Source of the DNA: Mycolicibacter virginiensis
GTDB lineage: Bacteria > Actinomycetota > Actinomycetes > Mycobacteriales > Mycobacteriaceae
Direction: 5' to 3'
NCBI RefSeq assembly: GCF_022374935.2
Contig: NZ_CP092430.2
Span: 3,720,001-3,784,000 of the forward strand
Length of the DNA: 64,000 nucleotides
How positions within the stretch are numbered: the stretch's first letter is position 1; every line of letters begins with the position of its first letter. Below the pieces are notes generated by a model. That model was given only the letters and a program-made list of their open reading frames with translations, did not search any database and had not been told where the DNA came from. Shown piece after piece: positions 1 to 64,000 of this stretch. A program made the position numbers and the translations under genes.

Positions 1-2183
<2,183 letters not shown>

Positions 2184-2290
2184 GGCTGTTCTCCCGGCGT
2201 CAGGGGCTTAGGTGTTCGATTGTCCCGCGTTGTACACGGCGGCATCAGTATCGCGTACCGCTCCGCAGGCGTTCACGGCCGGTGAGCAGG

Positions 2291-2320
2291 TGGCGACACC
2301 TCTATGAGATGCGATAGGCT
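2291..2320 (+). promoter_or_regulatory. Putative sigma-A-like promoter of the metY leader
   Basis: TGGCGA at 2291-2296 and TAGGCT at 2315-2320 are spaced 18 bases. They would place a transcription start near 2327, exactly where the SAM-IV aptamer begins. Position agreement is the main support; the -35 match is weak. Confidence 0.4.
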
Positions 2321-2326
2321 GCGTGG

Positions 2327-2455
2327 CGGTCATGAGTGCCAGCGCGAAGCCCCGGCTTGCTGGCCGGCAACCCTCCAACCGCGGTGGGGTGCCCCGGGTG
2401 ATGACCGGGTTGAGTAGCCACTATCGGCTACGCGGCAAGCGCGGGTCCGCCACAA
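2327..2455 (+). ncRNA. SAM-IV riboswitch
   Basis: An S-adenosylmethionine-binding aptamer in the 5' leader of metY. The conserved SAM-IV landmarks are all present in order: GGTCATGAGTGCCAGCG, a CCCCGGCTTGCTGGCCGG stem, CAACCCTCC, CGGTGGGGTGCCCCGGGTGATGACC (split here: CGGTGGGGTGCC then CCGGGTGATGACC), GTTGAGTAGCC, and a 3' GGCAAGCGCGGG segment. SAM-IV elements are known from Actinobacteria upstream of sulfur and methionine genes, which fits the downstream metY-metX. The 3' boundary is approximate. It probably lowers expression when SAM is abundant. How it couples to the short ORF at 2485 is not known. Confidence 0.88.
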
Positions 2456-2484
2456 CGGGCCCCCCGAGTAGACAGGGGAACCTG

Positions 2485-2529
2485 ATGCGTGCCTCCTTGC
2501 GCCCGCTCACCCGTTGCTGTTGTCGCTGA
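2485..2529 (+). CDS. Poly-cysteine leader peptide (14 aa uORF) upstream of metY
   Basis: ATG at 2485, preceded by AGGGGAA at 2474-2480, encodes MRASLRPLTRCCCR and stops at 2529, 58 bases before metY. Three consecutive Cys codons just before the stop are the hallmark of the cysteine-responsive short ORFs described upstream of sulfur genes in mycobacteria, where translation of the Cys codons governs the downstream gene. The ORF lies immediately 3' of the SAM-IV aptamer. A CCCC run at 2462-2465 can pair with the GGGG of its Shine-Dalgarno. Expression and function are inferred, not shown. Confidence 0.68.
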   Translation: MRASLRPLTRCCCR

Positions 2530-2587
2530 ACCCACGCCTGATCCGCACGTCACCCAGCGACAACACATCCGAGGAAACCATTCAGCA

Positions 2588-3928
2588 ATGACCGACGACA
2601 CCAACATCGACCCCAGTTCGCACTGGTCGTTCGAGACCAAACAGGTCCACGCCGGGCAGGTTCCCGACGCGGCCACCAATGCCCGCGCACTGCCGATCTA
2701 CCAGACCACCTCCTACACGTTCGACAACACCGATCACGCGGCCAAGCTGTTCGGTCTGGAGGTTCCGGGCAACATCTACACCCGGATCATGAACCCGACC
2801 AATGACGTCGTCGAGCAGCGCATCGCCGCGCTCGAAGGCGGGGTCGCGGCGCTGCTGGTGGCCTCCGGGTCCGCTGCGGCGACCTTCGCGATCCTCAATC
2901 TCGCCGGTGCCGGCGACCACATCGTTTCCAGCCCGCGGCTCTACGGCGGCACCTACAACCTGTTCCACTACTCGCTGACCAAGCTGGGCATCGAGACCAC
3001 CTTCGTCGAGGACCCCGACGACCTGGAGTCCTGGCGGGCGGCGGTGCGGCCCAACACCAAGGCCTTCTTCGCCGAAACCATCTCCAACCCGAAGATCGAC
3101 GTACTCGACATCCCGGGTGTGTCGGGCGTTGCCCACGACAACGGCGTTCCCCTGATCGTCGACAACACCGTGGCGACGCCCTACCTGATCCAGCCGCTGG
3201 CCCACGGTGCCGACATCGTGGTGCACTCGGCCACCAAGTACTTGGGCGGGCACGGCGCGGCGATCGCGGGTGTCATCGTCGACGGTGGAACCTTCGACTG
3301 GACCCAGGGCCGCCACCCCGGTTTCACCACACCCGACCCGAGCTACCACGGGGCGGTCTTCGCCGACCTGGGAGCGCCCGCGTTCGCACTCAAGGCCCGC
3401 GTGCAGCTGCTGCGCGACCTGGGTTCCGCGATCTCGCCGTTCAACGCCTTCCTGATCGCCCAGGGCCTGGAGACGTTGAGCCTGCGGGTGGAGCGGCACG
3501 TCGCCAACGCCCAGCGGGTCGCGGAGTTCCTGGAGGCCCGCGATGACGTGCTGAGCGTCAATTACGCCGGCCTGGCCAGCTCGCCGTGGCACGCACGGGC
3601 GCAGCAGCTGGCACCGAAGGGTGTCGGCGGCGTGCTCTCGTTCGAGCTCGCCGGCGGTATTGAGGCCGGCAAGGCGTTCGTCGACGCACTGAAGCTGCAC
3701 AGCCACGTCGCCAACATCGGTGACGTGCGTTCGCTGGTGATCCACCCGGCGTCGACGACGCACGGCCAGCTCAGCGCCGAAGAGCAGCTGGCCAGCGGTG
3801 TGACCCCGGGCCTGGTTCGCCTGGCGGTCGGCATCGAGGGCATCGACGACATCCTGGCGGACCTGGAACTCGGCTTCGCCGCGGCCTCGACACAGCTCGG
3901 CGACTCGTCGGCGCTGGCGGCCCGTTGA
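2588..3928 (+). CDS. metY: O-acetylhomoserine aminocarboxypropyltransferase (sulfhydrylase)
   Basis: PLP enzyme that makes homocysteine from O-acetylhomoserine and sulfide; 446 aa, cytosolic. It belongs to the Cys/Met metabolism PLP family: a QTTSYTF motif near residue 38, YTRIMNPT, and the PLP-lysine region [13 protein letters not shown] near residue 215. ATG 2588 is preceded by GAGGAAA at 2571-2577. The downstream metX supplies its substrate and overlaps in time and strand, leaving an 11-base gap to the chosen metX start. Corresponds to M. tuberculosis Rv3340 (metC). Regulation by the SAM-IV element and probably the poly-Cys leader. Confidence 0.95.
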
Positions 3929-3939
3929 GGCGGTCCCCG

Positions 3940-5076
3940 GTGACGATCTCCGACGTGTCCAGGCAGCTACTGCCCGCCGAGGGAGAGACCGGCGTGGTCG
4001 CCATCGGGTCGCTGACGCTGCAGAGCGGCGCGGTGCTCGATGACGTCCACATCGCCGTGCAGCGCTGGGGCGAGTTGTCGCCCCAGCGCGACAACGTCGT
4101 CATGGTGCTGCATGCACTGACCGGGGATTCCCACGTCACCGGGCCCGCCGGTCCCGGCCATCCCACCCCGGGCTGGTGGGACGGAGTGATCGGCCCCGGC
4201 GCTCCGATCGACACCGACCGCTGGTGTGCGGTGGCCACCAACGTGCTGGGCGGCTGCCGCGGGTCGACCGGCCCGAGCTCCCTGGCCCGCGACGGGAAGC
4301 CTTGGGGCTCAAAGTTTCCCGCAATCACGATCCGCGACCAGGTCGAAGCCGACATCGCCGCGCTGGCCGCGCTGGGTATCACCGAGGTGGCCGCCGTGTT
4401 GGGCGGTTCGATGGGTGGCGCCCGCGGACTGGAATGGATGGTGAGCCACCCGGATCAGGTGGGCGCAGGCTTACTGCTGGCAGTCGGCGCTCGGGCCACT
4501 GCCGACCAGATCGGCACGCAGAGCACTCAGATCGCGGCCATCCAAGCCGACCCGGATTGGCAGGGCGGCGACTACCACGGCACCGGCCGCAGCCCCGACG
4601 CCGGACTGGCGATCGCCCGGCGCATCGCGCACCTGACCTACCGCGGTGAGGCCGAGCTGGACCTGCGATTCGCCAATAGAGCGCAGGCCGAAGAAGACCC
4701 AGGGGACCCGCGCTACGCGGTGCAGAGCTACCTGGAACATCAGGGCGACAAGCTGGTGTCACGGTTCGACGCGGGCAGCTACGTGATCTTGAGCGACTCA
4801 CTGTCCAGCTATGACGTGGGCGCCGGACGCGGCGGGGTGGCCGCAGCGTTGCGCGGCTGCCCGGTTCCCGCGGTGGTCGCCGGGATCGCCTCGGACCGGT
4901 TGTACCCGCTGCGGTTGCAGGCCGAGCTGGCCGAACTGCTGCCGGGCTGCGACGGACTGCAGGTGCTCGACTCCGAATGCGGACACGACGGCTTCCTGCT
5001 GGACACCGCCCGAGTCGGCGAGCTGATCCGCCAGACCTTGGACTTGGCGAGCGCGGCCCGGGAACGCCGACGGTGA
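3940..5076 (+). CDS. metX: Homoserine O-acetyltransferase
   Basis: Acetylates homoserine with acetyl-CoA, feeding MetY; 378 aa alpha/beta-hydrolase fold. Visible motifs are [22 protein letters not shown], the nucleophile elbow [13 protein letters not shown], and the C-terminal [10 protein letters not shown] with the catalytic His and Asp. GTG at 3940 gives the N-terminus [16 protein letters not shown], which aligns with mycobacterial homologues; an upstream TTG at 3925 is possible but would overlap the metY stop. The next gene's GTG overlaps this stop (GTGA), indicating one operon. Confidence 0.94.
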
Positions 5077-5825
5077 GCCCGTCCGAGCAGGGCCGTCGCG
5101 ACCGCTCACTGTCGTTCGGGTCGCAGGCCGCCGCCTACGAGCGGGGCCGTCCGTCCTACCCTCCGGAGGCGATCGACTGGCTGCTGCCGCCGGGCGCCCG
5201 CGACGTCCTGGACCTGGGCGCCGGCACCGGCAAGCTCACCGCCCGGCTGGTGGAGCGCGGCCTGGACGTGGTGGCGGTGGACCCGATCGCCGAGATGCTC
5301 GAGGTGCTGGCCAGCGCCCTACCGGGCACCCCGGCGCTGCTGGGGTCCGCCGAGCAGATCCCGCTGCCCGACAACAGCGTCGACGCGGTGCTGGTGGCCC
5401 AGGCCTGGCATTGGTTCGACCCCGCTCGGGCCATCCCCGAGCTGGTCAGGGTGCTCCGGCCCGGCGGCCGGCTGGGGCTGGTGTGGAACACCCGCGACGA
5501 ACGACTGGGCTGGGTCAAGGAACTCGGTGCGATCATCGGCCGCGAGGACGCCCGCGACGTGGTCGATGCCGGGGTGAGTCTGCCCGCGCCGTTCGGCGAC
5601 ATCGAAAGCCACCAGGTGGAGTGGACCAACTACCTGACGCCGCAGGCCCTGATCGATCTGGTCGCTTCCCGCAGCTACTGCATCACCTCACCGGACGCGG
5701 TGCGCACCAAGACACTGGACCAGGTTCGCAACCTGCTGGCCACCCACCCTGCATTGGTCGGGTCCACCGGACTGGCACTGCCCTACATCACGGTGTGCAC
5801 CCGGGCAACGCTCGCGGATTCCTAG
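5073..5825 (+). CDS. Class I SAM-dependent methyltransferase
   Basis: Methyltransferase of unknown substrate, 250 aa, orthologous in position and sequence to Rv3342. Motif I is [15 protein letters not shown] near residue 45, followed by the acidic loop [17 protein letters not shown] near residue 112 is typical of the methyltransferase-11 type. GTG at 5073 overlaps the metX TGA, so the gene is probably translationally coupled to the methionine operon, suggesting a role linked to SAM use. An ATG far upstream at 4977 would overlap metX by 100 bases and is unlikely. Confidence 0.88.
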
Positions 5826-5940
5826 CGCAAGCAGGTGTTTACGCCGACCGACAGCGGGTATGCCGCCTCGGTCGGCCGGAACCAGGGGGCCCTACGGTTG
5901 GCATCTGACATGGCCCCGGCCGTCCGAAGGGCCACACCAC

Positions 5941-6804
5941 ATGACTCACCGACTGACTCCACATTTCGCTGACGTCCAAGCCCATTACGACCTGTCCGAT
6001 GACTTCTTCCGGCTCTTCTTGGATCCGACCCAGACCTACAGCTGTGCCTACTTCCGGCGCTACGACTTGACGCTGGAGGAAGCCCAACTCGCCAAGATCG
6101 ATCTTTCGCTCGGCAAACTCGGGCTGCGCCCGGGCATGACGCTGCTCGACGTGGGCTGCGGCTGGGGGGCCACCATGCAGCGGGCGATCGAACGGTACGA
6201 CGTCAATGTGGTCGGCCTGACGCTGAGCAAGCACCAGGCCGTCCACGTGCAATCGATGTTCGCCGCGATGGACTCCCCGCGCAGCCGACGAGTGCTGTTG
6301 GCCGGTTGGGAGGAGTTCGACGAACCGGTCGATCGGATCGTGTCGATCGGGGCGTTCGAGCACTTCGGTTACGACCGCTACGACGACTTCTTCGCGATGG
6401 CCTACCGTGCGCTGCCTAGCGACGGGGTGATGATGCTGCACACCATCTGCGGCTTGTCCCCGCAACAAATGGTCGAGTACGGCATGCCGCTGACCGCCGA
6501 CCTGGCCGCCTTTCAGATCTTCCTGATGACCGAGATCTTCCCCGGCGGCGAGCTGCCGTCGGTGGCGCTGGTCAAAGAGCACGCCGTCAAGGCGGGATTC
6601 ACGGTGAATCGCATCCAGTCGCTGCAGCAGCACTACGCCATGACCCTCGACCACTGGGCGCAGGCGCTGGAAGCGCACGAGTGTGAGGCCATCGCGCTTC
6701 AGTCCGAAGAGGTCTACCAGCGCTACATGCGTTACCTGACCGGCTGTGCCGAGGAGTTCCGGGAGGGCCGCTTCGACGTCAACCAGTTCACCCTGGCCAA
6801 GTAG
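5941..6804 (+). CDS. Cyclopropane/mycolic acid synthase family methyltransferase
   Basis: SAM-dependent enzyme that modifies double bonds of meromycolyl chains; 287 aa, the usual length. It begins [20 protein letters not shown]. It retains the family's bicarbonate-site residues: YSCAYF (Cys), SIGAFEHF (Glu), LLHTI-type MLHTIC (His) and the SAM motif [12 protein letters not shown]. Sequence is of the CmaA1/MmaA2/PcaA type; the exact paralogue cannot be assigned by eye. It stands alone on the plus strand with a 115-base upstream gap, 4.7 kb from the large mycolate operon, so the window holds five such enzymes. The reaction (cis-cyclopropanation or another) is inferred. Confidence 0.9.
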   Translation: MTHRLTPHFADVQAHYDLSDDFFRLFLDPTQTYSCAYFRRYDLTLEEAQLAKIDLSLGKLGLRPGMTLLDVGCGWGATMQRAIERYDVNVVGLTLSKHQAVHVQSMFAAMDSPRSRRVLLAGWEEFDEPVDRIVSIGAFEHFGYDRYDDFFAMAYRALPSDGVMMLHTICGLSPQQMVEYGMPLTADLAAFQIFLMTEIFPGGELPSVALVKEHAVKAGFTVNRIQSLQQHYAMTLDHWAQALEAHECEAIALQSEEVYQRYMRYLTGCAEEFREGRFDVNQFTLAK

Positions 6805-6840
6805 CCGCCGCCAAAGCCCTTCACCCGACCGCGATTCCCG

Positions 6841-8343
6841 CTAGGCGCTGAACAAGTCGGCGAAGTCGTTGGCGATCGACTGGAACGCGCTCATCACGCT
6901 CATCAGCTCGAACCCGATGGCGGTGGGGATCAGCCCAGCGTCGGCTGCGATCGGCATTCCGATGGCGTTCGTCAGGGTGGTCAGCAAGTCGTCGCCGTTG
7001 CCGAATGCGTTGAAGAACATGCTGATGTCGTAGGCGGGCATGGTGGTCAGCAGGGCGTTGATGATGTCCGCGGTCGGCAGCAGCACCGAATACAGTGTGG
7101 CGGCCGCGCCGGAGAAGGTGTTGACGACGTCGAGCAGACTGGGCAGCGCGAAGTCCATCCCCGAACCGAGCGCATCGGCCGGGCTCCCGAGCGACAGGTG
7201 CCCGAGGTCGTAGATGAAGTCGTTGAAGCCATGCTGCGCGCCCTGCCACAGCGAGCTCAGCAGCGTCATGACGTCGATGTCCGGGAGCACGCCGTAGGTG
7301 GTGAGCACATTCGCCGGGCCCTGGTCCCAGCCGCCATGGGTCAACTCGCCGTCGACGTAGGTGTCGACGTTGCCGTACCCCAGGTCGACCAGGATCCGGG
7401 TGACGGGTTCCAGCAGGTCATAGAGCGGTTCGCCCAACACCGGGATGCCGAGCAACGGCTGCAGCAGGGGCAGGATCTCCGTCGGGATCATGTAGTAGTC
7501 GGTGTTGAGGGCGGCCGAGGCGCCGTCGGGCAGTGTCAGGGGTCCGTCGTAGTTGGTGGAGCCCAGCAACAGCTGTGCGCTGTCGATGGAGTCCGGCCGG
7601 CTGTAGCCGGGGCCGTGCACCAGCGCGATTCCCAGTACCGCGTTGAGCACCGACAGGAAGTTCAGCGGATAGCGCGGGAAGTCGGCGAAGCCGTCGTATT
7701 CGGCGATGTAGATATCGGTCGCGTACGGGGTGTCGGGCGTGGCCCCGTAGAAGTCGATTCCCATCGACGGGATGTACAGCGGAACTTCCGGGATGGCGAA
7801 GCGGGACAGCAGGCCGCCGTTGGGGAACATCTCATTGGCGATCAAGACGAACGACAGCTGGTCGGGGTCGGGGGCATTGCCGGAGGCCAGCAGCTGGTTC
7901 ATCTCGATCGAGGAGAGGACAGCGCTCTGCGATACGCCGTAGACCACCAGGTTGTCGCCGGCCGCGATGTGATCGCGGATGGTCGAGTCGAGCATCCGCA
8001 CACCCTGGTCGACCGAGGTGTCCAGCGGCAGGCTCTTGACGCCGGTGCCCGGGTACAGGCCTTCGGGGGTGAAGACGCCCTGCATGGTGTAGCCGTCGTA
8101 CCCGAGGTGCGAGAGGTATTGATCGGCCCAGTGAAAGTCCCACGCCCCGGGGATCGGGGTGCCGCTGCCGCCCATGACTAGCGCGACGTTGTCGAGCAGC
8201 GCCACGTCGGCGACCACTGTGCGCGCCCCAGCGATCGAGGACGCCAAGGCCGGCGTCATGACCGGTGAGGCGACCACCGCGGCGGCGGTGGTCGCGGCCA
8301 CTGCCGCGATGCCCAGAGGGTGGAACGTGGGGCTTACCTTCAT
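6841..8343 (-). CDS. Secreted PE-PPE-domain serine hydrolase
   Basis: 500 aa, starting MKVSPTFHPLGIAAVAATTA with a Sec-type signal peptide ending near ALA/SSIA at residue ~34. The body matches the PE-PPE (alpha/beta serine hydrolase) domain: an opening ALVMGGSGTPIP, a nucleophile elbow VYGVSQSAVL (GxSxS) near residue 138, and later IDFYGATPDTPY. Unlike the PE or PPE proteins after which the domain is named, there is no PE or PPE N-terminus, so export is probably Sec- rather than ESX-dependent. ATG 8343 has a GGAGG 6 bases upstream. It converges on the methyltransferase at 5941-6804, 36 bases stop to stop. Likely lipid esterase or acyltransferase at the cell surface. Confidence 0.87.
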   Translation of the reverse strand: MKVSPTFHPLGIAAVAATTAAAVVASPVMTPALASSIAGARTVVADVALLDNVALVMGGSGTPIPGAWDFHWADQYLSHLGYDGYTMQGVFTPEGLYPGTGVKSLPLDTSVDQGVRMLDSTIRDHIAAGDNLVVYGVSQSAVLSSIEMNQLLASGNAPDPDQLSFVLIANEMFPNGGLLSRFAIPEVPLYIPSMGIDFYGATPDTPYATDIYIAEYDGFADFPRYPLNFLSVLNAVLGIALVHGPGYSRPDSIDSAQLLLGSTNYDGPLTLPDGASAALNTDYYMIPTEILPLLQPLLGIPVLGEPLYDLLEPVTRILVDLGYGNVDTYVDGELTHGGWDQGPANVLTTYGVLPDIDVMTLLSSLWQGAQHGFNDFIYDLGHLSLGSPADALGSGMDFALPSLLDVVNTFSGAAATLYSVLLPTADIINALLTTMPAYDISMFFNAFGNGDDLLTTLTNAIGMPIAADAGLIPTAIGFELMSVMSAFQSIANDFADLFSA

Positions 8344-8588
8344 GGCGACCTCCGACAGCGAGCGTGGACTGCTTATTACTTGCAGCACACTAACGCTCAC
8401 ATGATCAATGCCTGAAGTATTTCTTAATAACCCAAACTTTCTACTGTAGAAACTTCCGCCGAACAGGGCTTTTCTCCCGCCCAATGACCATAAGCTGATT
8501 TATGTTGCCAGCCATCCGGATACCAGGAGGAAACGCCAAGGTTCGACCGGACGGCCCCAGACAGTGCCGCCGGTCGCGCCACCGGGCG

Positions 8589-10766
8589 TCAGGCCGGCTT
8601 CACCTGGACGTCGACGGTGGTGGCACCGGCTTCGGCGACGATGATCAAGACCGACGACCCCGCCCCCGACACCACGTGCCCGCCGATGACATCCACCTGG
8701 TAGCCGTTCGGGTACTGCAGGGCCGGCACCACGATCCGAGTCTGCGCGTCGGCGGCGAAACTGCCCGAACCGTCAGCCATCGCAGTGGAGTAGTTGAAGT
8801 GGAAGATGCCAGAACCATCCGAGCTGAACGACCAGGCGTTGGGCACTCCGGCGATCGTCTGCGGGTACGGCTCAGCCAGGGCTGCGAGCTTGGCGGCGTC
8901 GACGTTGTCGCCGACCGGCGGCAGATTGGTGTCGAAGACCAGCGCCTGGCCCTCCGGTGAGCTGCTGGCGACGTCACCGCCGGTATAGGCCCACTCCAGC
9001 CAGCCGTACCGGAAGGGATTGGTGTGCTGCAGCGTGTTTGCGATGACACCGGCGTTGGCGGTGGCACCGAACTCGGTCATCAGTGCCGGAATGTTGTGCG
9101 AGTCGGCATACGTCGCGGCGTTGTTCAACAGGATGTCGAAATTCAGCCCGCAGCCGAAATCGATTTCGAAGACCGAATTCGCCAGGCAGTAGTTGTGGAA
9201 CGCGAAGATCCCGTGCGGATCGTCCACGGCGCCCAGCGACGTCGGTACTGCCGTGTTGAACAGGAAGGTCGGTTCGAAGATCACCGGGGTATTCGGGTCG
9301 ACCGAGCGAATCGCCGCGGCCATCTGGTTGTAGAACGGCGTCAGGGTCTGGGCATCGAAGTGCGAACTGCCCAGGAAGCTCGACAACCACGGCGAGCCCG
9401 GCCATGGCTCGTTGATGATTCCGTAGCCGGCCACTGCGTCGTCGTCCCTGAAGTAGTCGGCTACGTATTGCCACGACCGCGCGTAGTGGTTGGCCAGACC
9501 GATGCCGTCTTCGGCTTTGGCGTTGGACCAGAAGGCATCCCAGGCGTGTAGCTGCGCGGGATTGAACAGGTAGGTGCCGATCTGGCCCACGTCGGGGTTG
9601 GGCAGCCCGCCGGTCAGCACCGCCCACTCCGGCGCGCCATCGCCACCGAATCCCTCGCTGTAGAAGTCCTGATGGAAGTCGAGGATGCTGTAGATGCCGT
9701 GGTCGGACAGGGTTTGGACGGTCTGCTTGATCGCGGCGAGGTAGCCGGGATCGAAGACACCGGGCTGCGGCTCCACACCGGCCCAGAGCACGCCTACCCG
9801 GACGGCGTTGAAGCCGTTGGCGGCCAGGAACGCGGCGTCATCGTCACCGAACCCGTCGGCGCCCGGAGTGTACGGCGCGATCTTGTAGACCTGGTTGAGC
9901 CCGTGCAGGATCACCACCCTGCCGTCACTGTCGGTGATCCAGGCGCCGGTGGTGGACAAACCGGTGTAGGGGCCGCTGTCCGGGACGCCGGCCAGCGTGC
10001 CGAAATTCCCGACCGCACCGTGGATGCCGAACATGCCGGCCGCTCCACCGGCACCGCCCAGCGCCGGCAGGCTTCCGGCACCGCCATAGACCCCGTTGCC
10101 GGCGTCCCCACCGGCACCGCCGACGCCGATCAACCAGCCGCCGGCACCGCCGTCGCCGCCATTGCCGCCGAGACCGCCCTCACCCCCGTCTCCACCGGCG
10201 CCGCCATTTCCGAACATGCCAGCCGCTCCCCCGGCCCCGCCGCCACCGCCGGCGGTGTTGTCCCAGCCGGCACCGCCATCGCCGAACAGCCAGCCCCCGT
10301 CACCGCCGTCGGGATGCGCCTCGGTTCCTGCCGTGCCGTCGGCGATCATCGCGCCCCAACCCAGTGCCCCGCTGAACTCGTTGAGCCCGTCCAGGATTGG
10401 AGTGGGTCCGGCGCTGTGGATCCAGCTTTCGATGCCGGTGTGCAGCGGCGTGTAGATCAGCTGCTGCATCCACCCCGTCGCATCGGCTGCGCCCACGCTC
10501 GGCGTTCCGGCGATCCCGGTCAGGATGTCGTTCCAGTGTGCCGGGTCGAAGAACGCCTCCCAGGCCGCCGGGCTCGACAGCGCGGACCAGTCCACGGTGT
10601 GTGTTGCCGCGTCCACGAACGGGGCCATCGCCTGCTCGAGCAGGTCGTCGAACATCTCGGCGCTCGCCGGGGCCGGCACTGCCACGCCGAACACCAAGGC
10701 CGAGCCGACCACGACGCCCAGCCCGACCACCCGACGATCCAACTTTCCACTACGCCGTCGAGCCAT
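8589..10766 (-). CDS. Secreted GH5 endoglycoceramidase-like glycosidase with PGRS-like linker
   Basis: 725 aa from ATG 10766, with GAGG 10 bases upstream. Order of parts: Arg-rich signal peptide to ~residue 36 (PAPASA); a helical region; a Gly-rich PGRS-like stretch at ~145-250 made of GGAGG/GGDGG units; a GH5 barrel with the acid/base motif IINEPWPGS near residue 452, HNYC, and the nucleophile motif MTEFGA near 565; then a C-terminal beta domain. NEPWPG and the beta domain resemble endoglycoceramidases, which cleave glycan from ceramide. No PE domain is present. An ATG at 10805 without a good ribosome site is the alternative start. The substrate is inferred only. Confidence 0.85.
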   Translation of the reverse strand: MARRRSGKLDRRVVGLGVVVGSALVFGVAVPAPASAEMFDDLLEQAMAPFVDAATHTVDWSALSSPAAWEAFFDPAHWNDILTGIAGTPSVGAADATGWMQQLIYTPLHTGIESWIHSAGPTPILDGLNEFSGALGWGAMIADGTAGTEAHPDGGDGGWLFGDGGAGWDNTAGGGGGAGGAAGMFGNGGAGGDGGEGGLGGNGGDGGAGGWLIGVGGAGGDAGNGVYGGAGSLPALGGAGGAAGMFGIHGAVGNFGTLAGVPDSGPYTGLSTTGAWITDSDGRVVILHGLNQVYKIAPYTPGADGFGDDDAAFLAANGFNAVRVGVLWAGVEPQPGVFDPGYLAAIKQTVQTLSDHGIYSILDFHQDFYSEGFGGDGAPEWAVLTGGLPNPDVGQIGTYLFNPAQLHAWDAFWSNAKAEDGIGLANHYARSWQYVADYFRDDDAVAGYGIINEPWPGSPWLSSFLGSSHFDAQTLTPFYNQMAAAIRSVDPNTPVIFEPTFLFNTAVPTSLGAVDDPHGIFAFHNYCLANSVFEIDFGCGLNFDILLNNAATYADSHNIPALMTEFGATANAGVIANTLQHTNPFRYGWLEWAYTGGDVASSSPEGQALVFDTNLPPVGDNVDAAKLAALAEPYPQTIAGVPNAWSFSSDGSGIFHFNYSTAMADGSGSFAADAQTRIVVPALQYPNGYQVDVIGGHVVSGAGSSVLIIVAEAGATTVDVQVKPA

Positions 10767-11027
10767 CTGGCGTGGACCTCTTTCGCGTCCCATGAAGCTG
10801 AGCATTGAATGTGCTCATCATGAACGATTCCAACAACCTAGCGGGCCGATTCCCGATTTCGCCCCGAAGCCCAGAAATTGGCGACGTGGGCCCGGGCGAG
10901 ACAGCGCCGTAGGCAAACCGTGACCCGGCCGACTCGCCGGTGTTACCGCTTTGATGCAGGATTTCAACAAGAACGTTCGGACAGATCCCGAGCTCCGCTC
11001 GGCGCCGAACCAAGATGAGGGGGATGC

Positions 11028-11465
11028 ATGCGAGGCTTCATGAGCAAGGCTGGCGCGGGGGCGGGCTTAGCAGGCCTGATCGCCACCACAGGGTTGGCGG
11101 CACCGGCGCAGGCGAGCCCGGTCGACACCTCGTTCCTGTCCGATCTGGCCGGGGCCGGCATCCCGGTCGCCGATCCCGCCGCAACGGCTGCCCTCGGCCA
11201 ATCCGTGTGCCCGATGCTGACCGAGCCCGCCGGCACCGCCGCATCTGTGGCGGCCCCGGTCGCCGGCCTGGGCGGCGGACCCAGCATGTCGCCCCAGATG
11301 GCGCAGCTGTTCACCGAGATCGCCGTGCAGATCTACTGCCCGCAGATGCTGTCTCAACTGGCCAGCGGCCAGGTGCCGGATCTGCCGCAGATCCCCGGGA
11401 TGTCGGTCGGCATCCCCGGCTTGTCGGGTGGAATCCCAGCCATTCCAGCAATTCCCGGGCTCTAG
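11028..11465 (+). CDS. Secreted DUF732 protein (Rv3354-like)
   Basis: 145 aa with a signal peptide ending APAQA near residue 30. The DUF732 core has two Cys (GQSVCPML and VQIYCPQM), which probably form a disulfide outside the membrane. The Pro/Gly/Ile-rich tail ([20 protein letters not shown]) extends beyond most family members. ATG 11028 follows GAGGGGG at 11017-11023. It matches M. tuberculosis Rv3354, which there directly precedes Rv3355c; here the mycolate operon has been placed between the two. Its TAG stop shares CTAG with the stop of the convergent gene at 11462. Function unknown. Confidence 0.88.
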
Positions 11466-12361
11466 GAGCACGTCGCGGCGCCGGGCTTGAGGTAGCTGAC
11501 CAGGCTGACGTCGAGGACTTCGTCGATGAAGTAGTACTCGCAGCCGCGCAAGTACTTCAGGTAGCGCTGGTACACCTCGTCGGACTGAATCTCGATGGCC
11601 GTTTCCTTGTTGGCCTCCAACGCATCGGCCCAGATCTGCAGGGTCTTGATGTAGTGCGGTCGCAGCGAAAGCGCTTCGGGAACAGTGAAACCAGCCTTCT
11701 GGCCGTGCTGCACCATCATGTCGGTGGTGGGCAGTCGCCCGCCGGGGAAGATCTCGGTGAGGATGAACTTGATGAAGCGGGCGGTCTCGAACGTCAGCTT
11801 CTTGCCGCGCGCATTCAGATCGTAGGGGTGATAGCTGACGCTGCTCTGGATCGTCATTCGCCCGTCCGTGGGCATGATGTCGAAACACCGTGCGAAGAAG
11901 TCGTCGTAGCGCTCGTGCCCGAAATGCTCGAACGCCTCAATCGAAACGATCCGGTCGACCGGCTGGTCGAACTCTTCCCACCCGTGCAGCAGTATTCGGC
12001 GCTCGCGATCGGTGTCGACGGTGTCCAGTAGCCGTTGCGCGTAGGCATGCTGATTCTTCGACAGGGTGAGCCCGATGACGTTGACGTCGTAGCACTCGAG
12101 CGCCCGTTTCATCGTCGAGCCCCAGCCGCAGCCGATATCGAGCAGCGTCATTCCGGGCTGCAGGTCGAGCTTGTCGAGATTGAGGTCGATCTTGGCGATC
12201 TGGGCCTGTGCCAGCGACAGCTCCGGCGGCTCGAAATAGGCACAACTGTAGGTGCGGGTCGGATCCTGGAACAGCGCGAAGAAGTCATCGGACAGGTCGT
12301 AGTGAGCTTGGACCTCGGCGAAATGCGGCCGTAAGGTCTTGGCGGCCGGAATATCAGTCAT
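11462..12361 (-). CDS. mmaA4: Hydroxymycolate synthase-type methyltransferase (MmaA4-like)
   Basis: 299 aa. MmaA4 (Hma) adds methyl and hydroxyl groups to the distal meromycolate double bond, the entry to keto- and methoxymycolates. Diagnostic features are [24 protein letters not shown] near residue 28 ([12 protein letters not shown] then [12 protein letters not shown]), [13 protein letters not shown], and [14 protein letters not shown], where Gln replaces the His of cyclopropane synthases exactly as in MmaA4, and the tail [10 protein letters not shown]. It is the last gene of a five-gene operon, 8 bases after the preceding stop. No MmaA3-type (methoxy) gene is in the window, so keto- rather than methoxymycolate output is a guess. 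Confidence 0.9.
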
Positions 12362-12369
12362 CGCCAGAC

Positions 12370-13233
12370 CTACTTCTGCAACGTGTACTGGTTGACGTCG
12401 ATGTAGCCGGTGCGAAATCCGTTGGCGCACCCGGTCAGGTAATGCATGTAGCGGTCATAGACCTCTTGGCCCTGGATCTCGATGGCCTTGCCTTTGTTGC
12501 CTTCCAGCGCTGCCGCCCAGCAGTCGAGGGTTCTGGCGTAATGGGGCTGCAGCGAATGCCTTCGGGTTAGCGTGAAACCCGCTCGGGCTGAATGCTCTTC
12601 AACCATCTCGATGGTGGGTAGCCGCCCGCCGGGGAAGATCTCGGTGGCGATGAACTTGATGAACCGGGCCATCGCGAAGGTCAGCGGCATGCCACGGTCG
12701 GCCATCTGCGGCAGCGTCAACCCGGAGATGGTGTGTAGCAGCATCACTCCATCGGGCGGCAGAACGGCGTGGGCCATGGTGAAGAAGTCCTCGTAGCGCT
12801 CATGGCCGAAGTGCTCGAAGGCGCCGATGGACACGATCCGATCGACCGGTTCGCTGAAGTTCTCCCAACCCTCCAGTAGCACCCGCTTGGTGCGCGGGCT
12901 GTCCATGCCGGCGAACATGGCCTCGACGTGGACGGCCTGGTTCTTGCTCAAAGTCAGGCCGATGACGTTGACATCATGGGCTTCGACGGCGCGCCGCATG
13001 GTGGCTCCCCAGCCGCAGCCGATGTCGAGCAGCGTCATGCCGGGCTGCAGGCCCAGTTTGCCCAGCGCCAGGTCGATCTTGGCGAGCTGAGCTTGTTCGA
13101 GCGTCATGTCGTCGCGTTCGAAGTAGGCGCAGCTGTAGGTCTGGGTCGGATCGAGGAAGAGCCGGAAGAAGTCATCAGACAGGTCATAGTGCGCCTGCAC
13201 GTCTTTGAAATGCGGTGTCAGGTTTTTCGGCAT
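12370..13233 (-). CDS. Cyclopropane mycolic acid synthase (CmaA1/MmaA2-like)
   Basis: 287 aa methyltransferase beginning [20 protein letters not shown]. It keeps [45 protein letters not shown] and LLHTISGLT, so all bicarbonate-site residues of cyclopropane synthases are present. [14 protein letters not shown] and [11 protein letters not shown] resemble MmaA2 and CmaA1. Expected action is cyclopropanation of meromycolate cis double bonds in the cytosol. Fourth gene of the operon, 39 bases after the KasB-like gene and 8 bases before the mmaA4-like gene. Which position of the chain it modifies cannot be told from sequence alone. Confidence 0.88.
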
Positions 13234-13272
13234 GGCAATGTGCTCTCGGCTGGGGCCGAAAGCGGCTCCCTT

Positions 13273-14535
13273 CTAGTACTTTCCAAACGCAAGCGCCACG
13301 TTGTGGCCGCCGAATCCGAAGGAGTTGCTGATCGCGTAGTGGTAGTCGCCGGTCCGTGCGTCGCCGGCGACGACGTCCAGATCGATCGCCGGGTCGAGGC
13401 GGTGCAAGTTCAGCGTCGGCGGGACTATCCCGTCCCGCAGCGCCAGCACCGTCAGAATCGACTCCACCGCACCGACCGCCCCGACCGAATGCCCCAGAGC
13501 GGATTTCGGTGCATACACCGCGGCACGGTGTGCGCCCAGGGCGTTGTTGATCGCCTGGGCCTCGGCCAGATCGCCGATCCGGGTTCCAGTGGCGTGTGCG
13601 TTGATGTGGTCGATGTCGGTGGGAGTCAGGCCCGCAAGATCGATCGCTCGGGTCATCGCGTAGCCCGCGCGCTCGCCCTGCGGATCGGGCGCCACGATGT
13701 GGTGGCCGTCCGAGGTGATTCCGGCGCCCATCAGACGACCGAGAATGGTTGCGCCCCGCGCCTTTGCGTGCTCAAGGGTTTCGATGACCATCAACGCGCC
13801 GGCCTCACCGAATACAAACCCGCTGCGGTCGGCATCGAATGGCCGGCACGCGCCGGCCGGGTCGTCGTTGTGAGTGGACAGAACGATACGCATCGCTGCG
13901 AATCCCGCGATGGGGACCGCTTCGATCTTGGTCTCGACTCCGCCGCAGATTGCGATGTCAGCCTCGTCGTAGACGATGTTGCGCCAGGCTTGCGCGATAC
14001 CCTCGGCGCCGGAAGCACAAGCCGAGATCGGAGTGAAGACACCTGCTTTGGCGCCACGTTCCAGCCCCACGGCAGCGGCCGCGGCGTTGGGCATGTATTT
14101 CTGTACGCCCAGCGGCGAAACCGCCTTCATGCCGCGTTCCACCATGCCTTGGTATCCCCAGACCAGTTCCTCCGGGGAGCCGAGCCCGGTGCCGATCGAC
14201 ACCAGCAATCGGCGTGGATCCACCTCTGGCGAACCGGCATTCGTCCAGACCCGACGGCCCAGGATGACCGCCATTTTCTGCAGGTAGGACAGCCGATGCA
14301 GTTCCTTGCGGTTCAACTCGTGGTCAAAGTCCTCGAGCAGATGCCCGCCGATCCGCACCGGGAGATCGAACCGCTCGACGAACGGGTCCTCGAGCTTACG
14401 AATGCCACTCTGTCCGTCCAGCAGTTTCTTCCAGGTGTCCTCGGCGTCCGCCGCCAGCGCCGTCGTCATCGCGACACCGGTGACCACGACCTCGGGAAGG
14501 CCACTCCCGGTGGAGAGCCGAGTCATTCGGGCCAT
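13273..14535 (-). CDS. Beta-ketoacyl-ACP synthase II, KasB-like, inside a mycolate-methyltransferase operon
   Basis: 420 aa condensing enzyme that extends acyl-AcpM chains with malonyl units during meromycolate elongation. Catalytic triad motifs are visible: SACASGAEG with the nucleophile Cys at ~173, NAHATGT, and [15 protein letters not shown], plus the C-terminal NSFGFGGHN. The start region [21 protein letters not shown] and [11 protein letters not shown] are closer to KasB than KasA. ATG 14535 has GAGG 7 bases upstream; ATG 14526 is an alternative. The canonical kasA/kasB lie in fabD-acpM-kasA-kasB-accD6, absent here, so this is likely an additional paralogue working with the flanking methyltransferases. 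Confidence 0.9.
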
Positions 14536-14558
14536 GTCCGCGCCTCGCTTCCAGGACG

Positions 14559-16336
<1,778 letters not shown>

Positions 16337-16650
16337 CTGTTCCTCCGCTGCACAAAGCGACTTCAAGGGCGTCCGTCATCTCGACGACGCGGCAACTCAC
16401 GCCGTGTTCCCGGGGGATCGAACGATTCCCGAGCTGCGCTTTACACGACCAGTTGTCTTCAAAAGGGCTGTTTGTGCGATGAACTCATTGCGGGCACAGC
16501 CCCCTCCCCGACGCAGCCGACCCACACCGGCCGACCGAAAACGGGTTCCCCCAGAACAGGGCCATCAAACACGCCAGCCGATCCGATTGGCCGACGGGCG
16601 AATCCGCGCCGTCGCACCGGCCGAAATATTGTCGGGCCGGTCAAAAACGA
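16337..16650. other. 314-base non-coding stretch upstream of the mycolate operon
   Basis: No convincing coding region. It must contain the promoter for the five-gene operon reading left, but no clear -10/-35 pair was recognised. A weak hairpin lies at its right end next to the DUF3017 stop. Confidence 0.5.
16616..16641 (-). terminator. Weak hairpin after the folD-DUF3017 pair
   Basis: ACCGGCC at 16616-16622 pairs with GGCCGGT at 16635-16641 across a 12-base loop, 10 bases past the DUF3017 stop. There is no T-run after it on the transcribed strand. Confidence 0.35.
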
Positions 16651-16941
16651 TTAGCTGGTCCCCAGCGGGTCGATCGTGGCGGCCACATAGAGCATCACTG
16701 TCGCCGCGGTCGTCATCGTCGCGAAGTCCAGCCCCCGCTCGCGCAGAACGAGCAGCCCGGCCCGGTCCTCGGACAGCACCAGGCGCAGCGCGGCCGCCAC
16801 CCCGGTTCCGATCCCGATCAGCAGCGCGCCGCGCCGCCAGAAGTTCGCCCCGGCCAGCACGAATGCCGCCGTGAAGATCAGCCCGACCAGCAGGATCGGC
16901 CACTGCGCGGCGATCACCCGGCGGACATCGGCGAGGTTCAC
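16651..16941 (-). CDS. DUF3017 membrane protein (Rv3355c-like)
   Basis: 96 aa starting [20 protein letters not shown]. Three hydrophobic segments ([50 protein letters not shown]) indicate a small integral membrane protein. GTG 16941 overlaps the folD stop (GTGA), so translation is probably coupled to folD. The same folD-Rv3355c pairing occurs in M. tuberculosis. Function unknown. Confidence 0.85.
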
Positions 16942-17786
16942 AGCGTGCTCTCGACTCTTTCCACGACGTTGGTCAGCAGGAAGGCCCGGGTCAGCGGACC
17001 CACCCCGCCGGGGTTGGGCGACACGTGGCCGGCCACCTCCCACACGTCGGGATGCACGTCGCCGACCAGTCCGGCATCGGTACGCGACACCCCGACGTCG
17101 ACGATGGCCGTACCCGGACGCACCATGTCGGCGGTGAGCATGTGTGGCACGCCGACCGCGGCAACGATGATGTCGGCTTGGCGGGTCAGCTCAGCCAGAT
17201 CGCGGGTCCCGGTGTGACACAACGTGACAGTGGCGTTCTCCGACCGGCGGGTCAGCAGCAGTCCCAGCGGGCGCCCGACCGTCACGCCACGTCCGATCAC
17301 CACGACATGGGCGCCCGCAATCGGCACCTCATAGCGGCGCAGCAGGTGGACGATGCCGCGCGGGGTGCAGGGCAGCGCCGCCGGGGTGCCCAGCACCAAC
17401 CGGCCCAGGTTGGTCGGATGTAGCCCGTCGGCGTCTTTGGCCGGGTCGACCCGCTCGAGGGCGGCGTTCTCGTCCAGATGTTTGGGCAGCGGCAGTTGCA
17501 CGATGTAGCCGGTGCACTCATCGTTGGCGTTCAGCTCGTCGATGGTGTCGTTGAGCTGCGCCGGACTGCAGTCCGCGGGCAGGTCCCGGCGGATCGAGGT
17601 GATACCGACCTTGGCGCAGTCGGCGTGCTTGCCACGCACGTAGGCATGCGACCCGGGGTCGTCCCCGACCAGAATGGTGCCCAGCCCAGGTGTGCGGCCG
17701 GCGGCGGACAACGCTGCCACCCGTGCCTGAAGGTCGACGAAGATCTCGTCGCGCGTGGCCTTGCCGTCCAACGTAATCGCACCCAC
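16938..17786 (-). CDS. folD: Bifunctional methylenetetrahydrofolate dehydrogenase / cyclohydrolase
   Basis: Interconverts 5,10-methylene- and 10-formyl-tetrahydrofolate with NADP; 282 aa, cytosolic. Motifs: [20 protein letters not shown] with the catalytic Lys, [41 protein letters not shown] and [13 protein letters not shown] (the first split: [16 protein letters not shown] then HADC). GTG 17786 gives [15 protein letters not shown], matching mycobacterial FolD. It diverges from the oxidoreductase at 17849 with 62 bases between. Confidence 0.96.
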
Positions 17787-17848
17787 GCGGACAGTCTGGC
17801 ATGCCACCCGCAGTTCCAACGATGACGATCCGTCATTAAGCTCCCGCT

Positions 17849-19033
17849 ATGCCTGTGCCCGACGTCTTCAGCCCCGCCAAACTCGGCCCGATCACGTTGC
17901 GTAACCGGATCATCAAGGCCGCGACGTTCGAGAACCGCACGCCTGGCGCACTGGCCTCCGACGACCTCATCGAGTATCACCGGCTGCCGGCCGCCGGCGG
18001 GGTGGGCATGACCACCGTGGCCTACTGCGCGGTTTCCGAGGGCGGGCGCACCTCCAACGACGGCCTGTGGATGCGCCCGGAGGCGGTCGCCGGGCTGCGC
18101 CGGCTCACGGATGCGGTGCACGCCGAGGGAGCCCTGGTCAGCGCTCAGATCGGTCACGCCGGCCCGGTCGCCGACGCGCGCTCCAACAAGGCCCGTGCCC
18201 TGGCCCCGGTGCGATTCTTCAACCCGATCGGCATGCGGTTCGCCAAGAAGGCCACCCGCGATGACATCGACCAGGTCATCGCCCAGCACGCCAACGCCGC
18301 GCGCTACGCCGTGGATGCCGGGTTCGACGCCGTGGAGATCCATCTCGGCCACAACTACCTGGCGAGTTCATTTCTTTCTCCGCTGATCAACCGCCGCTCC
18401 GATGAGTTCGGCGGGTCGCTGGCCAACCGGGCCAAGGTGGCCCGCGGCATCGTGGCGGCCGTGCATAAGGCGGTGGGCGGACAGATCGCGGTGACGGCCA
18501 AACTGAACATGGCCGACGGGGTCCGCGGCGGTATCAACCTGGACGAGTCGCTGACCACCGCGAAATGGCTGCAGGACGACGGCGGCCTGGACGCGTTGGA
18601 GCTCACGGCCGGCAGCTCGCTGGTCAACCCGATGTACCTCTTCCGCGGGCACGCCCCGGTGAAGGAATTCGCGAGCGTCTTCCCCCCGCCGTTGAGCTGG
18701 GGCATGCGGATGACCGGCAACAGATTCCTGCGCGAGTACCCCTACACCGACGCCTACCTGTTGGACAACGCCCGCCTGTTCCGCGCCGAGTTATCGATGC
18801 CGCTGATCCTTTTGGGCGGCGTCACCAACCGCGCGACGATGGATCAGGCGATGGCGGAGGGATTCGAGTTCGTCGCAATGGCCCGGGCGTTGCTGGCCGA
18901 GCCGGACCTGGTCAATCGGATCGCTGAGGAGTCAACGACACTGTCGGAGTGCACGCACTGCAACCAGTGCATGCCGACGATCTACCGGCGCACGCACTGC
19001 GTCGTTACGGGCGCACCGGACGCAACTCGCTAG
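17849..19033 (+). CDS. Old-yellow-enzyme-type NADH:flavin oxidoreductase (Rv3359-like)
   Basis: 394 aa TIM-barrel FMN enzyme: VFSPAKLGPITLRNRIIKAA, then QIGHAGP, EIHLGHNYLASSFLSP, NRRSDEFGGSLANR, and GGVTNRATMDQAM. The C-terminal CTHCNQCMPTIYRRTHC is a Cys cluster of the kind that binds Fe-S in 2,4-dienoyl-CoA-reductase relatives, but the protein ends soon after it, lacking their second FAD/NAD domain. Substrate unknown; reduction of an activated C=C is expected. Same position as Rv3359 in M. tuberculosis. Confidence 0.87.
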   Translation: MPVPDVFSPAKLGPITLRNRIIKAATFENRTPGALASDDLIEYHRLPAAGGVGMTTVAYCAVSEGGRTSNDGLWMRPEAVAGLRRLTDAVHAEGALVSAQIGHAGPVADARSNKARALAPVRFFNPIGMRFAKKATRDDIDQVIAQHANAARYAVDAGFDAVEIHLGHNYLASSFLSPLINRRSDEFGGSLANRAKVARGIVAAVHKAVGGQIAVTAKLNMADGVRGGINLDESLTTAKWLQDDGGLDALELTAGSSLVNPMYLFRGHAPVKEFASVFPPPLSWGMRMTGNRFLREYPYTDAYLLDNARLFRAELSMPLILLGGVTNRATMDQAMAEGFEFVAMARALLAEPDLVNRIAEESTTLSECTHCNQCMPTIYRRTHCVVTGAPDATR

Positions 19034-19043
19034 AGTTGACTCG

Positions 19044-21731
19044 ATGAGTCACCCAGCCCCGCCGGTGCTGACCGTCCGTCACGACGGGTCGCAAGGCACG
19101 TTCTCCGCAGGCCACGACGTGGTCATCGGACGCGACCTGCGGGCCGACGTCCGCATCCCGCATCCCCTGGTCTCGCGGGCGCATCTGCTACTGCGCTTCG
19201 AGCAGGGCCGGTGGCTGGGGATCGACAACGGCTCCCTGAACGGCATTTACGTCAACGGCCAGCGGGTGCCGGTCGTCGACATCCGCGACGGACAGGCCGT
19301 CAACCTCGGCAACCCGGACGGACCGCGGGTCTCCTTTGAGGTGGGACGGCACCAGGGCCAGGCGGGCCGGCCGCCGCAGACCGTTTCGATCCAGGTTCCG
19401 CAGCCCGGCCAGCCAGGAATAGCACGACCGGCCCGGCCGCCACAGCCGTCGGGTTGGCCGGCACCACCGGAACCCGCACCGTATGCAGATCCGCGGTCGG
19501 CTGGGCACCCCGGCGTGCAGCAGCCCTACCGGACACCGTCCGGACCGGCGCCGTATCCCCCGCCGCCCGCTCCGCACCGGCCGCCGGCGTATCAGTCCGT
19601 GCCCCCCGGCCCGGCTCCCGACGCGGCACTGCGCCCCGGCTATCAACCTCCCGCCCAACCGCCCGCGCAGCCGGTGGCGCCCGCCGAAGTGTTCCCCCCG
19701 CACCAGCCCGCCACCCGGATGGCGCCGGTGTCGGCGACGCCGCCCGAAGTCGGCAACATCGCCACCCGCATGATCGACATCCTGCGGCCGGCCTCCAGCT
19801 CCGCACCGGATGCACCCGTCGGGGCTCTGACCATCGGTCGGGCCACCGACAACGACGTCGTGATCTCCGACGTGCTGGCCTCCCGCCACCACGCCATGCT
19901 GATCCCCACGCCACTGGGCACCGAGATCCGCGACAGCCGAAGCATCAACGGCACGTTCGTCAACGGCGTTCGAATCGGTTCGGCGATTCTGTCCGAAGGC
20001 GACCTGGTCACGATCGGCAACGTCGACCTGGAATTCACCGGCGGCACGCTGCTGCGCCGCACCGAAGCCGCGACGAGGACCGGGGGGCTTGAAGTTCGCG
20101 ACGTCTGCTTCGACGTCGAGGGCGGCAAGCGGCTGCTCAACAACATCTCGCTGACAGCTCGTCCGGGCACCCTGACCGCGATCATCGGCGGCTCGGGCGC
20201 CGGCAAGACGACGCTGTCGCGACTGATCGCCGGTTACACCAAACCGACCGCCGGCTCGGTCACCTTCGAGGGCCACAACATCCACACTGAGTACGCCTCG
20301 TTGCGCAGCCGGATCGGGATGGTGCCCCAGGACGACGTGGTGCACCGGCAACTGACCGTCAACCAGGCCCTGGGATACGCCGCCGAACTGCGGCTGCCCC
20401 CGGACAGCAGCAAAGCCGACCGAGATAAGGCCGTCGCGCAGGTACTCGAGGAACTCGAGTTGACCAAGCACGCCGACACCCGAGTGGACAAGCTCTCCGG
20501 TGGCCAGCGCAAGCGCGCCTCGGTCGCCCTGGAGCTGCTGACCGGGCCGTCGCTGTTGTTGCTCGACGAGCCGACCTCGGGACTGGACCCGGCCTTGGAC
20601 CGCCAGGTGATGCTGATGCTGCGCGGACTGGCCGATGCCGGCCGCGTGGTCATGGTGGTCACCCACTCGGTGTCCTACCTCGACGTGTGCGACCAGATTC
20701 TGCTGATCGCCCCGGGAGGCAAGACCGCTTACAGCGGACCGCCCAAAGACGTCTTCTCGGCGATGGGCGCTGACAACTACGCCGACATCTTCGCCAACGT
20801 GGGGGCCGACCCGGACGAAGCCAACCGGCGATTCCTGGAGCGCGACGGCGGCCCGAAGGGCCCCGCCGCCGCGGTCCCGTCGACCCCGCCGGCCGACTTG
20901 GGCAGCCCGCCGCCGGAAAGCCTGCGCAAACAGCTGTCGACGATCGCCCGCCGCCAAGTGCGGTTGATCGTCTCCGACCGCGGCTATTCGGTCTTCCTGG
21001 CGGTGCTTCCCTTCATTGTGGGTGCGCTGTCATTGACGGTGAAGGGCAGCGGTGGGCTCGGGATGCCGGGGCCCGATGCGCCGACCGAGCCGCAATACAT
21101 CATGGTGCTGCTCATCATCGGCGCGGTCTTTATGGGAACCGCGCTGACCATTCGAGATCTGATCGGCGAACGCCCGATCTTCAAACGAGAACAGGCCGTG
21201 GGCCTGTCGACCGTGGCCTATCTGCTGGCCAAGGTCACGGTGTTCTGCGCGTTCGCCACCGCGCAGGGGGCGATCGCCACCTTCATCGTGATTCTGGGCA
21301 AGGGCGGGCCGACGCAGGGCGCCGTGATGTTCGGCAGTGCGAATTTCGACCTGTTCCTCGCCGTAGCCGGGACCTGTGTGGCCTCCGCGGTGCTGGGGTT
21401 GGCGCTGTCGTCGTTCGCGCAGTCCAACGAGCAGATCATGCCGATGCTGGTGGTCTCGATCATGTCGCAGCTGGTGCTGGCCGGCGGCATGATCCCGGTG
21501 ACCGGGCGCGCCGGACTGGCGGAGGCCGCCTGGGTGACTCCGGGCCGGTGGGGATATGCCGCAGGCGCGTCGGCGATCGACTTCAACAAGCTGGTCAACG
21601 TGCCGCAGATTCCCAAAGACCACCTGTGGGACCACACCAAGGGCATCTGGCTGTTCGACATGGGGATGCTGGCGTTGCTGTCGGTGTTCTACACCGTGCT
21701 GGTGTGGTGGAAGATCCGGCTCAAGCGCTGA
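19044..21731 (+). CDS. FHA-domain ABC transporter (Rv1747-like)
   Basis: 895 aa half-transporter of the ABCG-like type. Order: FHA1 at ~20-95 (GRDLRADVRIPHPLVSRAH); Pro-rich linker at ~110-240; FHA2 at ~265-335 (GRATDNDVVISDVLASRHH); nucleotide-binding domain with Walker A GGSGAGKTT at ~382, signature LSGGQRKRAS at ~483 and Walker B LLLLDEPTSGLDP at ~503; six-helix membrane domain from ~647. Thr224 and Thr241 both lie in ATRM motifs of the linker and are candidate phosphothreonines for FHA binding. In M. tuberculosis Rv1747 sits beside the kinase pknF; no kinase gene is nearby here. Likely exports a cell-wall lipid or glycolipid. Confidence 0.9.
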   Translation: MSHPAPPVLTVRHDGSQGTFSAGHDVVIGRDLRADVRIPHPLVSRAHLLLRFEQGRWLGIDNGSLNGIYVNGQRVPVVDIRDGQAVNLGNPDGPRVSFEVGRHQGQAGRPPQTVSIQVPQPGQPGIARPARPPQPSGWPAPPEPAPYADPRSAGHPGVQQPYRTPSGPAPYPPPPAPHRPPAYQSVPPGPAPDAALRPGYQPPAQPPAQPVAPAEVFPPHQPATRMAPVSATPPEVGNIATRMIDILRPASSSAPDAPVGALTIGRATDNDVVISDVLASRHHAMLIPTPLGTEIRDSRSINGTFVNGVRIGSAILSEGDLVTIGNVDLEFTGGTLLRRTEAATRTGGLEVRDVCFDVEGGKRLLNNISLTARPGTLTAIIGGSGAGKTTLSRLIAGYTKPTAGSVTFEGHNIHTEYASLRSRIGMVPQDDVVHRQLTVNQALGYAAELRLPPDSSKADRDKAVAQVLEELELTKHADTRVDKLSGGQRKRASVALELLTGPSLLLLDEPTSGLDPALDRQVMLMLRGLADAGRVVMVVTHSVSYLDVCDQILLIAPGGKTAYSGPPKDVFSAMGADNYADIFANVGADPDEANRRFLERDGGPKGPAAAVPSTPPADLGSPPPESLRKQLSTIARRQVRLIVSDRGYSVFLAVLPFIVGALSLTVKGSGGLGMPGPDAPTEPQYIMVLLIIGAVFMGTALTIRDLIGERPIFKREQAVGLSTVAYLLAKVTVFCAFATAQGAIATFIVILGKGGPTQGAVMFGSANFDLFLAVAGTCVASAVLGLALSSFAQSNEQIMPMLVVSIMSQLVLAGGMIPVTGRAGLAEAAWVTPGRWGYAAGASAIDFNKLVNVPQIPKDHLWDHTKGIWLFDMGMLALLSVFYTVLVWWKIRLKR

Positions 21732-21764
21732 GCTCCCCGTTTCGCCCCCGCACACTCAACGCCG

Positions 21765-22637
21765 TCAACGCACATTGAATGCCGGTGAGTAGCCTCGGAC
21801 CTGCAGTGCCTGGCGCACCCGCCACACGACCGCCGGTGCACGGTCGCGAGCTACCACCCGAATGACGATCCAGCCCATCCGGGCCAGCGTCTCAAGCCGA
21901 ATGATGTCCTTGCGCCACTGCAGACTGTCGACCTGGTGATGCTCGCCGTCGTACTCGGCGGCAACCATGACGTCCGGCCACCCCATATCCAGGTAATAGG
22001 TGGCGTCGGCGGTCGGGACCGGGATCTGGGTCTGATCCGGGGGTAGCCCGGCATCGGTCAGCAGCAAACGCAGGTAAGTCTCGCGGGGCGACTCCGCACC
22101 TGGGTCAACCAGACTCAACACCTGCTCCAACTGCCGCAATCCGCGCACGCGGGGATGACGGAGGGCCAGCGCCGCGACGACGTCAACGTCAAGGTGGGTC
22201 GCTCGGGCCAGCGCGTCGAGCTGCGCTACGGCCGGCCGCAGCGGTTGGTGGCGGCCGATATCGAAGGCGGTGCGGTCGGGGGTGGTGACGAGCATCCCGT
22301 TGTCTTGGCCGGCCAGCATCTGCAGCTCGTCGTCAAGCAGGGTCTCCCGACGGGTGATCACCCCGACTGGCGCTCGCGGGTTGGCGTGCACCAGCTCGAC
22401 CGGCACGTCGTCGTCAACCCACCTGGCTCCATGCAGTGCCGCAGCCGCCGGACCGGCGACGACGCCTCGCCGTCCTGACCATAACCACGCCGCGATGGTG
22501 CGCTGGTCGAGTCGCAACGAGACCTGTCCGGGCACGTAGACGTCGGGGTATGCGGCCCGGTAGTGGGTCCGCAGCCCATGCCGATTCAGTCTTCCGGCTG
22601 CCAGTGCCTCACTGCCGATAAACGGCTGCCCCTCCAC
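21765..22637 (-). CDS. DUF559-type endonuclease-like protein
   Basis: 290 aa from GTG 22637. The N-terminal ~90 residues resemble the winged-helix/AbiEi-like part common to this mycobacterial family (SEALAAGRLNRHGLRTHY, AAALHGARW). The C-terminus has the DUF559 restriction-endonuclease-like core: YLDMGWPDVMVAAEYDGEHHQ and LETLARMGWIVIRVVARD, where the Asp, Glu and Asp may be metal ligands, as in Vsr-like folds. Function unknown; no partner antitoxin or methylase adjoins. It is separated from mfpA by 130 bases. Confidence 0.72.
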   Translation of the reverse strand: MEGQPFIGSEALAAGRLNRHGLRTHYRAAYPDVYVPGQVSLRLDQRTIAAWLWSGRRGVVAGPAAAALHGARWVDDDVPVELVHANPRAPVGVITRRETLLDDELQMLAGQDNGMLVTTPDRTAFDIGRHQPLRPAVAQLDALARATHLDVDVVAALALRHPRVRGLRQLEQVLSLVDPGAESPRETYLRLLLTDAGLPPDQTQIPVPTADATYYLDMGWPDVMVAAEYDGEHHQVDSLQWRKDIIRLETLARMGWIVIRVVARDRAPAVVWRVRQALQVRGYSPAFNVR

Positions 22638-22767
22638 GATCGATGAGCATCGCCGGGTCGGGCTACTGACACCATTCAGCTATCCACAGGTGCCTTGAGT
22701 GTGCGCCGAAGGCGTTGAGTGTGCGGTGACGTCGGGCGGGGCGCCAGGCTACGAGCCGGACTGCGGC

Positions 22768-23340
22768 TCAGCGCTCATCGGATTCGCTGTCCAGGCGCAG
22801 CCCGTGGGCGGCCGCATAGGTCAACGCCTGGGCGATGTCGATCCGCGTACCGGTCAGCGATGCCGTGGTCCACAACGTCGGGTCGACTCGCGCGCCACGC
22901 AGGTCGGCCTCGTCCAGCCGTGTGCCGATGGTCCGGGCGCCACTCAGGTCGGCGCCGCGCAGCACCGCTTTGCGCAGGTCCGCCTCCACCAGGTTGGCCT
23001 CTCGCAGCCGGCAACCGCTCAGGTCCACCGCCCTCAGGTCAGCGCCGCCGAGCCCGGCCAGGGTGAAGTCCACTTCGTCGAACACCAGCGGCCGCATCCG
23101 GCACTGCACGAACTGGGAGCCGAGCATGCTGCACTGGACGAACTCGGAATGCCACAGCGACGCTCGCTCGAAGCGACAGTTGCGGAACGCCGATCCGCGA
23201 TGCACCGACTCACCGAGGTCGGCACCGGTGAAGTCGCATTCGTCGAACACCACCCGCTCGGTGCGCAACCGCGACAGGTCCGCGTCACGAAAGTCGTGGC
23301 CGGTGAACTCACGCCCGGTCCACTCTTGTGTGTCGCTCAA
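22768..23340 (-). CDS. mfpA: Pentapeptide-repeat DNA-mimic protein MfpA
   Basis: 190 aa beta-helix protein that mimics DNA and binds gyrase, giving low-level fluoroquinolone resistance in mycobacteria. Repeating A(D/N)Lxx coils are visible, such as DFRDADLSRLRTERVVFDEC (shortened), GADLRAVDLSGCRLREANLV and ADLRKAVLRGADLSGARTIG. TTG 23340 overlaps the TGA of the upstream GTPase (TTGA), so translation is coupled. The start LSDTQEWTGREFTGHDF matches MfpA. It ends a five-gene conservon. Confidence 0.93.
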   Translation of the reverse strand: MSDTQEWTGREFTGHDFRDADLSRLRTERVVFDECDFTGADLGESVHRGSAFRNCRFERASLWHSEFVQCSMLGSQFVQCRMRPLVFDEVDFTLAGLGGADLRAVDLSGCRLREANLVEADLRKAVLRGADLSGARTIGTRLDEADLRGARVDPTLWTTASLTGTRIDIAQALTYAAAHGLRLDSESDER

Positions 23341-23948
23341 GCCTGCGGCGCCAGGGTGGACAGCGCGTATTCGCTGATCGCGATGAGCGCATCGCGGGCC
23401 GACCGGGGGTCGCGCGCGTCGACGGCGATCACCGGGATGTGTTCGGCCAGCGCTAGCGCCTTGCGGACCGCGGCGACCGGATAGCGCGGCGCGCCGTCGA
23501 ACTCGTTGACCGCGATCAGGAACGGCAGATTGCGGTGTTCGAAGAAATCCACCGCGGCGAAGCTGTCCTGCAACCGGCGGCAGTCGACCAGGATGATCGC
23601 ACCGATCGCACCGCGCACCAGGTCGTCCCACATGAACCAGAACCGGCGCTGGCCCGGGGTACCGAACAGGTAGAGCACCAAGTCCTCGGCCAGCGTGATG
23701 CGGCCGAAGTCCATCGCCACCGTGGTGGTCCGCTTGTCGGGGGTGGCCTCCAGGCCGTCGACACCGGCCGAAGCATCAGTGACCAGCGCCTCGGTGCGCA
23801 ACGGCATGATCTCCGAGACCGTACCGACGAACGTGGTCTTGCCGACCCCGAATCCGCCGGCGATGACGATCTTCGTCGACGCCGAGTCTCGCGGAGCTGG
23901 CCTGTCCCAGGACCTGTCCGAGGGCCTATCCGAGCGCTCGTAGGCCAC
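23337..23948 (-). CDS. mfpB: Conservon GTP/ATP-binding protein (MfpB)
   Basis: 203 aa Ras-like small GTPase of the bacterial conservon type. Walker A is GGFGVGKTTF near residue 31, DFGRITL and the G3-like YLFGTPGQRRFWFM follow, and VNEFDGA is the N/TKxD-like motif. GTG 23948 overlaps the DUF742 gene by 23 bases. In mycobacteria MfpB cooperates with MfpA in gyrase protection. The N-terminal ~25 residues are charged and disordered. Confidence 0.9.
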   Translation of the reverse strand: MAYERSDRPSDRSWDRPAPRDSASTKIVIAGGFGVGKTTFVGTVSEIMPLRTEALVTDASAGVDGLEATPDKRTTTVAMDFGRITLAEDLVLYLFGTPGQRRFWFMWDDLVRGAIGAIILVDCRRLQDSFAAVDFFEHRNLPFLIAVNEFDGAPRYPVAAVRKALALAEHIPVIAVDARDPRSARDALIAISEYALSTLAPQA

Positions 23949-24357
23949 GAAGGGTCCTTCCTATCAGGTCTCGGCGTTCGTCCCGGGTGGATGCCTCGGT
24001 CAGTGTGGCACGTACTCGAAGGTATCCCGAGGTGACCAGATCACCCACCAGCACCCGCGCGACGCCCAGCGGCAGGTTCAGCCGGGCAGAGATCTCGGCG
24101 ACCGACGGCGCGCCCTGACACAGTTCGACGATCCGCCCGCGCGGATCGCTGACCGGCCACTGGTTGGGCTGGGCTGCCCGCAGGGTCTGCACCGGGGCCT
24201 CCAGGGGCAACGGCACGTCGGTGTGGGTCCGACCGGCGGTCAGCGTGTACGGGCGGACCAAGTTGGCCTCAGTTTCCAGGTTCTCCAGAGCCTCTGGGAC
24301 CACCGGGACCTGCGGCGCCTGCGGGCGCGACCAACGCTCGGGCATGTCCATCACCAT
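23926..24357 (-). CDS. DUF742 conservon protein
   Basis: 143 aa. Residues ~35-140 hold the DUF742 domain: VRPYTLTAGRTHT, then the helix-turn-helix-like SVAEISARLNLPLGVARVLV and DLVTSGYLRV. Orthologous to Rv3363c. Starts 11 bases after the roadblock gene's stop and overlaps the GTPase. Probably bridges the kinase/roadblock pair to the GTPase; molecular role not known. Three in-frame ATGs (24357, 24351, 24345) are possible starts; the first has GAGG at suitable spacing. Confidence 0.87.
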   Translation of the reverse strand: MVMDMPERWSRPQAPQVPVVPEALENLETEANLVRPYTLTAGRTHTDVPLPLEAPVQTLRAAQPNQWPVSDPRGRIVELCQGAPSVAEISARLNLPLGVARVLVGDLVTSGYLRVRATLTEASTRDERRDLIGRTLRGLRALG

Positions 24358-24368
24358 TCACCGGCACC

Positions 24369-24812
24369 TCACGAGTGGCCGCCCCGCGACGGCGCCGATC
24401 GGCGCGCCGATGAGACCACCGCTCCGACTCGTTCCACCAGAACCGCCATCTCGTACCCGATCTGGCCGATATCGCCGGACGTGCTCGCCAACGTCGCCAG
24501 GTGCGAGCCGTCTCCGACCCGCATCAGCAGCAGGTAGCCGTGCTCCATCTCCACCACCGACTGCAGTACCCGGCCGCCTTCGAACAACTGCGACGCCCCG
24601 GTCGCCAAGCTGGCCAATCCGGACGCCACCGCCGCCAGCTGGTCGGCCCGCTCGGTGGGCAGGTGCTCGCTGGCCGCCACCGTCAGACCGTCGACCGACA
24701 CCAGCACCGCATGCGACACCCCGGGCACCTCCCGGGCGAAATTGGAGACCAGCCAGTCCAACGAGCTCTCGGGGGTACGGCGCTGCGCGGTGGGATCGGT
24801 TGGGAAAGTCAT
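24369..24812 (-). CDS. Roadblock/LC7-domain protein of the conservon
   Basis: 147 aa, orthologue of Rv3364c. The roadblock fold covers most of the protein: [32 protein letters not shown], and [19 protein letters not shown]. Such proteins act as regulators of the adjacent small GTPase. The start ATG shares a base with the TAA stop of the sensor kinase gene (TAATG), indicating coupling. Confidence 0.9.
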
Positions 24813-27724
24813 TACTGGTTCTGTCCCTGGTCGGTGTCGAGGCTATTTTCTGGGCCCTTGTCTGGGCCTTGTTCCAAGCCGCCTTCTAGGCCGTTTTCCC
24901 GGGCGTGCGATCGCGCGGCGTGCACTCCACCGAAGTGACTGCTGATCGAACTGCGGATCGCCGCGGGATCCCGTTCCAGTGGCTCGTGGGCGGGCTGGGG
25001 CGGTACGCCGTTGGATGTTACCGGCTGTTCTGCGTCAGCCGGATCGTGCGCTACGGCATGGGGGTCTTCCCCGGCCGGCGTCGCTGCCGCAGCTGAGCCG
25101 GGCACCAGCCGGGCGCCGGGCTCGCGGACCGGCAGGCCGTGTTCGGTATGGGCGACCACCGGCACGTTTTCCGCTTCCGCGGCTACCGACCAACCGCGGT
25201 CCCAGACCGACTGCCAGTCCAGATCGGCGCGCAGGCTGGGCTCGTTGGGGTCGATGCCCACCGACTCCGAGAGCATCCGCTGATAGATCGAGTCGGACTC
25301 GGTCGCGGGCTCGGACTCGGGCTCGGGCTCGGGTTGAGGCTCCGGTGCAGCGGCGCCGACCCGGGCACGCGCCGCGAAATACCCCGACGTATCAGCGGGC
25401 GCAAACCTCTCGGCCGCCGGTTCGGGTGCCCGGTGCGGGTCCGGGGCCGGCGCTTCCGGCTGCCCGGCGCCCTGCTCCTCGGCTTCCCACCACGGTTGCG
25501 GCAGCTCGCGGCGTACTCGCTCGGGGGTGGTCGGTGGCTGCGCCGGTTGCGACGGTTGTTCGGAGGGCACGCCAGTGATGCCGCTGGATCCCGGGGTGCG
25601 TCGCGGCAGCAGTGAGACGACGGGACCGGGCTCGGCAGGCTCGGCGTCCTCGTAGGGCGCATACGTCTGGTAAGGCTCGGGCTGGTATTCGTATGGTTCG
25701 GGTTCGGGTTCATACCGCTGCGGTGCGGGCGGCGGCTGCTCGGCGGGTGCGAAGTAGGGCTGGGCGGGCGGCGCGAGTGCCGGCGACGACTCCTCGAAGG
25801 GCCGCACGGTCAGCAGGTGCGGCGGCAGATACACCTCGGCGGTGATACCACGAGATCCCTGAGAGGCCGGGAACAGCCGGACCTCGATCTCGTGGCGAGC
25901 GGCCAGTCGAGAGATCACGAACAGACCCATATGGCGGGCGTTCTCCGGACTGAACTCGCCACCGGCCGCCAGCCGCATGTTGGCCATCCGCAGGTCGGCG
26001 TCGGTCATCCCCAATCCGACGTCGACGACCTCGACCACTACCCCGCCGTCGTTCTCGAAACCGGCGACCACTCGCACCGGCTCCGTCGGCGCCGAATAGC
26101 GCAGCGCGTTGTCGATCAGTTCCGCGAGCAGGTGTATGCAGTCCGCGGCGGCGGCGCCGATCACGGTGGTGTCGGGCACCAGCACGGTCTGCACCCGGTC
26201 GTAGCCCTCCACCTCCGAGGCGGCCGCGCTGATCAGGGTCGCCAGCGGAACCGGACGTCCCCGCTCATGCGGCACCCGCGCACCGGCCAGCACCAGCAGG
26301 TTCGCGCCGTTGCGCCGCATCCGGGCGGCCAGGTGATCCAGCCGGAACAGGCTCTCGAGTCGGTCCGGGTCGTCCTCATTGCGCTCCAGCCGGTCGATGA
26401 GCGCCAACTGCTGGTCGACCAGCGACCGGTTGCGCCGCGACATCGTCTCGAACATCTCGTTGACCAGGCGCCGAAGCCGTGCCTCATCACCGGCGAGCAG
26501 CAGCGCCTGGGCGTGCAGCTCGTCGACGGCGTGGGCGACCTGCCCGACCTCCTCGGTGGTGTACACCGGCAGCGGGTCGGGGTCGCGGTCCGAACCGGGC
26601 GAACCGGCACGCAATCGGGCGATCTCCTGCTCGAGGTCGACGTGGGCGACCTGCAGTGCGCTGTCGCGCAGGGTCCGCAGTGGGCGCACCAACGAGCGCG
26701 CCACCAGCCACACCGCCAGCAGGGTGGCGGTGATCGCGGCCAGCACCAGCACGATGTCGCGAACGGCGGCGGCGCGCCGGTCCGCGGCTCGGTCTTCCAC
26801 CGCCGCCGTGACGGCCCCGGTGTTCTCGCTGATGAGCTGGGCGGCGATCTGGTCGGTGGTACGGATGGAGTCGCGCAGCACCGGGTTGTTGGGCAGCACC
26901 TGCTCCGGGTCAGACATGATCGACATCCGGGTCACCAGCTGCTGTTGCAACGATTTGGCGTCCGGGGAGTCCACCCCAAGCACCTCGCTCATCCCGAACA
27001 GCGTCGACGGCTCGGTACCGGCCAAGGTCATCATCGAGCTGCGCAGCTCCGGATCGGGAAGCTCGCCACCCCGATTCACCAGCAGTTCCTGCATCATCAT
27101 CTGGCCCCGCGCGCCGACGGCACGGCTCAAGCCCTCGGTCTGCGCCCGGATCCGCTCGCTGTCCACCCGCACCGACCCGTTGATGGCGTCCTCGGCGGTC
27201 AGCAGGATCGGCGCGTAGCCGGTGACCTCGTCGCGCAGGCCGACACCGGTGGTCGAGACCGAACTCAGCAACCCCTGGCCGCGTTCGATCAGCGACTCCA
27301 CCCCGGACCGCACATCGTTCGCCACATCGGTGTGCGACAGCCGAGACTGCAGCTCGTACTTGCGATTCTCGAAGTTCTTCCGGGCACCTTCGGCATCGCC
27401 GTCCGAGGAAGCGGCCACCAGCGCGTCGCCCAACGCCGACATGTAATTGGTGATCGCCGGAATCATCTCGGCGCGGTCGGCGACCAGCCGAAGCCGGTTG
27501 GCCTCGGTGAGCGCATTGGAGATACGCAGCCCGCCGAACAGCCCGGCCAGCGCCAGCGGCAGTAACGCGATCGCCAGCACCTTCCACCGCACCGGCCAGT
27601 TGCGCACCGACCATCGCGACGGACGTTTGACCGCTGCGGACTCCGGCTTGTGGCCGTCCTCGGCTGGTTCGGCTGACTCCTCAAAGACCTGGCCCACCTC
27701 TTCCGGGTGGTCAAAGAGCGTCAC
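24812..27724 (-). CDS. NIT-domain sensor histidine kinase of the conservon
   Basis: 970 aa membrane protein, Rv3365c-like. TM1 ~49-66, extracellular nitrate/nitrite-sensor-like (NIT) region ~70-320, TM2 ~322-340, HAMP, a helical segment with [14 protein letters not shown] near residue 460, and an HATPase with [12 protein letters not shown] and [12 protein letters not shown]. The last ~300 residues are Pro/Glu-rich and of low complexity (for example [17 protein letters not shown]). The phosphorylatable His is not obvious, as usual for conservon kinases. Start GTG 27724 overlaps the stop of a 20-residue leader ORF; no independent ribosome site is visible because a perfect hairpin occupies 27725-27749. 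Confidence 0.88.
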
Positions 27725-27783
27725 CGGTCGGCGGCCGATTCGCCGACCGCTCGGCTGAAATTCACCGTCTGCGCCTCATTCAT
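27721..27783 (-). CDS. 20-residue leader ORF coupled to the conservon kinase
   Basis: ATG 27783 is preceded by GGAGAG 4 bases upstream and encodes [20 protein letters not shown]. Its TGA overlaps the kinase GTG (GTGA). The kinase's own ribosome site region lies in a perfect 9-bp inverted repeat inside this ORF, so translating the leader may open the kinase start. Coding status is inferred from the start signal and overlap; the peptide matches nothing recognised. Confidence 0.5.
   Translation of the reverse strand: MNEAQTVNFSRAVGESAADR
27725..27749 (-). repeat. Perfect 9-bp inverted repeat at the kinase start
   Basis: CGGTCGGCG and CGCCGACCG flank a 7-base loop. In the mRNA the hairpin abuts the GTG start and covers where a Shine-Dalgarno would be, which suggests translational control or coupling. 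Confidence 0.7.
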
Positions 27784-28151
27784 CGGACTCTCCGGGACAT
27801 CGCACCCGCACAGCGGATCGCGGTGTGTTTCACGGCATAGCAATTCGACGAGTATGCCAGTCGACCGAAGGCCTGACCAGAATTTTTACTGAACAGAACA
27901 CTTTCCGAGACCTTCGCGTGTCTTGGCGTACTTCGGTCGAGCAAACAGACCGACGCGCCATGTTCGACTCCCTGGAGACGGATCCAGCGCTCTTGGGCAT
28001 CCCGCTGGGGTACCCCTAGACACACGGCGACGCGGGCTGACTTCACATCAGCCAGACAGTCAAATAAACAGTGCAGGCACTAGCCCCTGCCAACCGGGAG
28101 CTGGTGCCTGCGGGAAGAAAAGGACGCACTATAACGACAGGCGGTAGCCCG
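27784..28151. other. Non-coding stretch between the conservon and a DUF732 gene
   Basis: About 370 bases, more AT-rich than its surroundings. It holds the likely promoter region of the conservon (reading left) and the terminator of the DUF732 gene. No convincing gene seen. Confidence 0.5.
28073..28111 (-). terminator. Intrinsic-like terminator of the DUF732 gene
   Basis: GCAGGCACTAGC at 28073-28084 pairs with GCTGGTGCCTGC at 28100-28111 with one mismatch. On the minus strand the stem is followed by ACTGTTTATTTG. It lies 41 bases past the DUF732 stop. Confidence 0.65.
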
Positions 28152-28478
28152 TCAGCACAAATGCTCCTGCGCAGCTGTTATGAAAATCCGATAATTATCC
28201 TGAGCGGGCGGGATAGTAGTTGCGACCATCTGGTCTGGCGTCAATCCCAGCTGCAGCTGATTACACACGTCGCGACCGCCCGCGATTGCCACATCCGGAC
28301 GCACGATGAGCCCCGGCGCCACCGGATGCCCAGCGAAACTCGTAGCCGACCAACTATTTTCGCGCAACGCGTCAACGAAGGTCTGCTCATCGGCGTGAGC
28401 TGGGGGCGCGGTCAAAACTCCCACCGAGAGTCCCATCGCGACAATGGGAGCAACTACCCCCGCCTTACCAAAAAGCAT
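28152..28478 (-). CDS. Small secreted DUF732 protein
   Basis: 108 aa with a signal peptide (MLFGKAGVVAPIVAMGLSVG to PPAHA near residue 29) followed by a DUF732 core with two Cys (GRDVCNQL and the C-terminal EHLC). ATG 28478 is preceded by AGGGAA. Its base composition is lower in GC than the neighbours. It stands alone between the conservon and trmL. Function unknown; one of three DUF732 genes in the window. Confidence 0.85.
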   Translation of the reverse strand: MLFGKAGVVAPIVAMGLSVGVLTAPPAHADEQTFVDALRENSWSATSFAGHPVAPGLIVRPDVAIAGGRDVCNQLQLGLTPDQMVATTIPPAQDNYRIFITAAQEHLC

Positions 28479-28751
28479 TTCGATTCCCTATTCTTTTTGT
28501 GGTTGGTACGGATAGGGGTGCGAGATTACCGCGCCCGGACAAGGTTCGCGATTCGTCCGAGAATTCATCCCGGAGCGAAAGCCTAAGCTCAGTTACCAAC
28601 GGCCATTGCTTGGTTTTGTTGACATTCGCGGGCCCCAGCCCGGCATTCCGCACACGGACTTCTCTGCCGACTTCGCCGAGCATCGCCTGCCTGATACGCG
28701 GCGACCGGAGACCGGTCGCTTTTTAGCCTGCCGCCATACGAGGATGCTGTT

Positions 28752-29216
28752 GTGTTCAAAGTGATGTTCTATTCGCCCCGCATCCCGCCCAACACCGGCA
28801 ATGCGATTCGAATGGTGGCGGCAACCGGCGCGGAGCTTCACCTGGTGGAACCCATGGGCTTCGACCTGTCCGAGCCCAAGCTGCGGCGGGCCGGCTTGGA
28901 CTATCACGACCTGGCCTGGGTGCGCGTGCACTCGTCGCTGCCGGCGGCCTGGGAGGCGCTGGGCGAGGCCCGGGTGTTCGCGTTCACCGCCAGCGCCCAC
29001 ACCCCCTTCACCGACGTGAGCTATGAGCCCGGCGACGTGCTGATGTTCGGCCCCGAGCCCACCGGCCTGGACGAGGCGACGCTGGCCGACCCGCACATCA
29101 CCGCGAGAGTGCGTATCCCGATGCTGGCCGGGCGGCGCTCACTGAACCTGTCCAATGCCGCCGCCGTCGCGGTCTACGAGGCGTGGCGCCAGCACGGGTT
29201 CGCCGACGGGGTGTAG
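28752..29216 (+). CDS. trmL: tRNA (cytidine(34)-2'-O)-methyltransferase, SPOUT family
   Basis: Methylates the 2'-O of the wobble nucleotide of some tRNA-Leu; 154 aa. SPOUT/SpoU motifs: YSPRIPPNTGNAIRMVAATG near residue 5, FGPEPTGLDEATL near 98, and IPMLAGRRSLNLSNAAAVAV (knot) near 122. GTG 28752 aligns with homologues (VFKVMFYSPRIPPN). Same place as Rv3366, between the conservon and the nitroreductase region. Confidence 0.92.
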   Translation: MFKVMFYSPRIPPNTGNAIRMVAATGAELHLVEPMGFDLSEPKLRRAGLDYHDLAWVRVHSSLPAAWEALGEARVFAFTASAHTPFTDVSYEPGDVLMFGPEPTGLDEATLADPHITARVRIPMLAGRRSLNLSNAAAVAVYEAWRQHGFADGV

Positions 29217-29290
29217 CCCCTTCAGCCCCCGCCAGGGAGCGGAACCTTTCCTCCAGCGGCCCAGGCCAACCGGTCCGCGAGCCGAAGCAC

Positions 29291-29320
29291 TTGTCACCAC
29301 TCGGCGGGACCATGTACGGT
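29291..29320 (+). promoter_or_regulatory. Putative promoter of the DUF1326 copper module
   Basis: TTGTCA at 29291-29296 and TACGGT at 29315-29320 are spaced 18 bases, giving a start near 29327, inside the operator palindrome. Such placement would allow a bound repressor to block transcription. Confidence 0.45.
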
Positions 29321-29324
29321 CCTG

Positions 29325-29353
29325 CATATACCCCTACCCCCTAGGGGTATATG
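29325..29353 (+). promoter_or_regulatory. CsoR/RicR-type copper operator
   Basis: Perfect 11-base arms CATATACCCCT and AGGGGTATATG are separated by 7 bases. Inside lies TACCCCCTAGGGGTA at 29335-29349, which fits the TACCC-N5-GGGTA pattern bound by CsoR-family copper sensors such as mycobacterial RicR. There are two direct TACCCC half-sites (29329 and 29335) facing one GGGGTA, so two registers are possible. It lies just before GAGGAGG, the ribosome site of the next gene. Confidence 0.75.
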
Positions 29354-29367
29354 ACGAGGAGGATCTC

Positions 29368-30084
29368 ATGAGGACACCGACGGCCGTGGATTGGCACTTG
29401 CGAGGCGAGTGGTTTGACGTGTGCAGCTGCAAGCTGCCCTGCCCGTGCAGCTTCGCCCAGGAGCCCACCCACGGAGACTGTCTGTTCACCCTGGTTTGGC
29501 AGATTCACGAGGGGCACTACGGCGACATCGAACTCGCCGACCTGGGCGTGATCGCCCTCGGTGAGTTCGAGGGCAACATGTGGATCGACGATCCCAGCGC
29601 CACGATGAAATTGATGTTCTACATCGACGCCAAGGCAGACACCGACCAGCGCTATGCCCTCGAGCGCATCTTTACCGGGAAAGAAGGCGGTTGGCCGGGC
29701 GAATTCGGCAGCCTGATCGGCACATTGGACAGGATCGAGTACGCACCGATCACCTTCGAGGCCGCCGACGATCTGGCGTACTGGCGCGCGGAGATACCGG
29801 GCAAGGTCGACCTACGCGTCGAGGCACTCACAGGCCCGACGTCGGATCCGGGCCGGCGGGTCACCACCGCCAACGCCCCGGGCGCAGAGGTCGGCCCGGG
29901 CCAGGTCGCGACGTGGGGCGTGGTCAAACGCGACCAGGCACGGGGATTCGACTTCTCTCACGAATACCGCGGCGGCTCAAGCAAACACTTCCCGTTCGAC
30001 TGGCAACCGCACACGGATGACCCCGGCGCCCAGCAAACCAATTCCGGCGCTGAGAGCCATTCAGGCTGCCAGTGCAACGCCTAA
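29368..30084 (+). CDS. Cys-rich DUF1326 protein, first gene of copper-operator module
   Basis: 238 aa from ATG 29368 after GAGGAGG at 29356-29362. The N-terminus WHLRGEWFDVCSCKLPCPCS carries Cys19, Cys21, Cys25 and Cys27, with Cys38 (GDCLF) nearby and Cys234/Cys236 in the C-terminal GCQCNA; this pattern suggests metal binding. The remaining DUF1326 body (GNMWIDDPSATMKLMFYIDA, GFDFSHEYRGGSSKHF) has no known catalytic motif. No signal peptide, so cytosolic. The upstream CsoR-type palindrome and the Met/His-rich neighbour point to copper; function is inferred. Confidence 0.83.
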   Translation: MRTPTAVDWHLRGEWFDVCSCKLPCPCSFAQEPTHGDCLFTLVWQIHEGHYGDIELADLGVIALGEFEGNMWIDDPSATMKLMFYIDAKADTDQRYALERIFTGKEGGWPGEFGSLIGTLDRIEYAPITFEAADDLAYWRAEIPGKVDLRVEALTGPTSDPGRRVTTANAPGAEVGPGQVATWGVVKRDQARGFDFSHEYRGGSSKHFPFDWQPHTDDPGAQQTNSGAESHSGCQCNA

Positions 30085-30143
30085 GCCCACTGTCAGATCG
30101 ACTGTAGAAGAAGCGATCCCACCACCACCGAAAGGAACACACG

Positions 30144-30494
30144 ATGGCAACCTTCCGCAAACTCCGTACCAAGTTCGGCGAGCACAAGCGCCGAGTCGCC
30201 GGCACCCTGGCCTTCGCCGGCCTCGCAGTGGCAGTCTTCGTCGCCGGAGCCTGGGCGGGATCCTCCGGGGCACTCACGTTGGGCACGACTCCGGCCGTGG
30301 CGTCCCACGCAATGCATTCGCCCGCGCCCCACGGCCATGATTCCGATGACTCGCCGATGCCCGCCCGCGAAATGGGACCGAACATGAAGAAGCACGGCGA
30401 AATGCCCCCCGGCGAAATGGGACCGGACAAGAAGCCCATGAAGCCGGGCATGCCCATGCACAAATCGGACAAAAAGTGCTGCGACAAAGCGTGA
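30144..30494 (+). CDS. Membrane-anchored Met/His-rich peptide, probable copper binder
   Basis: 116 aa. Basic N-terminus (FRKLRTKFGEHKRR), one hydrophobic segment at ~19-39 (AGTLAFAGLAVAVFVAGAWAG, i.e. signal or anchor), then a 63-residue outward tail with 9 Met, 6 His and 2 Cys. Repeats such as REMGPNM, GEMPPGEMGPDKKPM and KPGMPMH alternate Met and His in the manner of Cu(I) chelators, ending KCCDKA. ATG 30144 follows AAAGGA. Middle gene of the module, 59 bases after the DUF1326 gene. No recognised family; function inferred from composition and context. Confidence 0.8.
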   Translation: MATFRKLRTKFGEHKRRVAGTLAFAGLAVAVFVAGAWAGSSGALTLGTTPAVASHAMHSPAPHGHDSDDSPMPAREMGPNMKKHGEMPPGEMGPDKKPMKPGMPMHKSDKKCCDKA

Positions 30495-30518
30495 TTCGCG
30501 ACCGGACAGGGAGTCTCC

Positions 30519-31001
30519 ATGCTTGACACCATCGATGGCCTGCCGGCGCATCCGCTGCTCGCACACCTGGTAGCGGTCTTGGTGCCCACGACTGCCCTGC
30601 TGGCCGTGGTTGTCGTGCTCTGGCCCGCCGCACGCCGCCGTGTCAGTGGCGCCGCGTCGTTCGTGGCGGTGGGCACGCTGGTGGCGATCCCGCTGACCAC
30701 AGCGGCCGGCAGTTGGCTCCAACAACGGGTGATGGGAGGTGAGATCCTCCATCGTCACGCCGCATTGGGCGCTCAGCTCGTCCTGTGGTCCGCGCTGCTT
30801 GCCATCGCCATGATCATCTGGTGGGCGCTGCATACCCCGCTGTTTGCCGACGAGGTGGGAGCGCTGCCACCGGCGATCCGTCGCATCGGCATGACCGCTA
30901 CCGGGGCAGGCACCCTGATATTCGCGGCTGTGTCGACCTGGCTGGTCATCCGCATCGGCCACACCGGCGCCCAGTCGCTGTGGGGCGGAATGGACTGCTG
31001 A
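30519..31001 (+). CDS. DUF2231 integral membrane protein
   Basis: 160 aa with four hydrophobic segments: LVAVLVPTTALLAVVVVLWP, AVGTLVAIPLTTAAGSWL, ALGAQLVLWSALLAIAMIIW and MTATGAGTLIFAAVSTWLVI. The family hallmark GLPAHPLLAHL opens the protein, and conserved His residues near membranes (HP, HL, HRHAALG) could bind heme or metal. ATG 30519 is preceded by GGGAG, 24 bases after the Met-rich gene's stop. Third gene of the copper-operator module; may partner the anchored peptide in the membrane. Confidence 0.82.
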   Translation: MLDTIDGLPAHPLLAHLVAVLVPTTALLAVVVVLWPAARRRVSGAASFVAVGTLVAIPLTTAAGSWLQQRVMGGEILHRHAALGAQLVLWSALLAIAMIIWWALHTPLFADEVGALPPAIRRIGMTATGAGTLIFAAVSTWLVIRIGHTGAQSLWGGMDC

Positions 31002-31021
31002 CCATAGCCGCTGAGTTCACC

Positions 31022-31057
31022 TGGCCCGGACCATGGTCCGCTGACCGGTCCGGGCCA
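31022..31057. terminator. Bidirectional hairpin between convergent genes
   Basis: TGGCCCGGACC at 31022-31032 pairs perfectly with GGTCCGGGCCA at 31047-31057. It lies between the convergent stops of the DUF2231 and nitroreductase genes and is the likely shared terminator. Confidence 0.7.
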
Positions 31058-31081
31058 AGTGGATTCACGCCGCGCTTGCGA

Positions 31082-31729
31082 TCACCAAGTGTCGAAGTGC
31101 GCGACCTGCTCGGCCGGCAGCCGCTTGGCCGGCTTGAAGTCGGTGCCCTTGGTGTAGGCGATCGGAAACAGCCCGCCCTGGCTGTACTCGTCATACGGGA
31201 TGCCGAGCACCTCGGCGGCCTGCTGCTCACCGTCGCCCAGCAGGTGCAGTGTCGTCCAGCAGGAACCCAGCCCGCGGTTGCGCAACGCCAGACAGTAACT
31301 CCACGCAGCCGGGAACAGTGACGCCCAAAAGGATGCGCCGAACCCCAGCGACGCCGTCTCGGGCTTGCCTTCCAGGCACGGGATCATCAGCACCGGGACG
31401 TCCTGCAGGTTCTCGGCGAGGTATCGGGCTGAGCCGCTGACGAACTCCATCCGCTCACTGCGCACGTCGCCCTCGCCGTAGTCCGGCCGCATCCGGTTCA
31501 GATATGGCATGGCGTTCGCGCGGTAGATATCGGCGAGCGCCTGCTTCTTGACCGGGTCGGTGACGAACATCCATTGCCAGCCCTGAGCATTGGAACCGGT
31601 GGGTGCCTGCAGGGCGATCTCAAGACACTCCATCAGCACCTCGCGGGGAACCGGCTTGTCGAGATCGAGGCGTTTGCGGACCGATCGCGTGGTGGTCAGG
31701 ACTTCGTCGGCGGACAAGTTGAGGTTCAT
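31082..31729 (-). CDS. Nitroreductase-family protein (Rv3368c-like)
   Basis: 215 aa FMN-dependent NAD(P)H oxidoreductase. RSVRKRLDLDKPVPREVLME, LQAPTGSNAQGWQWMFV, LGSCWTTLHLLGDGEQQAAE and GIPYDEYSQGGLFPIAYT match Rv3368c throughout. Substrate unknown. ATG 31729 has no clear ribosome site; the region upstream is the two-copy repeat at 31741. It follows dnaE2 on the same strand after 134 bases. Confidence 0.9.
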   Translation of the reverse strand: MNLNLSADEVLTTTRSVRKRLDLDKPVPREVLMECLEIALQAPTGSNAQGWQWMFVTDPVKKQALADIYRANAMPYLNRMRPDYGEGDVRSERMEFVSGSARYLAENLQDVPVLMIPCLEGKPETASLGFGASFWASLFPAAWSYCLALRNRGLGSCWTTLHLLGDGEQQAAEVLGIPYDEYSQGGLFPIAYTKGTDFKPAKRLPAEQVAHFDTW

Positions 31730-31740
31730 GGGTGGAGGTT

Positions 31741-31863
31741 ACCGCCGGGCTTGCTGCGGCGGTCCAGCTTCGGCTCTCCGGCGTCGAACCTCGCTGACCG
31801 CCGGGCTTGCTGCGGCGGTCCAGCTTCGGCTCTCCTGCGTCGAACCTCGCTGACCGCCGGGCA
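31741..31863 (-). repeat. Tandem 56-bp repeat, two copies plus a fragment
   Basis: Units at 31741-31796 and 31797-31852 differ at one base; an 11-base fragment follows to 31863. The unit core on the minus strand (CAGCGAGGTTCGACGC then AGGAGAGCCGAAGCTGG) is the same element as the 57-bp repeats inside iunH at 45750, 14 kb away. It fills the space between the dnaE2 stop and the nitroreductase start, like a MIRU-type interspersed repeat. Confidence 0.9.
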
Positions 31864-34800
31864 CTACCGGAAATCCCGAGAGCGCGAACTCACAGTCAAC
31901 TCAACGGGCCCCAGCCGATCGGCCAGCACGGTGACCGCCCCACTGGCGTTCTGCACCCGCCCGCGGATCAGTAGCGCCGCCGCGGTCTGCGCCAACCGTC
32001 GATGCCGCTTCCACACCCCCGGCGTACACAGCACGTTGACCATCCCGGTCTCGTCTTCGAGGTTGACGAACGTGACCCCGCGCGCGGTCGACGGCCGCTG
32101 CCGATGGGTCACCGCTCCGGCCACCAGCACCCGGGTGCCGTCGGGAACCGCGGTCAACCGCGCCGCCGGAACCACCCCGAGCGCATCGAGATCGGCACGC
32201 AGGAACTGGGTCGGGAAGCTGTCGCAGGACACTCCGGTGGCCCATACGTCGGCAGCCGACAACTCGATCTCACTCATCCCGGGTAACACCGGAGTATGCG
32301 TCGCAACTCCTACCCCGGGCAGCCGGTCCGGCCGCTGCCCCGCCGCAGCCCCGGCCGTCCACAGCGCCTCCCGGCGTGACACCCCGAAACCGGAGAACGC
32401 GCCGGCGGTTGCCAACGCCTCAGTCTGAGGAACTGAAAGATGCACCCGCGCAGTCAGATCCAGCATCGAAGCAAATGGACCATGGGCCTCACGGTCGGCC
32501 ACCAGCCGCTCGGCGAGGTCGGTACCGATGCCACGGACAGCCCCCAGTCCGAGCCGGACCTGCGTGCCGGCTTCGGCCAGCGTGGCGTGCGCCAGACTGG
32601 CGTTGACGTCCGGGCGGTGCACCACGACCCCGTGCCGGCGGGCGTCGGCGACCAGCGACTGCGGCGAATAGAAGCCCATCGGCTGGGCCCGGAGCAGCGC
32701 GGCGCAGAACGCCGCCGGGTAGTGCAGCTTGAACCAGGCCGAGTAAAACACCAGCGACGCGAAGCTCATCGCGTGACTCTCCGGAAATCCGTAGTTGGCA
32801 AAGGCTTCCAGCTTTTCGTAGATCCTCATCGCCACCTCGCCGGTGATGCCGTGGCACTCGGCCATGCCGGAGTAGAACCGGTCGCGCAACCGGCGCATTC
32901 GCTCCGGTGACCGTTTGGAGCCCATCGCGCGGCGCAACTGGTCGGCTTCGCCCGCGGTGAATCCGGCGCAGTCCACCGCCAGCGTCATCAGCTGCTCCTG
33001 AAACAGCGGAACCCCATAGGTTTTCTCCAGCGCCCGCGCCATGCACGGATGCTCGTAGGTCACCGGGTCGATACCGTTGCGGCGGCGGATATAGGGATGC
33101 ACCGATCCGCCCTGGATCGGCCCGGGGCGGATCAGCGCCACCTCCACCACCAAGTCGTAGAACTCCCGTGGGCGCAGCCGCGGCAGGGTGGCCATCTGCG
33201 CGCGCGATTCCACCTGGAACACCCCGACCGTGTCGGCGCGCGCGAGCATCTCGTACACCGCCGGCTCGGACAGATCGATCGCGGCCAGATCCACCTCGAC
33301 GCCGCAATGCTGCGCCACCAGGTCGATCGCGTAATGCAATGCCGACAGCATCCCCAGCCCCAGCAGGTCGAACTTCACCAAACCTATTGCTGCGCAGTCG
33401 TCTTTGTCCCACTGCAGCACGCTTCGTCCGGGCATCCGGGCCCATTCCACCGGGCACACGTCGGCGATCGGGCGGTCACAGATCACCATGCCGCCGGAGT
33501 GGATGCCCAGATGCCGTGGCAGGTCGGCGACCTGATCGGCCAGCTCGATCACCTGTTCGGGGATGCCGTGAAGATCGGAGTCGTCCTCCCGGCCGGGCCG
33601 GCCCCATCGGCTCAGCTGTTTGCTCCAGGCGTCCTGTTGCCCCGGCGAATAGCCCAGCGCGCGGGCCATGTCCCGCACGGCACTGCGCCCCCGGTAGGTG
33701 ATGACGTTGGCCACCTGGGCGGCGTGGTCTCGGCCGTACTTGTCGTAGACGTACTGGATCACCTTTTCGCGCTCATCGGACTCGATGTCGATGTCGATGT
33801 CGGGCGGGCCATCGCGGGCCGGCGACAGAAAGCGCTCGAACAGCAATCCGTTGGCCACCGGATCCACCGCGGTGATACCGAGGGCATAGCAGACCGCGGA
33901 GTTGGCCGCCGATCCCCTGCCCTGGCACAAGATGTCGCTGCGCCGGCAGAACTGGGTGATGTCGTGCACCACCAGGAAATATCCGGGAAAGCCCAGTTGG
34001 GCGATGACTTCCAGCTCGCGTTCGATCTGGGCGTAGGCGGCGGGCATGCGGTCGGGCGGGCCGTAGCGCCCGACCGCGCCGGCCAGGGTCAGCTGTCGCA
34101 GCCAGCTGTCCTCGGTGTGACCGTCCGGGACGGCAAACGGCGGCAGCCGCGGGGCGATCAGCGCCAACGGAAAAGCACACCGCTCACCGAGTTCGGCCGC
34201 CGCCGGCACCGCCGCCGGATGCGCCGCGAACAACCGGGCCATCTCTGCGCCCGAGCGCAGATGCGAGCCGCCCAGCGGAGCCAGCCGGCCGGCGGCGGCA
34301 TCCAGTGACTGGCGGGCCCGCACCGCACCCAGCGCCATCGCCAGCCGGCCCCGATCCGGCCGGGCGAAATGCGCGCCGGTGGTGGCCACCAGCCCCACCC
34401 CGAACCGGGGCGCCAGGCCGGCCAGCGCGGCATTGCGTTCGTCGTCGTATGGATCGGAGTGCCGGGTCAGCTCCACGCTGACCCGCGCGGCCCCGAACCG
34501 ATCCACCAGATCGGCCAGCGCGGCGGCGGCCGCATCCGGACCACCGGTGGCCAGCGCCTGGCGAACATGACCCTTACGGCAGCCGGTCAGGATGTGCCAG
34601 TGCCCGCCCGCCGCCTCGGTCAGCGCATCCAGATCGAAATGCGGCCTGCCCTTCTCGCCGGCCAGGTGCGCGGCGGCGATCTGCCGCGACAACCGCCGAT
34701 AACCCTCCGGGCCGCGGGCCAGCACCAGCAGGTGCGGACCGGGCGGGTCCGGGTCATCGGTGCGCGCCACCCGCCCCAGCGACAACTCGGCGCCGAACAC

Positions 34801-35148
34801 GGTGCCTATCTGAAGGCCCGCAGCGTCCAGCTCGGCGGCCGCCTCGGCGAACCGCACCACCCCATATAAGCCGTCGTGATCGGTCAGCGCGATCGCCCGC
34901 AGGCCCAGCCGGGCAGCCTCGACGACCAGCTCCTGCGGGTTGCTGGCCCCGTCCAGAAAGCTGTACGCCGAGTGCGCGTGCAGTTCGGCGTAGGGCACTG
35001 TCCGCCCTGCCGGCCGAAGTGGCTCGACCTGCGGGAACGACGGGCCGTGATCCGTCGACACACCGGCCGCGATATCGGTGTGACGAGGCTTACCATCTAG
35101 AACACGTTCCATTTCCGCCCAGCTCGGCGGCCCGCTACCCCAGCCCAC
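31864..35148 (-). CDS. dnaE2: Error-prone DNA polymerase DnaE2
   Basis: 1094 aa C-family polymerase for translesion synthesis in the mycobacterial mutasome with ImuA' and ImuB. PHP domain from ~residue 45 (YAELHAHSAYSFLDGASNPQ; LTDHDGLYG), polymerase core with DILCQGRGSAANSAVCYALG and PPDIDIDIESDEREKVIQYV, then RPGPIQGGSVHPYIRRRNG and a C-terminal OB fold (VLVAGAVTHRQRPSTARGVT). GTG 35148 gives VGWGSGPPSWAEMERVLDGK, as in M. tuberculosis; the ATG at 35169 lies inside the LexA box and is unlikely. SOS-induced. Confidence 0.95.
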   Translation of the reverse strand: MGWGSGPPSWAEMERVLDGKPRHTDIAAGVSTDHGPSFPQVEPLRPAGRTVPYAELHAHSAYSFLDGASNPQELVVEAARLGLRAIALTDHDGLYGVVRFAEAAAELDAAGLQIGTVFGAELSLGRVARTDDPDPPGPHLLVLARGPEGYRRLSRQIAAAHLAGEKGRPHFDLDALTEAAGGHWHILTGCRKGHVRQALATGGPDAAAAALADLVDRFGAARVSVELTRHSDPYDDERNAALAGLAPRFGVGLVATTGAHFARPDRGRLAMALGAVRARQSLDAAAGRLAPLGGSHLRSGAEMARLFAAHPAAVPAAAELGERCAFPLALIAPRLPPFAVPDGHTEDSWLRQLTLAGAVGRYGPPDRMPAAYAQIERELEVIAQLGFPGYFLVVHDITQFCRRSDILCQGRGSAANSAVCYALGITAVDPVANGLLFERFLSPARDGPPDIDIDIESDEREKVIQYVYDKYGRDHAAQVANVITYRGRSAVRDMARALGYSPGQQDAWSKQLSRWGRPGREDDSDLHGIPEQVIELADQVADLPRHLGIHSGGMVICDRPIADVCPVEWARMPGRSVLQWDKDDCAAIGLVKFDLLGLGMLSALHYAIDLVAQHCGVEVDLAAIDLSEPAVYEMLARADTVGVFQVESRAQMATLPRLRPREFYDLVVEVALIRPGPIQGGSVHPYIRRRNGIDPVTYEHPCMARALEKTYGVPLFQEQLMTLAVDCAGFTAGEADQLRRAMGSKRSPERMRRLRDRFYSGMAECHGITGEVAMRIYEKLEAFANYGFPESHAMSFASLVFYSAWFKLHYPAAFCAALLRAQPMGFYSPQSLVADARRHGVVVHRPDVNASLAHATLAEAGTQVRLGLGAVRGIGTDLAERLVADREAHGPFASMLDLTARVHLSVPQTEALATAGAFSGFGVSRREALWTAGAAAGQRPDRLPGVGVATHTPVLPGMSEIELSAADVWATGVSCDSFPTQFLRADLDALGVVPAARLTAVPDGTRVLVAGAVTHRQRPSTARGVTFVNLEDETGMVNVLCTPGVWKRHRRLAQTAAALLIRGRVQNASGAVTVLADRLGPVELTVSSRSRDFR

Positions 35149-35161
35149 ACCCTCCAAGATA

Positions 35162-35177
35162 TCGAACATATGTACGA
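35162..35177 (-). promoter_or_regulatory. LexA (SOS) box of dnaE2
   Basis: TCGAACATATGTACGA matches the mycobacterial consensus TCGAAC-N4-GTTCGA at all but one position. It lies 14 bases before the dnaE2 start and could also influence the divergent mmpS gene. Confidence 0.85.
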
Positions 35178-35261
35178 AACACCCTGGGAAGGGTGTGAAA
35201 AAGAACTTTGATGCACTAATCTGTGTCAGTTCCGGCACGATGCGAAAGGGCCACTGCTTTC

Positions 35262-35693
35262 ATGTTCGGCGCTCTCAGACGCGCGTGGTTACCCCTGCTC
35301 ATCATCGTCGTCGTCGCGGTAGGGGGGTTCACCGTGCAGCGAGTCCGCGGCTACTTCGGAGCCGACGACAGCGGCAATGGGACCGTCCCGTTCGAGGACA
35401 CCAAGCCGTTCCACCCCAAGGTCGTGGTCTACGACATCTTCAGCCCGGACGGCACCTACGCCGATATCAACTACCTGGACCTCGATGCCACCCCGCAACG
35501 GATCGACGGCGCCAGCCTGCCGTGGTCGCTGACCCTGTCGACCACCAACCCGGCGGTGAGCCCCAACATCGTCGCCCAAGGTGACGGCGCCACCATCGGC
35601 TGCCGCGTCACCATCGACGGCGTCATCAAAGAAGAAAGAATCGCCACCGGCCCCGTGAGCGCCCAGACCTTCTGCATTGTGAAATCCGCATGA
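35262..35693 (+). CDS. MmpS-family membrane-anchored accessory protein
   Basis: 143 aa: TM at ~8-26 ([20 protein letters not shown]), then a periplasmic MmpS domain with [32 protein letters not shown] and [15 protein letters not shown], with two Cys likely disulfide-bonded. ATG 35262 gives the usual length; GTG 35223 is a longer alternative. Its stop overlaps the MmpL start (ATGA). MmpS4/5-type proteins work with MmpL4/5 in siderophore export or drug efflux. Confidence 0.92.
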
Positions 35694-38590
35694 GCAAGCA
35701 CACCAGCGACGACACCCCGACCGACACCCTGCCGGCCACGCAGCCGCCGCCCAAGCGCGGCGGTATCCCGGCGTGGATCCGCCGGCTCGCGGTGCCCATC
35801 ATCTTGGCCTGGCTGGCGATCACCGTCCTGGTGAACGTCGTCGTACCGCAGCTCGACGAGGTCGGGAAGATGCGCGCGGTGTCGATGGCCCCACGCGACG
35901 CTCCGTCGATGATCGCGATGATGCGCATCGGCAAGGTGTTCGACGAGTTCAAATCGGACAGCTCGGCGATGGTGGTCCTCGAAGGCGACCAGCCGCTCGG
36001 CGACGACGCGCACAAGTATTACGACCAACTGGTCGCCAAGATGGAGGCCGACCACACCCACGTCGAGCACATCCAGGACTTCTGGAGCGACCCGCTGACC
36101 GCGGCGGGATCGCAAAGCCCGGACGGCAAGGCCGCCTACGTTCAGGTGTATCTGGCCGGCAACATGGGCGAGACCCTGGCCAACGAATCGGTCGAGGCCG
36201 TCCAGCAGATCATCGCCGACACCCCGGCACCTGAGGGGGTGCACGCCTACGTCACCGGTGGGGCCGCCCTCAACGCCGATCAGCACATCGCCGGCGACAA
36301 AAGCCTGAAGATCATCACCGCGCTGACCTTCGTGGTGATCATCACGATGCTGCTGTCCATCTACCGCTCCGTCGGCACGGTGCTGTTGGTGCTGGGCATG
36401 GTGGTCTTCGAGCTGAGCGCTGCCCGCGGCGTGGTGGCCGTGTTGGCCTACTACAACATCATCGGCCTGTCGACGTTCGCGGTGAACCTGCTGGTGACAC
36501 TCGCGATCGCCGCCTCGACGGACTACGCCATCTTCCTGCTGGGCCGCTATCAAGAGGCCCGAGCGCTCGGCGAGGACAAAGAGTCGGCCTTCCACACCAT
36601 GTATCACGGCACCGCGCACGTGATCCTGGGCTCGGGTCTGACCATCGCCGGCGCGACCTTCTGTCTGCACTTCACCCGACTGCCCTACTTCCAGTCGTTG
36701 GGCGTTCCGCTGGCGATCGGCATGTTGGTCATCGTGCTGGCCGCCCTCACCTTCGGCTCGGCGGTCGTGGCGGTGGCCAGCCGCTTCGGCATGCTGGAGC
36801 CCAAGCGGGCGATGCGAATCCGCACCTGGCGGCGGATCGGCGCGATGATCGTGCGCTGGCCGGGACCGGTGCTGGTGGCCACCACGGCGGTCTGCCTGAT
36901 CGGCCTGCTCACGCTGCCCGGGTACAAGACCAACTACAACGACCGGCAGTACCTGCCGGACTACGTGCCGGCCAACATCGGCTACGCCGCCGCCGACCGG
37001 CACTTCTCCCAGGCCCGGATGAGTCCGGAACTGCTGATGATCGAGACCGACCACGACCTGCGCAATCCGGCCGACTTCCTGGTGATCAACCGGATCGCCA
37101 AGCGGGTGTTCGAGGTGCCGGGTATCGGACGGGTGCAGACCATCACCCGGCCGCTGGGCACGCCGATCGAACACACCACGATCCCGTTCGCGATCAGCAT
37201 GCAGGGCACCACCCAGCAGCTGAACATGAAGTACCAGCTCGACAGCATGAAGAACATGCTCAAGATGGGCGACGACATGGCGGTCTCTGTCCAGAGCATG
37301 AAGGACATGCTCGAGGTCACCCGCGCCATGTCCGAGACGACCCACAGCATGGACCTCAAGATGCACCACATGCTCGACGACATCCAGCGGATGCGCGACT
37401 CGATCGCGGACTTCGACGACATGTGGCGTCCGATGCGCAGCTACTTCTACTGGGAGCCGCACTGCTTCGACATCCCGATCTGCTGGTCGATCCGGTCGAT
37501 CTTCGACGTGATGGACGGCCTCGACCAGATGACCGAGGACTTCGAGAAGGTGCTGCCCGACATCGACAACCTCGACCGGCTGATCCCCCGGATGCTCGAG
37601 ATCATGCCGCCGATGATCGAGACGATGGAAAACATGCGGACCACCCAGCTGAAGATGCAGTCCACCATGGAGGGCCTGCAGCTTCAGATGGAGAAGATGA
37701 TGGAAGGCCAGAACGCCATGGGCAAGGCGTTCGACGAGTCCAAGAACGACGACTCGTTCTACCTGCCGCCCGAGGCGTTCGACAACCCCGACTTCAAGCG
37801 CGGCATGAAGATGTTCCTGTCCCCCGACGGGCACGCGGTGCGGTTCATCATCAGCCATGAGGGCGACCCGATGTCCCCGGAGGGCGTCAGCCACATCGCG
37901 CCGATCAAGCACGCCGTGCACGAGGCGCTCAAGGGCACTCCGCTGGAGGGCTCCAAGGTCTATCTCGGCGGCACCGCGGCCATGTTCAAGGACATGAAGG
38001 ACGGGTCGGCCTACGACCTGATCATCGCCGGCATCGCCTCGCTGTGCCTGATCTTCATCATCATGCTGCTGATCACCCGGGCCGTGGTGGCCTCGGCGGT
38101 GATCGTCGGCACGGTGCTGCTCTCGCTGGGCACGAGTTTCGGTATCTCGGTGCTGATCTGGCAGCACATCATCGGCTTGGACCTGCACTGGATGGTGCTG
38201 GCGATGTCGGTGATCATCCTGTTGGCGGTCGGCTCGGACTACAACCTGCTGCTGGTCTCCCGGATGAAGGAAGAGCTGCACGGCGGACTCAAGACCGGCA
38301 TCATCCGCGCCATGGGCGGCAGTGGCTCCGTAGTCACCTCGGCGGGCCTGGTGTTCGCGTTCACCATGATGTCGATGCTGGTCTCCGACCTGCGCGTGAT
38401 CGGCCAGGTGGGCTCCACCATCGGCCTGGGTCTGCTCATCGACACCCTGGTGATCCGCTCGTTCATGACGCCGTCGATCGCCGCGCTGCTGGGCCGCTGG
38501 TTCTGGTGGCCGCAGCGGGTGCCGTTGCGCCCGAGCCCGGTGGCGCAGCAGGCGGTGGCCCGGGCGAGTGAACCGGTGTCAGCCGGCTGA
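35690..38590 (+). CDS. MmpL-family RND transporter (MmpL4/5-type)
   Basis: 966 aa with ~11-12 TM helices. Proton-relay Asp-Tyr pairs are seen in [18 protein letters not shown] and [19 protein letters not shown]. The second periplasmic loop, ~residues 510-690, is a long Met-rich coiled-coil hairpin ([37 protein letters not shown]), as in the MmpL4/MmpL5 subgroup. Overlapping mmpS upstream confirms the pair. Substrate could be carboxymycobactin or another lipidic compound; no siderophore genes or TetR regulator adjoin, so this is open. Confidence 0.93.
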
Positions 38591-38599
38591 CGCTGGCCG

Positions 38600-39463
38600 T
38601 TATGACGCCGGGCGGACGACGACCACCGGTGTGTGGGCTGACTGCACCACTGCCTGGCTGACCGAGCCGAGCAGCATGCCGGTGAAGCCGCCGCGGCCGT
38701 GGCTGCCCACCACCACCAGCTGAGCCTCCTGGGATTGGTCGACGAGTTGGTCGGCCGGTCGGTCATCGACCACCACGCGGCGCACCGTGACGTCGGGGTA
38801 GCGCTCCCGCCAGCCCGCCAGTCGTTCGGCCAGGGCCAGTTCGCCCTCAGATGCCATCGCCGCGGTGTCGACGCCGGGGAAGTCCATCAGTCCGGTGTCG
38901 TGCCAGGCATACACCGCGATCAGTTCCACCCCACGCAACGAGGCCTCTTCGAATGCCAGCGCGGTTGCGGCCTCCGACACCGGGGATCCGTCGATACCGA
39001 CAACCACCGGTGCGGTGTCGGGACGCAGATGGTCTTCGTGGATGACCACGACCGGGCAGTGCGCGTGCCGCACCAGCGACGAGCTGACCGAGCCGAGCAA
39101 CAGCCGGCGCATCCGCCCGTGCCCGCGCGACCCGACCACCAGGCGGGCGGCTTCGTGACTCATGTCCACCAGCATCGGCACCGTGGAGCCCACGACGGTC
39201 TCGGCGGTGACCTGCGTCGCCCCGGCCGCCTCGGCGATCTCGACGGCCTCACGCAGGTAGCGTTCGCCCTGGTCACGCTGCCACTCGGTGTAGCCGGGCG
39301 GCATCGGTGTCTCGGGGAACGTCATCACCACCGGGGAAGCCAGTACGTGGACCAGGACGAGCGGCAGGTTGTGCAGCGCGGCGTCACGCGCCGCCCAGTC
39401 GACTGCCGCTACCGACGACGGCGATCCGTCGACACCGACCAGGATTCCGGGAGTGGACGACAT
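38600..39463 (-). CDS. Tandem-domain universal stress protein
   Basis: 287 aa with two USP domains, ~1-145 and ~150-287. Each opens with a GVDGSP or GIDGSP strand (ILVGVDGSPSSVAA; VVVGIDGSPVSEAA) and carries the ATP-binding G-2x-G-9x-G(S) signature (GSRGHGRMRRLLLGSVSS; GSHGRGGFTGMLLGSVSQ). ATG 39463 follows AAGGAG. Converges on mmpL with a 9-base gap. In mycobacteria such proteins often belong to the dormancy/hypoxia response; no DosR box was searched for rigorously. Confidence 0.92.
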   Translation of the reverse strand: MSSTPGILVGVDGSPSSVAAVDWAARDAALHNLPLVLVHVLASPVVMTFPETPMPPGYTEWQRDQGERYLREAVEIAEAAGATQVTAETVVGSTVPMLVDMSHEAARLVVGSRGHGRMRRLLLGSVSSSLVRHAHCPVVVIHEDHLRPDTAPVVVGIDGSPVSEAATALAFEEASLRGVELIAVYAWHDTGLMDFPGVDTAAMASEGELALAERLAGWRERYPDVTVRRVVVDDRPADQLVDQSQEAQLVVVGSHGRGGFTGMLLGSVSQAVVQSAHTPVVVVRPAS

Positions 39464-39542
39464 CGGGGCTCTCCTTGTGTTCGGGGAACTCTCTAGACCC
39501 CTACCACGCTAATCGGAACCGGGCTGTGGCACCGTGGTGGAC

Positions 39543-40679
39543 ATGGTTGGCATGTCGGTCACGATCGACCCGCGCCGGCATGACGCGGTGCTGTTGCGGC
39601 TCGACGATGCCGACACGGCGCCGTTGACCGAGCGGCTGCAACAAGCTGGCGTGCAGGTGGCCGCGGCAGCCCCCGATGACTCCGACGGTTCCAGCGCCGA
39701 ACTGCTGGCCGCCGCCGCCGGGTTGGCCGTGCGGCCGGGCCGCTGTGTGGTGCTCACCGACTCCCAATCGGGGGTAATCGCCGCTCGCAGTGCCGGATTC
39801 GCCCTGGTGATCGGTGTGGGGTGCGACGGCGGTGACGCGGTGGTGGCTGATCCGGGCGCGGTGTCAGTGCGTACCGGCGATCGGCCGATGTCGGCGTTGC
39901 CGGATGCGATGACGGCCTTGAACGCCGGAGCGTTGCGCGACCTCGATCACCCGGCGGTGTTCTTCGATTTCGACGGGACCCTCTCGGACATCGTCGACGA
40001 TCCCGACGCGGCCCGGCCGGTGGCCGGCGCGGTGGAGGCGTTGACCGCGTTGGCCGCTCAGTGCCCGGTCGCGGTGCTGTCCGGTCGCGACCTGGCCGAC
40101 GTGCGAACCCGGGTGGGCCTGGACGGGATCTGGTATGCGGGCAGTCACGGCTTCGAGCTGATCGGACCGGACGGCGCTCACCACCAGAACGACGCCGCCG
40201 TCGATGCGGTGCTGGTGCTGGCCGCAGCGGCCGGTTCGCTCCATGAGCAGCTCGGTGCGATCCCGGGAATCATGGTGGAACACAAGCGCTTCGCGGTCGC
40301 CGTGCACTACCGCAATGTCGCCCGGGATCGGGTCGGTGAGGTGCTGGCGGCGGTGCGCGAGACCGGTCGGCGCCGCGGCCTGCGGGTCACGACCGGGCGT
40401 GAGGTGATCGAGCTGCGTCCCGAGATCGACTGGGACAAGGGCCGTACGCTGCACTGGCTGCTGGATCGGATGACCGGGGTGAAGACACCGCTTTTTCTCG
40501 GCGACGACATCACCGACGAAGACGCGTTCGACGCGGTGGCCGAACTGTCGGGCGCCGGAATAGTGGTGCGGCACAACGACGACGGCGATCGTGCGACCGC
40601 CGCCCGCTACGGTCTGGACAGCCCGGCGCAGGCCGCCGAGTTCACCGCACGGCTGGCTGAGCGGCTGGCCGCCGGCTGA
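39543..40679 (+). CDS. otsB: Trehalose-6-phosphate phosphatase
   Basis: Dephosphorylates trehalose-6-phosphate in the OtsA-OtsB route; 378 aa. An N-terminal ~125-residue domain of HAD type precedes the catalytic HAD core: FFDFDGTLSDIVDDPDAARP near residue 140, VLSGRDLADVRTRVG, WYAGSHGFELIGPDG, VVEHKRFAVAVHYRN-type MVEHKRFAVAVHYRN, and LGDDITDEDAFDAV. This two-domain form is that of mycobacterial OtsB2. GTG 39534 and ATG 39552 are alternative starts; none has a strong ribosome site. Converges on htdY with 9 bases between stops. Confidence 0.92.
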   Translation: MVGMSVTIDPRRHDAVLLRLDDADTAPLTERLQQAGVQVAAAAPDDSDGSSAELLAAAAGLAVRPGRCVVLTDSQSGVIAARSAGFALVIGVGCDGGDAVVADPGAVSVRTGDRPMSALPDAMTALNAGALRDLDHPAVFFDFDGTLSDIVDDPDAARPVAGAVEALTALAAQCPVAVLSGRDLADVRTRVGLDGIWYAGSHGFELIGPDGAHHQNDAAVDAVLVLAAAAGSLHEQLGAIPGIMVEHKRFAVAVHYRNVARDRVGEVLAAVRETGRRRGLRVTTGREVIELRPEIDWDKGRTLHWLLDRMTGVKTPLFLGDDITDEDAFDAVAELSGAGIVVRHNDDGDRATAARYGLDSPAQAAEFTARLAERLAAG

Positions 40680-40688
40680 TCTGCGACC

Positions 40689-41558
40689 TCAGGCCTGGTA
40701 TTCCACCGCGCCGTCGTCAAGCACCACCCGCGGGTTGGTGCCGTCGGGACCGGCTGCCTCGGTGCGGAACACCGCCTTGCCCGGCTCGGTCCGCCAGATC
40801 GAGGTGGTCAGCGTCTCCCCCGGGAACACCGGGTCGGTGAATCGTGCCGAGATGGCGCTGACCCGGCTGGCGTCGCCGCCGCCGAGCTCGGCGACCAGCG
40901 CACGACCGGCGAAACCATAGGTGCACAGCCCGTGCAGGATCGGCTTGGGGAAACCGGCCAGTGTGGTGGCGAACCACGGATCGCTGTGCAGCGGGTTGCG
41001 GTCGCCGGAGAGCCGGTAGAGCAGCGCCTGGTCCTCACGGGTCGCATACGCGACGCGGGAATCCGGCTCGGTGTCGGGGATCTGCGGGGCGGCCGCCCGT
41101 TGCCCGGGTTCCCCGCCGAAGCCGCCGGCCTTGCGGATGACCAGGGTGGTCAGCGTCTCAACGACCAGCTCGGAAGTCTTCGAATCGGTGCCGCGCGCCC
41201 GCAGCATCACGACGGCGTTCTTGCCCTCGCCCTTGTCCTGAATGTCGGCCACCTCGGCCACCACCTGCAGGCTTCCGGCGGGCGGCAGCGGGGCGAACAG
41301 TCGTACCTCTTGGGAGCCGTGCAGCAGCAGCGCCGGGTTGAACGTGCCGATCTTGCCGACGGCCGCAAAGCCCATGCAGCAGATGACGGCGTAGGTGGGC
41401 AGCACCTGTTGCGGGGTGTCATGGCTGTTCTCGGTGGTGAATGCCAGATCGGCTGTTCCGGCGCCGACCCCGAGCGCATAGAGCATGGTGTCGCGATCGG
41501 TCCATGCGAACGGCATCGGGTCGGCGGTCGCGCCAATGGCCGTCGGGTCCAGTGCCAC
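40689..41558 (-). CDS. htdY: (R)-3-hydroxyacyl-thioester dehydratase, MaoC family
   Basis: 289 aa double-hotdog hydratase/dehydratase, Rv3389c-like. The hydratase-2 motif is complete: YRLSGDRNPLHSDPWFA near residue 180, with catalytic Asp and His. N-terminal hotdog begins FAWTDRDTMLYALGVGAG. Acts on enoyl-CoA/ACP in fatty acid or sterol metabolism. Divergent from lpqD with 87 bases between. Confidence 0.92.
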   Translation of the reverse strand: MALDPTAIGATADPMPFAWTDRDTMLYALGVGAGTADLAFTTENSHDTPQQVLPTYAVICCMGFAAVGKIGTFNPALLLHGSQEVRLFAPLPPAGSLQVVAEVADIQDKGEGKNAVVMLRARGTDSKTSELVVETLTTLVIRKAGGFGGEPGQRAAAPQIPDTEPDSRVAYATREDQALLYRLSGDRNPLHSDPWFATTLAGFPKPILHGLCTYGFAGRALVAELGGGDASRVSAISARFTDPVFPGETLTTSIWRTEPGKAVFRTEAAGPDGTNPRVVLDDGAVEYQA

Positions 41559-41645
41559 GGATTCTCCTTCACCTCGGACGAATTGGCCCCCACCATTTCA
41601 GCAGAACCGGTCGCGTCAGCGCCATCCACACGGCAGGCTGTCGGC

Positions 41646-42362
41646 ATGGGGAAGCGCACCTGGAACCGCACCGGCACCCTGTTCGCAATGTTGGCGGCGG
41701 CGCTGGCCACGGTGCTGGCGCTCAGCGGTTGTTCGGGGACACCGCACCCGCGCAACATCACCCTGACGCTGGTCCGGCACGCGGAATCCGAAGCCAACGC
41801 CGCCGGAATCCTCGACACCTCGGTGCCCGGTCCGGGACTGACCGAGAAAGGCCGCGTCCAGGCTCAGGAGATCGCAGATCAGCTCTCCCGCGGCCACCAC
41901 GACGGTGTCTATGCCTCGTCGATGGTGCGCACTCAGCAGACCGCCGCCCCGCTGGCCCGCGAACTCGGCCGTCAGGTGCAGATCCTGCCCGGGCTGCGAG
42001 AGATCAGCGCCGGTTGGTTCGGCGACAAGCCCCGAGACGTGGCCAATTCGGCATATTGGCTTGCCCCGCAGGCATGGCTGCACGGTGACCGGACCGCAGC
42101 CATCCCCGGCTCGATCGACGGCAACCAGTTCAACGACGAGTTCGGCGCCGCGATCCAGCAGATCTACGACTCCGGCGACACCAACCCGGTGGCCTTCGCA
42201 CACGGGGCGTCGATCGCGACGTGGACCCTGATGAATGTCAAGAACCCCCGCGATGAGCTGTTGATCGACCATCCACTGCCCAACCTCGGCAAGGTGGTGA
42301 TCACCGGCAACCCGGCCACCGGCTGGAAACTGTTGGACTGGGACGGGATTCGCGCATTCTGA
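41646..42362 (+). CDS. lpqD: Lipoprotein of the histidine phosphatase superfamily
   Basis: 238 aa. Lipobox LALSGC near residue 28 after a hydrophobic signal (TLFAMLAAALATVLA). The catalytic phosphohistidine motif is LVRHAESEAN, followed by MVRTQQTAAPLA, LREISAGWFGD and the second His in VAFAHGASIATW. Orthologue of Rv3390. Extracytoplasmic phosphatase of unknown substrate. Followed 4 bases later by the TMEM175-family gene. Confidence 0.9.
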   Translation: MGKRTWNRTGTLFAMLAAALATVLALSGCSGTPHPRNITLTLVRHAESEANAAGILDTSVPGPGLTEKGRVQAQEIADQLSRGHHDGVYASSMVRTQQTAAPLARELGRQVQILPGLREISAGWFGDKPRDVANSAYWLAPQAWLHGDRTAAIPGSIDGNQFNDEFGAAIQQIYDSGDTNPVAFAHGASIATWTLMNVKNPRDELLIDHPLPNLGKVVITGNPATGWKLLDWDGIRAF

Positions 42363-42366
42363 CCGG

Positions 42367-43038
42367 GTGCCGATGAGCGCGTCTGACGGCTCCGACGCTC
42401 CGGCCGGCTTGACCGACACCGGACGCGTGGAGGCGTTCAGCGACGGTGTCTTCGCGATCGCGGTGACCCTGCTGGTGCTCGACCTCAAAGCACCCGAGCA
42501 CGCCCCCGGACAGCTGCTGGAGGGCCTGCTTCGGCAGTGGCCGGCCTACCTCGGCTACCTCGCGTCGTTCGGCTACGTCGCGGTGATCTGGCTCAACCAC
42601 CACCAGGCGTTCACCGCGATCAAACAGGTCAACAAGGGTGTACACCTGGCCAACATCGCCCTGCTGTTCACCACGGCGCTCATCCCGTTTCCGACCGCGG
42701 TGCTCTCCCGCGCGTTCATCGACGGCGCTGACACCCACGACGCGCGTACCGCCGTGGCCCTGTACGCCGGCATTTTGGCGGTGATGTGCGCGAGTTGGCT
42801 GCTGCTGTTCGACCAGGTCAGCCGATGCCCCGACCGGCTGGTCGCAGACGAGGTGGATCCGCGCGTGTTCGCCGCCCAACGGCTTCGGTCGATGACCGGG
42901 ATCGTCGCCTATCTGGTGGCGGGCGTGATCGGCGTGCTGTGGTCGCCGATGGTCGCGCTGGCGATTTTCGTCGTGATGCCGGCCTTCTACGCGATCAATA
43001 TCCCGGGCATGACCCGGCGAGACTCAACTCACCATTGA
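42367..43038 (+). CDS. TMEM175-family (DUF1211) potassium channel
   Basis: 223 aa with six hydrophobic segments. The pore/filter motif RVEAFSDGVFAIAVTLLVLD near residue 20 is the family signature ([RK]-x-x-x-FSDG-x-FAI). NHHQAFTAIKQVNKG and the C-terminal VALAIFVVMPAFYAINIPG follow. Bacterial members form tetrameric K+ channels. GTG 42367 or ATG 42373 may start; the gene is 4 bases from the lpqD stop, so co-transcribed. Confidence 0.88.
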   Translation: MPMSASDGSDAPAGLTDTGRVEAFSDGVFAIAVTLLVLDLKAPEHAPGQLLEGLLRQWPAYLGYLASFGYVAVIWLNHHQAFTAIKQVNKGVHLANIALLFTTALIPFPTAVLSRAFIDGADTHDARTAVALYAGILAVMCASWLLLFDQVSRCPDRLVADEVDPRVFAAQRLRSMTGIVAYLVAGVIGVLWSPMVALAIFVVMPAFYAINIPGMTRRDSTHH

Positions 43039-43069
43039 CGTAGCCGACCCGAGCGACCACCATGACCGC

Positions 43070-45106
43070 ATGCGTTATGTCGTTACCGGCGGTACCGGGT
43101 TTATTGGGCGGCGGGCGGTGGCCCGAATTCTGGAGCACAGTCCCGATGCGCAGGTGTGGGTGCTGGTGCGCCGCGCCTCGCTGGGCCGCTTTGAGGCCCT
43201 GGCCGCTCAGCACGGTCAGGCATGGGGCGAGCGGGTGAATCCACTGGTCGGCGACCTGACGGAAGAGAATCTGGGGTTGACCGACTCGGCGCTCGCCGAA
43301 CTGGGCGACATCGACCACGTGCTGCACTGTGCGGCCATCTACGACATCACCGCCGGCGCGGCCGAACAACAGGCCGCCAACGTCGAAGGCACTCGCGCGG
43401 TGATCGGGCTGGCGAAGCGGCTCGACGCCACCTTGTCGCACGTGTCGTCGATCGCGGTGGCCGGCAACTACGCCGGTGAGTTCACCGAAGACGACTTCGA
43501 CATCGGCCAGGAACTGCCAACCCCGTATCACCAGACCAAATTCGAGGCCGAAGCACTGGTGCGCTCGACGCCGGGACTGCGCTACCGGGTGTATCGGCCG
43601 GCGGTGGTGGTGGGCGATTCCCATACCGGCGAGATGGACAAGGTCGACGGGCCATACTACTTCTTTCCGCTGTTGGCCAAGCTGGCGGCACTGCCCCGGC
43701 TCACCCCGATGGCGGTGCCGGACACCGGACGCACCAACGTGGTTCCGGTCGACTACGTCGTCGATGCGCTGATCGAGTTGATGCACGCCGACGGGTATGA
43801 CGGGCGCACCTTCCACCTCACCGCGCCGCGCTCTATCGGGCTGCCCGACATCTACCGCGCCGTCGCGCGAGAGGCCGGGCTTCCGCCGCTACGCGCCACG
43901 CTGCCCGGCGCCGTGGCGGCCCCGGTGCTCAACGTCCGCGGGCGGGCCCGGGTGTGGCGCAACATGATGGCCACCCAGCTGGGCCTGCCCGCCGAGGTGC
44001 TCGACCTGGTGAACCTGCGGCCGACGTTCGTCGCCGACGCCACCCGCGCGGCGCTTGGTGGCAGTGTCCGGCTGCCCGAGTTCGCCGACTACGCGCCGGG
44101 GCTGTGGCGGTACTGGGCGCAACATCTGGATCCCGACCGCGCCCGCCGCGACGATCCGGCCGGGCCCCTGGTCGGCCGGCACGTCATCATCACCGGGGCG
44201 TCCAGCGGTATCGGCCGGGCTTCGGCGATCGCCGTCGCCGAGCGCGGCGGCACGGTCTTCGCGCTGGCCCGCAACGGCTCGGCACTCGACGATCTGGTGG
44301 CCGAAATCCGGGCCGGTGGTGGGCAGGCGCACGCGTTCACCTGTGACGTCACCGATTCGGCGTCGGTGGAGCACACCGTCAAGGACATCCTGGGCCGGTT
44401 CGGGCACGTCGACTACCTGGTGAACAACGCCGGCCGGTCGATCCGCCGATCGGTGGTCAACGCATGCGATCGGATGCACGACTACGAGCGCACGATGGCG
44501 GTCAATTACTTTGGCGCGGTGCGCATGACGCTGGCGCTGCTGCCGCACTGGCGGGAACGACGGTTCGGCCACGTCGTCAACGTCTCCAGCGTGGGGGTAC
44601 AGGCGCACAGCCCCAAGTACAGCGCGTACGTGCCCACCAAGGCGGCGCTGGACGCGTTCGCCAATGTGGTGTCGACCGAGACACTGTCGGACCACATCAC
44701 GTTTACCAACATCCACATGCCGCTGGTGTCCACCCCGATGATTGCGCCGACCGGAAAACTGGTTCCGATGGGGGCGATCAGCGCCGAACACGCGGCGGCA
44801 ATGGTGGTTCGCGGGCTGGTCGAGAAGCCGGACCGGATCGACACCCCATCGGGCACGCTGGGCGCGGCCGGCAACTACTTCACCCCCAAGCTGTCCCGAC
44901 GGGTCCTGCACCAGCTGTACCTGGGCTACCCGGACTCGGCAGCAGCACGCGGCATGGCGCCCCCAGAAACCACCGAAGCCGTTGCACCCGTTGCGGCACA
45001 CCCGACTCGACGGCGCCCGAAGCGGCCGTCGCGGGCGATCCCCCGGGCACGGACGCCCCGCCCGATCAAGCGGGCGGTGCGGTTGGTTCCGGGCGTGTAC
45101 TGGTGA
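43070..45106 (+). CDS. acrA1: Two-domain fatty acyl-CoA reductase (AcrA1-like)
   Basis: 678 aa with an extended-SDR reductase half (YVVTGGTGFIGRRAVARIL, HCAAIYDITA, TPYHQTKFEAEALV) and a classical SDR half from ~residue 370 (VIITGASSGIGRASAIAVAE, NNAGRSIRR, YSAYVPTKAALDAF with YxxxK). The architecture matches Rv3391. Expected to reduce fatty acyl-CoA/ACP to aldehyde or alcohol. The Arg/Pro-rich C-terminus is basic. In M. tuberculosis cmaA1 lies between this gene and iunH; here iunH follows after 10 bases. Confidence 0.9.
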   Translation: MRYVVTGGTGFIGRRAVARILEHSPDAQVWVLVRRASLGRFEALAAQHGQAWGERVNPLVGDLTEENLGLTDSALAELGDIDHVLHCAAIYDITAGAAEQQAANVEGTRAVIGLAKRLDATLSHVSSIAVAGNYAGEFTEDDFDIGQELPTPYHQTKFEAEALVRSTPGLRYRVYRPAVVVGDSHTGEMDKVDGPYYFFPLLAKLAALPRLTPMAVPDTGRTNVVPVDYVVDALIELMHADGYDGRTFHLTAPRSIGLPDIYRAVAREAGLPPLRATLPGAVAAPVLNVRGRARVWRNMMATQLGLPAEVLDLVNLRPTFVADATRAALGGSVRLPEFADYAPGLWRYWAQHLDPDRARRDDPAGPLVGRHVIITGASSGIGRASAIAVAERGGTVFALARNGSALDDLVAEIRAGGGQAHAFTCDVTDSASVEHTVKDILGRFGHVDYLVNNAGRSIRRSVVNACDRMHDYERTMAVNYFGAVRMTLALLPHWRERRFGHVVNVSSVGVQAHSPKYSAYVPTKAALDAFANVVSTETLSDHITFTNIHMPLVSTPMIAPTGKLVPMGAISAEHAAAMVVRGLVEKPDRIDTPSGTLGAAGNYFTPKLSRRVLHQLYLGYPDSAAARGMAPPETTEAVAPVAAHPTRRRPKRPSRAIPRARTPRPIKRAVRLVPGVYW

Positions 45107-45116
45107 GCCTGCGCTT

Positions 45117-46298
45117 GTGACACTGCCCGTCTTCGCCGACTTCGATACCGGCGTCGACGACGCGGTCGCGCTGGTGTACCTGTTGGCCAGCCCGGATGCC
45201 GAACTTGTCGGGATCGCCGCTACCGGCGGAAACGTTGCGGTACAGCAGGTCTGCCGCAACAACCTGGCCCTGTTGGAATTGTGCGGGGCGACCGGCGTGC
45301 CGGTGTCCAAAGGCGCCGACGGACCGGCCCGCACCGCGGAGAACATCCACGGCCCGCAGGGGCTGGGGTACGCCGAGTTGCCGCCCGGCACCGGACAGCT
45401 CACCGGATACGACGCCGCCGCAGCCTGGGTCGCCGCCGCGCGGGAACATCCGGGGCAGCTGATCGGTCTGGCCACCGGCCCGCTGACCAACCTGGCATTG
45501 GCACTGCGGACCGAGCCGGCACTGCCCACGCTGCTACGTCGGCTGGTGATCATGGGCAGTGCGTTCTCCGGCGAACGGTCCGGCTGGGCCGAGTTCAACA
45601 TCGGGTTCGATCCCGAGGCGGCCGCTGAGGTATTCACGACATGGGGAACAGTTGCGCCGCAACGGCTTCCGATCGTGTGCGGCCTGGATCTGACCCGGCA
45701 CATCGCGATCACGCCGGCGATCCTGGCGCGACTGTCCGCGCCGGCTGACAGCCCGGTGGTTCAGCGAGGCTCGACGCAGGAGAGCCGAAGCTGGGACCAC
45801 CGCATGAACCCGGTGGTTCAGCGAGGCTCGACGCAGGAGAGCCGAAGCTGGGACCACCGCATGAGCCCGGTGGTTCAGCGAGGCTCGACGCAGGAGAGCC
45901 GAAGCTGGGACCACCGCATGAGCCCGGTGGTTCAGCGAGGCTCGACGCAGGAGAGCCGAAGCTGGGACCACCGCATTAGCCCGGTGGTTCGGATGCTCAA
46001 CGACGCACTGCGGTTCTATTTCGAGGCACACGAGGCGCACGGCCACGGCTACCTGGCGTATCTGCACGATCCGCTGGCCGCGGCGGTCGCACTGGAACCC
46101 ACGCTGGTGACGACTCGCCAGGCTGCGGTGCGAGTCGAGCTTGCGCCCGGCGATGCGCGCGGGCGCACGGTCCCCGACTGGGATGCCGCACAGCCCAACG
46201 CGCTGATCGGGGTGGGCGTCGACCCGGCGGTGTTCTTCGACCGGTTCGTGCAGCGGGTCAGCGCATTCGCCGGTTCTCTCCCACCGAACGTGCACTGA
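45117..46298 (+). CDS. iunH: Nucleoside hydrolase with in-frame 4 x 19-residue repeat insertion
   Basis: 393 aa, ~76 longer than homologues. The family motif FADFDTGVDDAVALVYLL (Ca2+/ribose Asp cluster) opens the protein from GTG 45117; IMGSAFSGERSGWAEFNIGF and YLHDPLAAAVAL (with catalytic His) follow. Residues 212-287 are four 19-residue repeats (SPVVQRGSTQESRSWDHRM) encoded by a dispersed 57-bp DNA repeat, after which SPVVRMLNDALRFYFEAH resumes. The insertion falls in the variable loop region before the catalytic C-terminal part, so activity may survive. Hydrolyses purine/pyrimidine nucleosides for base salvage. Confidence 0.9.
   Translation: MTLPVFADFDTGVDDAVALVYLLASPDAELVGIAATGGNVAVQQVCRNNLALLELCGATGVPVSKGADGPARTAENIHGPQGLGYAELPPGTGQLTGYDAAAAWVAAAREHPGQLIGLATGPLTNLALALRTEPALPTLLRRLVIMGSAFSGERSGWAEFNIGFDPEAAAEVFTTWGTVAPQRLPIVCGLDLTRHIAITPAILARLSAPADSPVVQRGSTQESRSWDHRMNPVVQRGSTQESRSWDHRMSPVVQRGSTQESRSWDHRMSPVVQRGSTQESRSWDHRISPVVRMLNDALRFYFEAHEAHGHGYLAYLHDPLAAAVALEPTLVTTRQAAVRVELAPGDARGRTVPDWDAAQPNALIGVGVDPAVFFDRFVQRVSAFAGSLPPNVH
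45750..45977 (+). repeat. Four tandem 57-bp repeats inside iunH
   Basis: Units start at 45750, 45807, 45864 and 45921; a 13-base partial unit follows. Copies are nearly identical (AGC/AAC at the start of unit 2, ATG/ATT at the end of unit 4). The core CAGCGAGGCTCGACGCAGG then AGAGCCGAAGCTGG equals the intergenic 56-bp element at 31741. The extra base per unit makes the period a multiple of three, keeping the frame. Confidence 0.95.
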
Positions 46299-46373
46299 GG
46301 GCGATCTCGGAGCCGAATTCTCGCGCTGCGTACACGTTCGGCGCGGGGTCCCTCGCGCGGCAATTGACCGGGT

Positions 46374-47969
46374 TCACTCGTACACCCCCTCCAGATACCA
46401 CCGTCGCAGCCGGTAACACAGCAGCAGCGCCCGCCCGGGCGCTGCGCTTCCCGGCGAGTCCTCCAGCAGCGCCTGGACCCGGGCGGTGCGCCCGGATCCC
46501 GGCCCCTCCCGCTGCGGGTCCCACCACCGTTCGTCGACCGGCCAGGGACCGGCCCACCAGCGCAGCCGGTCGTCACGCCCCCGGGCGACCAGCCAGGCCG
46601 GGTCGGCGGAGAAGAGCCCCCGGCCCGTCACTCGGATCGGATTGCGTTCGGCGTCAAGCAGTTCCACCGGGTCATCGAGCAGTACCGACGGCGAGGGTTC
46701 GGGAAGCCGGCCGGGCCACGGCTGGCGCGGGTCGGCTAGCGGCACCGGCTCATCCCCCAGCGGGGTCAAGGTGATGCGCTCGGCGGGGCCGCGGCCGCCG
46801 GAGAGCACCGGCACCCGTACCGCTTCGGGACCGAGCAGGCTCTGCACCCGCACCAGGGCGCGGCGGGCACGCAACCGGTCCTCCTCCCCGAGGCCGCCCC
46901 ACAGCGGCAACTGCAGCGCTTCGGTCGCCGAGAGCACCTCCACCGGCTCCAGCCGCAGCAGCGTCACCGGACCGGAGGGCCGGTCGGAGCCGACGCGGCT
47001 GTTCAGCCAGCCGTCCAGCTGCCAGCGCACCCGATCCGCGGTGGCATCCTCGGTCAACGGCTCGGCGCATCGCCACACCCGGGTCAGCTCTTGTCCGGTG
47101 TCGGTGACGGCGTGAATGGCCAGCCGGGTGCAGCCGACCCCGGCGGCCATCAGCGTCCGGTGCAGCGCACCGGCCAGCGAGCGACCGGCGAACGCCGCGG
47201 CGTCGACCCGGTCGATCGGCGGATCGCAGTGCAGCACGGCCTCGAGATCCGGCGTGGGCTCCCGCCCGGACGGACCGCGTTCCGGCTCGGCGCGGGCGAA
47301 CCGGTGCGCGATGAGCGCGTCGGGGCCGAACCGCGAGGTGACATCCGGCCGGGGCAGCGCAGCGAATTGCCCTATGGTTCGAATTCCCAAGCGCCACAAC
47401 AGGTCAACCAGGCCGTCCCGCCCGGGACCGGACAGGCTGGGCTCGGCGGCCAGCTGCCGGATCGACAGCGCCGACAGGAATCGGGCGTCTGTCCCGGGCG
47501 GCACCACGGCCCCGGCACGTGCGGCGAGCACCGCGGTGGAGAGCCCGTCGGCGATCCCGACCTGGCATTCGACATCGGCCGCGGCCACTGCATCGACGAG
47601 GCGTTCAGCGGCCCGCTCCTCGGAGCCGAAGACTCGCACCGCACCGCGCACCGACACCACCAGCAGCCCGGGCCGCAACACCTCAGCAGCCGGCATCAGT
47701 TCGTCGACCGCAGCCAGGACCGGCTCGAACAGCCGGGCATCGCGATCGGTGTCGGCGGCCACCACATGCAGCGCTGGACAGCGGGCCGCCGCTTCTCGGC
47801 GTCGCAGCCCACGCCGGACCCCCGCCGCCCGGGCGCCCGCCGAACAGGCGACCACCCGGTTGGCCAGAGTGACCGCAATCGGCGCGGTGGCCGGCAGCCC
47901 CGCCGCGGCCGCCGCGGCGACCGCGGGCCAGTCCATGCACCACAGCGCCAGCACTCGAGAGTCGACCAT
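46374..47969 (-). CDS. imuB: ImuB, inactive Y-family polymerase adaptor
   Basis: 531 aa. Y-family polymerase fold (LALWCMDWPAVAAAAAAGLP; GVRRGLRRREAAARCPAL) without the catalytic acidic residues. HhH region LVDLLWRLGIRTIGQFAALP, and the beta-clamp-binding motif QLPLWGGLG near residue 353. It links DnaE2 to the sliding clamp and to ImuA' in SOS mutagenesis. It begins 11 bases after the imuA' stop on the same strand, under the upstream LexA box. Converges on iunH. Confidence 0.94.
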   Translation of the reverse strand: MVDSRVLALWCMDWPAVAAAAAAGLPATAPIAVTLANRVVACSAGARAAGVRRGLRRREAAARCPALHVVAADTDRDARLFEPVLAAVDELMPAAEVLRPGLLVVSVRGAVRVFGSEERAAERLVDAVAAADVECQVGIADGLSTAVLAARAGAVVPPGTDARFLSALSIRQLAAEPSLSGPGRDGLVDLLWRLGIRTIGQFAALPRPDVTSRFGPDALIAHRFARAEPERGPSGREPTPDLEAVLHCDPPIDRVDAAAFAGRSLAGALHRTLMAAGVGCTRLAIHAVTDTGQELTRVWRCAEPLTEDATADRVRWQLDGWLNSRVGSDRPSGPVTLLRLEPVEVLSATEALQLPLWGGLGEEDRLRARRALVRVQSLLGPEAVRVPVLSGGRGPAERITLTPLGDEPVPLADPRQPWPGRLPEPSPSVLLDDPVELLDAERNPIRVTGRGLFSADPAWLVARGRDDRLRWWAGPWPVDERWWDPQREGPGSGRTARVQALLEDSPGSAAPGRALLLCYRLRRWYLEGVYE

Positions 47970-47980
47970 GAGAAGGCTCG

Positions 47981-48688
47981 CTACCCGGCCCTGGTTCGCC
48001 CGGCCGCGCGTCCGGCGGCCCGCACCTCGAGCCGCACCGCGCCGATCCGCCCGAAGCCGGGGATGGCGCCGCAGCCCGCCATCTTGTCGCCTACCGTCTC
48101 ATAGCCGCTCACCCGAGCGTCCAACTGCAGCGCCGTGCCCTGCCAGGCGCCGCCGGAGACCAGCAGGGCGCAGCCCCGGTGTCGCGCGCGGGCCAGCACC
48201 ACCCGGGTGCGCGCCGGCGGCACCGATCGACCACCCAGTCCGAGCACCACCAGATCCATGCCGTCCATCAGCACCGTGGCCACCTCCACCGGGTCGTTGC
48301 CGGGGTCGGGGATCACCGCGAGCCGGCTCAGGTCGGCGCCCATCTCGGAGGCGGCCAGCAGACCGAGATCGGGCTGACCGACGATGGCTGCGTTGCCGCC
48401 GGCCGCCGTCACCGTGGCCACCATGCTCAGCATCAGCGAGCGGGCCCCCGAGAGCACCGCCACCGTGCCGCGCGGCAGCCCGGCGGGCAACACCCCGGCC
48501 AGCAGCGACGGGACCGGCAGCACAGCCTCGAAAACCGGGTCGGCCGGGGCCGCCGAAGGCCCAGCCCCCCGCCGGCCCACACCCACCTTGCCCGACACCG
48601 CCGCCATCTGCCGACGCAGCTGTTCTAGCTGGTCGGCGCGATTCTTTCCGGAGCTATGACGTTGCCCCAAGTCCACTGCCGCCGTCAT
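47981..48688 (-). CDS. imuA': ImuA' mutasome protein
   Basis: 235 aa RecA-like accessory protein (Rv3395c-like). [40 protein letters not shown] and [20 protein letters not shown] are recognisable; the Walker A is degenerate. ATG 48688 has GGAGG 5 bases upstream. Essential partner of ImuB and DnaE2 in induced mutagenesis. The Arg/Ala-rich C-terminus is the part that binds ImuB in homologues. Confidence 0.9.
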
Positions 48689-48717
48689 GATCGCCTCCGG
48701 AAAACACTCGAATATGT

Positions 48718-48733
48718 TCGAAACTATGTTCGA
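48718..48733 (-). promoter_or_regulatory. LexA (SOS) box of imuA'-imuB
   Basis: TCGAAACTATGTTCGA matches TCGAAC-N4-GTTCGA with one mismatch, 30 bases upstream of imuA'. A second overlapping TCGAATATGTTCGA starts at 48708. Confidence 0.82.
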
Positions 48734-48830
48734 TTGACCCGAGTGAACACTTCCCCACCGACAACCGTCAAGCCGGATCTCGCGGCGGCGCATCAACGGC
48801 CCCTCGCGCCCCATCAGCACCGATGATTGG

Positions 48831-48850
48831 TACATAGTTCAAAATATGTA
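48831..48850 (+). promoter_or_regulatory. Palindromic candidate operator before the MpaB-TetR pair
   Basis: TACATA at 48831-48836 and TATGTA at 48845-48850 form an inverted repeat 12 bases before the MpaB-type start. It may bind the TetR protein encoded downstream. Confidence 0.45.
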
Positions 48851-48862
48851 ACACTGTTCCGC

Positions 48863-49717
48863 ATGACCCAATCCGTGGAGTCCGACGCGACTACCGATGC
48901 GCTGCCGTTGGGACCGCAGTCCTTGGTGTGGCGCTACTTCGGCGACAACCGGATGTTCTTGATCGGGCCGCGGCCCGCGGTGCTGCAGAACATGCTCGCC
49001 GAGCTCGGCCAGGGCGTGCTTGACCACTCGGTGTTCTTCACCGACACCGCCGCCCGCATCAAACGCTCGCTGCCGCCGATCTTCATGACCGTCTACGGCG
49101 ACGACTCGGACAACACCGGCCAGCAGGTGCGCGACTTCCACCACAACATCAAGGGGACGATGCCCGACGGGAGCCGGTATCACGCCCTGGATCCCGAGAC
49201 CTACTTCTGGGCGCACGCCACCTTCGTCGAGCAGGTGCTGTACTTCGCCGACACCTTCGTCAAGCGGCTGACCCCCGCAGAGAAGGAACGGATCTACCTC
49301 GAATCGAAGACCTGGTATCGCCGCTACGGTGTCAGCGACCGGGCGATGCCGGCCGACTACGCCGCGTTCGAGCGCTACTGGAATCAGATGCTGGACAAGG
49401 TTCTCGTCGACCACCCGACCGCCAAGTACGGCGTCGGCTATGTCACCAAGGGTTTCCCCTGCCCCAAGGGAGTGCCGCCGACGCTGTGGCGGGCGATCTC
49501 GGTGGTCTTCAATCCGCTCGCGGCGTTTCTCACCACCGGCGGTATGCCGCCGAGCACCCGTGCCCAACTGGGCCTGCCGTGGAGTGATCGCCACGAGCGA
49601 CGCTATCAGCGGTTCGCCGCGGTCTGCCGGTCGCGGCCGGTCAACTGGGCATGGGATCATTTGCCGATGCGACTGCGCTACAACCAATTCGCCTATGCCG
49701 GCTACACCCGGGGCTGA
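48863..49717 (+). CDS. Oxygenase MpaB / DUF2236 family protein
   Basis: 284 aa from ATG 48863. [40 protein letters not shown] and [20 protein letters not shown] match the MpaB/DUF2236 family, whose conserved His (HAT, HHN) and Arg residues bind heme in characterised relatives such as latex-clearing protein. Its substrate is unknown. The TetR gene overlaps its end by 23 bases, so the regulator and enzyme are co-transcribed. Divergent from imuA'. Confidence 0.87.
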
Positions 49718-50297
49718 CCCGGCGACCACCGCCATCCTCGATGCCGCGGTCGCCGAGTTCGAGCAGCACGGCTTCCGACGGGTCGCACTCGACGACGTCG
49801 CCCGCCGCGCGCGAGTCAGCCGCACCACCATCTACCGCCGGTTCGCCGGCCGCGATGAGCTGGTCGCCGCGGTCATCGACCGGGAGAACGCCGCGCTCTA
49901 CGACGACATCGCCGCCGAGCTGAAAAACTCTGGCCCCCAGTCGAATTACTATGTCGAGGCGTTCACCTCGGCGATCATGCAGTTTCGCCGACATCGGGTG
50001 CTCAACCGGATGATCACCGACGAGCCGGCGCTGGCGCTGGAACTGGGCCAACGGCACTACGACGCGATCATGGACCGGATGTCCGAAGCGCTGCAGGTGA
50101 TCTTCCCGGCCGGATTCGCCGAACGCATCGGCGCGGCGGTGGTCACCGAATTGGCCGACATCATCCTGCGCTACGCCGCGATGGCACTGTTATTGCCGTC
50201 GCGCGAACCGCTGGAATCCGCCGAGGACATCCGCACATTCGCGACCGCGCATTTTCTGCCGAGTCTTCCCGCGGCACTGCGCGCAATGCCGATGTAG
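49695..50297 (+). CDS. TetR-family transcriptional regulator
   Basis: 200 aa. N-terminal helix-turn-helix at ~15-60: [20 protein letters not shown], then [21 protein letters not shown]-terminal ligand domain variable. ATG 49695 lies inside the end of the MpaB-type gene. Probably autoregulates the pair through the palindrome at 48831 in response to an unknown ligand. Confidence 0.9.
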
Positions 50298-50314
50298 GGG
50301 GTTGCCCCCACTCA

Positions 50315-51226
50315 TCAGAGGGCCGCACTGACTCCCATCGAGGCCGCCACCTCGGGCATGTAGCGCTCCGCGAGCAGGGTCGCGATGGCCTCGACATCAC
50401 TGGCCAGCGGATACATGTGGCGATATTGCAGAACCTGTTTGCCGATCAGCCCGAGCCGCTCGGTGAACGTCGGCATGCGGCCCGGATCCAGCAACGGTGT
50501 GTTGAACGGCGCGCAGTCGGAACGCTGAAACTCAAAAGCCGCGCTGATCCGCGGCGCGGCCCCGAGACGGCTGCCGCGCCCGCCCCAGTGCAGCACTGCC
50601 TGGTTCCAGGCGAACATGGTGCCGGCCGTGGCCGGTAGCGCCCGAACGTCCTGCACATTGCGGACCACGGTGTTGTCCGGCCCGTCCCATCGACGCTGGA
50701 CGAAACGATCGTCGAGATGGGCGGGCAGCACGTACATGCATCCATTCAGCGGGGTGGCATCGGTGAACGGGAGCCACACCGTCAGCGTCCGCGGCGAGTT
50801 GTCGGCATCGAGAGTCCCGATCACCCGGTCGCGGTGCGGGCCCCAACCCACCGCGTTGTCGCTGGGGTTGACGTGCCAGACCCAGAAGTCGGGCAATGCC
50901 TGGTATCCCTCGCCCATCACGCTGGACAGGAAATCTGAAAGCCCCTGGAAAGCCAGCCACAGCTCGTCATAGACGAAGGCGAAAGCCAGTGGGATGCCTT
51001 GTTGGAACAGCGTCGACACGCCCGCGCGAATGGGCGCGATGGCCGCTTCCGGCAGGGCGTCGGGAACCTGGACGTAGCCCTCGCGCTTCAGGTTGGCCAG
51101 CTGGGTGTCGAGCTCACCGACCGCAGCGGACGGGCGGGCGCCCCCGGCTTCTATCGACATTTCTGGGCATAGCTGCGCCCAGAATTCGCGACGCACAACG
51201 TCGGCAGCCGAAAGCGCAGCAATCAT
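50315..51226 (-). CDS. Phytanoyl-CoA dioxygenase (PhyH) family protein
   Basis: 303 aa Fe(II)/2-oxoglutarate-dependent dioxygenase. Iron ligands appear as GPHRDRV (H-x-D) near residue 133 and the distal His in AVLHWGGRGSRLGAAPRIS, whose Arg would bind 2-oxoglutarate; VWLPFTDATPLNGCMYVLP is the typical linking strand. ATG 51226 begins 5 bases after the guaA stop, so the two are probably one transcript. Substrate unknown; no secondary-metabolite genes adjoin. Confidence 0.87.
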   Translation of the reverse strand: MIAALSAADVVRREFWAQLCPEMSIEAGGARPSAAVGELDTQLANLKREGYVQVPDALPEAAIAPIRAGVSTLFQQGIPLAFAFVYDELWLAFQGLSDFLSSVMGEGYQALPDFWVWHVNPSDNAVGWGPHRDRVIGTLDADNSPRTLTVWLPFTDATPLNGCMYVLPAHLDDRFVQRRWDGPDNTVVRNVQDVRALPATAGTMFAWNQAVLHWGGRGSRLGAAPRISAAFEFQRSDCAPFNTPLLDPGRMPTFTERLGLIGKQVLQYRHMYPLASDVEAIATLLAERYMPEVAASMGVSAAL

Positions 51227-51231
51227 CGTGG

Positions 51232-52797
51232 CTACTCCCACTCAATAGTGCCGGGGGGTTTGCTGGTGACGTCCAACACTACGCGGTTGACCTCGGGAAC
51301 CTCATTGGTTATACGGGTTGAGATCCGCTCCAGCACCTCGTAGGGCACCCGAGTCCAGTCGGCGGTCATGGCGTCCTCGCTGGACACCGGCCGCAGCACA
51401 ATCGGATGGCCGTAGGTGCGGCCGTCGCCCTGCACGCCCACCGAACGGACATCGGCCAGCAGTACCACCGGGCACTGCCAGATCTGGTGGTCCAGACCGG
51501 CGGCGGTCAACTCCTCGCGGGCTATCGCGTCGGCCGCCCGCAGCGTCGCCAGCCGCGGACCGGTGACCTCGCCGACGATCCGGATGCCCAGCCCGGGACC
51601 CGGGAACGGTTGGCGGGCAACGATCTCCTCCGGCAGTCCCAGCTCGCGCCCGACCGCACGCACCTCATCCTTGAACAGCAGCCGCAGCGGCTCGACGAGA
51701 CTGAACTTCAGGTCGTCGGGCAGCCCGCCGACGTTGTGGTGGCTCTTGATGTTCGCGGTGCCGGTCCCCCCGCCGGATTCCACCACGTCCGGATACAGCG
51801 TGCCCTGCACCAGGAATTCGACTCCCCCTTCAGAAGCGTGGTCTCCCAAGGTGTCTCGCACCGCACCCTCGAACGCCCGGATGAACTGGCGCCCGATGAT
51901 CTTTCGCTTGCCCTCGGGATCGGACACCCCGGACAACGCGTCGAGGAACACCGCTTCGGCGTCCACGGTGACCAGCTTGGCGCCGGTAGCGGAGACGAAG
52001 TCGTTCTGCACCTGCTCGCGCTCCCCGGCGCGCAACAGCCCATGGTCGACGAACACACATGTCAGGCGGTCACCGATGGCACGCTGCACCAGTGCCGCGG
52101 CCACTGCGGAGTCCACCCCGCCGGACAGTCCGCAGATGGCGTGGCCGTCGCCGATCTGTTCACGCACCTGCTCGATCAGCGCATCGGCGATGTTGGCGGG
52201 CGTCCAGGCCGCGTCGATGCCGGCGAACTCGTGCAGGAACCGGCTGAGCACCCGCTGCCCGTAGGGCGTGTGCAGCACCTCGGGGTGGTACTGCACCCCG
52301 GCCAGCCGGCGGGCGCGGTTCTCGAATGCGGCCACCGGGGCGCCCGCGGTGCCGGCCACCACGGTGAACCCGTCCGGCGCTACGGTCACCGCGTCACCGT
52401 GGCTCATCCACACCGGCTGAGTGCCCGGCAGGCCCGAGTGCAGCTCCCCGCCGGTCACCGTCAGTTCGGTGCGGCCGTACTCACTGGTCCCGGTGTGCTC
52501 GACGGTGCCGCCGAGCGCGGCCGCCATGGCTTGGAAGCCGTAGCAGATGCCGAACACCGGAAGGTCGAGGTCAAACAGTGCCGGATCGAGCTGCGGGGCG
52601 CCCTCGGCGTAGACGCTGGACGGCCCGCCGGACAGCACGATCGCCAGCGGATCGCGCGCGGCGATCTCTTCGACGGTCGCGGTGTGCGGGATGACTTCGG
52701 AGAACACCCTCGCCTCCCGAACCCGGCGGGCGATCAATTGGGCGTACTGCGCGCCGAAGTCGATGACCAAGACGGGGCGAGACGATGGTGATGACAC
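51232..52797 (-). CDS. guaA: GMP synthase (glutamine-hydrolysing)
   Basis: Converts XMP to GMP with ATP and glutamine; 521 aa. Class I amidotransferase domain ~8-195 with [10 protein letters not shown] (nucleophile Cys) and [11 protein letters not shown]-pyrophosphatase P-loop [15 protein letters not shown] near residue 223; C-terminal dimerisation domain ending [15 protein letters not shown] 52797 gives [20 protein letters not shown]. Same relative position as in M. tuberculosis (Rv3396c). Confidence 0.97.
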
Positions 52798-52885
52798 GCA
52801 AAGAGTCTAGTGGCGGCGAAAGTCAGCCGGACCAACGGCGGGCATGGTGAAGTGTAGGCACGCCGGATCGCCGGAGGGAGAACAT

Positions 52886-53620
52886 GTGCTGGGTCTGCCC
52901 GAAACGGTGCGTGCCTGCCTGTTCGACCTCGATGGAGTGCTCACCGACACCGCCAGCGTGCACACCCGCGCCTGGAAATCCATGTTCGACGCCTACCTGT
53001 CGGCGCGTGCCGAACGCACCGGCGAGCCGTTCGTGCCGTTCGACGCGCAAGGTGATTACCGGCGCTTCGTCGACGGCCGCAAACGCGACGACGGGGTGCG
53101 CGCGTTTCTGGTCAGCCGCGGCATCACGCTGCCCGATGGCGCCGACGACGACCCGCCCGACGCCGAAACCGTGCACGGTCTGGGCAACCGCAAAAACGAG
53201 GCGTTCCGGGTGACGCTGCAGGCCGACGGCGTGGAGGTGTTCGAGGGGTCCCGGCGCTACCTGGCGGCGGTCACCGCTGCCGGCCTGGCCACCGCCGTGG
53301 TATCAGCCAGCGCCAACGCCGGTGACGTGCTGGCGCTCACCGGTCTGGAGAAGTTCATTGCGCAGCGAGTCGACGGCGTGACGCTGCGCGCCGAACACAT
53401 CGCGGGCAAGCCCGCACCGGACTCGTTTCTGCGGGCCGCGCAGCTGCTCGGGGTCACCCCCACCGCGGCAGCGGTATTCGAAGACGCCCTGTCGGGAGTG
53501 GCGGCCGGTCGAGCTGGCGGGTTCGGCTTCGTGGTGGGCGTCGACCGGGTGGGCCAGCGCGACGACCTGCTGAGCCACGGCGCCGATGTCGTAGTCACCG
53601 ATCTGGATCAACTGTTGTGA
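52886..53620 (+). CDS. HAD-family beta-phosphoglucomutase-like protein
   Basis: 244 aa, Rv3400-like. HAD motif [21 protein letters not shown], motif II VVSASAN, motif [18 protein letters not shown] and motif [15 protein letters not shown] are all present, with the four-helix cap. GTG 52886 has GGAGGGAG 5 bases upstream; ATG 52844 is a longer alternative. The GH65 gene follows 10 bases after its stop; the pair would convert a disaccharide to beta-glucose-1-phosphate and then to glucose-6-phosphate. Confidence 0.9.
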
Positions 53621-53630
53621 AAGCGGGCCG

Positions 53631-55991
53631 ATGATCGCGCAAGATTACTTTCCGATAGAACCGTGGCAGATCCGCGAAACCCACCTCGATCTGAATCTGC
53701 TTGGGCAGACCGAGTCCCTGTTCGCACTGTCCAACGGACACATCGGCTTACGTGGCAACCTCGATGAGGGCGAACCGCACGGGCTGCCCGGCACCTACCT
53801 GAACTCGTTCTACGAGGTGCGGCCGCTGCCGCACGCCGAGTCCGGATTCGGCTACCCGCAGGCCGGGCAGACCGTCGTCGACGTGACCAACGGCAAGATC
53901 ATCCGGCTGATGGTCGACGACGAACCGATGGACGTCCGCTACGGCGAGCTGATCGACCACGAACGCATCCTCGACCTGCGGGCAGGCACCCTGACCCGCC
54001 ACATCCACTGGCGTTCCCCAGCGAAGAAGCAGGTCAAGGTGCATTCGACCCGATTGGTGTCGCTGGCGCAGCGCGGCGTCGCGGCCATCGAATACGTCGT
54101 CGAGGCGATCGACGAATTCGTCCGTGTGACAGTGCAATCCGAGCTGGTCGCCAATGAGGACCAGCCACCGACCTCCACCGACCCACGAGTTGCGGCGATC
54201 CTGGAGAACCCGCTGGAGGCCGTCGAATGCGAGAACACCAACACCGGCGCGGTGCTGGTGCATCGCACCCGGGCCAGCGAACTGATGATGGCCGCGGCCA
54301 TGGATCACGAGGTCGAGGTACCCGGCCGGGTCCAGGTGTCCACGATGACGATCTCCGACGTGGCGGCGACCACCGTGGTGTGCGGCCTGCGCCCGGGGCA
54401 GAAACTGCGCATCGTCAAATACCTGGCCTACGGCTGGTCCAGTGAGCGGTCCCGGCCCGCGCTGCGCGATCAGGCCATCGCGGCGCTGACCGGTGCCCGC
54501 TACAGCGGCTGGCAGGGGCTGGTCGACGCCCAACGCGCCTACCTCGACGAGTTCTGGGACGGCGCCGACGTCGAGGTCCACGGCGACCCGGACTGCCAGC
54601 AGGCTATCCGCTTCGCGCTGTTCCACCTGCTGCAGGCCAGTGCCCGCGCCGAACGGCGTGCCATCCCCAGCAAGGGCCTGACCGGCACCGGTTATGACGG
54701 CCATACTTTCTGGGACAGCGAGAGTTTCATCCTGCCAGTGCTGATCTACACCGCTCCACACGCGGCAGCCGACGCGCTGCGCTGGCGAGCGACCACACTC
54801 GATCTCGCGCGCGAGCGAGCCACCGAGCTGGGACTGTCCGGCGCGGCTTTCCCGTGGCGGACGATCCGTGGCCAGGAGTGCTCCGGGTACTGGCCGGCGG
54901 GCACCGCCGCCTGGCACATCAACGCCGATATCGCGGCGGCGTTCGAGCAGTACCGGGTGGTCACCGGCGACAACACGGTGGAGCAGGAGTGCGGGCTGGC
55001 GGTGCTGATCGAGACCGCGCGACTCTGGCGCTCGCTGGGGCACCACGATCGGCACGGGGTGTGGCACCTGTACGGGGTCACCGGCCCCGACGAATACACC
55101 GCGATCGTCCGCGACAACGTGTTCACCAACCTGATGGCCGCTCACAATCTGCGCACTGCCGCGCAGGCGTGCGCCCGCCACCCCGACGCCGCCCACGAAC
55201 TGGGGGTCACCACCGAGGAGATGGCCGGCTGGCGGGACGCGGCCGACGCGGCGCACATTCCCTATGACGAGGAACTCGGGGTGCATCCGCAGTGCGACGG
55301 TTTCACCATGGCCGCGGAATGGGACTTCGACACCCGCAACACCTACCCGCTGCTGCTCAATGAACCCTATGTGCGGCTGTATCCGGCCCAGGTGGTCAAG
55401 CAGGCCGACCTGCTGCTGGCCATGCAGTGGCGCAGCCACGCATTCACCGACGAGCAGAAGGCCCGCAACGTCGACTACTACGAGCGGCGCACGGTGCGCG
55501 ACTCGTCACTGTCGGCGTGCACCCAGGCGGTGATGTGCGCCGAGGTGGGGCATTTGGAGTTGGCCCACGACTACACCTACGAGACGGCGTTCGTTGACCT
55601 GCGCGATCTGCACGACAACACCCGCGACGGCCTGCATTTGGCGTCGCTGGCCGGTACCTGGCTCGCCTTGGTGGCCGGGTTCGGCGGCCTGCGTGACGAC
55701 GCCGGCGTGCTGTCGCTGGATCCCGCACTGCCGGACGGGATCTCACGGCTACGGTTCGGGTTGCGTTGGCGGGGATTTCGGGTGACGGTCGACGCCAACC
55801 ACAGCAAGGTCACCTACACCCTGCGCGATGGCCCCGACGGTCTGCTGACGATCAACCATGCCGGCGAGGAGGTCGAACTGAGCACGCAGTCCCCGACCAC
55901 GCTGCCCGCCCGTCGGCGTGAACCGCTGCTGCCCGCCCCGCCCCAGCCGCCCGGGCGCGAGCCGAAGCACCGCCGGGAGGTAGCGCGGTGA
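53631..55991 (+). CDS. Glycoside hydrolase family 65 disaccharide phosphorylase
   Basis: 786 aa, Rv3401-like. N-terminal beta-sandwich begins FPIEPWQIRETHLDLNLLGQ and LSNGHIGLRGNLDE; the (alpha/alpha)6 barrel holds GYDGHTFWDSESFILPVLIY, AFPWRTIRGQECSGYWPAGT, and the general-acid Glu in GVTGPDEYTAIVRDNVFTNL near residue 488. KQADLLLAM ends the core motifs. Family members phosphorolyse maltose, trehalose or kojibiose to beta-glucose-1-phosphate, which the upstream HAD mutase could use. Cytosolic; exact sugar not known. Confidence 0.93.
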   Translation: MIAQDYFPIEPWQIRETHLDLNLLGQTESLFALSNGHIGLRGNLDEGEPHGLPGTYLNSFYEVRPLPHAESGFGYPQAGQTVVDVTNGKIIRLMVDDEPMDVRYGELIDHERILDLRAGTLTRHIHWRSPAKKQVKVHSTRLVSLAQRGVAAIEYVVEAIDEFVRVTVQSELVANEDQPPTSTDPRVAAILENPLEAVECENTNTGAVLVHRTRASELMMAAAMDHEVEVPGRVQVSTMTISDVAATTVVCGLRPGQKLRIVKYLAYGWSSERSRPALRDQAIAALTGARYSGWQGLVDAQRAYLDEFWDGADVEVHGDPDCQQAIRFALFHLLQASARAERRAIPSKGLTGTGYDGHTFWDSESFILPVLIYTAPHAAADALRWRATTLDLARERATELGLSGAAFPWRTIRGQECSGYWPAGTAAWHINADIAAAFEQYRVVTGDNTVEQECGLAVLIETARLWRSLGHHDRHGVWHLYGVTGPDEYTAIVRDNVFTNLMAAHNLRTAAQACARHPDAAHELGVTTEEMAGWRDAADAAHIPYDEELGVHPQCDGFTMAAEWDFDTRNTYPLLLNEPYVRLYPAQVVKQADLLLAMQWRSHAFTDEQKARNVDYYERRTVRDSSLSACTQAVMCAEVGHLELAHDYTYETAFVDLRDLHDNTRDGLHLASLAGTWLALVAGFGGLRDDAGVLSLDPALPDGISRLRFGLRWRGFRVTVDANHSKVTYTLRDGPDGLLTINHAGEEVELSTQSPTTLPARRREPLLPAPPQPPGREPKHRREVAR

Positions 55992-55999
55992 ACCCGTGC

Positions 56000-56048
56000 G
56001 ATTTCGGCGCGGTTGCGCCCGCTCAGCGGGAATTATCGCGCCGAAATC
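56000..56048. terminator. Bidirectional hairpin between GH65 and choD
   Basis: GATTTCGGCGCG at 56000-56011 pairs perfectly with CGCGCCGAAATC at 56037-56048, enclosing an inner CCCGC-TCA-GCGGG stem at 56018-56030. It sits between the two convergent stops. Confidence 0.75.
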
Positions 56049-57768
56049 ACCCGGGCCAGCGCAGTGCACCGAAAGCGCTGTCCGGCACCGCCGGGTTCTT
56101 CGGCGCGATCGGGTCCAGTCGCCGGTAGGCCTCGCCCTGGGTGGGCCGCAGATCGGCCTCGCCCTTGTTGGGCCACAGCGACGCGGCCCGCTCGGCCTGC
56201 GCGGTGATCGACAGCGACGGGTTGACACCGAGGTTGGCCGACACCGCCGCGCCGTCCATCACCGCCAGGGTCGGGTAGCCGTACACCCGCTGGTAGGGGT
56301 CGATGACGCCGTGCTCGGGGCTGTCCCCGATCGCCGCCCCGCCCAAGAAGTGCGCGGTGAGCGGGATGTTGAACAGCTCGCCCCAGGTGCCACCGGCCAC
56401 GCCGTCGATCTTGGCGGCGATGCGGCGGGTGACCTCGTTGCCGACCGGGATCCAGCTGGGGTTCGGCTCGCCGTGGCCCTGCTTGCTGGTGTAGCGACGG
56501 ATGCCCAGTTTGCCGCGTTTGGTGAAGGTGGTGATCGAGTTGTCCAGGTGCTGCATCACCAGGGCGATCACGGTGCGCTCGCTCCAGTCCTTGGGGTTCA
56601 GCAGCCGCAGGATGTTGCGGGGGTCTTCGCGGCCCTGGTTCAGCAGTTGCTTCCAACGCGGCACATCCGTCCCGCCCGGCCCGGAGCCGTCGGTCATCAG
56701 GGTCTGCAACAACCCCATGGCGTTGGAGCCCTTGCCGTAGCGGACCGGTTCGACGTGGGTGTCGGCGGTGGGGTGAATCGAAGAGGTGATCGCCACGCCG
56801 TGGGTCAGGTCCAGATCCGGGTTGACGCTCAATGTGGCCGCACCCACGATGGATTCGGAGTTGGTGCGGGTCAGCACGCCCAGCTTGTCGGACAGCTGGG
56901 GCAGCTTGCCCTTATCGCGCATCTTGAACAACAGCCGCTGGGTGTTGTAAGTGCCGGCGGCCAGGATCAGGTGCCGGGCAGTGAAGGTCTTGCGGTGCCG
57001 GCGCGCGCGCAGACCGGTTCGCACCGTTGTCACCTGCCACAGTCCGTCGGCACCCTGCTCGAAGGCTGTCACCGTCGTCATCGGATGCACCTGTGCGCCA
57101 GCCGATTCCGCCAGATACAGGTAGTTCTTGACCAAGGTGTTCTTGGCACCCCAGCGGCAGCCCGTCATACATTCTCCGCACTCGATGCAACCGGTGCGCT
57201 GCGGGCCCGCACCGCCGAAGAACGGATCGGCCACGGTCTTGCCCGGTTCCTTGGCACCGTTGGCGCCGTCCGGGCCGAAGAACACCCCGACCGGGGTGGC
57301 TACGAACGTCTCGCCGACCCCCATCTCATCGGCGACCTGCTTGACGATGCGGTCGGCGTCGGTGAAGGTCGGGTTCTGGACCACGCCGAGCATCCGCTTG
57401 GCCTGGTCGTAGTGCGGCATCAACTCGGCACGCCAGTCGGTGATGTGCGCCCACTGCTTGTCGGCGAAGAACGGCTCCGGCGGGACATAGAGGGTGTTGG
57501 CGTAGTTCAACGACCCGCCACCGACGCCGGCGCCGGCCAGCACCATGACGTTGTTGAGCAGGTGGATGCGCTGAATGCCGTAGCACCCCAGCTTCGGCGC
57601 CCACAGAAACTCCCGCAGATGCCAGGAGTTCTTGGCGAAATCCGCGTCGGCGTATCGGCGTCCGGCTTCCAGTACGCCGACCCGATAGCCCTTCTCGGTC
57701 AGCCGCAGCGCGCTCACGCTGCCACCGAAACCCGAGCCGATGATCAGGACGTCGTAGTCAGGCTCCAT
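56047..57768 (-). CDS. choD: GMC oxidoreductase annotated as cholesterol oxidase
   Basis: 573 aa FAD enzyme, close to Rv3409c. N-terminal FAD motif YDVLIIGSGFGGSVSALRLT, LAGAGVGGGSLNYANTLYVP, a Cys cluster GCIECGECMTGC near residue 195, and the C-terminal PLTAHFLGGAAIGD and NPSLSITAQAERAA. The Cys cluster is typical of this GMC subgroup and may bind an Fe-S centre. Oxidation of a sterol or other alcohol is expected, though ChoD's role in cholesterol use is disputed. ATG 57768 gives MEPDYDVLIIG. Confidence 0.92.
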   Translation of the reverse strand: MEPDYDVLIIGSGFGGSVSALRLTEKGYRVGVLEAGRRYADADFAKNSWHLREFLWAPKLGCYGIQRIHLLNNVMVLAGAGVGGGSLNYANTLYVPPEPFFADKQWAHITDWRAELMPHYDQAKRMLGVVQNPTFTDADRIVKQVADEMGVGETFVATPVGVFFGPDGANGAKEPGKTVADPFFGGAGPQRTGCIECGECMTGCRWGAKNTLVKNYLYLAESAGAQVHPMTTVTAFEQGADGLWQVTTVRTGLRARRHRKTFTARHLILAAGTYNTQRLLFKMRDKGKLPQLSDKLGVLTRTNSESIVGAATLSVNPDLDLTHGVAITSSIHPTADTHVEPVRYGKGSNAMGLLQTLMTDGSGPGGTDVPRWKQLLNQGREDPRNILRLLNPKDWSERTVIALVMQHLDNSITTFTKRGKLGIRRYTSKQGHGEPNPSWIPVGNEVTRRIAAKIDGVAGGTWGELFNIPLTAHFLGGAAIGDSPEHGVIDPYQRVYGYPTLAVMDGAAVSANLGVNPSLSITAQAERAASLWPNKGEADLRPTQGEAYRRLDPIAPKNPAVPDSAFGALRWPG

Positions 57769-57831
57769 AGCCAGCAAGTATGACCGTACTCACCGGTAAC
57801 TTGCTAGATAGGCTGCCCTTACCTCCTGGAT

Positions 57832-58980
57832 TCAGGAACCGACGGTCAGGCCGACCTTCTGGAATTCCTTGAGGTCGCAGTAGCCGGCCTTGGCCATCGA
57901 GCGACGCAGCCCGCCGACCAGGTTCAACGAGCCGAACGGGTCGTCGGAGGGGCCCTCGAGCACCTGCGCCAGGCTGGGGCGCTCCCCGTAGGCGACCTGC
58001 ATCAGCGCGCCGCGCGGCAGGGAGGGGTGGGCGGCTGCCGAGGGCCAGTACCAGCCGTCGCCCTGCGCCTCGGCTGCGCCCGCCAGCGGCGTGCCCAGCA
58101 CCACCGCGTCGGCGCCGCAAGCGATCGCCTTGGCCAGGTCGCCGGACGTATGGATGTCGCCGTCGGCCAGCACGTGCACGTAGCGCCCGCCGGTCTCGTC
58201 GAGGTATTCACGGCGCGCAGCGGCCGCGTCGGCGATCGCGGTGGCCATCGGCACCGAGATGCCCAGAACCTCGTCGGAGGTGGTCACCCCGGAAGTGGAG
58301 CCGTAGCCCACGATCACCCCGGCCGCGCCGGTCCGCATCAGGTGCAGCGCGGTGCGGTGGTCGATCACTCCGCCGGCCACCACCGGGATGTCCAGCTCGG
58401 AGATGAAGGTCTTCAAGTTGAGCGGTTCGCCCGCACCATCGCGGTCCACGGCGACCCGTTCCGCGGAGATGATGGTGCCCTGGATGACCAGCAGGTCGAC
58501 GCCGGCGGCCACCAGCGCCGGGGTCAGTGCCGCGGCGTTCTGCGGGCTGACCCGCACCGCGGTGGTCACGCCGGCCTCGCTGATGCGTGCCACCGCGGCG
58601 CCGAGCAGCTCGGGGTTCAGCGGGGCGGCGTGCAACTGCTGCAGCAGCCGGATCGCCGCCGAGGGCTCGGGTTCTTTGGCGGCCGCTTCGGTCACCTGGG
58701 CGATCTTGGACTCGACGTCGGCGTGGCGGCCGATCAGCCCTTCGCCGTTGAGCACACCCAGTCCACCGAGCCGGCCCAGTTCGATGGCGAACTCCGGGGA
58801 GACCAGCGCGTCGGTGGGATGAGCCAGCACCGGCATCTCGAACCGGTAGGCGTCCAGCTGCCAGGCGGTGGACACGTCCTTGGAGGAACGCGTACGCCGG
58901 GACGGCACGATGTTGATGTCGTCGAGCTCATAGGTGCGACGGGCGGTGCGGCCCATGCCGATCTCAACCATGTCACGCAT
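57832..58980 (-). CDS. guaB3: IMP dehydrogenase/GMP reductase family protein GuaB3
   Basis: 382 aa without CBS domains. MVEIGMGRTARRTYELDDIN, RLGGLGVLNGEGLIGRH, VVAGGVIDHRTALHLMRTGA, VIVGYGSTSGVTTSDEVLGI and a C-terminal KAGYCDLKEFQKVGLTVGS are the actinobacterial GuaB3 pattern. It lies 64 bases downstream of guaB2 on the same strand. A GMP reductase role has been reported for relatives. ATG 58971 is an alternative start. Confidence 0.93.
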   Translation of the reverse strand: MRDMVEIGMGRTARRTYELDDINIVPSRRTRSSKDVSTAWQLDAYRFEMPVLAHPTDALVSPEFAIELGRLGGLGVLNGEGLIGRHADVESKIAQVTEAAAKEPEPSAAIRLLQQLHAAPLNPELLGAAVARISEAGVTTAVRVSPQNAAALTPALVAAGVDLLVIQGTIISAERVAVDRDGAGEPLNLKTFISELDIPVVAGGVIDHRTALHLMRTGAAGVIVGYGSTSGVTTSDEVLGISVPMATAIADAAAARREYLDETGGRYVHVLADGDIHTSGDLAKAIACGADAVVLGTPLAGAAEAQGDGWYWPSAAAHPSLPRGALMQVAYGERPSLAQVLEGPSDDPFGSLNLVGGLRRSMAKAGYCDLKEFQKVGLTVGS

Positions 58981-59044
58981 GACGGGTCAGCCTCGTTTCT
59001 GTTGCTCTGCTTGTCTGCGCGCAGACGCGGGGACGAACGCCTGC

Positions 59045-60640
<1,596 letters not shown>

Positions 60641-60769
60641 CTACAAAGCCGGGGTGAAAAGTCCATCCTAATCGCGGCGCACAGCCGCTTTCGCCCGCCA
60701 CCACCCTTGACCTTCGGGCGGGCCGCTGGACCCACCGCTGGCGTTCTGTCATGGCGACTGCGTACCCTG

Positions 60770-61180
60770 ATGGGCGTGCGTGACCACCTGCCACCCGGTT
60801 TGCCGCCCGACCCGTTCGCCGACGATCCGCATGACCCGTCTGCCGCACTGGACGCCGTCGAACCGGGCCAGCCGCTGGACCCGCAGGAACGGACCGCAGT
60901 CGAGGCTGACCTCGCCGATCTGGCGGTCTACGAAGCGTTACTGGCGCACAGGGGAATTCGCGGCCTGGTGGTGTGCTGCGACGACTGCCAGCAGGACCAT
61001 TACCACGACTGGGACATGTTGCGCGCCAACCTGCTGCAGCTGCTCATCGACGGCACCGTCCGGCCGCACGAGCCGGCCTACGACCCGGAACCGGACAGTT
61101 ACGTGACGTGGGATTACTGCCGCGGTTACGCCGATGCGTCGCTCAACGGGGCGACCTCGGAAGCCGACGGCTACCGCTGA
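60770..61180 (+). CDS. DUF5319 protein (Rv3412-like)
   Basis: 136 aa acidic cytosolic protein: MGVRDHLPPGLPPDPFADDP, VVCCDDCQQDHYHDWDMLRA and YDPEPDSYVTWDYCRGYADA. The CCxxC and HYHD suggest a metal site. It sits beside guaB2 as in M. tuberculosis. ATG 60770 chosen over the internal GTG 60776 by match to the homologue. Function unknown. Confidence 0.88.
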   Translation: MGVRDHLPPGLPPDPFADDPHDPSAALDAVEPGQPLDPQERTAVEADLADLAVYEALLAHRGIRGLVVCCDDCQQDHYHDWDMLRANLLQLLIDGTVRPHEPAYDPEPDSYVTWDYCRGYADASLNGATSEADGYR

Positions 61181-61990
61181 TCAGGGGCGCTGCCAGGTTC
61201 CGCCGCGGTGGACCACCAGCTGTGCGGCCTCATCACGCAGACCGCGTAATTCTTCAGCCGTATAGGTAGTGCTGGCTGCGCCGTTCAAATCGGCCAACAT
61301 GCACGCCAGCGCCCATTGCAGCGGAATCAGCCCCAGCCGGCCGGTGTCCTGCAGTGCGGCTTCGGCCACTGCGCCCGCTCGATCGAGGTTCCCCGCACAG
61401 CACAGCGCACCGGCCAGCACCACCTGACTTTTCACCCGGTGTCGCACCATAGCGTCGCTCACGAGCTCGCATGCCTGCTCGGCATGACGCACCGCGGCGG
61501 CTCCGTCGCCGGTGACCATCGCCAATTCTGCGGTCACCCAATGCCGGCGGACCACCAGGCGCGGCGGTGCGGTGGCCGGCTCCGGTTCGGCTCGGGCCAG
61601 CAGTGCCGCCGATGCCGCGAAACGCCCGATCCCCAGCGCGTCGGCGGCCAGTCCGACCAGCGCATCGGCACGGGCCTCAAGGTCGACTTCACGCTCATTG
61701 AGGGCCAGCGCCAGCGCCCGGCCGTCGAAGCCGCGGGCCAAATCGTGCCCGCCGAGTTGGCGCAAGAACGAGCCCCGGGTGCTGTATGCCAGGGAGGCCA
61801 GCGGTCCGGCCGGCACCTCGCGCACCAACGCCGCCAGATCGGCGGCGGCGCTGGCGTAGCGTCCCTGTCCCCCAGCCGCGACGGCACGCAGCCACCGCTG
61901 GCGGGGATTGGTCGCCTCGGGCAGGGGCCAGCGGCCGGGTTCATCGCCGAACGCGGCAGCTACTAGGACGGCATTTGGGTCGTCAATCAT
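61181..61990 (-). CDS. Rv3415c-like hypothetical protein with helical repeats
   Basis: 269 aa, Ala-rich and helical (TPR-like pairs such as RYASAAADLAALVREVPAGP and AAAVRHAEQACELVSDAMVR), no signal or membrane segment. Its divergent neighbour is whiB3, as for Rv3415c in M. tuberculosis. There sigD and Rv3413c lie between it and Rv3412; here the two stops are directly adjacent (61180/61181). Role unknown. Confidence 0.8.
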   Translation of the reverse strand: MIDDPNAVLVAAAFGDEPGRWPLPEATNPRQRWLRAVAAGGQGRYASAAADLAALVREVPAGPLASLAYSTRGSFLRQLGGHDLARGFDGRALALALNEREVDLEARADALVGLAADALGIGRFAASAALLARAEPEPATAPPRLVVRRHWVTAELAMVTGDGAAAVRHAEQACELVSDAMVRHRVKSQVVLAGALCCAGNLDRAGAVAEAALQDTGRLGLIPLQWALACMLADLNGAASTTYTAEELRGLRDEAAQLVVHRGGTWQRP

Positions 61991-62247
61991 CGCTGGGCGA
62001 CGTTACGCGGTACCGCCTTTGCATAACCACTCCACAGAATGCGGAATAACATCCACTCTCACGGAAACTCCACCCGTTTAGGCCAGCCTTTCTTAACCAT
62101 CGCGTTGGTTTTACTTCAGATCGTTTAGTTACCGTCCCTTCGGCGCCGGAAGTCAGCCGGCGCTGTTTTACGCGCACCACCTGAGATACCGCTCGACAAG
62201 CCGCATCCCAAAGATCCGGCCCCAACAGCGTTTTGAGAGGGGTTCCC

Positions 62248-62538
62248 ATGCCACAGGTTGAGCAATTGCCCGGCCGCAACGCGGACGTATGGGATTGGCA
62301 GCTCCGGGGAGCATGTCGAGGGGTCGACTCATCGGTGTTCTTCCCGCCCGACGGCGAGCGCGGCCGCGCCCGGGCCCAGCGCGAGCAGAACGCCAAGAAG
62401 TGGTGCCGCAGTTGCCCGGTGCTGGAGCAGTGCCGGACGCACGCACTCGCCGTAGGTGAGCCCTATGGCATCTGGGGCGGCATGTCCGAAGCCGAGCGGC
62501 ACGCCGCGTTGCGCTGCAACCTGCGCCCCAGCGGCTGA
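62248..62538 (+). CDS. whiB3: Redox-sensing regulator WhiB3
   Basis: 96 aa. The four Fe-S cysteines are GAC (near residue 23), then CRSCPVLEQC spaced C-x2-C-x5-C; the loop GIWGGMSEAERHA and basic C-terminus complete the Wbl fold. WhiB3 binds [4Fe-4S], responds to O2/NO and controls lipid anabolism. ATG 62248 follows GAGAGGGG; the 257-base upstream gap is shared with the divergent Rv3415c-like gene and likely holds its promoter. Confidence 0.94.
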   Translation: MPQVEQLPGRNADVWDWQLRGACRGVDSSVFFPPDGERGRARAQREQNAKKWCRSCPVLEQCRTHALAVGEPYGIWGGMSEAERHAALRCNLRPSG

Positions 62539-62590
62539 TTACTTCCCGACCGGCCGCGGCGTCACATCCGCGGCCCGTGGGCACCCTGAG

Positions 62591-62614
62591 CAGCCCCCGG
62601 TTAGCCGGGGGCTG
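62591..62614 (+). terminator. Hairpin terminator of whiB3
   Basis: CAGCCCCCGG at 62591-62600 pairs with CCGGGGGCTG at 62605-62614 around TTAG. It lies 52 bases after the whiB3 stop. No T-run follows, as often in mycobacteria. Confidence 0.65.
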
Positions 62615-62782
62615 TTCGCTCACTCCACCCCCGGCGGCACGACCGTTACGTGCAGCAACGGTCGCTTCGCTGGGTTGAGCGCGGATCGCTCGGTTCTGGC
62701 GCCCACCGGCCAGTTGCGCCATTACGCTTCTCTTTCGGCAGCCCGCGGGGGTTGCGAGGGCAAGAAGAGCAAGGAGAGCGCC

Positions 62783-63094
62783 GTGAAAAAGCACCTGCTA
62801 TTCGCCACCATCGCAGCAGGGTTCGCCGTGGGCTTGATCGGCGCACCCATCGCGAGCGCAGACGACGAGGGATTCCTCAACGAACTGCGGTCCAATGGGT
62901 TTCCGGGCCTGACGCTGGGAGACCAGCAGTTGCCCGACGGCGTGGTGGTGGCCAACGGTTGGATGGCCTGCAACCGACTGCGTCTGGGCGAGAAGCCCGA
63001 ACAGACGCTGGCCCAGGTGAACCCGAACGATGCCGACAAGGGCCGCATGCTGATCAATGCCGCGCAGCATCACCTGTGCCCCGACACCCTCTGA
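62783..63094 (+). CDS. Small secreted DUF732 protein
   Basis: 103 aa from GTG 62783 with AAGGAG 6 bases upstream. Signal peptide MKKHLLFATIAAGFAVGLIG to IASA near residue 28; DUF732 core with GWMACNRL and QHHLCPD, the two Cys likely disulfide-linked. Stand-alone gene between whiB3 and the dehydrogenase. After its TGA the frame stays open for 38 further codons. Function unknown. Confidence 0.87.
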   Translation: MKKHLLFATIAAGFAVGLIGAPIASADDEGFLNELRSNGFPGLTLGDQQLPDGVVVANGWMACNRLRLGEKPEQTLAQVNPNDADKGRMLINAAQHHLCPDTL

Positions 63095-63194
63095 CAGCGT
63101 CCAAGCCGTACGCGCGGTGACATCGCAAGACAGGGCTGTCTGGCGGCCAGCAGCGGACTGTTCCAGAGCGTGTTCGACTCTGCGCTGCCGTTCT

Positions 63195-64000
63195 TCAACG
63201 ACTTCTACTGATCGCCTCCACGGTGACGCCCGCGGCTTTCTCCAACACTTTGACGATGGAGGTGAAGTCGGACTCGGGGCCCCGTTCCCGCAGCGTGGAC
63301 TCCCACATGGCGGCCACTGTGTCGGCCAGTTCCCGCGGCAGGCCGAGCACTTGCGCTTCGTCGAGGTAGAGCCGGATGTCCTTGACCATCAGGCCGGTGG
63401 CGAACCCGTAGTCGAAGGTGCGCGGCAGCACGGCTTTGGGGAACTTGTCTCGGCTGGCGTGTGTTCCTCCCGAGCCGGCATTGAGTACGTCGAGCATCAC
63501 CTGCGGATCGAGGCCGGCCTTGACGCCCATCACCATGACCTCGGCGGTGGCGGCCAGTGTGGTGGCCGCCATCAGGTTGTTCACCAGTTTCATCGTCTGT
63601 GCCGTACCGGGCTTCTCGTCGACGAAGAACGGGCGTCCGAGTTCGCGCAACACCGGCCCGGCGGTCTCGAACGCTGCCCGCGGCCCCGACACCATGATGG
63701 CCAGGGTGCCCTGCTTGGCCCCGCCGACGCCGCCACTGACCGGTGCGTCCAGCGCCGCGATCCCGTTGGCAGCCAGAGTGACGTGATTGCGCTGCGCCAC
63801 TGCACTTCCCACCGTCGACAGGTCGATGAACAGCGTGACCTTCGTGCCGGCGGCCACCTCGTCGGTCACCGCCGCCGACGCCTGTGGTGACGGCAGACTG
63901 GCCAACACGATCTCGGCACGATCGGCGACCTCCCGCGGCGAAGACGTGCCCTGTGCGCCGAACCCCATTGCGCGCTCGACCACTTCACGACGGCTGTCGC
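63195..64000 (-). CDS. NAD(P)-dependent 3-hydroxyisobutyrate-dehydrogenase-type oxidoreductase (5' end outside window)
   Basis: The C-terminal ~268 residues are in the window; the Rossmann GxGxxG start lies beyond. Visible: EIVLASLPSPQASAAVTDEV, FIDLSTVGSAVAQR, ALDAPVSGGVGGAKQGTLAI (the substrate-binding DAPVSGG motif), KLVNNLMAATTLAATAEVMV with the catalytic Lys, and DFTSIVKVLEKAAGV. Belongs to the beta-hydroxyacid dehydrogenase family; the substrate may be 3-hydroxyisobutyrate or a similar acid. Confidence 0.9.
   Translation of the reverse strand, partial: DSRREVVERAMGFGAQGTSSPREVADRAEIVLASLPSPQASAAVTDEVAAGTKVTLFIDLSTVGSAVAQRNHVTLAANGIAALDAPVSGGVGGAKQGTLAIMVSGPRAAFETAGPVLRELGRPFFVDEKPGTAQTMKLVNNLMAATTLAATAEVMVMGVKAGLDPQVMLDVLNAGSGGTHASRDKFPKAVLPRTFDYGFATGLMVKDIRLYLDEAQVLGLPRELADTVAAMWESTLRERGPESDFTSIVKVLEKAAGVTVEAISRSR

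Follow-up and report, generated by a model that had tools for sequence, protein, structure and literature searches.

A putative RicR-repressed operon with a DUF1326 gene in Mycolicibacter virginiensis, and the genomic association of DUF1326 with copper

Three adjacent genes of Mycolicibacter virginiensis probably form a copper-tolerance operon repressed by RicR, whose products would be a cytosolic Cys-rich protein and a membrane-anchored peptide that bears a Met/His/Cys tail and is partnered in the membrane by a four-helix protein. The genes lie in the window, the 64,000-nucleotide stretch of DNA analyzed here, which spans bases 3720001–3784000 of the host genome (a single contig of 4.98 Mb). 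Between a trmL-like gene upstream (28752–29216) and an opposite-strand nitroreductase gene downstream (31082–31729), the window carries sequence resembling a promoter, then a perfect palindrome of 29 bp, three genes in the same direction separated by 59 bp (gene 1/gene 2) and 24 bp (gene 2/gene 3), and a strong hairpin (Table 1). The three co-directional genes had been called in an earlier sequence-only reading and were recovered at the same positions.

Table 1. Features of the putative operon, in window coordinates
Feature	Position	Strand	Basis or remarks
-35-like TTGTCA	29291–29296	+	Sequence
-10-like TACGGT	29315–29320	+	Sequence; 18-bp spacer from -35
Predicted RicR operator, perfect palindrome 12-5-12, 29 bp, over the predicted transcription start	29325–29353	+	Sequence
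Operator core TACCCCCTAGGGGTA (TAC-X9-GTA), second register	29335–29349	+	Identical to the S. lividans CsoR copZA1 and copZA2 cores (PMC3902906)
Ribosome binding site GAGGAGG, gene 1	29356–29362	+	Sequence
Gene 1, DUF1326 protein, 238 aa	29368–30084	+	CxCxxxCxC...C cluster, C-terminal CxC tail; PF07040 match
Gene 2, 116 aa	30144–30494	+	Basic N terminus, a single hydrophobic segment, Met/His-rich tail with CCDKA at its end
Gene 3, DUF2231-like four-helix membrane protein, 160 aa	30519–31001	+	Conserved His11, His16, and His80, C-terminal Cys
Terminator-like hairpin, without T run	31015–31064	+	-36.4 kcal/mol, z -5.44 versus 200 shuffles

The operator and its candidate repressor

The palindrome consists of the arms CATATACCCCTA and TAGGGGTATATG around a CCCCC spacer, and hexamers resembling -35 and -10 elements lie just upstream of it, the promoter and start being sequence predictions. 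A perfect palindrome with two overlapping registers between the -10 and the ribosome site had been described in the sequence-only reading, and both registers (29325–29353 and 29335–29349) were confirmed; the inner one has the TAC-X9-GTA inverted repeat around G-tracts of a type 2 CsoR/RicR operator. The pattern TACCCN5GGGTA occurred once in the 64-kb window, as compared to 0.01 matches expected from shuffles (1 of 100 shuffles gave one match), and eight times in the host genome, as compared to two for the reversed pattern; a palindrome by chance was rejected on these two comparisons. Since the spacing in the window is N5, the pattern ATACCCNNNNGGGTAT had no match there with up to two mismatches. 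The copZA1 and copZA2 operators are bound by S. lividans CsoR (PMC3902906, Table 1), and their 15-bp core is identical in the window. Those operators, however, drive copZA-like operons, and DUF1326 is neither protein. From this sequence evidence we strongly infer the operator, the repressor family, and the operon.

A copper-type repressor is encoded in the same genome: host RicR scored 181 bits (RicR model cut-off 175) and host MymT 101.5 bits (cut-off 80; NCBI cut-offs). The solved chain closest to host RicR was 4adz, a CsoR (E 1.1e-29), which we take to be that of S. lividans. Seven of the eight N5 sites in the host genome could be assigned to a context: one is the window operator, two fall within long open frames, and others lie upstream of mymT (divergent from an O-methyltransferase-like gene), ahead of the DUF305-ricR pair, and ahead of a copper P-type ATPase gene. 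In that pair ricR is immediately 3′ of the DUF305 gene (L072:6655–7549), and the operator precedes DUF305. The seventh N5 site, TACCCATACGGGGTA (L073:3942–3956), lies between an SfLAP gene and a divergent gene for a 158-aa membrane protein, which has Cys and His, is without Pfam match, and is a further candidate RicR target.

The host encodes two CsoR-family genes, and the operon might be supposed to answer persulfide via the second (L082) rather than copper via RicR. This second regulator is CstR-like, retaining two Cys and lacking the copper-site His (by eye), and on a plasmid of M. gallinarum a CsoR-family gene follows DUF1326, along with genes for DUF302, TauE, and MBL proteins. However, the site of the host CstR-like gene itself has N4 spacing (ATACCCTATAGGGTAT), and on the M. 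gallinarum plasmid N4 sites precede the CsoR-family gene while N5 sites precede DUF1326. The N5 spacing of the window operator points to copper, because the mymT, ricR, and copper ATPase sites are all N5 and those of CstR-like or sulfur-type CsoR genes are N4; a response to persulfide is accordingly held to be very improbable. Another N4 site, ATACCCTGGGGGGTAT (L091:1501–1516), stands directly ahead of a carboxymuconolactone-decarboxylase-type gene (by likeness), which the CstR-like regulator may control.

For the RicR regulon of M. tuberculosis, PMC10470581 names mymT, mmcO, lpqS, Rv1706A, socAB, cysK2, Rv2963, and ricR. The putative operon shares with this regulon a RicR-type repressor and a Cys-rich product with predicted copper binding, and host mymT and ricR carry the same N5 motif. 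In contrast, none of the genes named there, compared by name, is called DUF1326, Met-rich anchored peptide, or DUF2231-like, which agrees with the earlier suggestion of a unit distinct from the known regulon. Like MymT, the DUF1326 protein of the window is Cys-rich and stands under the same operator motif; unlike MymT, which has 49 residues in the host, it is a predicted 238-residue barrel with a local Cys cluster.

Tandem operators at DUF1326 promoters

Gene 1 matched PF07040 (DUF1326) at 181.9 bits (Pfam gathering cut-off 25), and one search recovered 1019 relatives at E≤0.001. The family is sparse, being present in 6 of 60 sampled genomes of the genus (broad, as GTDB draws it) and in 24 of 251 genomes of the family. 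At all 14 loci examined outside Mycolicibacter with a DUF1326 of at least 70% identity (11 Mycobacteriaceae genomes, one M. gallinarum plasmid, and two Streptomyces plasmids), two N5 operators spaced 56–63 bp centre to centre flank the promoter, an arrangement unlike that of the S. lividans operators. In all 14 of these promoters a TTG stands one base past the first operator (CTTG in 11 of them), and an A/T-richer, -10-like stretch lies ahead of the second; judged from sequence, the promoter is clamped by two operators at these loci. The window retains this CTTG element, at 29290–29293. Upstream of one DUF1326 gene (L053, genome G095), the first operator is embedded in a perfect inverted repeat that is much longer, its arms measuring ∼27 bp, and extends across the -35 region.

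When 251 genomes of the family were scanned for the tandem layout without regard to genes, eight matches were obtained, as compared to none for the reversed control. Six were at DUF1326, in every sampled genome with a close DUF1326 except the host; the remaining two were a simple repeat and a site ahead of a CsoR-family gene scoring 128.8 bits, below the RicR model cut-off of 175. Across 394 genomes of the class, an operator was found at 7 of 7 full-length DUF1326 genes of at least 72% identity (six tandem, the window single) and at 0 of the 23 other DUF1326 loci examined, 20 of which are clean tests (the exceptions are L117 and L122, whose upstream DNA was read out of register, and the 40-residue fragment L118). 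This class search had given 42 matches, 30 with loci, the 12 left out being weak or second copies. The proposed control of RicR/CsoR type thus held up on three counts, namely the core identical to CsoR operators, host RicR and MymT scores above cut-offs, and tandem operators conserved before close DUF1326 genes. The fragment L118 (genome G049) is a piece of a close DUF1326 (75% identity), perhaps a decayed copy and one more indication that the gene has been gained and lost.

DUF1326 proteins with an operator make up a single clade, comprising 17 of the 54 rows of a tree that has several deep joins connecting long branches and leaves out eight loci without usable protein (L049, L063, L067–L071, and L118). 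A single change accounts for the operator on this tree (support 97/92), and 0 of 500 shuffles gave a number as low. The three Mycolicibacter rows are nested within the operator clade; the single operator of the window is therefore a derived state, consistent with loss of one of two operators in Mycolicibacter. All four Mycolicibacter-type loci examined (the window, L010, L011, and L012) carry a doubled left half-site, TACCC[CA]TACCCCC, which is what had earlier been described as two overlapping registers and may compensate for the lost operator. The cyanobacterial DUF1326 L077 (65.6% identity), sister of the operator clade, has no operator nearby.

DUF1326 and its operators are also plasmid-borne. 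The M. gallinarum plasmid pJCM6399 (L075), typed as mobilizable, carries within 25 kb DUF305, CopC, DUF1326, BlaI/M56, and a CsoR-family sulfur-type cluster; its CopC gene is 273 bp upstream of DUF1326, and its BlaI and M56 genes are at most 12 kb from DUF305, CopC, and DUF1326.

A copper chaperone beside DUF1326, and the DUF1326 fold

In Rhodococcus plasmids, DUF1326 adjoins a DUF2182 gene, a family that in current Pfam is PpoB2 (PF09948, COG5486), “Copper chaperone.” By tblastn with three PpoB2 queries, PpoB2 was detected in the flanks of 40 of 46 non-operator DUF1326 loci, or 38 of 44 without the query-source loci of Rhodococcus (L078 and L079), which match by construction and are near-copies of each other. 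In contrast, it was found in the flanks of 0 of 17 distinct operator-clade loci (22 were fetched, of which L096–L100 repeat L052, L050, L054, L046, and L051); the copper-transfer protein PpoB2 is thus the usual DUF1326 neighbor outside the operator clade and was not found inside it. At most loci the flanks searched measured about 5 kb; at L075 they extended to 12 kb, and at L094–L123 to 1.5 kb. Three of the six misses are not real tests, as L012, L049, and L118 hold no full-length DUF1326; at the other three, L071, L077, and L108, PpoB2 was absent from the flanks. The host genome has a single PF09948 match, at 950806, far from the window, so that DUF1326 and PpoB2 are not paired there. By these sequence comparisons, DUF1326 is accompanied by a copper chaperone or by copper operators, seldom by neither (L071, L077, and L108) and never by both among the loci examined. 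Two independent genomic associations, operators and PpoB2, thereby point to a connection of DUF1326 with copper. No publication on DUF1326 was found in the open-access library searched, in which DUF305 was recovered as a control.

The Cys residues of gene 1 are arranged as C19-S-C21-KLP-C25-P-C27, then C38, with a tail CQCNA, bearing out the CxCxxxCxC cluster and CxC tail described from sequence. At least two Cys within the last 14 residues were present in 45 of 120 listed DUF1326 homologs. The cluster itself is conserved also among DUF1326 proteins without operator and may be structural. The predicted fold of gene 1 may resemble that of acetoacetate decarboxylase, and DUF1326 could be a copper-induced enzyme of that kind, repairing or detoxifying a copper-stress metabolite, with the Cys cluster holding a structural metal. 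However, Foldseek superpositions were poor (TM 0.34–0.40, rmsd 12–13, six matches). The Schiff-base Lys of acetoacetate decarboxylases sits mid-chain, while the sole invariant Lys of the DUF1326 alignment is K206 on the last strand, so the catalytic residue may be absent. Because the usual neighbor PpoB2 is moreover a copper chaperone rather than a metabolic enzyme, we consider an enzymatic role quite unlikely. Tentatively, and with somewhat less than even confidence, DUF1326 might instead be a novel type of Cu(I) buffer or chaperone in the cytosol, built on a decarboxylase-like barrel that was adapted to copper; one branch would work with the membrane chaperone PpoB2, another would stand alone under a two-operator promoter, and the Mycolicibacter proteins would be joined to genes 2 and 3 as a trans-membrane copper relay.

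Genes 2 and 3 and the proposed mechanism

The final 63 residues of gene 2 hold 9 Met, 6 His, and 2 Cys, the same counts as had been read from the sequence before; the positive-inside rule predicts this tail to lie outside the membrane. With gene 2 as query, 11 proteins were recovered, that of gene 2 among them, and the four that carry a source name are labeled Mycobacterium; its closest named relatives are from Mycolicibacter (M. heraklionensis, 96%; sp. MYC340, 71%; sp. MYC098, 69%). All 11 aligned proteins have a Met-rich tail with at least one CC pair and from zero to three EMGPNMKKHG-like repeats; seven have two CC pairs, and eight have the middle CC pair, which is missing from gene 2 of the window. 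Gene 2 differs from PacL1, a mycobacterial metal chaperone that binds Zn2+ for CtpC and includes a Gln/Ala repeat region on the cytoplasmic side: the tail of gene 2 is predicted outside and is Met/His-rich, and gene 2 has no such repeat. Unlike the PacL chaperones, gene 2 also has no adjacent P1B-ATPase gene, its neighbors being the DUF1326 and DUF2231-like genes.

Gene 3 had been called a four-helix DUF2231 protein. Its structure model, with four long helices and one short, upholds the first part; as to the name, gene 3 had no Pfam family at E≤0.1 and did not reach the gathering cut-off of DUF2231 (PF09990). Since it is relatives (19 of 41 aligned, at E≤0.01) and not gene 3 that match PF09990, we call it DUF2231-like only. 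A DUF2231-like protein is present in 213 of 297 genomes of the genus, and among the matches listed six are of at least 55% identity. In five of these six (the window's own, L125, L126, L127, and L128), a Met-rich one-pass peptide is encoded immediately upstream; in the sixth (G030), the DUF2231-like gene is interrupted and another Met/Cys-rich peptide is nearby. At the DNA level, the complete trio was found in three distinct genomes only, those of the window, M. heraklionensis, and Mycolicibacter sp. MYC340 (L125 and L126 are the same places as L010 and L011), with protein-level relatives in addition.

These distributions raise an alternative in which DUF1326 is the only copper gene and genes 2 and 3 are hitchhikers behind its promoter, for example a cell-envelope stress module. 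Consistent with this, the DNA examined around the peptide/DUF2231-like pair in L127, L128, and L129 contains no N5 operator, and a BlaI-type gene lies beside the pair in all three (a Pfam match to Penicillinase_R in L128, likeness in the other two); a membrane-peptidase gene also adjoins the pair, with a Peptidase_M48 match in L156 and by likeness elsewhere. Furthermore, in 11 other loci no co-directional ORF starts within 300 bp after DUF1326, as judged through a composition filter by which small ORFs could be hidden. On the other hand, in Mycolicibacter sp. MYC098, where DUF1326 is gone save for its apparent last codons, the operator stands directly ahead of the pair; the Met-rich tail with its CC pair is retained throughout the alignment; and on the M. 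gallinarum plasmid the BlaI and M56 genes are themselves close to copper genes. On balance, we regard hitchhiking as unlikely. The earlier idea of the three genes as one conserved module was not supported as it stood, given the pair without operator, DUF1326 without follower, and the trio in three genomes. Instead, the data suggest two modules that were apparently joined in Mycolicibacter: the operator with DUF1326, and the peptide with the DUF2231-like protein. The second seemingly remained under copper control even after loss of DUF1326. Because the pair occurs without operator, beside BlaI-type and membrane-peptidase genes, the ligand of genes 2 and 3 need not be copper. One island (L156) contains a Met/Cys-rich one-pass peptide gene (L156:9667–9975), an interrupted DUF2231-like gene, a BlaI-like gene, a zinc-peptidase gene, and a fusion of a CsoR-type repressor domain with a heavy-metal-associated (HMA) domain (L156:10244–10957).

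In the RicR-repressed copper operon that we favor, RicR at low copper would occupy the palindrome, covering the predicted start, and block all three genes, and Cu(I) binding would free it from the operator; we strongly infer this blocking and release because the operator sequence is identical to known operators. The operon would then be expressed along with MymT, RicR, and the copper P-type ATPase, all sharing the operator motif. The cytosolic DUF1326 protein would use the CxCxxxCxC...C cluster near its N terminus and the flexible CxC tail at its C terminus to bind or pass Cu(I). Outside the membrane, the Met/His/Cys tail of the gene 2 peptide would retain Cu(I), with the four-helix protein of gene 3 as the peptide's partner in the membrane. 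Genomic association and composition suggest copper induction and metal binding, as well as which way copper would flow and what genes 2 and 3 would do.

Copper-induced tolerance is already known; what appears to be new is a set of members added to the RicR/CsoR regulon, a clamped tandem-operator layout that comes close to marking a single orphan family, and an operon specific to one lineage. The tandem layout would mark a copper response nearly private to DUF1326 among the 251 genomes scanned, and the two-module history, plasmid included, may illustrate the recombination of copper promoters with copper proteins. Its two copper associations turn DUF1326 from an orphan family into a testable one.
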